Shown piece after piece: positions 1-35,953 of a stretch of DNA of 35,953 nucleotides. The DNA lies in NCBI RefSeq assembly GCF_003953935.1, contig NZ_RXLQ01000031.1, forward strand, positions 1 to 35,953, written 5' to 3'. Position 1 is the first letter of the stretch. Each line of letters starts with the position of its first letter. This DNA comes from Massilia atriviolacea. GTDB lineage: Bacteria > Pseudomonadota > Gammaproteobacteria > Burkholderiales > Burkholderiaceae_D. A program made the translations under genes and the position numbers. Below the pieces are notes generated by a model, which was not told where the DNA came from, searched no databases, and was given only the letters and a program-made list of their open reading frames with translations.

Positions 1-32
1 ATCCTCTGCTCTACCGACTGAGCTACCAGGCC
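1..32 (-). tRNA. tRNA, 5' part only, probably tRNA-Phe
   Basis: On the minus strand the first 32 tRNA nucleotides are visible: a 7-nt acceptor strand (GGCCTGG), TA at positions 8-9, a D-stem GCTC/GAGC around an AGTCGGTA loop, and the 5' anticodon stem GAGGA. The window ends just before the anticodon. The Phe identity is inferred from resemblance of the D-arm and anticodon stem to proteobacterial tRNA-Phe genes, so another isoacceptor is possible. It is divergent from the hydroxylase gene that follows. Confidence 0.65.
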
Positions 33-138
33 AAGAGGCATGATTATAGACGCCCGATCCCCACTTTGCAAGGCCGGCCGGAAATCTTTTTCGATAAAGG
101 TGCCGAGTGCCGCAAAAAACTGTCTGCTTCCCAGCCGC

Positions 139-144
139 TATAAT
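139..144 (+). promoter_or_regulatory. perfect -10 box (TATAAT) for the UbiH-like gene
   Basis: A consensus TATAAT ends 8 nt before the ATG at 152, so a start site at the usual distance would fall at about 151 and give a nearly leaderless mRNA. I see no good -35 element about 17 bp upstream, so the assignment rests on the -10 box alone. Confidence 0.4.
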
Positions 145-151
145 GCTCTGT

Positions 152-1372
152 ATGACTAGTCCAAATTCCTCTTCCGCGCGTCATCAGAGCGCGGTGTGCA
201 TCGTTGGCAACGGCGCCATCGCCAAGACCGCCGCCCTCGGGTTCGCCCAGGCCGGTCACAGCGTCACCGTGCTGGTCCCGCCATCGGCCCCGTCCATTCC
301 CGCAGCCGGCGCCGGCGAGCAGCCGTGGGACGTGCGCGTCTACGCGCTCAACCACACGGCGCACGGATTGCTGTCCCGGCTCAAGGTATGGGGCGCGCTC
401 GACATGGACCGCGTCGCCGCGGTCGACGCCATGGCGGTCAATGGCGACGGCGCCAGGGCGGGCGACCTCGCCTTCGACGCCTTCGGCGCCCACGTCGGCG
501 CGCTGGCCTGGATCGTCGAAGACCGCAACCTGAACCAGGCGCTCGACGCCGCGCTGCGCTTCGCGGCCAACGTCACCATCGTCCAGGGCCGCGCACTCAG
601 GCTGGCGAGCGACGCCGAGGGGGCCAGCGTGCACCTGGCCGACGGCAGCGCCATCGCCAGCGCGCTGGTGGTCGGCGCCGACGGCGGCCAGTCGTGGGTG
701 CGCGGCCAGTGCGACATCGGGGTCGACTACCGCGCCTATCACCAGCGCGCGGTGGTGGCCAATTTCGCCTGCGAAAAACCGCACCACGGCGTGGCGCATC
801 AGTGGTTCACCGGCGAAGAAGGCATCGTGGCGCTGCTGCCGCTGCCGGGCAAACGGGTGTCGCTGGTGTGGTCCGCGCCCGACGCGCTGGCCGACACCAT
901 CATGAACGAAAGCCTGGGCGAACTGGCCGTGCGCCTGGCCGTGCTGGCCGGCGACAAGCTGGGCGAACTCAAGCCGCTGCAGCCGGAGGCGGTCAAGGAC
1001 CTGCCGCTGGCGCTGATCCGCCCGCACGCCATCGTGGCGCCGCGCGTGGCCCTGGTGGGCGACGCCGCCCACGTGGTCCACCCGCTGGCCGGCCACGGCA
1101 TGAACCTCGGCTTTGCCGATGTGGCGGAGCTGCTCAAGACCATCGCCGCGCGCGAGCCGCAGCGCGCCATCGGCGATGAACGCGTGCTGGCGCGCTATGC
1201 CCGCGCGCGCAAGGAAGACATCCTGCTGATGCAAGTCGCCACGGACGGCCTGGCGCGCCTGTTCGGTACCAATCTGGAACCGGTGCGCATTGCGCGCAAC
1301 CTGGGATTAAATTTGCTGGACAAGATGCCGTTGCTGAAGCGTCGACTGATGTCGCACGCCATGGGCAAGTAG
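152..1372 (+). CDS. UbiH/UbiF/COQ6-family FAD-dependent hydroxylase
   Basis: This is an FAD-dependent aromatic hydroxylase of the ubiquinone-biosynthesis type, about 406 aa. An N-terminal Rossmann dinucleotide-binding strand carries VGNGAIAKT, so the third glycine of GxGxxG is replaced by alanine. A central DG motif (VVGADGGQSWVRG) follows. The C-terminal FAD ribityl motif GDAAHVVHPLAGHGMNLG is typical of UbiH/UbiF/VisC proteins. The family oxygenates the polyprenyl-phenol ring at the inner membrane; which ring position this member modifies cannot be told from sequence. I chose ATG 152 because the sequence before it is not family-like; an in-frame ATG at 143 lies inside the -10 box. The next gene (DsbC) starts 23 nt downstream, so the two are probably cotranscribed. 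Confidence 0.85.
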   Translation: MTSPNSSSARHQSAVCIVGNGAIAKTAALGFAQAGHSVTVLVPPSAPSIPAAGAGEQPWDVRVYALNHTAHGLLSRLKVWGALDMDRVAAVDAMAVNGDGARAGDLAFDAFGAHVGALAWIVEDRNLNQALDAALRFAANVTIVQGRALRLASDAEGASVHLADGSAIASALVVGADGGQSWVRGQCDIGVDYRAYHQRAVVANFACEKPHHGVAHQWFTGEEGIVALLPLPGKRVSLVWSAPDALADTIMNESLGELAVRLAVLAGDKLGELKPLQPEAVKDLPLALIRPHAIVAPRVALVGDAAHVVHPLAGHGMNLGFADVAELLKTIAAREPQRAIGDERVLARYARARKEDILLMQVATDGLARLFGTNLEPVRIARNLGLNLLDKMPLLKRRLMSHAMGK

Positions 1373-1395
1373 GCCGTTAACGAATTGGAGAAGCC

Positions 1396-2187
1396 ATGTT
1401 AAACAAAAAAATCGCCCTGGTCGTGTTGACCGGACTGTTCGCCGGTGCCGCCAGCGCCGCCCCTGCCAAACCGAGCTTGGAAGAGACGATCAAAAAGCGC
1501 ATCGAGCCGCGCCTGGGCAAGGGCGTCAAGATCGAATCGATCAAAAAGACGCAGTACAGCGGCTTGTACGAAGTGCGCGCCAACGGCGACGTCATCTACA
1601 CCGACGAAGCCGGCGAGTACCTGTTTTTAGGCCACGTGATCGACGTCAAATCGCAGCGCAACCTGACCAAGGAGCGCGTCGACGAGATCAACATGATCAA
1701 TTTTGCCGACCTGCCGTTCCAGCATGCCCTCAAGCTGGTCAAGGGCGACGGCAAGCGCACCATCGCCATCTTCGAAGACCCGAACTGCGGCTACTGCAAG
1801 CGCTTCCGCCAGACCACGCTCAAGGAAATCGACAACGTGACGGTGTACACCTTCATGTACAACATCCTGTCCGAGGATTCCTCGGCCAAGTCCAAGAACA
1901 TCTGGTGCGCGCCGGACCGCAACAAGGCCTGGGACGACTGGATGATCGACAACAAGGCCGCGCCGGCTGCCGCCGCCAACTGCGCCAACCCGAACGAGAA
2001 GGTATTCGAACTCGGTCGCAAGCTGCGCATCGAGGGCACGCCGGCGATCTTTTTCACCGACGGCAGCCGCATTCCCGGCGCGATCGACACCAAGGGCCTG
2101 GAAGCCAAGTTCGCCAGCCTGAACAAGGCAGTCAAGCCGGCCGCCGCCGCACCTGCCGGCGCTGGCCAGGCAAAAAGCAAACCATAA
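1396..2187 (+). CDS. dsbC: DsbC-family periplasmic thiol:disulfide isomerase
   Basis: A 263-aa precursor with a classical signal peptide (positive MLNKKI start, hydrophobic core, cleavage near AAS-AAP at about residues 19-22). An N-terminal dimerisation-type region is followed by a thioredoxin fold with the active site CGYC at residues 131-134 and a cis-proline loop (EGTPAIFF). Two further cysteines in the helical insert (WCAPD and ANCANP) match the structural disulfide of DsbC. DsbC isomerises wrong disulfides in the periplasm and is kept reduced by DsbD. The C-terminal tail is Ala/Pro/Lys-rich and extends beyond the usual fold, making the protein longer than E. coli DsbC. A GGAG ribosome-binding site precedes the ATG. 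Confidence 0.9.
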
Positions 2188-2230
2188 AAACAGCAGTCCG
2201 AAGCGCAGTACCAAAACCAAGGGAGAAGTA

Positions 2231-2689
2231 ATGGTCACTCTGAACATCAACGGCCGCGACATGCAGGTCGACGCCGATCCTGCCACGCCCATTTTGTGGG
2301 CCTTGCGCGACAACCTGAACATGACGGGCACCAAATTCGGCTGCGGCGCAGCCCTGTGCGGCGCCTGTACCGTGCACCTGAACGGCGACGCGATCCGCTC
2401 GTGCGTCACGCCGATTTCGGCCGCCGCCGGCCAGAAGATCACCACCATCGAAGCGATGGAAGGCGATGCGGTCGGCAAGGCCGTGCAGGACGCGTGGGTA
2501 CGCCACGACGTGCCGCAATGCGGTTACTGTCAGAGCGGCCAGGTGATGAGCGCCACCGCCCTGCTGCGCACCAACAAGAAGCCGACCGACGCCGACATCG
2601 ACGGCGCCATGAGCGGCAATATCTGCCGCTGCGGTACCTATCAACGAATCCGCGCGGCCATCAAGGACGCGGCGACCACCTTAGCCTGA
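2231..2689 (+). CDS. (2Fe-2S) small subunit of a molybdenum hydroxylase (isoquinoline 1-oxidoreductase alpha type)
   Basis: A 152-aa xanthine-oxidase-family iron-sulfur subunit. The N-terminal plant-ferredoxin domain binds one 2Fe-2S cluster through C38, C43, C46 and C58 ([10 protein letters not shown]...SC). The C-terminal four-helix domain binds the second through C97, C100, C132 and C134 (CGYCQSG and CRCG). It passes electrons from the molybdopterin centre of the large subunit. It has no signal peptide of its own, so it is presumably carried across the membrane with the Tat-exported partner encoded 10 nt downstream. GGGAGAAG precedes the ATG. The substrate is not predictable; IorA-like proteins serve aldehyde- or N-heterocycle-oxidising enzymes. 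Confidence 0.88.
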
Positions 2690-2699
2690 GGAGAGCCGC

Positions 2700-4919
2700 A
2701 TGCGTACCGAATGGATCAACCAGGCGGCCTTGGCACGCCCGCCTGAAGGCGGCATGTCGCGCCGCAGTTTCATGAAAGCCGGCGCCGTCGCCACCAGTGG
2801 GCTGGTGCTGGGCTTCTTCATGCCCGGTGCGAACAAGTTCGCGCGCGCGGCCGATGCCGCCGCCAAGCCGGTCTACGCGCCCAACGCCTTCCTGCGCATC
2901 GCGCCGGACAACAGCGTGACGGTGATGGTCAACCGGCTCGAATTCGGCCAGGGCGTGCACACCGCGCTGCCGATGCTGATCGCCGAAGAACTCGACGCCG
3001 ACTGGTCGCAGATGCGCGGCGAACTGGCGCCCGCCGGCGACGCCTACAAGGACCCCGCGTTCGGGATGCAGATCACGGGCGGCTCGGGCACCATCGCGCA
3101 CTCGTTCACGCAGTACCGCGAAATCGGCGCCAAGGCGCGCGCCATGCTGATCGCGGCGGCGGCCGAGCAGTGGAAGGCAAGTCCTGCGCAGCTGAGCACC
3201 GCCAGCGGGTTCGTGCTGCACCCGGACGGGCGCAAAGCGAGCTACGGTTCGCTCGCCGACGCTGCCATGAAGCAGCCGATGCCGGCCACCGTGGCGCTCA
3301 AGGACGCCAAGGATTTCCGCTTTATCGGCAAACCGGTCAAGCGCATCGACGCGCTGGCCAAGTCGAGCGGCAAGCAGCAGTTCGGCATCGATTTCACCCT
3401 GCCGGACGCCAAGGTGGCCGTGGTGGCGCATCCGCCGGTGTTCGGCGCCAGAGTCGCCAAGCTCGACGCGTCAAAGGCGCGCGCGATCAAGGGCGTGATC
3501 GCGGTGCTGGAGATCGCGACGGACCGTGGCGGGCGTGGCGTGGCGGTGATCGCCGACGGCTACTGGCCGGCCAGGCAGGGCCGCGAGGCGCTGGCGATCG
3601 AGTGGGATACCAGCGCGGTCGAGAAGGTCACGACCAGCAAGCAGATGGCGCAGTTCAAGGCCCTGTCCAAAAAGCCCGGCACCGTCGCCCGGCAGGCCGA
3701 TGTGAGCAAGCTGGCTGGCGCGCCGAAGAAAATCTCGGCCGTCTACGAATTTCCGTACCTGGCGCACGCGCCGATGGAGCCGCTCAACTGCGTGGTCGAC
3801 CTCAAGGCCGACAGCTGCACCGTGTGGGCCGGCACCCAGATGCAAACGGTCGACCATGCGGCGATCGCCGCCACGGCGGGCCTCAAGGGCGAGCAGGTCA
3901 CGCTCAACACCATGATGGCGGGCGGCGGCTTCGGCCGGCGCGCGGTGCCGTCGTCGGACTACCTGGTCGAAGCGGTCAACGTCGCCAAGGCGTACAGGGC
4001 GGCCGGCAAAAGCGGTCCGGTCAAGGTGATCTGGAGCCGCGAAGACGACATCAAGGGCGGCTACTACCGTCCGTCGCACGTGCACCGCGCCGATATCGGC
4101 CTGGACGCCAAGGGCAATATCCTGGCCTGGGATCACGCCATCGTCGGCCAGTCGATCATCAGCGGCACGCCGTTCGAGCCGTTCATGGTCAAGGATGGCG
4201 TCGACCACACCATGGTCGAAGGCATGGGCGCGCCGTACGAGGTGCCGCTGAAGCTCTCCGTGCACAATGCCAAGGCCAACGTGCCCGTGCTGTGGTGGCG
4301 TTCGGTGGGCTCGACCCACACCGCCTTTGTGATGGAAACCCTGGTCGACGAAGCCGCGCACGTGGCCAAAATGGACCCGGTGGCCTACCGCAAGAAGCTG
4401 ATGGGCGAAAAGCATGTGCGCCACCTGGCCGCGCTCGACCTGGCGGTGGAAAAATCCGGCTACGGCAAGCGCAAGCTGGCCAAGGGCCGTGCCTGGGGCG
4501 TGGCGCTGCACGAGTCGTTCGGCTCGGTGGTCGCGTATGTGGTCGAAGCGTCGGTTGCCAAGGGCGTACCCAAGCTGCATAAGGTCACCGCCGGCGTGCA
4601 CTGCAACCAGGTCGTCAATCCATTGACGATCGAAGCGCAGGTGCAGGGCGCGGTGCTGATGGCGCTCGGTACCACCTTGCCCGGTGCGGCGATCACGCTC
4701 AAGGATGGCGTGGTCGAACAGCAGAACTTCGGCGACTACACCGTGGCGCGCATGCCCGACATGCCGCAGGTGGATGTCTACACCGTGGCGTCAAGCGATG
4801 CGCCGACCGGCATGGGCGAACCTGGCCTGCCGCCGCTGGCGCCGGCCTTTGCCAACGCGCTGTTCACGCTGACGGGCAAGCGGCTGCGCAAGCTGCCGTT
4901 CGACCTGACGACGGCCTGA
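2700..4919 (+). CDS. molybdopterin-binding large subunit, xanthine dehydrogenase family (IorB-like)
   Basis: A 739-aa catalytic subunit of a periplasmic molybdenum hydroxylase. A twin-arginine signal (SRRSFMKAG, about residues 19-27, followed by a hydrophobic stretch) indicates Tat export of the folded complex. Molybdopterin-family motifs include the glycine-rich MMAGGGFGRR and a C-terminal GMGEPGLPPLAPAFANA, whose glutamate matches the catalytic base region. It lacks an FAD domain, so electrons probably leave through the Fe-S subunit to a cytochrome c, as in isoquinoline-oxidoreductase-type enzymes; this is inference from the family. The gene sits between the Fe-S subunit and a MobA-like gene, 10 and 8 nt away, forming one operon. 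A GAGGAG site precedes the start. Confidence 0.88.
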   Translation: MRTEWINQAALARPPEGGMSRRSFMKAGAVATSGLVLGFFMPGANKFARAADAAAKPVYAPNAFLRIAPDNSVTVMVNRLEFGQGVHTALPMLIAEELDADWSQMRGELAPAGDAYKDPAFGMQITGGSGTIAHSFTQYREIGAKARAMLIAAAAEQWKASPAQLSTASGFVLHPDGRKASYGSLADAAMKQPMPATVALKDAKDFRFIGKPVKRIDALAKSSGKQQFGIDFTLPDAKVAVVAHPPVFGARVAKLDASKARAIKGVIAVLEIATDRGGRGVAVIADGYWPARQGREALAIEWDTSAVEKVTTSKQMAQFKALSKKPGTVARQADVSKLAGAPKKISAVYEFPYLAHAPMEPLNCVVDLKADSCTVWAGTQMQTVDHAAIAATAGLKGEQVTLNTMMAGGGFGRRAVPSSDYLVEAVNVAKAYRAAGKSGPVKVIWSREDDIKGGYYRPSHVHRADIGLDAKGNILAWDHAIVGQSIISGTPFEPFMVKDGVDHTMVEGMGAPYEVPLKLSVHNAKANVPVLWWRSVGSTHTAFVMETLVDEAAHVAKMDPVAYRKKLMGEKHVRHLAALDLAVEKSGYGKRKLAKGRAWGVALHESFGSVVAYVVEASVAKGVPKLHKVTAGVHCNQVVNPLTIEAQVQGAVLMALGTTLPGAAITLKDGVVEQQNFGDYTVARMPDMPQVDVYTVASSDAPTGMGEPGLPPLAPAFANALFTLTGKRLRKLPFDLTTA

Positions 4920-4927
4920 TTGCGCGC

Positions 4928-5521
4928 ATGGCAGTGACCCCTGTCGGCATCTTGCTGGCCGCCGGCAGGGGGCGCCGTTTCGATCCGACTGGCGCGGCGA
5001 GCAAGCTGCTCCAGCCTTTGCCTGGCGGCGAACTGCTTGTCGCCGCCAGCGCCCGCGCTTTACTCTCCTCTGTCGATAAAGTGATCGCCGTCGTGCGGCT
5101 TGACGATGGCGGCGTGGGCGACTGCCTGCGCGCGCTCGGCTGCGTCGTCACCGTGTGTCCCGACGCCGACAGCGGCATGGCGGCCTCGCTGGTGCATGCC
5201 CTGCGCCAGGCGCCGGACGCGCCATCGTGGCTGATCGCCCTGGGCGACATGCCGTATGTACGCGCCAGCACCATGCTGGCGCTACGCGCCGCGCTGGAGC
5301 GCGGTGCGCCGATCGTGGTGCCGGTGCATGCCGGCCAGCGCGGCAACCCGGTCGGTTTCGGCAGCGTCCATCGCGAAGCGCTGCTGGCGCTGACGGGCGA
5401 CCAGGGCGCGCGCGCCATCCTCAAGGCGCATGCGCCGACTGTTGTTTCGGTCGACGATCCGGGCGTTGTTTCGGACATCGATACCGTCGCGGACCTGTTA
5501 AAAACCAGTACACTCGCGTAA
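4928..5521 (+). CDS. MobA-like nucleotidyltransferase (MocA-type molybdenum cofactor cytidylyltransferase)
   Basis: A 197-aa protein with the N-terminal nucleotide-binding signature GILLAAGRGRRFDP and a lysine a few residues on (SKLLQPL), as in MobA/MocA/GlmU-type NTP transferases. ALGDMPYV is the metal-binding aspartate region. Next to a xanthine-oxidase-family enzyme the likely role is CTP transfer onto molybdopterin to make the MCD cofactor for the two-gene enzyme upstream. The dedicated chaperone XdhC, often present in such clusters, is not seen here. The gene starts 8 nt after the large subunit stop. Confidence 0.82.
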   Translation: MAVTPVGILLAAGRGRRFDPTGAASKLLQPLPGGELLVAASARALLSSVDKVIAVVRLDDGGVGDCLRALGCVVTVCPDADSGMAASLVHALRQAPDAPSWLIALGDMPYVRASTMLALRAALERGAPIVVPVHAGQRGNPVGFGSVHREALLALTGDQGARAILKAHAPTVVSVDDPGVVSDIDTVADLLKTSTLA

Positions 5522-5567
5522 GGTGGACAGCTTGCGCTGGTCCATCTCCACGAACTACCCATTGAAC

Positions 5568-7388
5568 ATGAAAAAACCGACACCCAAGAAGCCGGCGTCT
5601 ATCCAGTACGCCATCGTTCCGAAAGACCTGGGCGGGCACCTGTTCGACGTTAGCGTCACCGTGGCCGCACCGTCGCCCGAGGGCCAGGTGTTTGCACTGC
5701 CCGCGTGGATCCCGGGCAGCTACATGATCCGCGAATTTTCGCGCAATATCGTCCAGATCCGCGCCGAGTCGAACGGCAAGCCGGTCGCGCTGACAAAACT
5801 CGACAAGCATTCCTGGCAGGCCGCCCCGGTGGCCGGGCCCTTGAGCGTGCAGTACGAAGTCTACGCCTGGGACCTGTCGGTGCGCGCCGCGCACCTGGAC
5901 CAGACCCACGGCTTCTTCAACGGCACCAGCGTCTTCCTGCGCGTGCTGGGGCAGGAACACTCGCCGCACGAAGTCGACATCGTCCGTCCGCCCGACGCCG
6001 CCGCCAAGAGCTGGCGCGTGGCCACCTCGCTGCCGGAACTGGGCGCCAAGCGCTACGGCTTCGGCACCTACGTCGCGGGCGACTACGATGAACTGATCGA
6101 CCACCCGGTCGAGATGGGCGACTTTGCGCTGGCTTCCTTCAAGGCGCACGGCATCGCGCACGACATCGTGGTGTCGGGCCGCGTGCCCAACCTGGACATG
6201 GCGCGCCTGCAGGCCGACCTGAAAGCCATTTGCGAAACCCAGATCGCGTTTTTCGAACCGCGCACCCGGCGCGCGCCGATGGAGCGCTATGTCTTCCTCA
6301 CGCTGGCCGTGGGCGACGGCTACGGCGGCCTGGAACACCGCGCCTCGACCGCGCTCATTTGCGCGCGCGCCGACCTGCCCAGCACCGCCGGGCCGAAGAC
6401 GGCCGACATCGGCGAGGGTTACCTCAAGTTCCTCGGCCTGTGCAGCCACGAGTACTTCCATACCTGGAACGTCAAGCGCATCAAGCCGGCCGCGTTTGCG
6501 CCTTACGACCTGCAGAACGAAACCTACACGCCGCTGCTCTGGCTGTTCGAAGGCTTCACCAGCTACTACGACGACCTGATGCTGGTGCGCAGCGGCATCA
6601 TCGGCGAAGCGGCTTACCTCAAGCTGCTCGGCAAAGCCGTCAGCGGCGTCCTGCGCGGCAGCGGACGCACCAAGCAAAGCGTGGCCGATTCCAGCTTCGA
6701 CGCCTGGGGCAAATACTACCGCCAGGACGAGAATGCGCCGAACGCCATCGTCAGCTACTACGGCAAGGGGTCGCTGATCGCGCTCGCTTTCGACCTGACC
6801 ATCCGCGCCAAGACCGAAGGCAAGAAGTCGCTCGACGACGTGATGCTGGCGCTGTGGCAGCGCTACGGCCGCGACTTTTACCCGGGCGCGGGGCGCGGCG
6901 TGACCGAGGCCGAGGTCGAAGCGCTGTTCGATGAAATCAGCGGCCTGAAACTCAAGCCGCTGTTCGACAAATACGTGAGGGGCACGGCCGACCTGCCGCT
7001 GGCCAGGCTGTATGCGCCGTTCGGCGTCAAGTTCGAGGACGTGCGCAAGAACGCCAAGCCGGCCTTCGACGTCGGCATCGGGCGCGATGGCGGCGACTGC
7101 AAACTGACCCAGGTGCACGAAGGCGGCGCCGCCCATCGGGCCGGCCTGTCGGCGGGCGATATCCTGGTGGCGGTGGAAGGCTTGCGGGTGGCCGGCAATC
7201 CGTCCAACCTGGACGCGCTGCTGTCGCGCTACAAGGTCGGCGACACGGTCGCCGTGCATGCCTTCCGGCGCGACGAGCTGATGACGTTTTCCGTGCAGCT
7301 GCAGGGCGACCGCGTGCCGGACGTGAAACTGACCTTGATCGACGAACGCAAGAAAGTCGCGGGACCGGCGCGCCCCAGCGCGCGCTGA
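5568..7388 (+). CDS. M61-family metallopeptidase with C-terminal PDZ domain
   Basis: About 606 aa. The zinc-binding HEYFHTWNVKR contains HExxH, and a downstream glutamate lies in LLWLFEGFTSYYDD; both are diagnostic of M61 (glycyl aminopeptidase-like) enzymes. An N-terminal beta-rich region (YAIVPKDLGGHLFDV) precedes the catalytic domain. The C-terminus has a PDZ fold (CKLTQVHEGGAAHRAGLSAG). No signal peptide is apparent with this start. I prefer ATG 5568 because family similarity begins right after it; a GTG at 5523 would abut the previous stop codon. It is probably cotranscribed with the upstream genes but functionally unrelated to them. Confidence 0.88.
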   Translation: MKKPTPKKPASIQYAIVPKDLGGHLFDVSVTVAAPSPEGQVFALPAWIPGSYMIREFSRNIVQIRAESNGKPVALTKLDKHSWQAAPVAGPLSVQYEVYAWDLSVRAAHLDQTHGFFNGTSVFLRVLGQEHSPHEVDIVRPPDAAAKSWRVATSLPELGAKRYGFGTYVAGDYDELIDHPVEMGDFALASFKAHGIAHDIVVSGRVPNLDMARLQADLKAICETQIAFFEPRTRRAPMERYVFLTLAVGDGYGGLEHRASTALICARADLPSTAGPKTADIGEGYLKFLGLCSHEYFHTWNVKRIKPAAFAPYDLQNETYTPLLWLFEGFTSYYDDLMLVRSGIIGEAAYLKLLGKAVSGVLRGSGRTKQSVADSSFDAWGKYYRQDENAPNAIVSYYGKGSLIALAFDLTIRAKTEGKKSLDDVMLALWQRYGRDFYPGAGRGVTEAEVEALFDEISGLKLKPLFDKYVRGTADLPLARLYAPFGVKFEDVRKNAKPAFDVGIGRDGGDCKLTQVHEGGAAHRAGLSAGDILVAVEGLRVAGNPSNLDALLSRYKVGDTVAVHAFRRDELMTFSVQLQGDRVPDVKLTLIDERKKVAGPARPSAR

Positions 7389-7438
7389 CCTTGGTGAACA
7401 GGCGGGCCCGAAAGTCGTAATCTGTTTTGAAAAGCATG

Positions 7439-7451
7439 TACAATCGATAAT
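7439..7451 (+). promoter_or_regulatory. candidate promoter region before vgrG
   Basis: An AT-rich patch in otherwise GC-rich DNA contains two overlapping-phase -10-like boxes, TACAAT (7439-7444) and GATAAT (7446-7451). Neither has a convincing -35 element at the right distance. The position, 110-120 bp before the vgrG ATG, suits a promoter for the effector locus. Confidence 0.3.
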
Positions 7452-7489
7452 CCGGGATGGGCTTTAAGCAACATTTAATGCCCTCCCGT

Positions 7490-7519
7490 GGCGCCCGGCC
7501 TGGTCTTGCGGCCGGCGCC
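7490..7519 (+). other. strong hairpin in the vgrG leader
   Basis: Arms GGCGCCCGGCC (7490-7500) and GGCCGGCGCC (7510-7519) pair with a single bulge around a 9-nt loop. No T-tract follows, so it is not an intrinsic terminator. It lies in the 5' leader of the effector locus and could be an mRNA structure or a terminator remnant for the gene upstream. Confidence 0.4.
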
Positions 7520-7560
7520 CCAGCGCTACCCCGGCGTTTATCGGATAACAGGACATTGCT

Positions 7561-8394
7561 ATGAGCGAAGCGTCTTCCGGATTACAGGCTTTGATCGACG
7601 GCCGCCAGAACAAGCGCCTGTTGCGGCTATCGTTTCCCGATAACGACGGGCCGGCCGCCGAATTGCTGGTCAACCGGCTCGACGCGGTCGAGAGCCTGTC
7701 GCGCCCCTTCGAGTTTACCGTGGAACTGCTGTCGAACGACCCGCATGTGCCGCTCAAGGACTTGCAGGGCAAGATGATGTGCGTGCAGCTGGTGCGCGGC
7801 AATGGCAGCATGCGCTATTTCACCGGGCGCGTGTTCAGCTTCCGCCTCAAGACGGTCGACGGTGGGGTATCGTATTACGAGGCCAGGCTCGGACCGTGGT
7901 ACCAGTATCTGAGCTTGCGCAAAGATAACTACCTGTTCCACTACACCACGATGTACGACCAGACCGCCAGTATCTTCGGCGACTACGGCAGCCTGGCCGA
8001 CTGGGACTGGCGCGTGCAGGGCGCCACCGACACCTTTACCGACACGTGCCAGTTCGACGAAACCGACCGCAACTTCCTCGAGCGGCGCTGGGTCGCGGCA
8101 GGCATCGTCTACTGGTTCGAGCACAGCGAGCGCGGCCACAAGCTGATCCTGTCGGACGACACCACCGCCGCCGAGCCGATCGACGGTACGACGAGCGCAA
8201 GGACATCATCGCCGTCACCGGGCCGGACGGGGTGCGGGTCGACACCAGCAACGACGCCAACGGCAATCCGCGCATCCGGCGCGACGCGCTGGGGCGCGCC
8301 ACCCAGTTCCGCTTCGACGAACGCGGCAACATGGCCGAGATGGTTGACGCCGCCGGTGCGCGCACCGTCGTCGCCTACAACGCGCTGGACCTGA
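7561..8394 (+). pseudogene. truncated vgrG (type VI secretion spike protein), N-terminal part only
   Basis: The first ~208 codons (7561 to about 8186) match the N-terminal gp27-like part of Rhs-associated VgrG proteins: LLVNRLDAVESLSRPFEFTV, a YLSLRKDNYLF segment, FDETDRNFLERRW, and LSDDTTAAEPIDG. After PIDG the reading frame runs into rhs DNA in the wrong frame and stops at 8394. The remainder of gp27, the OB-fold, the beta-helix spike and any C-terminal extension are absent. A normal VgrG is several hundred residues longer. It cannot form a spike trimer as encoded. This looks like one end of a deletion whose other end lies inside an rhs gene. Confidence 0.8.
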
Positions 8395-10838
8395 AGACCG
8401 CGATCACCGACGCCCTGGGCCACCTGTGGCGGCGCGAGTACGACCAGCGCGGCAACCTGGTGGCGGCCACCGACCCGCTCGGCCATGTCACGCGCTATGC
8501 CTACGACAGCGCGGGACAGGTCAGCACCATCACCGATGCGCGCGGCGGCGTCAAGCACCTGGAATGGGATGGCGGCGGCAACCTGCTGGCCGCCAGCGAC
8601 TGCTCCGGCCAGGTGACCCGCTTCAGCTACGACGTCATGGGGCGGCCGCTCAGCCGCACCGATGCGGCCGGTCAGATCACGCGCTACCGCTGGAACCTGG
8701 CCGGCCAGCTCGACCGGATCGAGGAGCCGGACGGCGGCGTCCACCAGTATCAGTGGAGCGCCGGCGACAAGCTGCTCGCATACCAGGACCCGCTGGGCCA
8801 GCTGACGCGCTACCGCTACGACGCCCACGGCGAGCCGCTCGAGCGGCGCGACGCCAACGGCCACGCCATGCTGTATGCCTACGACGGCGTCGGCCGCCTG
8901 ACCAGCCTGACCAACGAGAATGGCGAGACCACCCGCTTCGTCTACGACCTGGCCGACCAGCTGTCGGACGAGATCGGCATCGACGGGCGCCACCAGCGCT
9001 ACTGCTACAACGGCGCAGGCGAGCTGACCCACATGATCGAAAGCGGCGGCAGCGAGCTCGGTCCCGGCAAGGTCACCTGTTTCGAGCGCGACGCCATGGG
9101 GCGGCTGGTGCGCAAGCACACGGTGGGCGACGCCGCCAGCGAAGCGGCGTTCGCCTACGATGCGCTGGGGCGGATGACGGCGGCCGACAACGCGGCGGCG
9201 CGCATCGCCTTCGCCTACGATCCGCTCGGGCAGGTGCTGGGAGAAACCCAGATCCTGGGCGGCGGCAAGGCGCGCGCGCTGGCGCATGCCTACGATGCCA
9301 TGGGCAACCGCACCGAGACCCGCCTGCCCGACGGGCGCACCCTGAACTGGCTGTTCTACGGCTCCGGTCACCTGCATCAGATCAATATCGAGCAGGGCGG
9401 GCAGCATCAGGTGATCGCCGACATCGAGCGCGATGCGGTGCACCGCGAAGTGAGCCGTACCCAGGGCGCGCTGCAGACGCGGTTCGACTATGATCCGATG
9501 GGCCGGCTGGTGCGCCACCGCACCAGCCGCGCGGGCGCACGCCTGAAGGCGGTGGGCGCGGAGGCGGTCGTGGTCGAACGCAACTACCGCTACGACCTGG
9601 CCGGCAACCTGACCCGCAAGCTCGACAATCTGCGCGGCGAGCAGCTCAACCGTTACGACGCCCTTGGCCGTATCGTCGGCAGCAGCGGGCGCGACAGCGA
9701 AGAATTCGCCTTCGACCCGGCCGGCAACCTGTTGCCCCACGCGCAAGGACAGGGGCAGGGCATGGTGGCGGGCAACCGCCTGCGCGTACACCAGGACTTG
9801 CGCTACACCTATGATGTGCACGGTAATATCCTGACGCGCAAGAAGGGGGCGCACGAGCACGCCGATTTTGCCTGGGATGCCGACCACCGATTGCAGCAGG
9901 CCACGGTGAGCCGCCACGGCGTGACCCAGATCACCCGCTACGAATACGATGCACTGGGGCGGCGCACCTGCAAGGGCGACCTGTTCGGGCGCACCGAGTA
10001 TCTGTGGGACGGCAACCTGATGATCGAATCGCGGCGCGGCCACGAGGGCGCGCTGTTCGTGTTCGAGCCGGACAGCTACATTCCCCTGGCCACCATCCAG
10101 AAAGAACGGACCTACTGGTACCAGTGCGACCAGAACGGGGTGCCGCAGGAACTGACCGGCGCCGATGGCGAGCTGGCCTGGATGGCCGACTACAAGGTGT
10201 GGGGCGAAACCCGTTTCCTGAAAACGGGGACCGGCACGCTCAGTCATGCGGCGCAGGCGACGTTGGCGCCGGCGCCCGGCTTGCAGCAGCCGTTTCGATT
10301 CCAGGGGCAACAGTTTGATGATGAAACGGGTTTGCATTACAATCGTTTCCGTTACTACGATCCCGGCATCGGGCGCTTTGTCAGCCAGGACCCGGTGGGG
10401 TTCGTGGGCGGCGACCATGTTTATCTGTACGCGCATAATCCATCGGGCTGGAACGACCCGCTGGGCTTGCAGGGGGCGCGCGGCAAGTATTATCCCAGCC
10501 GCGTATGGAAGAAGACCAAGACGGGGCTCGAAAAAAAGGCGACCGGCGCCGACGGCAAGATGCGCTGCAAGAAGTGTGGTTGCGAGATCACCAGCGACAC
10601 CGCGTCCGTGCAGCACGAACCGCCGGTCGTCGAGTTGTTCAACACGGAGGGATTCAACACCGACCAGCCGGCCCGGACGACGTCGTACAACGTGAATGCG
10701 ACGAGCCTGAACTGCCACCCATGCCAGAAAGCGGAAGGCGGCTCGATGAGCCATACGCACAATTACCGGACCGATACCGGGCCCAATTTCAAGCCCAAAC
10801 CAGAACGAAAGAAAAAGAAGAAAAAAGATGGCTGCTAG
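8184..10838 (+). CDS. Rhs/YD-repeat protein, 5'-truncated, with HNH-like toxin tip
   Basis: From about 8184 the third frame encodes continuous YD repeats (RYDERKD, RYAYDSAGQV, RYRYDAHGEPL and many more). They end in the Rhs core-closing block RYYDPGIGRFVSQDP and the pretoxin motif DPLGL at 10455-10469. The core from the junction to DPLGL is about 762 residues. The usual N-terminus (PAAR or membrane-anchoring region and first repeats) is missing, and there is no obvious start with a ribosome-binding site; the first in-frame ATG well inside the gene is at 8331. Rhs proteins form a barrel that encloses a C-terminal toxin delivered by the type VI apparatus. As it stands this copy is probably not deliverable, although the toxin and immunity genes remain intact. 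Whether it is expressed is unknown. Confidence 0.8.
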   Translation, partial: RYDERKDIIAVTGPDGVRVDTSNDANGNPRIRRDALGRATQFRFDERGNMAEMVDAAGARTVVAYNALDLKTAITDALGHLWRREYDQRGNLVAATDPLGHVTRYAYDSAGQVSTITDARGGVKHLEWDGGGNLLAASDCSGQVTRFSYDVMGRPLSRTDAAGQITRYRWNLAGQLDRIEEPDGGVHQYQWSAGDKLLAYQDPLGQLTRYRYDAHGEPLERRDANGHAMLYAYDGVGRLTSLTNENGETTRFVYDLADQLSDEIGIDGRHQRYCYNGAGELTHMIESGGSELGPGKVTCFERDAMGRLVRKHTVGDAASEAAFAYDALGRMTAADNAAARIAFAYDPLGQVLGETQILGGGKARALAHAYDAMGNRTETRLPDGRTLNWLFYGSGHLHQINIEQGGQHQVIADIERDAVHREVSRTQGALQTRFDYDPMGRLVRHRTSRAGARLKAVGAEAVVVERNYRYDLAGNLTRKLDNLRGEQLNRYDALGRIVGSSGRDSEEFAFDPAGNLLPHAQGQGQGMVAGNRLRVHQDLRYTYDVHGNILTRKKGAHEHADFAWDADHRLQQATVSRHGVTQITRYEYDALGRRTCKGDLFGRTEYLWDGNLMIESRRGHEGALFVFEPDSYIPLATIQKERTYWYQCDQNGVPQELTGADGELAWMADYKVWGETRFLKTGTGTLSHAAQATLAPAPGLQQPFRFQGQQFDDETGLHYNRFRYYDPGIGRFVSQDPVGFVGGDHVYLYAHNPSGWNDPLGLQGARGKYYPSRVWKKTKTGLEKKATGADGKMRCKKCGCEITSDTASVQHEPPVVELFNTEGFNTDQPARTTSYNVNATSLNCHPCQKAEGGSMSHTHNYRTDTGPNFKPKPERKKKKKKDGC
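10470..10838 (+). other. C-terminal toxin domain of the Rhs protein, HNH-type nuclease
   Basis: About 122 residues follow DPLGL. A zinc-type CKKCGCEI pair, then VQHEPPVVE (histidine next to an acidic residue), then NATSLNCHPCQKAEGG with a second CxxC and a Lys-Gly-Gly ending, are arranged as in HNH endonucleases (CxxC...H...N...CxxC..K). A DNase function is inferred from these motifs only. The domain ends in a basic tail containing six lysines. The purine-rich DNA encoding that tail doubles as the ribosome-binding region of the immunity gene starting at 10828. Confidence 0.65.
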
Positions 10839-11460
10839 CACGACAATCGAGGACGTGGACGCAGCGTCGACGCCGGATCTGTACCGGACCCTGCTCCTGG
10901 GCCACTACATGCGTCACTGGGGCACGCCGGAGTACCGGCATGTGCTGCGCCGCGCGGCGGACCAGGCGCTGATCGAACTGTATGTGTTTGCCGGGCGCGA
11001 GCCGATGGAACCTGTGCGCATCGCCTCGGTGGGGCTGGCCGGGCAGATCAAGCCGGACGGCAAGCCCGAAGGCAGGGAGTACTTCATGGTCTTGCCGGAC
11101 GACCTGGGCGGGGCCGGGCGCGATGCGGTGCTGGGCTATGTGTCGAGCGTGGTGGTGCACCTGCTTGCGCACGCCAGGCGCTCCTGCCACCTGCCGCGCC
11201 TGCTGGGTCCATCGCCGCTGGCGCCGGCCGAGTGGTCCGCCACGGCCTTGCTGGTCGCCGAGGCCACCGGCGAGAGCGAAGACTTCAATCCGCTCGCCAT
11301 CGACGGCATGGGCGAGATCGAGATCGAGTGGCTGATCCCGCTGCTGGAGGCGGAATACGCCTTCATTCTCGACAAGGGACTGGACCCGTTCGAGGAACTG
11401 GTGCAAACCTACGAGCAAAGCCTGGTCGACGTTAACCGCAGCGCCATGGTGCCGTCATGA
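10828..11460 (+). CDS. SUFU-like immunity protein 1 for the Rhs toxin
   Basis: A 210-aa protein whose start overlaps the end of rhs by 11 nt, the usual place of an Rhs immunity gene. The pattern LLLGHYMRHWGTPE, then RIASVGLAGQIKPDG, then WLIPLLEAEYAFILDKGLD resembles the suppressor-of-fused (SUFU) superfamily, a common immunity family for polymorphic nuclease toxins. It has no signal peptide or membrane segment, as expected for a cytoplasmic inhibitor of a DNase. The SUFU assignment is by eye and not certain; the immunity role rests mainly on position. The stop codon overlaps the start of a paralogous gene by 4 nt. Confidence 0.65.
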   Translation: MAASTTIEDVDAASTPDLYRTLLLGHYMRHWGTPEYRHVLRRAADQALIELYVFAGREPMEPVRIASVGLAGQIKPDGKPEGREYFMVLPDDLGGAGRDAVLGYVSSVVVHLLAHARRSCHLPRLLGPSPLAPAEWSATALLVAEATGESEDFNPLAIDGMGEIEIEWLIPLLEAEYAFILDKGLDPFEELVQTYEQSLVDVNRSAMVPS

Positions 11461-12065
11461 CAGGGATGGACAATGCGCTCGACGCCGATGTGTACCGCAC
11501 CATCGTGCTCGGCCACTATATACAATATTGGGGCCTGCCGGACAAGCGCCGCATCGTGCGCGACGGCGCCGGCGCGCCGCTGTTCGAAGCGTATGCCTTC
11601 CCGGCGCAGGGCGCCGGACGGCCGTTCCGGATTGCCTCGGTCGGTCTTGCGCACACCATCAAGGCGGATGGCGAGCGCGACGGCCGGGAATACTACATGG
11701 CCCTGGAAGACGGACTGGGCGGAGCGACGCTGGAGCAGGTCTTCGACTATGCCGCCGCAGCAGCCATGCAGATCGCCGCCGGCGCGGAGCGGCCCGAGCT
11801 GCCGCATGCGCTCAAGCCCGCCGTAGCGGCGCCGGCCGCGTGGTCCAGCACGGCATTGCTGCTCGACCAGCCGAGCGCCGAGAACGAGGGCTTCGACACG
11901 CTGTGCATCGCCTGCCGCTTCGATCTGGAGATCGTCTGGCTGATCCCCTTGCACGAGGCCGAATACCGCTTCATCGCCGAGCACGGCATCGACGACTTCG
12001 ACGAGCTGGTGCAGGCATCCGACCAGAGCCTGATCGACCCGGCCCGCGCCGGGCTGGTCGTCTGA
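11457..12065 (+). CDS. SUFU-like immunity protein 2, paralogue of the preceding gene
   Basis: A 202-aa protein aligning over its full length with the preceding one: DVYRTIVLGHYIQYWGLP, RIASVGLAHTIKADG, EIVWLIPLHEAEYRFI, DELVQASDQSLID. It starts at an ATGA overlap, so translation is coupled. The pair arose by tandem duplication and has diverged clearly. One copy may protect against the resident HNH toxin and the other against a lost or variant toxin tip, as in orphan immunity arrays; that is inference. The 3' end faces trpC on the opposite strand, 13 nt away, with no visible terminator between them. Confidence 0.65.
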   Translation: MTGMDNALDADVYRTIVLGHYIQYWGLPDKRRIVRDGAGAPLFEAYAFPAQGAGRPFRIASVGLAHTIKADGERDGREYYMALEDGLGGATLEQVFDYAAAAAMQIAAGAERPELPHALKPAVAAPAAWSSTALLLDQPSAENEGFDTLCIACRFDLEIVWLIPLHEAEYRFIAEHGIDDFDELVQASDQSLIDPARAGLVV

Positions 12066-12078
12066 ACAGGGCGCGGCC

Positions 12079-12879
12079 TCAGGCGAACAGGCGCTGCAAC
12101 TCCACCCCCGGCTCCGGCGCGCGCATGAAGGCTTCGCCGACCAGGAAGGCGTGCACATTGGCGTCGCGCATGCGCTTGACGTCGCTCGGGCCCATGATGC
12201 CCGATTCGGTCACCACCAGTTTCTCGGCCGGGATGCGCGGCAGCAGGTCGATGGTGGTTTGCAGCGAGGTCTCGAAGGTGCGCAGGTTGCGGTTGTTGAT
12301 GCCGACCAGTTTCGTATCGAGCTTGAGCGCGGCCGTCAGTTCGTCGCCGTCGTGCACTTCGACCAGCACGTCCATGCCCAGTTCGTGGGCGCAGGCTTCC
12401 AGTTCGGCCATCAGGCCGTGGTCGAGGGCCGAGACGATCAGCAGGATCGCATCGGCGCCCATCGCGCGCGCTTCGTAGACCTGGTACATATCGATCATGA
12501 AGTCCTTGCGGATCACCGGGATCTGGCAGGCGGCGCGCGCCTGTTTCAGGTACGCGACCTGGCCCTGGAAGAACTCCACGTCGGTCAGCACCGACAGGCA
12601 CGCCGCGCCGTGGCGCGCATAGCTCTCGGCGATGTCGGCCGGACGGAAGTCGGCGCGCAGCACGCCTTTGGAGGGCGAGGCTTTCTTGATCTCGGCGATC
12701 ACGCCGGCCTGGCCGGCGGCGATGTGCTTGCGCAGGCTCGCTTCGAAGCCGCGCAGGCCGCTGCGCAGGGCGGCGTCGGTTTCGACTTCGCGGCGCAGGC
12801 TGGCCAGGTCGCGGTGTTTTTTTGCGGCGGCGACTTCGTCAGCCTTGACCGCCAGGATTTTGTTGAGGATATCGGACAT
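12079..12879 (-). CDS. trpC: indole-3-glycerol-phosphate synthase
   Basis: A 266-aa TIM-barrel enzyme that closes CdRP to indole-3-glycerol phosphate in tryptophan synthesis. Visible family motifs are [14 protein letters not shown] (catalytic Lys and phosphate-binding Ser), [22 protein letters not shown] (catalytic Lys), [22 protein letters not shown] and VVTESGI. The ATG at 12879 is chosen because [16 protein letters not shown] is the family N-terminus; the open frame extends further upstream without similarity. It is the last gene of the trp operon, 10 nt after the LysE-type exporter gene. It carries only the synthase domain and is not fused to TrpF. Confidence 0.95.
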
Positions 12880-12889
12880 GATGAGGTCT

Positions 12890-13522
12890 TTAGTTTGGTT
12901 TGGAGAGCGCGAGCTTGATGCCGAGCCAGATGAACAGGCCGCCGGTCGCGCGGTTAAGCCACAGTGAGAGAGTCGGGTTGACCTTGATGCGGGCGCTTGC
13001 CCGCGCCGTGAACAGCGCCAGCGCGATCGACCACAGCATGCCGTTGACATTGAAAATGCAGCCGAGGACGACGAAGGCCAGCGCCTTGCCGGATGCGTCA
13101 GGCGCGATGAACTGCGGTACGAAGGCCAGGAAGAAGATCGCCACCTTGGGATTGAGGACGTTTGTCAGGAATCCCTGGGCGAGGATTTTCGCATACGGCA
13201 GCGGGGCCACCGCGCTTGGTGACGCAGGGTCGCGCCGCCTGCTGCGCAGCAGGCCGATCGCCATGTAGATGATGTAGGCCGCGCCGGCGTACTTGACGAC
13301 CATGAAGGCGGTCGCCGAGGTGGCCAGGATGGCGGACAGGCCGAGTGCCGCGGCCAGCACGTGGATCATGGTGCCGGCGCCGATGCCCAGCGTGGCGGCC
13401 ACGCCGGCGCGCCATCCCTGGGTGGCGCTGCGCGTCATGATCAGCAGCGAGTCCGGGCCGGGCATGATGTTGAGCAGCAGGCCGGAGAGGATGAACAGGG
13501 GCAGGTCGTGGATGCCGAACAT
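12890..13522 (-). CDS. LysE/RhtB-family amino-acid exporter
   Basis: A 210-aa polytopic inner-membrane protein with about six hydrophobic segments. The family N-terminal signature is [26 protein letters not shown] (residues about 15-40; PGPD is typical), and [15 protein letters not shown] is the second family motif. LysE/RhtB proteins export amino acids or related metabolites. This one lies between trpD and trpC on the same strand, 10 nt before trpC, so it is probably transcribed with the operon. Export of tryptophan, anthranilate or a related aromatic is a reasonable guess from context but has no support in the sequence itself. Confidence 0.88.
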
Positions 13523-13569
13523 GGAGAGAAATCCTGGGTTGATGGCGCGGGAAATGTGCTACCCCGTCA

Positions 13570-13589
13570 TTCCCCGCGCAGGCGGGGAA
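13570..13589. repeat. REP-like palindrome between trpD and the exporter gene
   Basis: Arms TTCCCCGC and GCGGGGAA form an 8-bp stem with a 4-nt loop, preceded by CGTCA. This resembles the short dispersed GTCATTCCCGCG-type palindromes common in Oxalobacteraceae intergenic regions. It lies in the 80-bp gap between trpD and lysE inside the operon, where it could stabilise mRNA or reduce readthrough. No T-tract follows on either strand. Confidence 0.6.
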
Positions 13590-13602
13590 CGAGGTTCCGC
13601 AT

Positions 13603-14634
13603 TTACGCGGCCAGTTGCTGCGTGACTTGAACGAACTGGTCGACCTTGGCCCGCGCCGCGCCCGATTCGACCGCCTCGCGCGCCTTTTTCAGGCCATCTT
13701 CAATCGAGGCCGCCACGCCGGCCGCATACAGCGCGGTGCCGGCATTGAGCGCGACGATATCGTAGGCCGCACCGGGTTCGCCGTTGAGCGCTTCCATCAT
13801 CTTCGCCTTCGATTCGACCGCGTTCGCCACCTTGAGATTGCGGCTGGCGATCATCGCCAGGCCGAAGTCTTCGGGATGAATCTCGTACTCGCGGATTTCG
13901 CCGTTGACCAGTTCTCCGACCATGGTGCCCGCGCCGAGCGACACTTCATCCATATTGTCGCGGCCATACACCACCACCGCATGCTGCGCGCCGAGGCGCT
14001 GCAGCACGCGCACCTGGATGCCCACCAGATCCTGGTGGAACACGCCCATCAGGATGTTCGGTGCGCCGGCCGGATTGGTCAGCGGCCCGAGAATATTGAA
14101 AATGGTGCGCACGCCCAGTTCGCGCCGCACCGGCGCCGCGTGCTTCATGGCGGCGTGGTGGTTCGGCGCGAACATGAAGCCGATGCCGGTCTGCGCGATC
14201 GACTGCGCGATCTGCTCGGGCGAGAGGTTGATGTTCGCGCCCAGCGACTCGATCACGTCGGCGCTGCCGGAGGACGACGAGACGCTGCGCCCGCCATGCT
14301 TGGCCACGCGCGCGCCGGCGGCGGCGGCCACGAACATGGCCGTGGTCGAAATATTGAATGTGTGCGCGCCGTCGCCACCGGTGCCGACGATGTCGAGCAG
14401 GTTGGTGGTGTCGGCCATCGGCACCTTGGTTGAAAATTCGCGCATCACTTGCGCGGCGGCGGCGATTTCGCCGATGGTTTCCTTCTTCACGCGCAGGCCG
14501 AGCGTGAGGGCGGCGATCATGGTCGGCGACATCTCGCCCGACATGATCTGGCGGAACAGGTGCAGCATCTCGTCGTGAAAAATCTCGCGGTGTTCGATGC
14601 AGCGCAGCAGTGCTTCTTGTGGGGTGATCGGCAT
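13603..14634 (-). CDS. trpD: anthranilate phosphoribosyltransferase
   Basis: A 343-aa enzyme that joins anthranilate to PRPP in the second step of the tryptophan branch. Motifs are [17 protein letters not shown] (PRPP/Mg site), [18 protein letters not shown] (anthranilate and PRPP site), [13 protein letters not shown], and [13 protein letters not shown]. Length and N-terminus ([19 protein letters not shown]) are typical and an AGGAG site lies just upstream. It is separated from trpG by 21 nt and not fused to it, unlike in enterobacteria. Confidence 0.96.
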
Positions 14635-14655
14635 GAGGGCTCCTTGGGCAGGGCG

Positions 14656-15219
14656 TTAGCGTTCGAGAAAATTCTTCAGCAGGGCATGGCCATGCTCGGA
14701 CAGGATCGATTCGGGATGGAACTGCACACCCTCGATATCGAAATCCTTGTGCCGCACGCCCATGATCTCGCCGTCGTCGGTCCATGCCGTCACCTCCAGG
14801 CAGGCCGGGAGCGACGCGCGCTCGATCGCCAGCGAGTGGTAGCGGATGACCGTGAACGGACTCGGAAGATCCTTGAACACGCCCACGCCGGTGTGCGCGA
14901 TCAGCGACGTCTTGCCATGCATGACCTGCTTGGCGCGAATCACCTTGCCGCCGAATGCGGCGCCGATGGCCTGGTGGCCGAGGCACACGCCGAGGATCGG
15001 CAGCTTGCCCTTGAACTGCTCCAGGATGGCGATCGAGATCCCGGCTTCGGCCGGGGTCTTGGGACCGGGCGAGATGCAGATGCGGTCCGGCTGCATCGCC
15101 GCGATCTCCTCGATCGTGATTTCGTCGTTGCGGAAGGTAGCAACCTGTTCGCCCAACTCACCAAAATACTGCACCAGGTTGTAGGTGAACGAGTCGTAGT
15201 TATCGATCATTAGCAGCAT
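14656..15219 (-). CDS. trpG: anthranilate synthase component II (glutamine amidotransferase)
   Basis: A 187-aa class I glutamine amidotransferase that supplies ammonia to Trp[21 protein letters not shown] is the family N-terminus, [12 protein letters not shown] the oxyanion region, and [15 protein letters not shown] carries the nucleophilic Cys. VQFHPESIL carries the His/Glu of the triad. The ATG at 15219 follows the trpE stop codon by one nucleotide (TGA-A-ATG), so the two subunits are translationally coupled. The longer open frame upstream overlaps trpE and has no family similarity. In some bacteria this subunit also serves p-aminobenzoate synthase. Confidence 0.95.
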
Positions 15220-15220
15220 T

Positions 15221-16717
15221 TCAGATCTCCCCATCCAGGCCGTCTTGCACTTGTTCGGCGGCGCGCAGGACTGCACGCGCCTTGTTTTCGGTTTCCTGCC
15301 ATTCCATTTCGGGGTCCGAATCGGCCACGATGCCGGCAGCGGCCTGCACGTACAGCATGCCGTCCTTGATTACCCCGGTGCGGATCGCAATCGCCACGTC
15401 CATCTCGCCGCCGAACGACAGGTAGCCGCAGGCGCCGCCGTAGATGCCGCGCTTGGTCGGTTCGAGTTCGTCGATCACTTCCATGGCGCGCACTTTCGGC
15501 GCGCCGGTCAGGGTGCCGGCCGGGAAGGTCGCGCGCAGCACGTCCAGGTTGGACATGCCTTCCTTCAGCGTGCCTTCGACGTTCGAGACGATGTGCTGCA
15601 CATGCGAGTATTTTTCCACCACCATGCGCTCGGTGACCTTGACGGTGCCGATGTCGGAGATGCGGCCCAGGTCGTTGCGCGCCAGGTCGATCAGCATAAC
15701 GTGTTCGGCGATTTCCTTGGGGTCGGCCAGCAGTTCCTTCGACAGTTCGGCATCGCGTTCCGGCGTCGCGCCGCGCGGGCGGGTGCCGGCGATCGGGCGC
15801 AGGGTGACTTTTTTGCTGCCGTCGGCCGCGGTCTCGTTGCGCACCAGGATCTCCGGCGAGGCGCCGACGATCTGCATGTCGCCGAAGTTATAGAAGTACA
15901 TGTACGGCGACGGGTTCAGCGAACGCAGGGCGCGGTACAGGGTCAGCGGATTGTCCACGTAGGGCTTGCGGATGCGCTGGCCGATCTGCACCTGCATCAG
16001 GTCCCCGGCCATCACGTATTCGTGGGCGCGCGCAACGGCCTTGAGGTAATCCTCCTTGCTGAACTCGCGCACCGCTTCGGTCCGCACCGAGCTCGATGTG
16101 ACGGGCGCGTCGACGCCACGGCGCAGCATCATGCGCAGGTCTTTCAGGCGCTGGCGCGCCCTGGAATAGGCTTCCGCCTGCGCGGTGTCGGCGTACACGA
16201 TCAGATACAGCTTGCCCGACAGGTTGTCGATCACCGCCAGTTCCTCGGTCACCATCAGCTGGATGTCGGGCAGGCCCAGGGTGTCCTTGGGCTGGGTGTC
16301 GGCCAGCTTGCGTTCGATGTGGCGCACGGTGTCGTAGCCGAAGTAGCCGGCCAGGCCGCCGCAGAAGCGCGGCAGGCCCGGACGCAGCGCCACTTTGAAG
16401 CGCGCCTGGTACTGCTCGATGAAGTCGAGCGGATTGCCGTTGTGGGTTTCGATCACCTCGCCGTGCTTGACGATCTCGGTGCGCGTGCCGAAGCTGCGCA
16501 GCACCGTCGACGCGGGAAGGCCGATGAAGGAATACCGTCCGAAACGCTCGCCGCCCACCACCGATTCGAGCAGGAAGGTGTTCTTGCTGACGTTATTCGT
16601 CTGCGCCAGCTTGAGGTAGAGGGTGAGCGGTGTTTCGAGATCGGCGAAGGCTTCCGAAATCAGGGGAATGCGGTTGAAGCCTTCGTTGGCCAGCGATTTG
16701 AATTCAAGTTCGGTCAT
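15221..16717 (-). CDS. trpE: anthranilate synthase component I
   Basis: A 498-aa chorismate-utilising enzyme, the committed step to tryptophan. N-terminal feedback-site elements [18 protein letters not shown] are visible. The catalytic domain shows [70 protein letters not shown] and [16 protein letters not shown] 16717 is preceded by a good GGAG site. Its first ~16 codons are also present, degenerate, as a remnant at 16951 in the duplicated leader region. Expression is very probably controlled by the two attenuators just upstream. Confidence 0.96.
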
Positions 16718-16762
16718 GCTTTTCTCCATGCCGCAGTGGCGCATCCGCCAGCGGTGGGGTTC

Positions 16763-16796
16763 AAAAAACCTGTCGGTGCAAGGGCGCAGCCGACAG
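16763..16796 (-). terminator. proximal trp attenuator terminator
   Basis: On the minus strand a CTGTCGG / CCGACAG stem (7 bp) encloses a 13-nt loop and is followed by GG and TTTTTT, then the trpE ribosome-binding site 36 nt on. It lies 14 nt after the stop codon of the proximal Trp-rich leader peptide, the standard layout of a transcription attenuator. A GATTGC just before the stem can pair with GCAATC inside the Trp-codon region, giving a candidate alternative structure. Confidence 0.85.
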
Positions 16797-16810
16797 CAAT
16801 CACTACGGGG

Positions 16811-16897
16811 TTACTTGGAGCAGGATTGCCAGCGACGCCAAAGCCAGGCCTCGAGCGGGCCGGTTTGGGGGGCATTGTGTTCTTTGACGAGCAACAT
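16811..16897 (-). CDS. trpL: proximal trp leader peptide (28 aa)
   Basis: A 28-codon ORF starting MLLVKEHN and carrying Trp at residues 18, 20 and 23 (EAWLWRRWQSCSK). The fourth Trp of the distal copy is Cys here. The stop lies 14 nt before the terminator hairpin. Ribosome stalling at Trp codons when charged tRNA-Trp is scarce would favour antitermination, as known for trp leaders. The ATG at 16897 has no clear ribosome-binding site, but the same frame is open from the ATG at 16951, which has the copied trpE site GGAG. The translated product may therefore be a 46-aa fusion of 18 trpE-derived codons and this leader. Confidence 0.8.
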   Translation of the reverse strand: MLLVKEHNAPQTGPLEAWLWRRWQSCSK

Positions 16898-16903
16898 CTG
16901 CGG

Positions 16904-16951
16904 TCGGTTGACGCATTCGTCGGCCCGCGATGTGAATTCGAGTCTGGTCAT
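16904..16951 (-). pseudogene. duplicated 5' end of trpE
   Basis: Starting at ATG 16951 the codons read MTRLEFTSRADECVNR, aligning with [16 protein letters not shown] of the real trpE. The copy keeps the trpE ribosome-binding site (GGAG at 16958-16961). After about 16 codons similarity ends and the frame continues, without a stop, into the proximal leader ORF. It is a remnant of the tandem duplication and may now serve as the translation start of the second leader peptide. Confidence 0.75.
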
Positions 16952-16997
16952 GCTTTTCTCCAGGCCGCCATGGCGCATCGCGCCGGCGGTGGGGTTC

Positions 16998-17031
16998 AAA
17001 AAACCTGTCGGCGCAAGGAGGCAGCCGACAG
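16998..17031 (-). terminator. distal trp attenuator terminator
   Basis: An 8-bp stem CTGTCGGC / GCCGACAG with an 11-nt loop is followed by GG and TTTTTT on the minus strand. It begins 14 nt after the stop of the distal leader peptide. It is slightly stronger than the proximal terminator because the eighth base pair is intact. RNA polymerase must pass both terminators to reach trpE. Confidence 0.85.
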
Positions 17032-17045
17032 CAATCACGACAGGG

Positions 17046-17132
17046 TTACTTAGCCCAGGATTGCCAGCGTCGCCAAAGCCAGGCCTCAATCGAGCCGGTT
17101 TGGGTGACATTGTGTTTTTTGATGAAAAACAT
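17046..17132 (-). CDS. trpL: distal trp leader peptide (28 aa)
   Basis: A 28-codon ORF beginning MFFIKKHN with Trp at residues 18, 20, 23 and 26 (EAWLWRRWQSWAK), an enrichment hard to explain except as a Trp sensor. It starts 13 nt after the gph stop codon and has no obvious ribosome-binding site, so translation may be coupled to gph or start inefficiently. The segment TGGCGACGCTGGCAATC over the Trp codons can pair with GATTGCTGTCGGC, which includes the 5' arm of the terminator. Such an alternative fold is expected of an attenuator. Confidence 0.85.
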   Translation of the reverse strand: MFFIKKHNVTQTGSIEAWLWRRWQSWAK

Positions 17133-17145
17133 ATGTGGTTGAAGG

Positions 17146-17859
17146 TTAGTGTGCGTTGCGGTTGTGGGAACGAATCAGGGTTGCCGCTTCTACAAGTGAG
17201 GTAACTATACCATCGGAATCTGTTTCGTGTATAGCCTGACCGTGGTTATAACCATACGGTACCGTCAAGACAAAGCATCCAGCTCGACGAGCGGCTTCTG
17301 CATCGTTGGAAGAGTCGCCGATCGCCACCACTTGCGACGGTGCAAGGTCGAAGTCGGCGCACACCTGCAGCAGGGGCATGGGGTCGGGTTTTTTGCGCGG
17401 CAGCGAGTCGCCGCCGTAGACCACCTCGAAATAATGTGCAAGGCCTTTTTGGGCCAGCAGCGGGGTGGCGAAGGCGATCGGTTTGTTGGTCACGCAGGCC
17501 AGGCGCAGGCCGTCTTTTTTCATGGCGTCCAGGCCGTCGATGACGCCGTCGTAGAGCGCGCTATGCTTGCCGTTGATGGCCAGGTAGTGACGCTGGTAGA
17601 AGGCCATGGCGTCGGCGAAGCGCTGGTCGACGCCGGCGGCATCGTGTTCCAGCGCGAGCACGGCGCGGATCAGGTTGTCGGAACCTTTGCCGATCATCAG
17701 ACCGATCTGCTGCTGGGTGATCGGCGCGTCGCCGAATTCGCCGCGCATGGCGTTGATGGCGACGTGGAAGTCGGGCAGGGTGTCGAGCATGGTGCCGTCG
17801 AGATCGATGATGACGGCGCGGATCGGGGCGGGCTTGGACTGGGTAGCGTTAGTGAACAT
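17146..17859 (-). CDS. gph: phosphoglycolate phosphatase (HAD superfamily)
   Basis: A 237-aa HAD phosphatase. Motif I is IIDLDGTMLDTLPD with two aspartates, motif II is CVTNKP, the lysine follows in GDSLPRKKPDP, and motif IV is AIGDSSNDAEAARRAG. It removes 2-phosphoglycolate formed during DNA repair or Rubisco side reactions. ATG 17859 is chosen because MFTNATQSKPAPIRAVIIDLDGT fits the family; the upstream extension does not. It is usually the gene between rpe and trpE in Betaproteobacteria. Here the trpE neighbour is kept but rpe lies 2.7 kb away behind an inserted islet. It may supply the transcript that enters the trp attenuators. Confidence 0.92.
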   Translation of the reverse strand: MFTNATQSKPAPIRAVIIDLDGTMLDTLPDFHVAINAMRGEFGDAPITQQQIGLMIGKGSDNLIRAVLALEHDAAGVDQRFADAMAFYQRHYLAINGKHSALYDGVIDGLDAMKKDGLRLACVTNKPIAFATPLLAQKGLAHYFEVVYGGDSLPRKKPDPMPLLQVCADFDLAPSQVVAIGDSSNDAEAARRAGCFVLTVPYGYNHGQAIHETDSDGIVTSLVEAATLIRSHNRNAH

Positions 17860-18075
17860 GAAATCAGGTCGGTGAATGGCGCTTGCTGAGCCGCTGATGT
17901 GTCGCGCGGCCGCTGCGTCTGTTGGGCGGATGGGCCCGGCGCTTTTTCGGGCGCTTGATCGGGTCATATGTCGATGCAGGCACGAGTATGATCCGACAGC
18001 GGCGATTCATCAATGCAGGCGCGTATCCGGACCGGTCTGCACTGGCGAGCGCCATGCGGCATGCAAGGGAACCAA

Positions 18076-18498
18076 TCAAATGTAACGTTCAATGGATCTT
18101 CCTTTCCTGGACCGCCAACGACTTTTTTCGATGTCGATGCGACCGTCAACGAAAGGCACCAGGACCGCGTCTCCCGTGAAACCTTTTCTCATGTCGAGCC
18201 AAAAATCACCAGTCAGTTGCTCGTCCACCTCGTCACGACGCACATCTTTAGTGAAAGGATATTCAAGCTGTTGCAGGTGGATTGTGCCATCGCGTCGAAG
18301 AAGATAGGTCGAGACGTATCCTCTCCACAGCGCCGTGCACATCACCATTTTCGTTGGATCGCCACGCACCGAAAATGTATATCCGGACCATGTCGTCGGA
18401 TCGTCAATATCGCCAACCATTACTCCGTACAGCTGGAACGCTGGCAGTTCAAGCGTTCCGTCTTCAACTTCCAGCACCTCTGGCATCTGCATTGTCAT
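18076..18498 (-). CDS. hypothetical protein, 140 aa
   Basis: I do not recognise this protein. It begins MTMQMPEVLEVEDGTLELPA and is acidic at the start and basic at the end (DIEKSRWRSRKGRSIERYI). It is rich in aromatic residues and has no signal peptide or membrane segment. Base composition is less GC-biased than the flanking housekeeping genes, which suits an acquired islet. The small, soluble, beta-rich look resembles many immunity or accessory proteins, but nothing specific supports that. Confidence 0.5.
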   Translation of the reverse strand: MTMQMPEVLEVEDGTLELPAFQLYGVMVGDIDDPTTWSGYTFSVRGDPTKMVMCTALWRGYVSTYLLRRDGTIHLQQLEYPFTKDVRRDEVDEQLTGDFWLDMRKGFTGDAVLVPFVDGRIDIEKSRWRSRKGRSIERYI

Positions 18499-18590
18499 TT
18501 GAACGTCATCTTGCTACGAATTGGCTGACCCATAGGAGATCGGCTTGAATGAGATGGCCGGATTCGGCCAGTGGGCTGGATGTCGGGCTG

Positions 18591-19151
18591 TTATGGCCCG
18601 CGCAACGCGCCGGTGAACCTGCCACAGGAACAGGAGTGTTTCACCGCAGCCCCCGTTTTCTCGAAGATTATATTGCTGCCGCAAAGATCACAGCAAATAT
18701 CGTGGTTTCCAGTGCGGCCCCAACTTTCCCAGGCGACGAGAAAGAGCTGGTAATCGGTATCCGACAATCGAGCACGTTTGAACTCCTGGACTGGGGGTGA
18801 CTTGGTCGCTGCTAACAGCGTCGATCTGGGGATGCCCCAGAGCTTTTCGCCATCGGGGCCATAGACATCGAGAATATGGTTTTCCCAGCGCCCCAAGCTT
18901 GCGCCAGTTTCATAGAAAGAAACGAGATCAGCGTAAGGATTCGGCAGATTTCCGAAACTCTCAGGCCAGGCAGCGCTTGATGCACGCGCGCGCTCCAGCT
19001 GGGAGTCTGACACTGGAAGAGGCTTGTCTTCGACCGGGCCGATCCAGATCCCGAACACGCCATATCGGGCGTGATCCACGGAAAGACCCGAAGCCAGGAA
19101 CTTGGTGTAGGCATTGACAAGCAGATCGTAGAGGGCTTCCATGGCATTCAT
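18591..19151 (-). CDS. hypothetical protein with C-terminal zinc-ribbon-like cysteines
   Basis: A 186-aa protein if started at MNAMEALYDLLVNAY (the frame is open to 19214, and an ATG at 19142 is also possible). The C-terminus has CCDLCGSNIIF and, 17 residues on, CSCGRF, two cysteine pairs that could hold one zinc. The middle contains GIWIGPVEDKPLP and an aromatic-rich stretch. I do not recognise the family. It is in the same orientation as its neighbours in the islet between gph and rpe. Confidence 0.5.
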   Translation of the reverse strand: MNAMEALYDLLVNAYTKFLASGLSVDHARYGVFGIWIGPVEDKPLPVSDSQLERARASSAAWPESFGNLPNPYADLVSFYETGASLGRWENHILDVYGPDGEKLWGIPRSTLLAATKSPPVQEFKRARLSDTDYQLFLVAWESWGRTGNHDICCDLCGSNIIFEKTGAAVKHSCSCGRFTGALRGP

Positions 19152-19295
19152 TGGATTGAGATGATGGTGCGGACGCTTCATGGCCGGAATATGCCGATCC
19201 GACGCGTTGCGCACGAATCTTCAGCGGCTTTCGCCGGACCTGGCGTGGGGGACAAGATCGGCCGGATGGAAAGTCCAGAAGGGCTTTTTTCCGAG

Positions 19296-19571
19296 CTAGG
19301 CCGTGATCCGTTCAATTTTCGGGCGTTCGACTTTGCCGGCTTGATAAAGGTCATATTGAAGCTGCATTCCTGCCCAAAACTCAGGACTTGTGCCAAAGGC
19401 AGTGCCAAGACGATACGCCATATCTGGCGACACCCCTGCGGCGCCTGTGACGACACGCTGAAGCGTGACGCGGCTTACTCCAAGACGAGCGGCAACTTCC
19501 GTGACGGTCATGTCCCCCAAGTATTCTCGAAGTATTTCTCCAGGATGGGGGGGATTATGCATGCGAGTCAT
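19296..19571 (-). CDS. higA: HigA-family antitoxin
   Basis: A roughly 91-aa XRE-type helix-turn-helix protein: NPPHPGEILREYLGDMTVTE, then VAARLGVSRVTLQRVV and MAYRLGTAFGTSPEFWAGMQ. NPPHPGEIL and the SPEFW ending are typical of HigA/VapI antitoxins. It starts at 19571 (or the in-frame ATG at 19562), 16 nt after the toxin stop codon, in the toxin-first order usual for higBA. It is expected to neutralise HigB and repress the shared promoter by binding the palindrome at 19881-19903. Confidence 0.9.
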   Translation of the reverse strand: MTRMHNPPHPGEILREYLGDMTVTEVAARLGVSRVTLQRVVTGAAGVSPDMAYRLGTAFGTSPEFWAGMQLQYDLYQAGKVERPKIERITA

Positions 19572-19587
19572 ATGAACCTTTGTTACA

Positions 19588-19866
19588 TCAGTGATAGTCC
19601 CGGTAGTCGACGAGGATTGCATCAGTTCCATCGAATGCGAAAATCAGTCGCCAGTTACCGTTGACGGTGACTGCCCAGTGCCCCCTGAGGTCACCTTTCA
19701 ATGGATGAAGCTCCCATGAGGGCGCCGATAAATCTTCCGGGCGAATTGCCTGGTCAAGGGCAGCTAACTGGAGGCGCAGTCTTACTGCATGCGGCGCCTG
19801 GATTCCAGCCTTGCTCCCAGTCTCGAAAAACCGTTGCAGTCCCTTGTGCCTGAACGTTTTTATCAT
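19588..19866 (-). CDS. higB: HigB/RelE-family mRNA interferase toxin
   Basis: A 92-aa RelE-superfamily toxin: MIKTFRHKGLQRFFETGSKA at the start, LRLQLAALDQAI in the middle, and WELHPLKGDLRGHWAVTVNG followed by WRLIFAFDG at the end. This matches ribosome-dependent HigB endoribonucleases. ATG 19866 is chosen because MIKTFRHKGL is the conserved N-terminus. The promoter places transcription start at about this ATG, so the mRNA may be leaderless. The antitoxin gene follows. Confidence 0.9.
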   Translation of the reverse strand: MIKTFRHKGLQRFFETGSKAGIQAPHAVRLRLQLAALDQAIRPEDLSAPSWELHPLKGDLRGHWAVTVNGNWRLIFAFDGTDAILVDYRDYH

Positions 19867-19873
19867 GATATTG

Positions 19874-19903
19874 ATTGTAGCTTGTGTCGCTACGCGATAC
19901 AAG
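19874..19903 (-). promoter_or_regulatory. higBA promoter and overlapping operator palindrome
   Basis: On the minus strand TTGTAT (19902-19897) and TACAAT (19879-19874) are separated by exactly 17 bp. An imperfect 23-bp palindrome (19881-19903; arms CTTGT.TCGC and GCGA.ACAAG) covers the -35 box and spacer. This is the expected arrangement for autorepression by HigA. The predicted start site is about one nucleotide before the higB ATG. Confidence 0.7.
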
Positions 19904-20158
19904 ATGGTCGATGTGGGCACCCTGCGTTCCCTTGTGTTGCTCTAAGCGGAGCATGGCGGCAACAGGCTTGGCGTTTCCTATGACAGATATGGACAAGGCA
20001 ACGCTTCCAACGGGCATTTTGCTACCGTTTGAAGGGTTTCATTTACACGCAGGCGCATACTGTCAGCAAGCCGACCCTGTTCGCCAAGCCGAGGTGGTCT
20101 TGTTCAGTTTGTTCGGGGTTCGCAATGGCGTGGCCGACGCACTGCTCAGAATACCCCG

Positions 20159-20518
20159 CTACTGACTATCTTTTGACTGAAACGAATAGGTTTCCATGAT
20201 GTGTATCAGTTCCTTCGCGGCCTTGGGCCCCTCGATCACCGTCATCGGACAGGTGCTCCTCAACGCGCTCACCAGCGCGAGCCGCGATTTGCTTTGAGCA
20301 AGCGAGATCAAGCCGGGAGATGAAACGACATACCCGCCAAGTGCATGAATGGCGGCCATGCCGTCCGCATCCACCGGCAGCGCGAACACCAGGCGCGCAA
20401 GCAGCCCGATGGGAGGGGCTTCGAAGGTTGCCATGCCCGTCGCATCGCCTTCGACCCGGATCGCGCCGCCCCGATGGAAGGACGGTGCAAAGCCGAGGCG
20501 AAGTTCGAAGCAGGCCAT
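20159..20518 (-). CDS. hypothetical protein downstream of rpe, 119 aa
   Basis: An unrecognised soluble protein starting MACFELRLGFAPSF 10 nt after the rpe stop codon on the same strand, so probably cotranscribed with it. GLLARLVFALPVDADGMAAI and PMTVIEGPKAAKELIHIMET are its most protein-like stretches. No motif, signal peptide or membrane segment is evident. It marks the rpe-side edge of the islet that separates rpe from gph. Confidence 0.5.
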   Translation of the reverse strand: MACFELRLGFAPSFHRGGAIRVEGDATGMATFEAPPIGLLARLVFALPVDADGMAAIHALGGYVVSSPGLISLAQSKSRLALVSALRSTCPMTVIEGPKAAKELIHIMETYSFQSKDSQ

Positions 20519-20528
20519 GGCCTCGGTG

Positions 20529-21200
20529 TTACTTGCCGACCTTGGCCAGCTGCGCGCGCATGGCGTCGATCACAGCCTTGTAATCCGGCTGGCCGAAAAT
20601 CGCCGACCCGGCCACGAAGGTATCGGCACCGGCAGCGGCGGCGGCGGCGATATTGTCGATCTTGATGCCGCCGTCGACTTCCAGCAAGATATCGCGGCCA
20701 GATTCGTCGATCTTGCGGCGCGCCAGCGCGATCTTTTTCAGCGCTTCCGGAATGAAGGACTGGCCGCCGAAGCCCGGATTGACCGACATGATCAGGATCA
20801 TGTCGATCTTGTCCATCACATGGTCGAGGAAGTGCAGCGGCGTGCCCGGATTGAACACCAGGCCGGCCTTGCAGCCGTTATCGCGGATCAGCTGGAGCGA
20901 GCGGTCGATGTGCTCGGAAGCTTCCGGGTGAAAGGTGATGATGTTCGCGCCCGCCTTGGCAAAGTCCGGAATCAGGCGGTCGACCGGCTTGACCATCAGG
21001 TGCACGTCGATCGGCACCTGCACGTGCGGGCGGATCGCCTGGCACACCAGCGGCCCGATGGTCAGGTTGGGAACATAATGGTTGTCCATGACGTCGAAGT
21101 GGATGATGTCGGCGCCCGAGGCGACGACATTGCGGACTTCTTCGCCCAGGCGGGCAAAATCGGCGGACAAAATGCTGGGAGCGATGCGGAAAGTGGTCAT
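20529..21200 (-). CDS. rpe: ribulose-phosphate 3-epimerase
   Basis: A 223-aa TIM-barrel enzyme interconverting ribulose-5-phosphate and xylulose-5-phosphate. Motifs are [36 protein letters not shown] (metal-binding His and Asp), [41 protein letters not shown] and [12 protein letters not shown] 21200 ([11 protein letters not shown]) fits the family start. It is divergent from apaG. Family gene order would place gph directly downstream, but an islet intervenes. Confidence 0.95.
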
Positions 21201-21381
21201 GGCGGCGGCTGGCAAAGTGCTTGCGGTTAATGAAGATGCGCTATTTTACGCTCTCCCACGGCACGCCCTTGCCGCAGACCCGATTTTGCGGCATCAATGT
21301 ATGATGCTTCGCCGGACCGCGTGGACCGGCGCCTGAAAATTCACTATGGCAACTTTTACAGTCTTAACCGAGGAAATCCAG

Positions 21382-21756
21382 ATGGCCGCTTACGAATTCA
21401 CTGTCACTGTCAGGACCCAGTACCTGCCGGAGCAGTCCGATCCGAGCCGAAGCAATTACGTGTTCACCTATACGATCACGATCAAGAATACCGGCAGCGT
21501 CGGCGCGCAGCTGATCTCGCGGCATTGGGTCATCACCGACGCCAACAACCATGTCGACGAAGTGCGCGGCCTGGGCGTGGTCGGCCATCAGCCGCTGCTG
21601 CAGCCGGGCGAACAGTTCGAATACACCAGCGGCACGCAGCTGGCCACCGCGCAAGGCTCGATGACCGGCGAGTATTTCTGCGTGGCCGAAGACGGCCACC
21701 AGTTCGAGACCAAAATCCCGGAATTCGTCCTGTCGCTGCCGCGCACCCTGCACTGA
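21382..21756 (+). CDS. apaG: ApaG protein
   Basis: A 124-aa protein with an immunoglobulin-like beta fold (DUF525). The start MAAYEFTVTVRTQYLPEQSD and the core FTYTITIKNTGSVGAQLISR are characteristic, as are HWVITDANNHVDEVRG, VVGHQPLLQPGE, YTSG and GSMTGEYFC. The biochemical role is not settled; mutants in enterobacteria affect Co2+ resistance and Mg2+ efflux. ATG 21382 has a GAGGA site 9 nt upstream and is preferred over ATG 21346. A GC-rich inverted repeat (21310-21331) lies in the 5' leader. Confidence 0.92.
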   Translation: MAAYEFTVTVRTQYLPEQSDPSRSNYVFTYTITIKNTGSVGAQLISRHWVITDANNHVDEVRGLGVVGHQPLLQPGEQFEYTSGTQLATAQGSMTGEYFCVAEDGHQFETKIPEFVLSLPRTLH

Positions 21757-21758
21757 TT

Positions 21759-21914
21759 TCAGCGGCTGCTGTCGTCGGGGAGTTCTTCCTTTTTCTCCGG
21801 CGCGTCCAGCTGCTGGTCGTGATTGGTCGGCTTCGGCCCCGAATACATCGTCCACCACACGATAAACACCAGCAGGAAAAACGCCACGCCTGCTTCAAGC
21901 ATTAATGCCCACAT
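21759..21914 (-). CDS. small single-span membrane protein, 51 aa
   Basis: Too short for most gene finders but well formed. MWALMLEAG leads into a hydrophobic span (AFFLLVFIVWWTMY, residues about 10-24), then a hydrophilic tail rich in Asp, Glu and Lys (LDAPEKKEELPDD). GGGAG lies 5 nt before ATG 21914. It fits exactly into the gap between apaG and mltA, reading opposite to both, with its start 10 nt from the mltA ATG. I do not recognise the family; a small inner-membrane protein is the most that can be said. Confidence 0.6.
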   Translation of the reverse strand: MWALMLEAGVAFFLLVFIVWWTMYSGPKPTNHDQQLDAPEKKEELPDDSSR

Positions 21915-21924
21915 ATCGACTCCC

Positions 21925-23136
21925 ATGTTCTCAACACGCAGCAGTCTACTCGTTTCGGCCGGCGCCGTCGCGCTGGCCCTCGCGGCATGCTCCACGCCGC
22001 AGCCCGAACCGGTGCCGCCGCCGGTCGCCATGCCGCCGCCGGTGATGCAGGTGGAGCCGCCGCAGACGCCACCGCCGCCGCCCGACAAAGCCGAGCCGGC
22101 GCCCTTGATGGCGCCATCGACCTTTGCCGCGCTGCCGGGCTGGGAGCGCGACGACCTGCGCCAGGCCTGGCCGGCCTTCATGACCTCGTGCTCGGTATTG
22201 GCGCGCAAATCCGAATGGAAAAGCGCCTGCGGCGCGGCGCGCACGGTCGATGGCGGCGACGGCGCAGCCGTGCGCAGCTACTTCGAGTCCTACTTCGTGC
22301 CGAACCGCATCCGCGCGCCCGACGGCGCCGATACGGGCCTCATCACCGGCTACTACGAACCCCTGCTGCGCGGCGCCCGCAAACGCGGCGGGGCTTTCCA
22401 GACACCCCTGTACCGGGTGCCGGACGACCTGCTGACGATCGACCTGGCCAGCGTCTATCCGGAGCTGAAAAACAAGCGGGTGCGCGGCCGGCTGGTGGGC
22501 AGGAAGGTGGTTCCTTACAGTAGCCGCGCCGAGATCGAGCGCGCCGACATTCCCGGCAAGGAGCTGCTGTGGGTGGACGACCCGGTCGAAGCGTTCTTCC
22601 TGGAGGTGCAGGGTTCGGGGCGGGTCACGCTGGCGGGCAGCGGCGAGACCGTGCGCGTGGCCTACGCCGACCAGAACGGCCATCCGTACAAGGCGATCGG
22701 GCGCTGGCTGATCGAACAGGGCGAGCTGACGGCGGCCGACGCCACGGCGCAGGGCATCAAGGCCTGGATCGCGGCGCATCCCGAACGGCGCCAGGAACTG
22801 TTCAACGCCAATCCGAGCTTCGTTTTCTTCCGCGAAGAGCGCCTGCCGGATCCCTCGGTCGGCCCCAAGGGCGCGCTCGGCGTGGCACTTACCCCGGCGC
22901 GTTCGGTGGCGATCGACCCCACCTTGCTGCCGCTGGGCGCGCCGATCTGGCTGGCCACCACCGAAGCGGCCAGCGAAGTGCCGATGCAGCGCCTGGTGAT
23001 GGGGCAGGACACCGGCGGCGCCATTCGCGGCGCGGTGCGGGCCGACTTCTTCTTCGGCTTCGGCTACGATGCGATGGACAACGCCGGCCGCATGAAGCAG
23101 CGCGGCCAGCTCTGGGTGCTGATGCCCAAACCCTGA
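21925..23136 (+). CDS. mltA: membrane-bound lytic murein transglycosylase A
   Basis: A 403-aa outer-membrane lipoprotein precursor. The signal ends in the lipobox LAAC (ALALAACST), followed by a Pro-rich linker. The MltA domain has LITGYYEPLLRG and LWVDDPVEAFFLEVQGSGRV, then YADQNGHPYKAIGRWL. The 3D domain near the C-terminus has VAIDPTLLPLGAPIWL, VMGQDTGGAIRG and ADFFFG, which contain the conserved aspartates. It cleaves peptidoglycan glycan strands with formation of 1,6-anhydro-muramic acid. ATG 21925 is chosen because the signal peptide begins there. Confidence 0.94.
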   Translation: MFSTRSSLLVSAGAVALALAACSTPQPEPVPPPVAMPPPVMQVEPPQTPPPPPDKAEPAPLMAPSTFAALPGWERDDLRQAWPAFMTSCSVLARKSEWKSACGAARTVDGGDGAAVRSYFESYFVPNRIRAPDGADTGLITGYYEPLLRGARKRGGAFQTPLYRVPDDLLTIDLASVYPELKNKRVRGRLVGRKVVPYSSRAEIERADIPGKELLWVDDPVEAFFLEVQGSGRVTLAGSGETVRVAYADQNGHPYKAIGRWLIEQGELTAADATAQGIKAWIAAHPERRQELFNANPSFVFFREERLPDPSVGPKGALGVALTPARSVAIDPTLLPLGAPIWLATTEAASEVPMQRLVMGQDTGGAIRGAVRADFFFGFGYDAMDNAGRMKQRGQLWVLMPKP

Positions 23137-23164
23137 ATTGCGTTCGGCAGCGGCGCAGATTGGC

Positions 23165-23170
23165 TACAAT
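23165..23170 (+). promoter_or_regulatory. probable -10 box for the enoyl-CoA hydratase gene
   Basis: TACAAT lies 35 bp before the ATG at 23206 in an otherwise GC-rich gap. The element 16 bp upstream (TTCGGC) is only a weak -35 match. Confidence 0.35.
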
Positions 23171-23205
23171 CGCACATTACCCCACGCTTTTTTAATGAGG
23201 ATCCC

Positions 23206-23982
23206 ATGAACTATGCAGACCTGCTGATCGAGACCCACGGCAAAGTAGCCGTGATTCGCCTGAACCGTCCCAAGGCGCTGAACGCCCTGAACGACAACAT
23301 GATGGATGAACTGGGCGATGCGCTCTACCGGTTCGACGCCGACAGCAATATCGGCTGCATCATCCTGACCGGCAGCGAAAAGGCCTTTGCGGCAGGCGCC
23401 GACATCGCGGCGATGGTCGACTACGACTACGGCAACACCTACGGCGGCAACTACATCGGCCGCAACTGGGAGCACATCCTCAACGTGCGCAAGCCGGTCA
23501 TCGGCGTGGTGCAGGGTTTTTGCCTCGGCGGCGGCTGCGAGCTGGCCATGATGTGCGACTTCCTGATCGCGGCGGATACGGCCAAATTCGGCCAGCCCGA
23601 AATCAAGGTCGGCGTCACGCCCGGCGCTGGCGGCACCCAGCGCCTGCCGCGCACCATCGGCAAGGCCAAGGCCATGGACCTGCTGCTCACCGCACGCATG
23701 ATCGATGCGGCCGAGGCGGAACGCACCGGCCTGGTGTCGCGCGTAGTCGCGGCGGACAAGGTGATGGAAGAAGCGCTGGCCGCCGCCACCACGATCGCTT
23801 CGATGTCGGTGTCGGTGGCGATGGCGATCAAGGATAGCGTCAACCGCGCGTTCGAGACCACCCTGACCGAAGGCGTGCGCTACGAGCGCCGCTACTTCCA
23901 CGCGGCGTTCGGCACCCCGGCGCAGAAGGAAGGCATGCAGGCCTTCCTGGCCAAGCGTCCGCCTAACTTCGACGGCCTCTGA
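23206..23982 (+). CDS. enoyl-CoA hydratase/isomerase family protein
   Basis: A 258-aa crotonase-fold protein. RLNRPKALNALND is the N-terminal CoA-binding region and AFAAGADIAAM an oxyanion-hole element. GFCLGGGCELAMMCDF carries one of the two catalytic glutamate positions and IKVGVTPGAGGTQRLPR the other area. It hydrates trans-2-enoyl-CoA in fatty-acid, phenylacetate or amino-acid breakdown; the exact pathway cannot be assigned because no other beta-oxidation gene is nearby. Its stop codon and that of the convergent carotenoid oxygenase gene are one nucleotide apart, leaving no room for a terminator. Confidence 0.93.
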   Translation: MNYADLLIETHGKVAVIRLNRPKALNALNDNMMDELGDALYRFDADSNIGCIILTGSEKAFAAGADIAAMVDYDYGNTYGGNYIGRNWEHILNVRKPVIGVVQGFCLGGGCELAMMCDFLIAADTAKFGQPEIKVGVTPGAGGTQRLPRTIGKAKAMDLLLTARMIDAAEAERTGLVSRVVAADKVMEEALAAATTIASMSVSVAMAIKDSVNRAFETTLTEGVRYERRYFHAAFGTPAQKEGMQAFLAKRPPNFDGL

Positions 23983-23983
23983 T

Positions 23984-25393
23984 TCAGTCGCCGCCGCGCC
24001 AGCCGCCGTGAAAGCCGAACGGTATCCGGTGCGGCAGGCGCACCGTGGCGACGGGGCCGGCCGCCAGCTCGCCGGCGTCGATCACCAGCAGGTCGCTGCG
24101 GCCTTCCTTGGCGCGCCAGGCCACCGCCAGCAGCCAGCCGTCGCCCTCCGGCGCCTGCGCCGAACGCGCCACGAAGACCGGCTCGGAAATGACATCGCCG
24201 GCCGGCACTGTATATAGCTGGCGCGTGCCCGACGCAAAGTCGAAGCAGGCCAGCGAGTCGTACAGCACACTGTCCGCATCGCCCCTGACGCGCTGCTCGC
24301 TGTGGCAGCAGTAAAACCCCACGCGGTTGCGGCGCCCGCCAAATCGCTCGTCGATGCGCGGGAATTCCGCGGCCAGGTCGTCGAGGACGGTACGTTCGAA
24401 AGCGTCGCCAGCGCTCTCCAGGTCGAAGCTCCAGCGGCACAGGCGCGCCGCCATCCCGGCCGCATCGCCCGGGCTGCCGTCGGCATTCGGCATGCCCGGC
24501 GCGGTATCCGTCTCCATGACATAGGCCACGATGCGGCCGCCGTCGTCCCAGGCGTTCATCACATGGAATACGTGGCAGGCATCGCTCGAAAACCAGCGCA
24601 GCTTCTCCATGGATTGCCCGCGCACGCCGATGCCGACGTGGGTGCGCTTGTCCGCTTCCCATGCGAACAGGGGCAGTCCCTGCATGGCGCGCTCCACGCT
24701 GATGGTCAGCGGCGTGACCGGAAACAGCACGTGCCGTTCGGTCAGCATGAAGTCGTGCATCATGCTCGCGTAGGGCGCGCGGAAGGCGTCGCGTGTCGTG
24801 ACGCGGCAGTGCGCATCGAGCACGCCGTACTGGATGTTCGGTTCTCCCGGACTGTCCGGGGAATAGGAAAAGAAGTGCAGTTCGCCCGTGGCCGGATCGG
24901 CCTTGGGATGCGCGGTGAAGCGCCTGTCCACGGCGCCGCCGAAGTCCTGGTGTCCCCTGGACGCCAGCGTGTGCGGATCGATCTCGAACGGCTGGTGCGA
25001 TTCTTCCAGCGCGAACAGGCGCCGGCCGTGCCAGACCATGCTGGTATTGGCGGTGCCGCTGTTTTTGCCGTGCACCGCCGGATCGCTGGTGGCCGGGTTG
25101 CCGAAGGTGCCGAACAGCGCGCGGCCGGCGCTGTCTTCGAGCTGCCATTTCGGCGTGCGCGCCCAGCGGTTGGCATACGCTGCCTTGCCGTCGCCGAGGA
25201 AGAAGGCGTGCACCATGCCGTCGCCGGAGAACCAGTGATAGCGCTCGTCGCGCGGCGCGAAGCGGGGATTCGGTCCGACGCGGTACAGCGCGCCGCGCAG
25301 TTGGGGCGGCAGGGTGCCGTGCACCGGCAGCGTGTCGATGTCGCATTCGGTATCGAGGGGAGCGTAATTCCCCGTGAAAAAATGGCCTGGCAT
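23984..25393 (-). CDS. carotenoid oxygenase family protein (RPE65/CCD type)
   Basis: A 469-aa non-heme Fe(II) dioxygenase. Conserved elements are LRGALYRVGPNPRFAPRD, YHWFSGDGMVHAFFLGDGKA, FTAHPKADPATGELHFFSYS (first His region), MMHDFMLTERHVLFPV (second His), FHVMNAWDDGGRIV (third His), and a C-terminal FGFHGGW (fourth His). The family cleaves a double bond in carotenoids, apocarotenoids or stilbenes such as lignostilbene. The substrate is not evident and no carotenoid synthesis genes are in the window. ATG 25393 starts MPGHFFTGNYAPLDTE; the upstream extension overlaps the MerR gene and is not homologous. It follows merR by 16 nt and is presumably under its control. Confidence 0.9.
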   Translation of the reverse strand: MPGHFFTGNYAPLDTECDIDTLPVHGTLPPQLRGALYRVGPNPRFAPRDERYHWFSGDGMVHAFFLGDGKAAYANRWARTPKWQLEDSAGRALFGTFGNPATSDPAVHGKNSGTANTSMVWHGRRLFALEESHQPFEIDPHTLASRGHQDFGGAVDRRFTAHPKADPATGELHFFSYSPDSPGEPNIQYGVLDAHCRVTTRDAFRAPYASMMHDFMLTERHVLFPVTPLTISVERAMQGLPLFAWEADKRTHVGIGVRGQSMEKLRWFSSDACHVFHVMNAWDDGGRIVAYVMETDTAPGMPNADGSPGDAAGMAARLCRWSFDLESAGDAFERTVLDDLAAEFPRIDERFGGRRNRVGFYCCHSEQRVRGDADSVLYDSLACFDFASGTRQLYTVPAGDVISEPVFVARSAQAPEGDGWLLAVAWRAKEGRSDLLVIDAGELAAGPVATVRLPHRIPFGFHGGWRGGD

Positions 25394-25409
25394 GGTGATT
25401 CCCGGTGGT

Positions 25410-26417
25410 TTAAAGAGCTTGCATGGCGCCCTGCACGTAGGCGAGCAGCGGCGCATCGATGCCGGAGCCGGTGCGCAGTTCGCTCTCCTGCTCGAAGGCG
25501 TGGCGCAGCCTGGCCTGGAGCGCCGCATCGCCCGCCGCCTTGGCCAGCGACAGCGCCTGCCACTGGCGCGCCAGCGCTTGCACCTCGGGACTTGTGGCGG
25601 ACGTGCCGTCGTTAAGGTGATTGCGCAGGGCGCAGATGAGTGCGGGCCAGGCGTCGGTCTGGGCGACGTAGTGCCGGCGCAGCAGGGCCATCTCGGCCGG
25701 GCTGCAGTAGTTGGCGTAGATGGCCAGGCGCCGGTGCGCCATGGCGTGCGAAATGAACTGCATCGCGGCGCGATCGACGCCGCTCAGGGTATGCAGGGTG
25801 GGTTCGTTCCAGTTCATGGCGTAGAGCTTCATCAGCATGCCTTCGTCGCCGCCGGCGTCCTCCAGCAGGGTGGCGATCCAGCGCCGTGCGAGCGCGCCTG
25901 CTTGCGGGCTGTCGGGCGCCGCGCCGCCTGCCATCAGCGCGTGCAGCGTGGCGGTCAGCTCTGCGTTGGCGCTGCTCTGCCCGCGCCGCGTTTTCAGGGT
26001 CTGGAGTTCGGCGTCGGTGAAGTAGCGCGCGCCGGCGGCCATGCGTTCGAGCGCGGCCAGCCAGTTGTCCATCGACGGCTCATGGTGCTGGTCGAGCTGC
26101 GCCTGCAAATCGCGCAGCTGCCCGTGCAGGGCGGTCGCTTGCGCGATCTGGCGTTCGAGGGAGGCGATCTGCTGCGCCACCACGTGCGGCAGGCTGGCGC
26201 CGCCATCGGCCAGCATGGCCTGGATGTCCGTCAGCGGCAGGTCGAGGCGGCGCAGCGCCTGGATGCGATACAGCCGGGCCACGTCTGCGCTGTCGTACAG
26301 GCGGTAGCCCTTGTCCGAGCGGACCGAGGGTGTGAGCAGGGCGATGTCGTCGTAATGGCGCAGGGCGCGCACGCTCAAGCCGCTGCGCCTGGCCAGTTGT
26401 CCTATTTTCAGTAGCAT
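25410..26417 (-). CDS. MerR-family transcriptional regulator with large effector-binding region
   Basis: About 335 aa. The N-terminal winged helix-turn-helix reads LKIGQLARRSGLSVRALRHY, DIALLTPSVRSDKGYRLYD and DVARLYRIQALRRLDLPL, followed by a coiled-coil rich in Gln and Leu (VVAQQIASLERQIAQATALH). The ~220-residue C-terminal part is Ala-rich and helical (TipAS-like in general layout) rather than a metal-binding tail. MerR proteins bind and twist promoters with over-long spacers, and such a promoter lies just upstream of this gene. It probably regulates itself and the carotenoid oxygenase. ATG 26417 fits the conserved start. Confidence 0.88.
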   Translation of the reverse strand: MLLKIGQLARRSGLSVRALRHYDDIALLTPSVRSDKGYRLYDSADVARLYRIQALRRLDLPLTDIQAMLADGGASLPHVVAQQIASLERQIAQATALHGQLRDLQAQLDQHHEPSMDNWLAALERMAAGARYFTDAELQTLKTRRGQSSANAELTATLHALMAGGAAPDSPQAGALARRWIATLLEDAGGDEGMLMKLYAMNWNEPTLHTLSGVDRAAMQFISHAMAHRRLAIYANYCSPAEMALLRRHYVAQTDAWPALICALRNHLNDGTSATSPEVQALARQWQALSLAKAAGDAALQARLRHAFEQESELRTGSGIDAPLLAYVQGAMQAL

Positions 26418-26438
26418 GCCGGTTTCTCCATTTTCAAG

Positions 26439-26469
26439 ATGGTAAACCGTCACGTAGCGAGAGGGTCAA
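26439..26469 (-). promoter_or_regulatory. MerR-type promoter with 19-bp spacer
   Basis: On the minus strand TTGACC (26469-26464) and TACCAT (26444-26439) are 19 bp apart, the long spacing characteristic of MerR-activated promoters. The spacer carries an imperfect inverted repeat (GACCcTCtCG / CGtGAcGGTT, 7 of 10 positions). The merR ATG is 22 bp downstream, so autoregulation is likely. Confidence 0.7.
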
Positions 26470-26470
26470 G

Positions 26471-26500
26471 CGCCCCCGCGCCGCTACCTGCGCGGGGGCG
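26471..26500. terminator. strong GC hairpin after the peptidase gene
   Basis: Perfect 10-bp arms CGCCCCCGCG and CGCGGGGGCG enclose a 10-nt loop. It starts 13 nt after the end of the secreted peptidase gene and sits just upstream of the merR promoter (both minus strand). No T-tract is present, so it may act as an mRNA-stabilising or Rho-assisted end rather than a classical terminator. Confidence 0.5.
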
Positions 26501-26512
26501 ATGGCGCCTGGC

Positions 26513-27106
26513 TTAGGTCGGACCGTTGATGCTCATGCGCTGTGTGTGCGTCCAGCGGTGGTCGGACGCCGACACGGCGGAGTTGTAGGTGCGGTAGGTC
26601 TGGCCTTCACCGGGCCATGGGTCCATGATGTAGACGTGGTTGACGCCATTGGCCGTTTCGTAGCCGCGTCCCACCATGATGTGCCCACCGCCGTTGGTCC
26701 AACCGTAGCGCATCACGAACGGGCGATTGGCGTTGATGTCGGACACCACGCTGCTCCACGACGAGGCCACGCTGTAGGCGCCGTTGGCCACGCCCCAGGC
26801 CTTGAGGATGTTCTGCACGCTGCCGTTGGAGCCGTACATATTGTTCGGCTGGTTGGCCGGGCTGTTCCAGTTGAAGTAGGTGTTCCCGCAGGCGTAATTC
26901 AGGCCGAAGGCCCAGTTCACGATCTGGCACTGGCTCGGGGTCTTCTTGTAATAGTTCAGCACCGCCTTGCTCGACGCCGACCAGCACCACTGGCTGTGTT
27001 CCTGGGTGGTCAGCGGGACGCTGAGCGTGCGCCATTGGGCCATGGCCGCCGGCAGTGCCAGCAAGAGCGATACACCGACGACGATTTTTTTCACAGTTGT
27101 GTTCAT
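26513..27106 (-). CDS. secreted papain-like cysteine peptidase
   Basis: A 197-aa precursor. A signal peptide (MNTTVKKIVVGVSLLLALPA, cleavage near AMA-Q) is followed directly by a compact catalytic domain. QEHSQWCWSASSKAVLNYY has the oxyanion Gln and nucleophilic Cys in a WCW context, as in AvrRpt2/C70-type and C39-like peptidases. NGGGHIMVGRGY carries the catalytic His and VYIMDPWPGEG the third residue. Further cysteines (SQCQIV, NYACGN) may form a disulfide. The protein is exported by Sec; whether it is periplasmic or extracellular is unknown. Its start lies 33 nt after a gene for another secreted protein, forming a two-gene operon. Confidence 0.82.
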   Translation of the reverse strand: MNTTVKKIVVGVSLLLALPAAMAQWRTLSVPLTTQEHSQWCWSASSKAVLNYYKKTPSQCQIVNWAFGLNYACGNTYFNWNSPANQPNNMYGSNGSVQNILKAWGVANGAYSVASSWSSVVSDINANRPFVMRYGWTNGGGHIMVGRGYETANGVNHVYIMDPWPGEGQTYRTYNSAVSASDHRWTHTQRMSINGPT

Positions 27107-27139
27107 GTTTTCTCCTGATTCGTTCTGAGGGTGACGCGC

Positions 27140-27886
27140 TTACTTCGAAGCGTCCAGGTTTTGCTTGACCGCGCTGCGCAGCGGCTGCAGCAGCTCCGCT
27201 TCGTCCATCAGCGCTTCGCTGGCCTTGCCGTCCTTGACGGAGCGCTGCTGCATCAGCAGCGATTCGCGGGCCGAATGCAAAGGCGCATAGCGGGTGCGGC
27301 CGTCTTCGCGGCCGACTACTTCCAGCAGGTCGGACCGTGCCTGGTAGACGCGCACGAAGCGCACATTGCTTCGCTCGGCGTCGCCGTAGTAGCCCATCGA
27401 CGCATCCACATCCTTGGCCAGCACGGCGGCGCCATAGGCGACGGTTTCGTAGTTGCCGTTATTGAGTTCCAGCGTCGCCATGCCGATCGGGCGCTGGTTC
27501 AGCAGGATCACGAAGCGCCATTGGCCGGTGGCCTTGGCCATCTGTTTCAGGCTGCCGCGCCCCGCCAGCAGTTCGTTCGGATCGACGGTGTAGACCGGGA
27601 AGCCGTAGCCGACCCTGGCGTCCTTCAGGTCCTGCATGTCGCTGATGTCGAGCGGGAAGTCGACCGGTGCGCCGCTGGCGCCGCGCACTTGCGTCTGGTG
27701 CTGCACGAACTGGGCGAAATCGCGCTGGGCCGCCGCCAGCGCCGCTGCCGCCGCGCGCTTGGGCACCGCCTTGAAGGTACTGGTGCCATCCGATTGGGCC
27801 TGTGCCGGGGCGCCGGCGAGCGCCAGGCTGGCGCCGCACAGCAGGGCGGCGAGCATGGGACGGCATGAGAGCATTGTTGTTCGCAT
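27140..27886 (-). CDS. secreted hypothetical protein encoded with the cysteine peptidase
   Basis: A 248-aa precursor with a signal peptide (LAALLCGASLALAGAPAQAQ, cleavage after AQA). The mature part has an Ala-rich helical start (AAAAALAAAQRDF) and then an apparently globular region: FPLDISDMQDLKDARVGYG, VYTVDPNELLAG, WRFVILLNQRPIGMATLELN, RVYQARSDLLEVVG. I do not recognise the family. A strong GAGGAG site precedes ATG 27886. Shared operon and shared export with the papain-like peptidase suggest a partner, chaperone or inhibitor role; this is inference from position only. Confidence 0.7.
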   Translation of the reverse strand: MRTTMLSCRPMLAALLCGASLALAGAPAQAQSDGTSTFKAVPKRAAAAALAAAQRDFAQFVQHQTQVRGASGAPVDFPLDISDMQDLKDARVGYGFPVYTVDPNELLAGRGSLKQMAKATGQWRFVILLNQRPIGMATLELNNGNYETVAYGAAVLAKDVDASMGYYGDAERSNVRFVRVYQARSDLLEVVGREDGRTRYAPLHSARESLLMQQRSVKDGKASEALMDEAELLQPLRSAVKQNLDASK

Positions 27887-27920
27887 TATTGACTTCTCCT
27901 CACAAAGATTGGTACGAGAG

Positions 27921-27940
27921 CCCCGCCTGTCCAAGCGGGG
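27921..27940. other. hairpin between the dehydrogenase and secreted-protein genes
   Basis: CCCCGC and GCGGGG arms with an 8-nt loop lie in the 113-bp gap after the dehydrogenase stop codon. No T-tract follows, so a terminator role is uncertain. Confidence 0.35.
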
Positions 27941-27999
27941 TGGGTGCTGCGACAGCCATGACATGCACGCATGCCGGACATCCTGGTCAACGCGCGTGG

Positions 28000-29232
28000 T
28001 CAGTGCGTTGGAAAATCGAGGGAACGCTGCATCAAGTCGCCGATCATGTCGGCGGTGACGGCCGACAGGGTCCAGCCCAGATGCCCGTGCCCGGTGTTGT
28101 AGAAGACGCAGGGCGATTTGCCGCGCCCGACGCGCGGCAGCATGGTCGGCATCATCGGGCGCAGGCCGGCCCACGGAATCACGCTGCGCGTGTTCACGCC
28201 GGGGAAGCACTGGTGCACCGAGTCGATCAGCGGGCGAATCCGGTCGTCGCGGATATCGCGGTTGAAGCCATTGAATTCGGCGGTGCCGGCCACGCGGAAG
28301 CGGTCGGTCCCGAGGCGGCTGGTCACCAGTTTGGTGGCGTCGTCGAGCAGGCTGACGCTGGGCGCGGCGGCCTGGCTGGCGGCGTCGTTCAGGTTGACCG
28401 TGATCGAATAGCCTTTTACCGGGTAGATGTTGACCCGGTCGCCCAGGCTGGCGGCCAGCGCGCGGCTGGCGGTGCCGGCGCAGATGACGACGCCGTCGTA
28501 GGTTTCGGTCTGGGTGCGCTCGCCGTCGCCCACGGTCACGTGGGCCTGGCGGCCGTCGCTGCGCAGCGCGCCGATGCGCATGCCGTAGCGGCAGTCCACG
28601 CCGTTGCGGCGCGCGGCGGCGGCAAGGCCGGTGGTGAATTTGTGGATGTCGCCGGTGGCGTCGCTCTCGGTGAAGAAGCCGCCGTAGTAGTCGCCCGCCA
28701 GGGTCGGCTCGATGGCGCGCATGTCGCTGGGAGTGACCGCGCGCCGCGCCAGGCCGCCGGCGGCGAGCATCCTGCTGACCGTGGCGGCGTGGTCGAAGCC
28801 GGCCTTGTCGCGGTAGATGTGCAGGATGCCTTCGCGCTTGACGTCGAAGTCGATGCCTTCGGCCTCGGCCCACGCGAACAGGTGCTCGCGCGCGGCAATC
28901 GCCAGGCGCGCCGTCTCCACGGTGTTCCTGCGGTAGTGGGGAATGGCGGCGGCAAATTCGGCGAACCACGACAGCTTGTGCCAGCTCGGTTTGGGGTTGA
29001 CCAGCAGCGGCGCATCGCGCCGGAACATCCACTTGAGGCCCTTGAGCATGGTGGAGCGGTGGTTCCAGACTTCGGCGTTGGAGGCCGACAGCTGGCCGCC
29101 GTTGGCAAACGAGGTTTCCATCGCCGCGTAGCGGTGCTGTTCGAGCAGAGTGGTGGCAAAGCCACGTTTGGCAAGGGCGTACGCGGTCGTGACGCCGGTT
29201 ATCCCGCCGCCTATTACTGCTATGGTTTTCAT
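28000..29232 (-). CDS. FAD-dependent amino-acid dehydrogenase (DadA-like)
   Basis: A 410-aa DAO-superfamily flavoprotein. IAVIGGGITGVTTAYALAKR is the N-terminal FAD-binding motif. ETSFANGGQLSASNAEVWNH is typical of DadA (D-amino acid dehydrogenase small subunit). A C-terminal PWAGLRPMMPTMLP and FYNTGHGHLGWTLS complete the FAD fold. DadA-type enzymes oxidatively deaminate D-amino acids and pass electrons to the respiratory chain. The gene is preceded by a tandem glycine riboswitch, so glycine itself, or an amino acid handled together with it, may be the substrate; this is inference. ATG 29232 has an AGGAAG site. Confidence 0.88.
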   Translation of the reverse strand: MKTIAVIGGGITGVTTAYALAKRGFATTLLEQHRYAAMETSFANGGQLSASNAEVWNHRSTMLKGLKWMFRRDAPLLVNPKPSWHKLSWFAEFAAAIPHYRRNTVETARLAIAAREHLFAWAEAEGIDFDVKREGILHIYRDKAGFDHAATVSRMLAAGGLARRAVTPSDMRAIEPTLAGDYYGGFFTESDATGDIHKFTTGLAAAARRNGVDCRYGMRIGALRSDGRQAHVTVGDGERTQTETYDGVVICAGTASRALAASLGDRVNIYPVKGYSITVNLNDAASQAAAPSVSLLDDATKLVTSRLGTDRFRVAGTAEFNGFNRDIRDDRIRPLIDSVHQCFPGVNTRSVIPWAGLRPMMPTMLPRVGRGKSPCVFYNTGHGHLGWTLSAVTADMIGDLMQRSLDFPTH

Positions 29233-29255
29233 GTTTCTTCCTGGTCCGAAAACGT

Positions 29256-29301
29256 CAGATAGGGGAGTCCGCGCGCGGCTGCGCGTCGGATACCCCCTCT
29301 G
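29256..29301 (-). promoter_or_regulatory. long stem-loop between glycine riboswitch and dehydrogenase, candidate expression platform
   Basis: On the minus strand CAGAGGGG (just after aptamer 2) can pair with CCCCTATCTG (two-nt bulge). An inner stem TCCG...CGGA contains GCGC/GCGC. The structure is followed by ACG and four T residues (29252-29249), then the ribosome-binding site. It may act as a glycine-controlled terminator or fold that affects translation. Confidence 0.5.
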
Positions 29302-29495
29302 TGCTGGACCTGAGAGATTCGCCGCCAACGCGCGATGCGTGGACGGTTTGCTCCTTCGGTGCACCGGATGACGACGCCCGGTGGCTCTTCAGAGTTCAAA
29401 TGCCTTATCGGTCCCTGGGCCTGAGAGATTCCGGGGCGGTTGCTCCTTCGGCGCCGCCGATCCCATACCACTTGGTGACCGGCAGACTCTCCCGA
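29297..29495 (-). ncRNA. tandem glycine riboswitch (two aptamers)
   Basis: On the minus strand two copies of the glycine aptamer core follow one another. Aptamer 1 (about 29494-29417) has GGGAGAGTC, then GCCGAAGGAGCAA, then GAATCTCTCAGG. Aptamer 2 (about 29396-29300) has CTGAAGAGCC, then ACCGAAGGAGCAAA, then GAATCTCTCAGG. The GAAGGAGCAA and ATCTCTCAGG blocks are diagnostic of the family. The linker between aptamers is short (about 20 nt). The dehydrogenase ATG follows 65-70 nt after aptamer 2. Tandem glycine riboswitches usually switch on glycine-catabolic genes. Confidence 0.93.
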
Positions 29496-29529
29496 TAATG
29501 CCTTAGCATTGCGCTAAGTGCCCACTCGA

Positions 29530-29693
29530 AATCAGTGCGAGTTTTTGGCGAACAGAGCCGGATGCGATGCAAGGCGCACGCTGCGACGCAGTGCGCGCAC
29601 TGCCAGCAGCGGGCAACGCCGCAGCGCGCCGGCTATGGAAGCCAATAATCACATTGATCTACGAGCGGGTACTTCATATGCCTTGGGCATATG
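29530..29693. other. palindrome-rich intergenic segment between rtcR and the glycine riboswitch
   Basis: No gene is apparent between 29496 and 29772. The segment contains a perfect 16-bp palindrome GCAGTGCGCGCACTGC (29588-29603) inside a larger pair AGCCGG/CCGGCT. It also contains a perfect inverted repeat CATATGCC-ttg-GGCATATG (29675-29693). The AT-rich part around 29640-29760 could hold the promoter for the riboswitch transcript or the end of rtcR. I cannot assign a function. Confidence 0.4.
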
Positions 29694-29772
29694 TATGCAG
29701 AATACCGCAGGAATTATCGTCAATACAACCTATTTTATTGATAGCTGTTGTTTCCGAGACAATACCGGCACA

Positions 29773-31383
29773 TTACCGGCGGCTGCTCACCCCATCCCAG
29801 TCGAGTGCGAAGCGCGCCAGGAATTTCTTCAGGCGGTCGGCGTCGTTGGGTTTGCTTTTGGCGCTGCGCGAGACGGCGTACAGCTTGCGGCCGGCGTCCG
29901 ACAGGGTGCTCGACGCGCGGCATACCTTGACCACCGAGGCCAGTTGCATGGCGTCGAACAGGTCGAGGTCAGCGGCGGCTTCATCGCCCATCAGTTCGGC
30001 GAGGTCGACCTCGGCCGCGAGCGGCGCGCGCGTGTAGTGCTGCCAGAGTTTCTGCAGGCGGGCGACTTCGGCGCTGACGATGTTCTCCGATATGCCGCCG
30101 GCCTCGGCCAGGGTGGCCATGCGCGTGACCGAGGCCGACAGGTCGCGGAAGTTGCCGGCCCAGACCGCTTCGGGCGAGATCGCGAAACGCATGTAGCGCT
30201 CGCGCGCCTCCTTGTTGAAACGCACCATCTGCCCGTATTCCTGGCTGAACTGGTTGAGCAGGTAGACCAGGTTGGGCTCGATATCTTCCGGCCGGTCGAC
30301 CAGGCCGGGCAGGGCGTAGGTCCATAGATTGATACGGGCAAACAAGTCTTCGCGGAAGCGTCCGGCCACCACCTCGCTCGCCAGGTCGCGGTTGGTGCCG
30401 GCGATGAGCTGGAAATCGCTCTGCACTTCGCTGTCGCTGCCGACCGGATGAAAGCGCTTTTCTTCGATGGCCTTGAGCAGCATGGCCTGTTCGTCCGGGC
30501 CGAGTTCGCCGATTTCGTCAAGGAACAGCAAGCCCTTGTGGGCGCTGCGCAGCAGGCCGGGGCGCTCGGCGGCCGCGCCCGTGAACGATCCTTTGACGTG
30601 GCCGAACAGGGTCGAGGCGGCGCCGTCGCCGTGCAGGGTGGCGCAGTTGAGTTCGACAAACTTGCCGTCCAGCTGGTGCCGTGTCTTCTTCAGTTCGTAG
30701 ACGCGGCGCGCGAGGAAGGATTTGCCGGCGCCGGTCGGGCCCATCAGCAGCATCGGCGCGCGCGACTTGATTGCCACGCGCTCGATTTCGTCGATCATGG
30801 TGTTGAAGCTGGCGTTGCGCGTGGCAATGCCGGACTTGAGGAAGGCCACGCCTTCGGCTTGCTCGCGCGAAAAGCGCTGGGCGATCTGGTCGTAGCGCGA
30901 CAGGTCGAGGTCGATCAGTGCGTAGCTGCCCGGTTCGGTGCTGGACTGGCGCCGGGGCGGCGAGCTCTGCAGCAGGCGGCCGGGGAAGAAGCGCGCTTCG
31001 GTCATCAGGAACATGCAAATCTGCGCGACGTGGGTGCCGGTGGTGATGTGGATCCAGTAATCCTCGTTGTCCGGATCGAAGGGGTAGGTCTTGGCGAAGT
31101 CGAACAGGGCGCCGTAGACCTCGCCAAAATCCCAGGCGTCGCTAATGGGAATATCGTGCGGGACGACCGTGGTTTCGGGCGAGACGGCGGCGATGTCGGC
31201 AGTGACGGCGTCGACCAGCGAGCGGAATTTGCCGCCGTACAGCAGCTCGAAGCGGTGTACGGCGTAGTCCTCTTGCTGGGTGATGGCGATGCTGGGGCGC
31301 CACTTTTCCCAGCGGGCCGGCCCCTTGCCGCTGTCGAGCTGGGTGCCGATGAATCCGATGACCACGATGCGTTTCTTTTTCAT
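29773..31383 (-). CDS. rtcR: RtcR, sigma-54-dependent activator of the RNA repair operon
   Basis: A 536-aa bacterial enhancer-binding protein. The N-terminal ~180 residues form the RtcR-type CARF sensor domain (IVVIGFIGTQLDSGKG, YWIHITTGTHVAQICMFLMT). The AAA+ domain follows with Walker A GPTGAGKS, sigma-54 contact loop GSFTGA (most activators have GAFTGA), Walker B LLFLDEIGEL, and RFREDLFARINLW. The C-terminus should hold a helix-turn-helix. RtcR senses an RNA-derived ligand and drives rtcBA transcription with sigma-54. It is divergent from rsr, with a sigma-54 promoter and IHF-like site in the shared 195-bp gap. Confidence 0.95.
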   Translation of the reverse strand: MKKKRIVVIGFIGTQLDSGKGPARWEKWRPSIAITQQEDYAVHRFELLYGGKFRSLVDAVTADIAAVSPETTVVPHDIPISDAWDFGEVYGALFDFAKTYPFDPDNEDYWIHITTGTHVAQICMFLMTEARFFPGRLLQSSPPRRQSSTEPGSYALIDLDLSRYDQIAQRFSREQAEGVAFLKSGIATRNASFNTMIDEIERVAIKSRAPMLLMGPTGAGKSFLARRVYELKKTRHQLDGKFVELNCATLHGDGAASTLFGHVKGSFTGAAAERPGLLRSAHKGLLFLDEIGELGPDEQAMLLKAIEEKRFHPVGSDSEVQSDFQLIAGTNRDLASEVVAGRFREDLFARINLWTYALPGLVDRPEDIEPNLVYLLNQFSQEYGQMVRFNKEARERYMRFAISPEAVWAGNFRDLSASVTRMATLAEAGGISENIVSAEVARLQKLWQHYTRAPLAAEVDLAELMGDEAAADLDLFDAMQLASVVKVCRASSTLSDAGRKLYAVSRSAKSKPNDADRLKKFLARFALDWDGVSSRR

Positions 31384-31395
31384 ACTCGTATAAAA

Positions 31396-31494
31396 ATTTA
31401 TCTATTAGGATAATTTATCACGCAGTTGCCTGCTTGTCCATTTTCGCGCTGCCCGGCTTGGCGAATTGATCATCTTATTGAAATCAATGACTTA
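31396..31494 (+). promoter_or_regulatory. candidate RtcR upstream sites and IHF-binding site
   Basis: AATCAATGACTTA (31482-31494) matches the IHF consensus WATCAANNNNTTR exactly. It sits between the sigma-54 promoter and an AT-rich patch with ATTTATC direct repeats 17 bp apart (31396-31402, 31413-31419) and a TTATC/GATAA inverted repeat (31398-31413). A second inverted repeat ATTGAT/ATCAAT spans 31465-31488. IHF bending would bring upstream-bound RtcR to the promoter. The enhancer assignment is by position and symmetry only. Confidence 0.5.
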
Positions 31495-31523
31495 TATCTC
31501 GTTTGCGCAGGCTGGGCACGAGC

Positions 31524-31539
31524 TGGCACAGCAATTGCA
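31524..31539 (+). promoter_or_regulatory. sigma-54 (-24/-12) promoter of the rsr–Y RNA–rtcBA operon
   Basis: TGGCAC (31524-31529), five bases, TTGCA (31535-31539) is essentially the sigma-54 consensus, with the required GG–GC spacing. The transcription start should be near 31550, about 29 nt before the rsr ATG. It points away from rtcR, whose product is the expected activator. Confidence 0.93.
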
Positions 31540-31578
31540 ATAGAGGAGATACAAACAAGAAAAAATGAGGAAATGAAA

Positions 31579-33132
31579 ATGGCAAACGCACAGTTGTTCC
31601 AGACCTTGAAGGGAATCTTTGTCCCTCGCGCCGATGGTCTTAATGCGGAAGGCGCACCGGCTTACCGCATGACGCCACGGCATCAGCTGGCGCAATATGC
31701 CGCCACCGGTTGCCTGAATTCGACCTATTACGTCGATGCGCAGGCGCAGTTGTCGACCGTGCTGGAACTGTGCGACAAGGTCGATGCCAGGTTTATCGCG
31801 CAGACCGCGATTTACTGCCGCGAACGCGGTTATATGAAGGATATGCCGGCGCTGCTGACCGCCGTATTGGCCGCCAAGGGCGCGCCGGAACTGACCCCGG
31901 TATTTCGCCGCGTGGTCAATAACGGCAAGATGCTGCGCAATGTGGTGCAGATCATCCGCTCCGGCGCGGCGGGCCGGCAATCGCTGGGCACCCGGCCTAA
32001 AAAGCTGGTGCAGCAATGGTTGAACCGCGCATCGGAAAAAGAGCTGCTGGCAGCCTCGATCGGCACCGCGCCCTCGCTGGGCGATGTGGTGAAGATGGTG
32101 CATCCGAAGCCGTCGCAAGCCTGGCGTGAAGCGTTTTTCGCCTGGCTGATCGGCAAGCCGTTTGATGCGGGAGCGCTGCCCGATGCGCTCAAGGCGTTCC
32201 AGGCGTATCGGGCCGACCAGTCGCAGCCGGTGCCGGACGTGCCGTTCCAGATGCTGGCCTCGCTGTCCTTGCCGGCGCAGGCCTGGGCCCAGATTGCGCG
32301 CCAGGGCGGCTGGCACATGGTGCGCATGAATCTGAATACCTTCGGCCGCAATGGCGTGTACGAATTGCCGGGGATGATCGAAGTAATCGCCGACAAGCTG
32401 CGCGATCCGGAAGCGATTGCCCGCTCGGGGGTGTTTCCGTATCAGTTGATGGCGGCGTACAAGGCCGCATCGAGCGACGTGCCACGGGCAATTGGCGACG
32501 CTTTGCAGGATGCGCTGGAACTGTCGCTCGCCAATGTGCCGAAGGTCGAGGGCAAGGTCGTGATTTGCCCGGACGTGTCGGGATCGATGCAGTCGCCGGT
32601 ATCCGGTTATCGCGCCGGCGGCACATCGAAGGTGCGTTGCATCGATGTGGCGGGACTGATTGCCGCAGCCATGCTGCGCAAGAATCCCGATGCGCTGGTG
32701 CTGCCGTTCGAGAATTATGTGCGGGTGTGCGAACTGAATGCCCGCGATACGGTCATGACCAATGCGCAGAAGCTGGCGGCGATCGGCGGCGGCGGTACCA
32801 ATTGCAGTGCGCCGCTGGCGCAGATGAACAAGCGGAAGATGATGGCCGACCTGGTGGTCTACGTGTCGGATAACGAATCGTGGATCGACAAGCGTGCCGG
32901 CGCCACCGCCACGATGGCCGAATGGGCGCTGTTCAAACAGCGCAATCCGGCGGCGCGGCTGGTGTGCATCGATTGCACGCCGAACAGTAGCAGCCAGGCG
33001 GCGGAACGCGCCGATGTATTGAATGTGGGCGGTTTTTCCGACGACGTGTTCAAGATCATCGCCGCCTTTGCGGCCGGCCAGCTGGGCGCCGGGCACTGGG
33101 TTGGCGAGATCGAGTCGATTTCGCTGGATTAA
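31579..33132 (+). CDS. rsr: Rsr, bacterial Ro60 orthologue (TROVE domain protein)
   Basis: A 517-aa ring-shaped RNA-binding protein. The TROVE region begins in YRMTPRHQLAQYAATGCLNSTYY and runs through HEAT-like helices (FIAQTAIYCRERGYMKDMPA). The C-terminal von Willebrand A domain has the MIDAS motif DVSGSM, then GGGGTNCSAPL and VVYVSDNESW. Ro binds misfolded RNA in its central hole and Y RNA on its outer surface. ATG 31579 is chosen because the GAGG site (31567-31570) is 8 nt away; the ATG at 31573 would be too close. It is the first gene after the sigma-54 promoter and is followed by Y-RNA-like elements. Confidence 0.94.
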   Translation: MANAQLFQTLKGIFVPRADGLNAEGAPAYRMTPRHQLAQYAATGCLNSTYYVDAQAQLSTVLELCDKVDARFIAQTAIYCRERGYMKDMPALLTAVLAAKGAPELTPVFRRVVNNGKMLRNVVQIIRSGAAGRQSLGTRPKKLVQQWLNRASEKELLAASIGTAPSLGDVVKMVHPKPSQAWREAFFAWLIGKPFDAGALPDALKAFQAYRADQSQPVPDVPFQMLASLSLPAQAWAQIARQGGWHMVRMNLNTFGRNGVYELPGMIEVIADKLRDPEAIARSGVFPYQLMAAYKAASSDVPRAIGDALQDALELSLANVPKVEGKVVICPDVSGSMQSPVSGYRAGGTSKVRCIDVAGLIAAAMLRKNPDALVLPFENYVRVCELNARDTVMTNAQKLAAIGGGGTNCSAPLAQMNKRKMMADLVVYVSDNESWIDKRAGATATMAEWALFKQRNPAARLVCIDCTPNSSSQAAERADVLNVGGFSDDVFKIIAAFAAGQLGAGHWVGEIESISLD

Positions 33133-33153
33133 AGGAATATTGAAGTACCGGTT

Positions 33154-33233
33154 TTGAGTGCAGCGCGAATGCTGATGCGAATACATCTCCCCATGTTCAA
33201 TTTCGCATCGACTCGTTGTCGCGCTGTGCTCAA
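33154..33233 (+). ncRNA. Y-RNA-like element 1
   Basis: A 15-bp outer helix TTGAGTGCAGCGCGA / TCGCGCTGTGCTCAA (33154-33168 with 33219-33233, G·U pairs included) leads to an asymmetric internal loop (ATGCT against GACTCGTTG). An 8-bp inner helix GATGCGAA / TTCGCATC (33174-33181 with 33202-33209) follows. The apical loop starts TACAT and can form an ACAT/ATGT hairpin. The layout resembles Y RNAs: end helix, bulged or internal-loop Ro-binding site, and variable head. It begins 21 nt after the rsr stop codon. It has the longest end helix of the four elements and so is the best candidate for a stable free RNA. Confidence 0.75.
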
Positions 33234-33242
33234 TCGTTTTAC

Positions 33243-33324
33243 CCCGAATGCAGGTAAAGACTACATCCACGGCTGCAAGGGCTTCGCGTCCTACAGCTGA
33301 CATGTCTTGCCGCTCCTTGTCGGG
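33243..33324 (+). ncRNA. Y-RNA-like element 2
   Basis: Outer helix CCCGA/TCGGG (33243-33247 with 33320-33324), then the conserved ATGCA and GCTCCTTG internal-loop strands. The inner helix GGTAAAGAC / GTCTTGCC has one bulge (33253-33261 with 33304-33311). The head starts TACAT and contains a GCTG/CAGC hairpin. The conserved strand sequences CGAATGCAGG and CTCCTTGTCGGG are shared with element 3. Confidence 0.7.
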
Positions 33325-33336
33325 ACCTTGTTTTAC

Positions 33337-33416
33337 CCCGAATGCAGGCAGGACTACATGGGGGTTGCTATTGGCCTGGCGCCGGCAACTGTTTGTCCTG
33401 CCGACTCCTTGTCGGG
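33337..33416 (+). ncRNA. Y-RNA-like element 3
   Basis: Outer helix CCCGA/TCGGG (33337-33341 with 33412-33416) and inner helix GGCAGGAC/GTCCTGCC (33347-33354 with 33395-33402) are separated by the same conserved internal loop (ATGCA against GACTCCTTG). The head starts TACAT and has a GTTGC/GCAAC hairpin. The inner helix differs in sequence from elements 2 and 4 but keeps pairing. Confidence 0.7.
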
Positions 33417-33425
33417 AATTGATTT

Positions 33426-33534
33426 TGGCGAATGCAGTCCGGACTACATTGTGTCCCCGGTTCGAGCCCGGGCGGTTGCGCAAGCGGCTGTAGCTCAGTT
33501 GGTAGAGCAGTCTGTCCGGGCGATGTTGTCGCCA
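33426..33534 (+). ncRNA. Y-RNA-like element 4 with tRNA-like head (YrlA-type)
   Basis: Outer helix TGGCGA/TCGCCA (33426-33431 with 33529-33534) replaces CCCGA/TCGGG of its neighbours with compensatory changes. Inner helix GTCCGGAC/GTCCGGGC spans 33437-33444 and 33514-33521. The 69-nt head, starting TACAT, contains an exact T-arm mimic: CCCGG, loop TTCGAGC, CCGGG (33456-33472). It then has an exact D-arm mimic: TA, GCTC, AGTTGGTA, GAGC, A (33491-33509). T-arm before D-arm is the reverse of a real tRNA. Bacterial YrlA RNAs are known to carry tRNA-mimic modules beside rsr and rtcB, so this is the YrlA counterpart. Confidence 0.82.
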
Positions 33535-33567
33535 CCCTTGCATTACCTTGTATATAGTGAGAAAAAT

Positions 33568-34803
33568 ATGAAAAACGAAAACTACGATGTCCTGAATGTG
33601 GAAGATGGCCGCCACGTCAAAATGTGGACCAAAGGCGTGCCGGTGGAAGAGGTGGCCAAGAAGCAGCTGGCCAACACCGCCAAAATGCCCTTCATTTACA
33701 AGCATATCGCGGTCATGCCGGACGTTCACCTGGGTAAGGGTTCGACCATCGGCAGCGTGATTCCGACCCTGGGTGCGGTGATCCCGGCCGCCGTTGGCGT
33801 GGATATCGGTTGCGGAATGATGGCGGCCAAGACCACCCTGACCGCGAACGACCTGCCGGATAATCTGTCGGCGCTGCGTAGCGCCATCGAGCGCGCGATC
33901 CCGCACGGTATGTCGCCGAAGACGCGCGGCTACCGCGGCCGCGATGAAGGTTCGTGGAATACCCCGCCGGCGGCGGTGGATGTGGCCTGGGGCCAGTTGA
34001 AGGATGAATTCGACGCGATCTGCCTGAAAACGCCGAAACTGAAAACCACGAATAACTACCGGCACCTGGGTACCCTGGGAAGCGGTAACCACTTTGTGGA
34101 AGTCTGCCTGGACGAGGTCGGTTTCGTGTGGTTCATGCTGCATTCGGGTTCTCGCGGCGTGGGCAATGCCATCGGCACCCATTTCATCGAGCTGGCCAAG
34201 AAGGATATGCGTACGCACTTCATCAACCTGCCGGATCAGGACCTGGCGTACCTGGCCGAAGGTACCCAGCACTACAAGGATTACATCGAGGCGGTCAGCT
34301 GGGCGCAGAAGTTCGCCCGCACCAACCGCGATGTGATGATGCATAACCTGATCGCGGCGGTGCGTAGCGTGATTGCCAAGCCGTTCGAGACGCACGTGGA
34401 AGCGGTGAACTGCCACCATAATTATGTGCAGAAGGAGCATCACTTCGGTAAAGATGTGCTGATTACCCGTAAGGGCGCCGTATCGGCCCGTCCGGGTGAA
34501 CTGGGTATCATTCCGGGTTCGATGGGAGCGAGGAGCTTTATCGTGCGCGGCAAGGGTAATCCGGACAGCTTCAACAGCTGCAGCCACGGCGCCGGCCGCA
34601 CCATGAGCCGTACCGAGGCCAAGCGCCGCTTTACCATCGACGACCAGGTCAAGGCGACCGAGGGCGTCGAGTGCCGCAAGGATGAAAACGTGATTGACGA
34701 GATTCCGATGGCGTACAAGGATATCGACGCGGTCATGCACGCCCAGCGCGACCTGGTGGATGTGGTCCATATCCTCAAGCAGGTGGTGTGCGTCAAGGGT
34801 TGA
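33568..34803 (+). CDS. rtcB: RtcB, GTP-dependent RNA-splicing ligase
   Basis: A 411-aa ligase that joins 2',3'-cyclic phosphate (3'-P) and 5'-OH RNA ends using GTP and Mn2+. Motifs are VMPDVHLGKGSTIG, VGVDIGCGMM (metal Asp, Cys), LGTLGSGNHFVEV (Asn-His), HSGSRGVG, VNCHHNYV, IIPGSMGARSFIVRG and CSHGAGRTMSR with the His that is guanylylated. ATG 33568 is preceded by GTGAGA. The start lies 33 nt after the last Y-RNA element, so processing of that RNA could affect the 5' end of the rtcB message. The upstream extension of the frame runs through the Y-RNA block and is not protein-like. Confidence 0.96.
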   Translation: MKNENYDVLNVEDGRHVKMWTKGVPVEEVAKKQLANTAKMPFIYKHIAVMPDVHLGKGSTIGSVIPTLGAVIPAAVGVDIGCGMMAAKTTLTANDLPDNLSALRSAIERAIPHGMSPKTRGYRGRDEGSWNTPPAAVDVAWGQLKDEFDAICLKTPKLKTTNNYRHLGTLGSGNHFVEVCLDEVGFVWFMLHSGSRGVGNAIGTHFIELAKKDMRTHFINLPDQDLAYLAEGTQHYKDYIEAVSWAQKFARTNRDVMMHNLIAAVRSVIAKPFETHVEAVNCHHNYVQKEHHFGKDVLITRKGAVSARPGELGIIPGSMGARSFIVRGKGNPDSFNSCSHGAGRTMSRTEAKRRFTIDDQVKATEGVECRKDENVIDEIPMAYKDIDAVMHAQRDLVDVVHILKQVVCVKG

Positions 34804-34844
34804 TGCTGTTGCTGCTTACACTAATATAAGAAGAAGAGTTGAAG

Positions 34845-35867
34845 ATGATTGAATTAGATGGCGCCCTCGGCGAAGGCGGCGGACAAATCCTGCGCAGCGC
34901 GCTGACCTTGTCCATGATTACCGGCCAGGCGTTTTGCATCAATAATATCCGGGCCGGACGCAAGAAGCCCGGCTTGCTGCGCCAGCATCTGGTGGCCGTG
35001 CAGGCAGCCGCCCAGATCAGCGGCGCCACTGTCAGCGGGGCGGAACTGGGTTCGCTGAAGCTGGTCTTTGCGCCGAAGGAGATCAAGGGCGGGGATTATC
35101 AGTTCGCGATCGGCTCGGCGGGCAGCTGCACGCTGGTGCTGCAGACGGTGATGCTGGCATTGCTGCATGCGGACGGCCCCTCGACGGTGCGCATCAGCGG
35201 CGGCACGCATAATCCCATGGCGCCGCCGGCGCAGTTCCTGCAGCGCGCTTATCTCCCCTTGCTGCGCAGGATGGGGGCCGAGATCGATATCGAGCTGCTG
35301 CGTTCGGGTTTTTATCCGGCCGGCGGCGGCTGCATCGTGGCAACCATTGCGCCGTGCGCGCAATTGAAGCCGTTGACGCTGATGGAGCGTGGCCAGCGCA
35401 CCGGTGGCTACGCCGAGGGGATTGTGGCGGGATTGCCTGCGGGGATAGCGCTGCGCGAACTGGAATGCGTCGGCCTGGGCATGGGCTGGTCGGGCGACGA
35501 GCTGCGCATGCGTGGCCTGCCGGGCGACCAGGGGCCGGGCAATGCCTTGCTGATCACCCTGGAATACGAACACGCGACCGAGGTGTTTTGCGCCTTCGGC
35601 GAAAAGATGGTGCGGGCCGAAATCGTCGCCAGGGAGGTCGTGAATGAAGCGCGCCGCTATATTGCCTCCCAGGCGGCCGTGGGCGAGCACCTGGCGGACC
35701 AGCTGATGCTGCCGATGGCGCTGGCCGGCGGCGGCAGTTTTACGGCGGACGTCATCTCCCAACATGCGTCGACCAATGCGGAAGTGATCGGGCGTTTTCT
35801 GCCGGTGTCGATCGACCTGGAAGAGGGGGAGCAGCGCAGTACCTGTACCGTTCGCGCGACGGCGTGA
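34845..35867 (+). CDS. rtcA: RtcA, RNA 3'-terminal phosphate cyclase
   Basis: A 340-aa cyclase that converts RNA 3'-phosphates to 2',3'-cyclic phosphates with ATP. IELDGALGEGGGQILRSAL is the family N-terminus. AGSCTLVLQTVMLALL and GRKKPGLLRQHLVAV are further conserved segments. The C-terminal TADVISQHASTN carries the adenylylated histidine. ATG 34845 has AGAAGAG just upstream and is preferred over the TTG at 34839. It lies 41 nt after rtcB in the same RtcR/sigma-54 transcription unit. Confidence 0.95.
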   Translation: MIELDGALGEGGGQILRSALTLSMITGQAFCINNIRAGRKKPGLLRQHLVAVQAAAQISGATVSGAELGSLKLVFAPKEIKGGDYQFAIGSAGSCTLVLQTVMLALLHADGPSTVRISGGTHNPMAPPAQFLQRAYLPLLRRMGAEIDIELLRSGFYPAGGGCIVATIAPCAQLKPLTLMERGQRTGGYAEGIVAGLPAGIALRELECVGLGMGWSGDELRMRGLPGDQGPGNALLITLEYEHATEVFCAFGEKMVRAEIVAREVVNEARRYIASQAAVGEHLADQLMLPMALAGGGSFTADVISQHASTNAEVIGRFLPVSIDLEEGEQRSTCTVRATA

Positions 35868-35876
35868 AAAGAGTCC

Positions 35877-35906
35877 TTGTCAGTTCGGGGCAGGCTTTGC
35901 TATAGT
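35877..35906 (+). promoter_or_regulatory. sigma-70-type promoter downstream of rtcA
   Basis: TTGTCA (35877-35882) and TATAGT (35901-35906) are 18 bp apart, a good housekeeping promoter match pointing right toward whatever lies beyond the window. The remaining 47 bp show no gene. Confidence 0.6.
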
Positions 35907-35953
35907 TCGCCTCCCCGAAGAAAACGTTAACGAAATCAAGTAGTTGGCGGGTT

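Follow-up and report, generated by a model that had tools for sequence, protein, structure and literature searches.

In an attenuator of the E. coli trpL type, a short Trp-rich leader ORF, alternative 1:2, 2:3, and 3:4 pairings, and a U-tract terminator precede trpE. To our knowledge, leader-peptide attenuation occurs almost only as single units.

Two leader ORFs on one operon have been described for Salmonella mgtCBR, which its authors, in the available part of their text, call a singular example, and the two attenuators there answer different signals, ATP and proline (PMC3641672). Tandem riboswitches for the same ligand, when each is a complete unit of sensor and expression platform, are expected to respond in a digital, pseudo-cooperative manner according to the accessible portion of one paper (PMC12452182), and the modes of action of tandem T-boxes are stated to be unknown in the excerpt available of another (PMC7583486). 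From synthetic biology comes the proposal, found in the open passages of the report on an engineered pT181 attenuator, that two in series could improve dynamic range (PMC3753616). According to theory, how sensitive attenuation is depends on how many control codons there are and what fraction they make up, and the same source credits the E. coli trp attenuator with more basal read-through and less sensitivity than that of his (PMC1183508).

Our analysis concerns a 35,953-nucleotide stretch of Massilia atriviolacea DNA (the window), in which the region ahead of trpE contains two leader units. With moderate confidence, we read these units as a serial pair of complete trp attenuators, both ribosome-mediated, whose effects multiply. 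The sequence, the reading frame, conservation, folding energies, and the age of the duplication were established directly; the functional part of the reading, namely promoter use, translation, termination at both sites, and multiplication, is inferred. Judged by its sequence, the paired switch ahead of trpE looks functional.

The gph-trpE interval and its two leaders

All coordinates refer to the window, and every feature given with coordinates lies on its minus strand. Between gph and trpE are two head-to-tail direct repeats whose starts, on re-measurement, lie 235 bp apart, which bears out the original prediction of two 235-bp direct repeats upstream of trpE. The upstream (distal) copy occupies 16905..17139 as part of the 235-bp tandem duplication, and the downstream (proximal) copy occupies 16671..16904 and runs into the true trpE. 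The two are 78-87% alike. Each repeat unit contains a leader and a terminator, both of which had been recognized, and in addition a trpE Shine-Dalgarno sequence, a start codon, and approximately 16 trpE codons, which had been overlooked. Located 5′ of the attenuators, gph (17146..17967; start codon uncertain) encodes phosphoglycolate phosphatase according to NCBIfam NF009695 and TIGR01449, both above cut-off. The trpE gene (15221..16717), encoding anthranilate synthase component I, matches TIGR00564 above cut-off, and alignment with congeners places its likely start at the ATG at 16717, preceded by a Shine-Dalgarno sequence at 16727-16724. The duplication junction falls at 16897-16915, between trpE-like CAACC and leader 2. 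Because leader 1 is also preceded by a similar CAACC, the sequence suggests that the duplication originated through microhomology at this motif.

Farther along, after trpD, lies a gene for a LysE/RhtB-type amino acid exporter (12890-13522), for which Trp or an intermediate may be a substrate. Among the best 80 of the 586 loci in which TrpE was found, counting only the flank retrieved around each trpE locus, a homologue of this exporter is encoded downstream of trpE at 16 named loci with 68-79% identity, and at one further named locus with 33% identity.

A scan of 16600-18300 for promoters found one promoter-like element, TATACA-18-TATAGT with a TG preceding the -10 hexamer, at 17204..17233 inside the 3′ end of gph. 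One hit compares with 0.6 expected from shuffled sequences, so the scan by itself does not exceed chance. Neither hexamer varies across 19 of 19 aligned rows, whereas the surrounding coding sequence does; these rows stand for at most 17 independent genomes, as two pairs that were counted as rows (L002 with L088 and L003 with L094) look like one genome twice. The element may serve as trp promoter in this group. Since it is the sole promoter-like site upstream and the same scan found none between the two copies, both attenuators are probably carried on one transcript. As for the repressor, no TrpR exceeded the profile cut-off in the genome. One sub-threshold match was judged not to be TrpR (23 bits versus 27, 43 of 88 positions, a 247-aa frame).

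Leader ORF 1 (17046..17132) has 28 codons, including four Trp codons, and its peptide, MFFIKKHNVTQTGSIEAWLWRRWQSWAK, is identical in several congeners. Neither leader 1 nor the aligned relatives' leaders have an evident Shine-Dalgarno sequence in front. The core of leader 2 (16811..16897) has three Trp codons and encodes MLLVKEHNAPQTGPLEAWLWRRWQSCSK, and the leader of each unit contains the Trp-rich tail WLWRRW and a stop codon. The sequence agrees here with the original prediction of an upstream leader of 28 codons with four Trp codons and WLWRRW, and of three Trp codons downstream. The second leader had also been given 28 codons, which holds for its core (16897-16811), but the frame is open from 16951 and spans 46 codons. 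Since the repeat unit carries the trpE start, leader 2 can be read as a chimeric ORF (16811..16951; MTRLEFTSRADECVNRPQMLLVKEHNAPQTGPLEAWLWRRWQSCSK) in which a decayed trpE-like N-terminus is fused in frame to the core with its three Trp codons, leaving an internal ATG at 16897. The duplicated trpE Shine-Dalgarno sequence, GGAG (16958..16961), lies 10 to 7 bases 5′ of the chimera's ATG. From the start at 16951, 35 codons precede the first Trp codon, compared with 17 in a 28-codon leader. An in-frame fusion of the trpE start to the leader would arise by chance in 1 of 3 cases, a point that weighs against reading the units as a series.

Both copies had been said to keep their Trp codons, stop, and terminator. 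The stop and terminator are indeed kept, but the fourth Trp codon of copy 2 has been lost (TGG to TGC). An Arg codon of leader 2 has also changed from CGA to CGT; among 93 leader rows, CGACGC occurs in 85, CGTCGC in 7 (copy 2 among them), and CGAGGC in 1. In leader 1 and the relatives, the Trp codons alone would not call for the degree of conservation seen in the body of the peptide and in the Arg codons CGACGC, for which either a nucleotide-level or a peptide-level role is conceivable.

Folding and the proposed serial switch

In both units, the leader stop is followed after 14 nt by a 7-bp stem, CTGTCGG/CCGACAG, a G, and six T residues, matching the hairpin and T tract that had been described from the sequence. 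Terminator 1 (segments 3:4) covers 16998..17031 and terminator 2 covers 16763..16796, with T tracts ending at 16998 and 16763, respectively. The corresponding candidate antiterminators (segments 2:3) are found at 17030..17065, where GGCAATC (17065-17059) can pair with GATTGCT (17036-17030), and at 16795..16830, where GGCAATC (16830-16824) can pair with GATTGCT (16801-16795). The 2:3 hairpin of copy 2 has gained a CTGC:GTAG extension. A consensus terminator scan with a loop limit of 3-8 listed neither terminator, both loops being longer than the limit, and the Rfam covariance models, that of the trp operon leader included, gave no match for the region at E up to 1.

For the folding calculations, a stalled ribosome was modeled by masking the RNA to a set distance beyond the start of the first Trp codon (12 bases after its first base for mask 12), and the two copies were compared with 25 single-copy rows comprising 22 distinct sequences. 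In nascent RNA without the terminator 3′ arm and masked at the first Trp codon, the 2:3 fold ties the best fold in both copies, with energies of -12.4 (copy 1) and -13.9 (copy 2) kcal/mol against -9.2 to -17.1 across the 25 single-copy rows. The terminators have energies of -15.3 (copy 1) and -14.5 (copy 2) kcal/mol against -10.4 to -17.8. Folding both leaders, as had been proposed, therefore places the energies of both within the single-copy range. For L087 and L089, in which one forced pair is non-standard, the forced fold beat the free fold, and that value was disregarded.

In the full RNA at mask 12, copy 2 shows the complete GGCAATC:GATTGCT pairing, as do 23 of the 25 single-copy rows, and copy 1 forms another hairpin while its terminator stays whole. 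The 2:3 pairing of copy 1 appears at mask 18 and is absent at masks 12 and 15, all of which leave its strands free. Because 2:3 displaces only the lowest terminator pairs in the full RNA of most rows and mostly leaves the upper stem, the competition of 2:3 with 3:4, modeled as an equilibrium switch, is partial, in the relatives as well. At equilibrium, and with a ribosome placed on the first Trp codon, the terminator base is formed to 0.75 for copy 1 and to 0.55 for copy 2 (0.05-0.90 across the rows); masking nearly the whole leader brings the terminator close to complete formation in both copies (0.99). Among the 93 leader rows, 39 distinct sequences have a clear terminator end, and 33 units chosen from these give a consensus fold whose only elements are the 3:4 terminator and a 1:2 hairpin spanning the Trp codons. 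The CGA to CGT change of copy 2, the single change in its functional core, sits in the loop of that 1:2 hairpin. No covariation was obtained for the 2:3 antiterminator in these 33 aligned sequences because its bases are near-invariant in the aligned subset.

We propose that a tandem duplication in this lineage gave rise to two attenuators, probably on one transcript starting inside the end of gph. When charged tRNA-Trp is scarce, a ribosome would stall at the first Trp codons and open the 1:2 hairpin, which would let GGCAAUC pair with GAUUGCU (2:3) before the 3′ arm of the terminator is made, and this pairing would compete with the terminator CUGUCGG:CCGACAG (3:4) at its base. When Trp is plentiful, the ribosome would reach the stop codon and the terminator would form. 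The second leader would be translated from the duplicated trpE Shine-Dalgarno sequence and start as the 46-codon chimera rather than as a free 28-codon leader. As had been suggested, the two leaders might also differ in the level of charged tRNA-Trp that they sense. Because RNA polymerase would have to pass both terminators, read-through into trpE, trpG, and trpD would be the product of two probabilities, and such a product would bring a tighter shut-off along with a wider and steeper response. Serial attenuation would perhaps replace a TrpR layer. In a kinetic toy model with assumed rates and a 10% leak, the basal value was 0.10 with one unit and 0.010 with two, and under strong starvation the values were 0.88 and 0.77, respectively; both units were given two control codons, so the model only illustrates multiplication. 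A second unit may be one way to cut leak. More tentatively, and with somewhat less than even confidence, we suggest that the response to tRNA-Trp has been squared through a duplicated sensor and that the trpE ribosome-binding site and first codons have been recruited as the beginning of the second leader, the genome having yielded no TrpR above cut-off.

Age, constraint, and alternative readings

Divergence was measured with six close congeners (L083-L087 and L089) as the reference over 227 aligned columns. There are 11 private changes in copy 1 and 20 in copy 2, and 10 changes relative to the congener majority are shared by both. Copy 1 has no change in its leader, antiterminator, terminator arms, or T tract (0/113 sites), compared with 11/101 elsewhere. 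For copy 2, a core was defined as codons 18-25, the stop, the antiterminator, the stem arms, and the T tract. With site classes picked after the sequence was seen and p-values left uncorrected, this core has 1/53 sites changed versus 18/115 elsewhere (nominal p 0.008), or 2/56 versus 17/112 (p 0.036) if W26, the lost fourth Trp, is counted as core, and the stretch from the duplicated Shine-Dalgarno sequence to T tract 2 has 1/66 versus 22/122 (nominal p 0.0007). Within the duplicated Shine-Dalgarno stretch and ATG, 0 of 13 sites have changed since the duplication.

Most of the change falls in parts made redundant, which have diverged by 16-19% (7/43 sites in the trpE-like codons of copy 1 and 9/48 in the leader body of copy 2). 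Since this is comparable with the pairwise fourfold-site divergence from the six congeners (0.16-0.19 for trpE and 0.25-0.33 for gph), the duplication is old and has been kept. Selection on both copies had been part of the original prediction; the substitution pattern (0/113 and 1/53) fits it, but the loss of the fourth Trp codon from copy 2 does not. Gene conversion need not be invoked to explain the conserved core, since the conserved blocks have copy-specific changes nearby on both sides.

The main rival to two attenuators in series is a decaying second copy. On this account, copy 2 is a slowly decaying relic of a neutral duplication, the upstream attenuator alone regulates, and the cost is at most a small termination tax. 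In favor of a relic, the tandem pair was seen in one species only, and beyond the ATG of leader 2, 13 of 81 codon sites have changed, with the loss of one Trp codon and of the conserved CGA. Set against this, the changes avoid its three Trp codons, stop, antiterminator, and terminator (1/53 versus 18/115), its folding energies fall within the range of the single-copy relatives, and the 235-bp repeat has survived a long divergence. We therefore judge a relic to be unlikely while giving it real weight.

A second alternative retains a function for the downstream unit as a steady, Trp-independent partial terminator, the 46-codon leader having altered the timing of the ribosome. With 35 instead of 17 codons ahead of the first Trp, the ribosome may no longer keep pace with the polymerase, and terminator 2 is intact. 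However, the Trp codons and the antiterminator pairing have been kept, and the 2:3 pairing has even been extended by CTGC:GTAG, so we regard this account as improbable. It is more doubtful still that the gain lies in a product rather than a switch, with the 46-aa peptide or the longer leader RNA acting in trans. The S. meliloti peptide peTrpL is reported to act in trans in the available part of the source (PMC7298713), and the chimera has both an uninterrupted reading frame and a Shine-Dalgarno sequence. Unlike the Trp core and terminator, though, the body of the peptide has drifted: within codons 2-17 of leader 2, 8 of 8 changed codons alter the residue, as do 6 of 6 changed trpE-like codons. 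A trans-acting product consequently seems very improbable to us.

Returning to two attenuators in series, the reality and the origin of the pair can be judged from its occurrence. When the 46-aa chimera was compared with approximately 5.8 billion proteins, one cluster (1/1 candidates) proved identical from end to end; its two members come from two contigs, of which the longest has 7,425,094 bp. The M. atriviolacea assembly is a draft of 7,355,158 bases in 80 contigs. Because that one contig exceeds the whole draft genome, at least one of the two contigs comes from another assembly, of this or another strain. An assembly error, which had been raised at the outset, or a mixture of two alleles might be entertained for a draft of 80 contigs and a second assembly that could be of the same strain, but it is scarcely credible when the identical junction-spanning 46-aa ORF lies on a 7.4-Mb contig longer than the entire draft, the copies are only 78-87% alike, and none of the 24 aligned relatives carries either diverged half of the repeat.

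The comparison across relatives that had been proposed finds a single copy elsewhere and the tandem pair only in this lineage. Of 16 other congeners, 15 have the leader region once and one lacks it (a genome that is 81% complete), whereas M. atriviolacea has two. For named relatives, a regular expression counted one leader core in 76 of the best 80 of the 586 loci with TrpE found, and none in 4. Across the family, a stricter leader pattern, which misses any degenerate second copy, matches 327 of 392 genomes, M. atriviolacea included. At least two same-strand matches occur in eleven of the 392 (table read by eye); in ten of the eleven they are on different contigs or far apart, and only in M. 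atriviolacea are they adjacent. A duplication common to the genus is not supported, the relatives being single-copy. Moreover, two of the ten bases that both copies share against the congener majority are present in none of the six nearest congeners. Given these bases and the single copies of the relatives, the duplication most likely arose on this lineage.

Comparison with known serial systems

In the open literature searched, which leaves subscription papers mostly outside, no leader-peptide attenuator in series with its own copy was found, in agreement with the original statement, though without proving it, that no serial trp attenuators had been described. Serial sensing of one signal is known for riboswitches and T-boxes from the accessible parts of two papers (PMC12452182, PMC7583486). 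A natural serial pair together with single-copy sister species offers a ready test of whether attenuators multiply. It also bears on how far basal leakage limits a single attenuator and on how regulatory RNA evolves by duplication.

Each M. atriviolacea unit resembles the E. coli trpL type in its leader, its predicted pairings, and its terminator before trpE; the differences are that there are two serial copies here and that the second leader is fused to a duplicated trpE start. In contrast to mgtCBR, the two units here are duplicates with a terminator apiece, and both would sense tRNA-Trp. Judged by sequence, this locus shares with tandem riboswitches and T-boxes the repetition of complete units in series, yet those bind their ligand or tRNA directly, whereas the sensor here would be the translating ribosome. 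Finally, the pT181 arrangement is likewise one of two transcription attenuators in series, but that pair is synthetic and controlled by antisense RNA, whereas the pair ahead of trpE is natural and would be controlled through two leader peptides.
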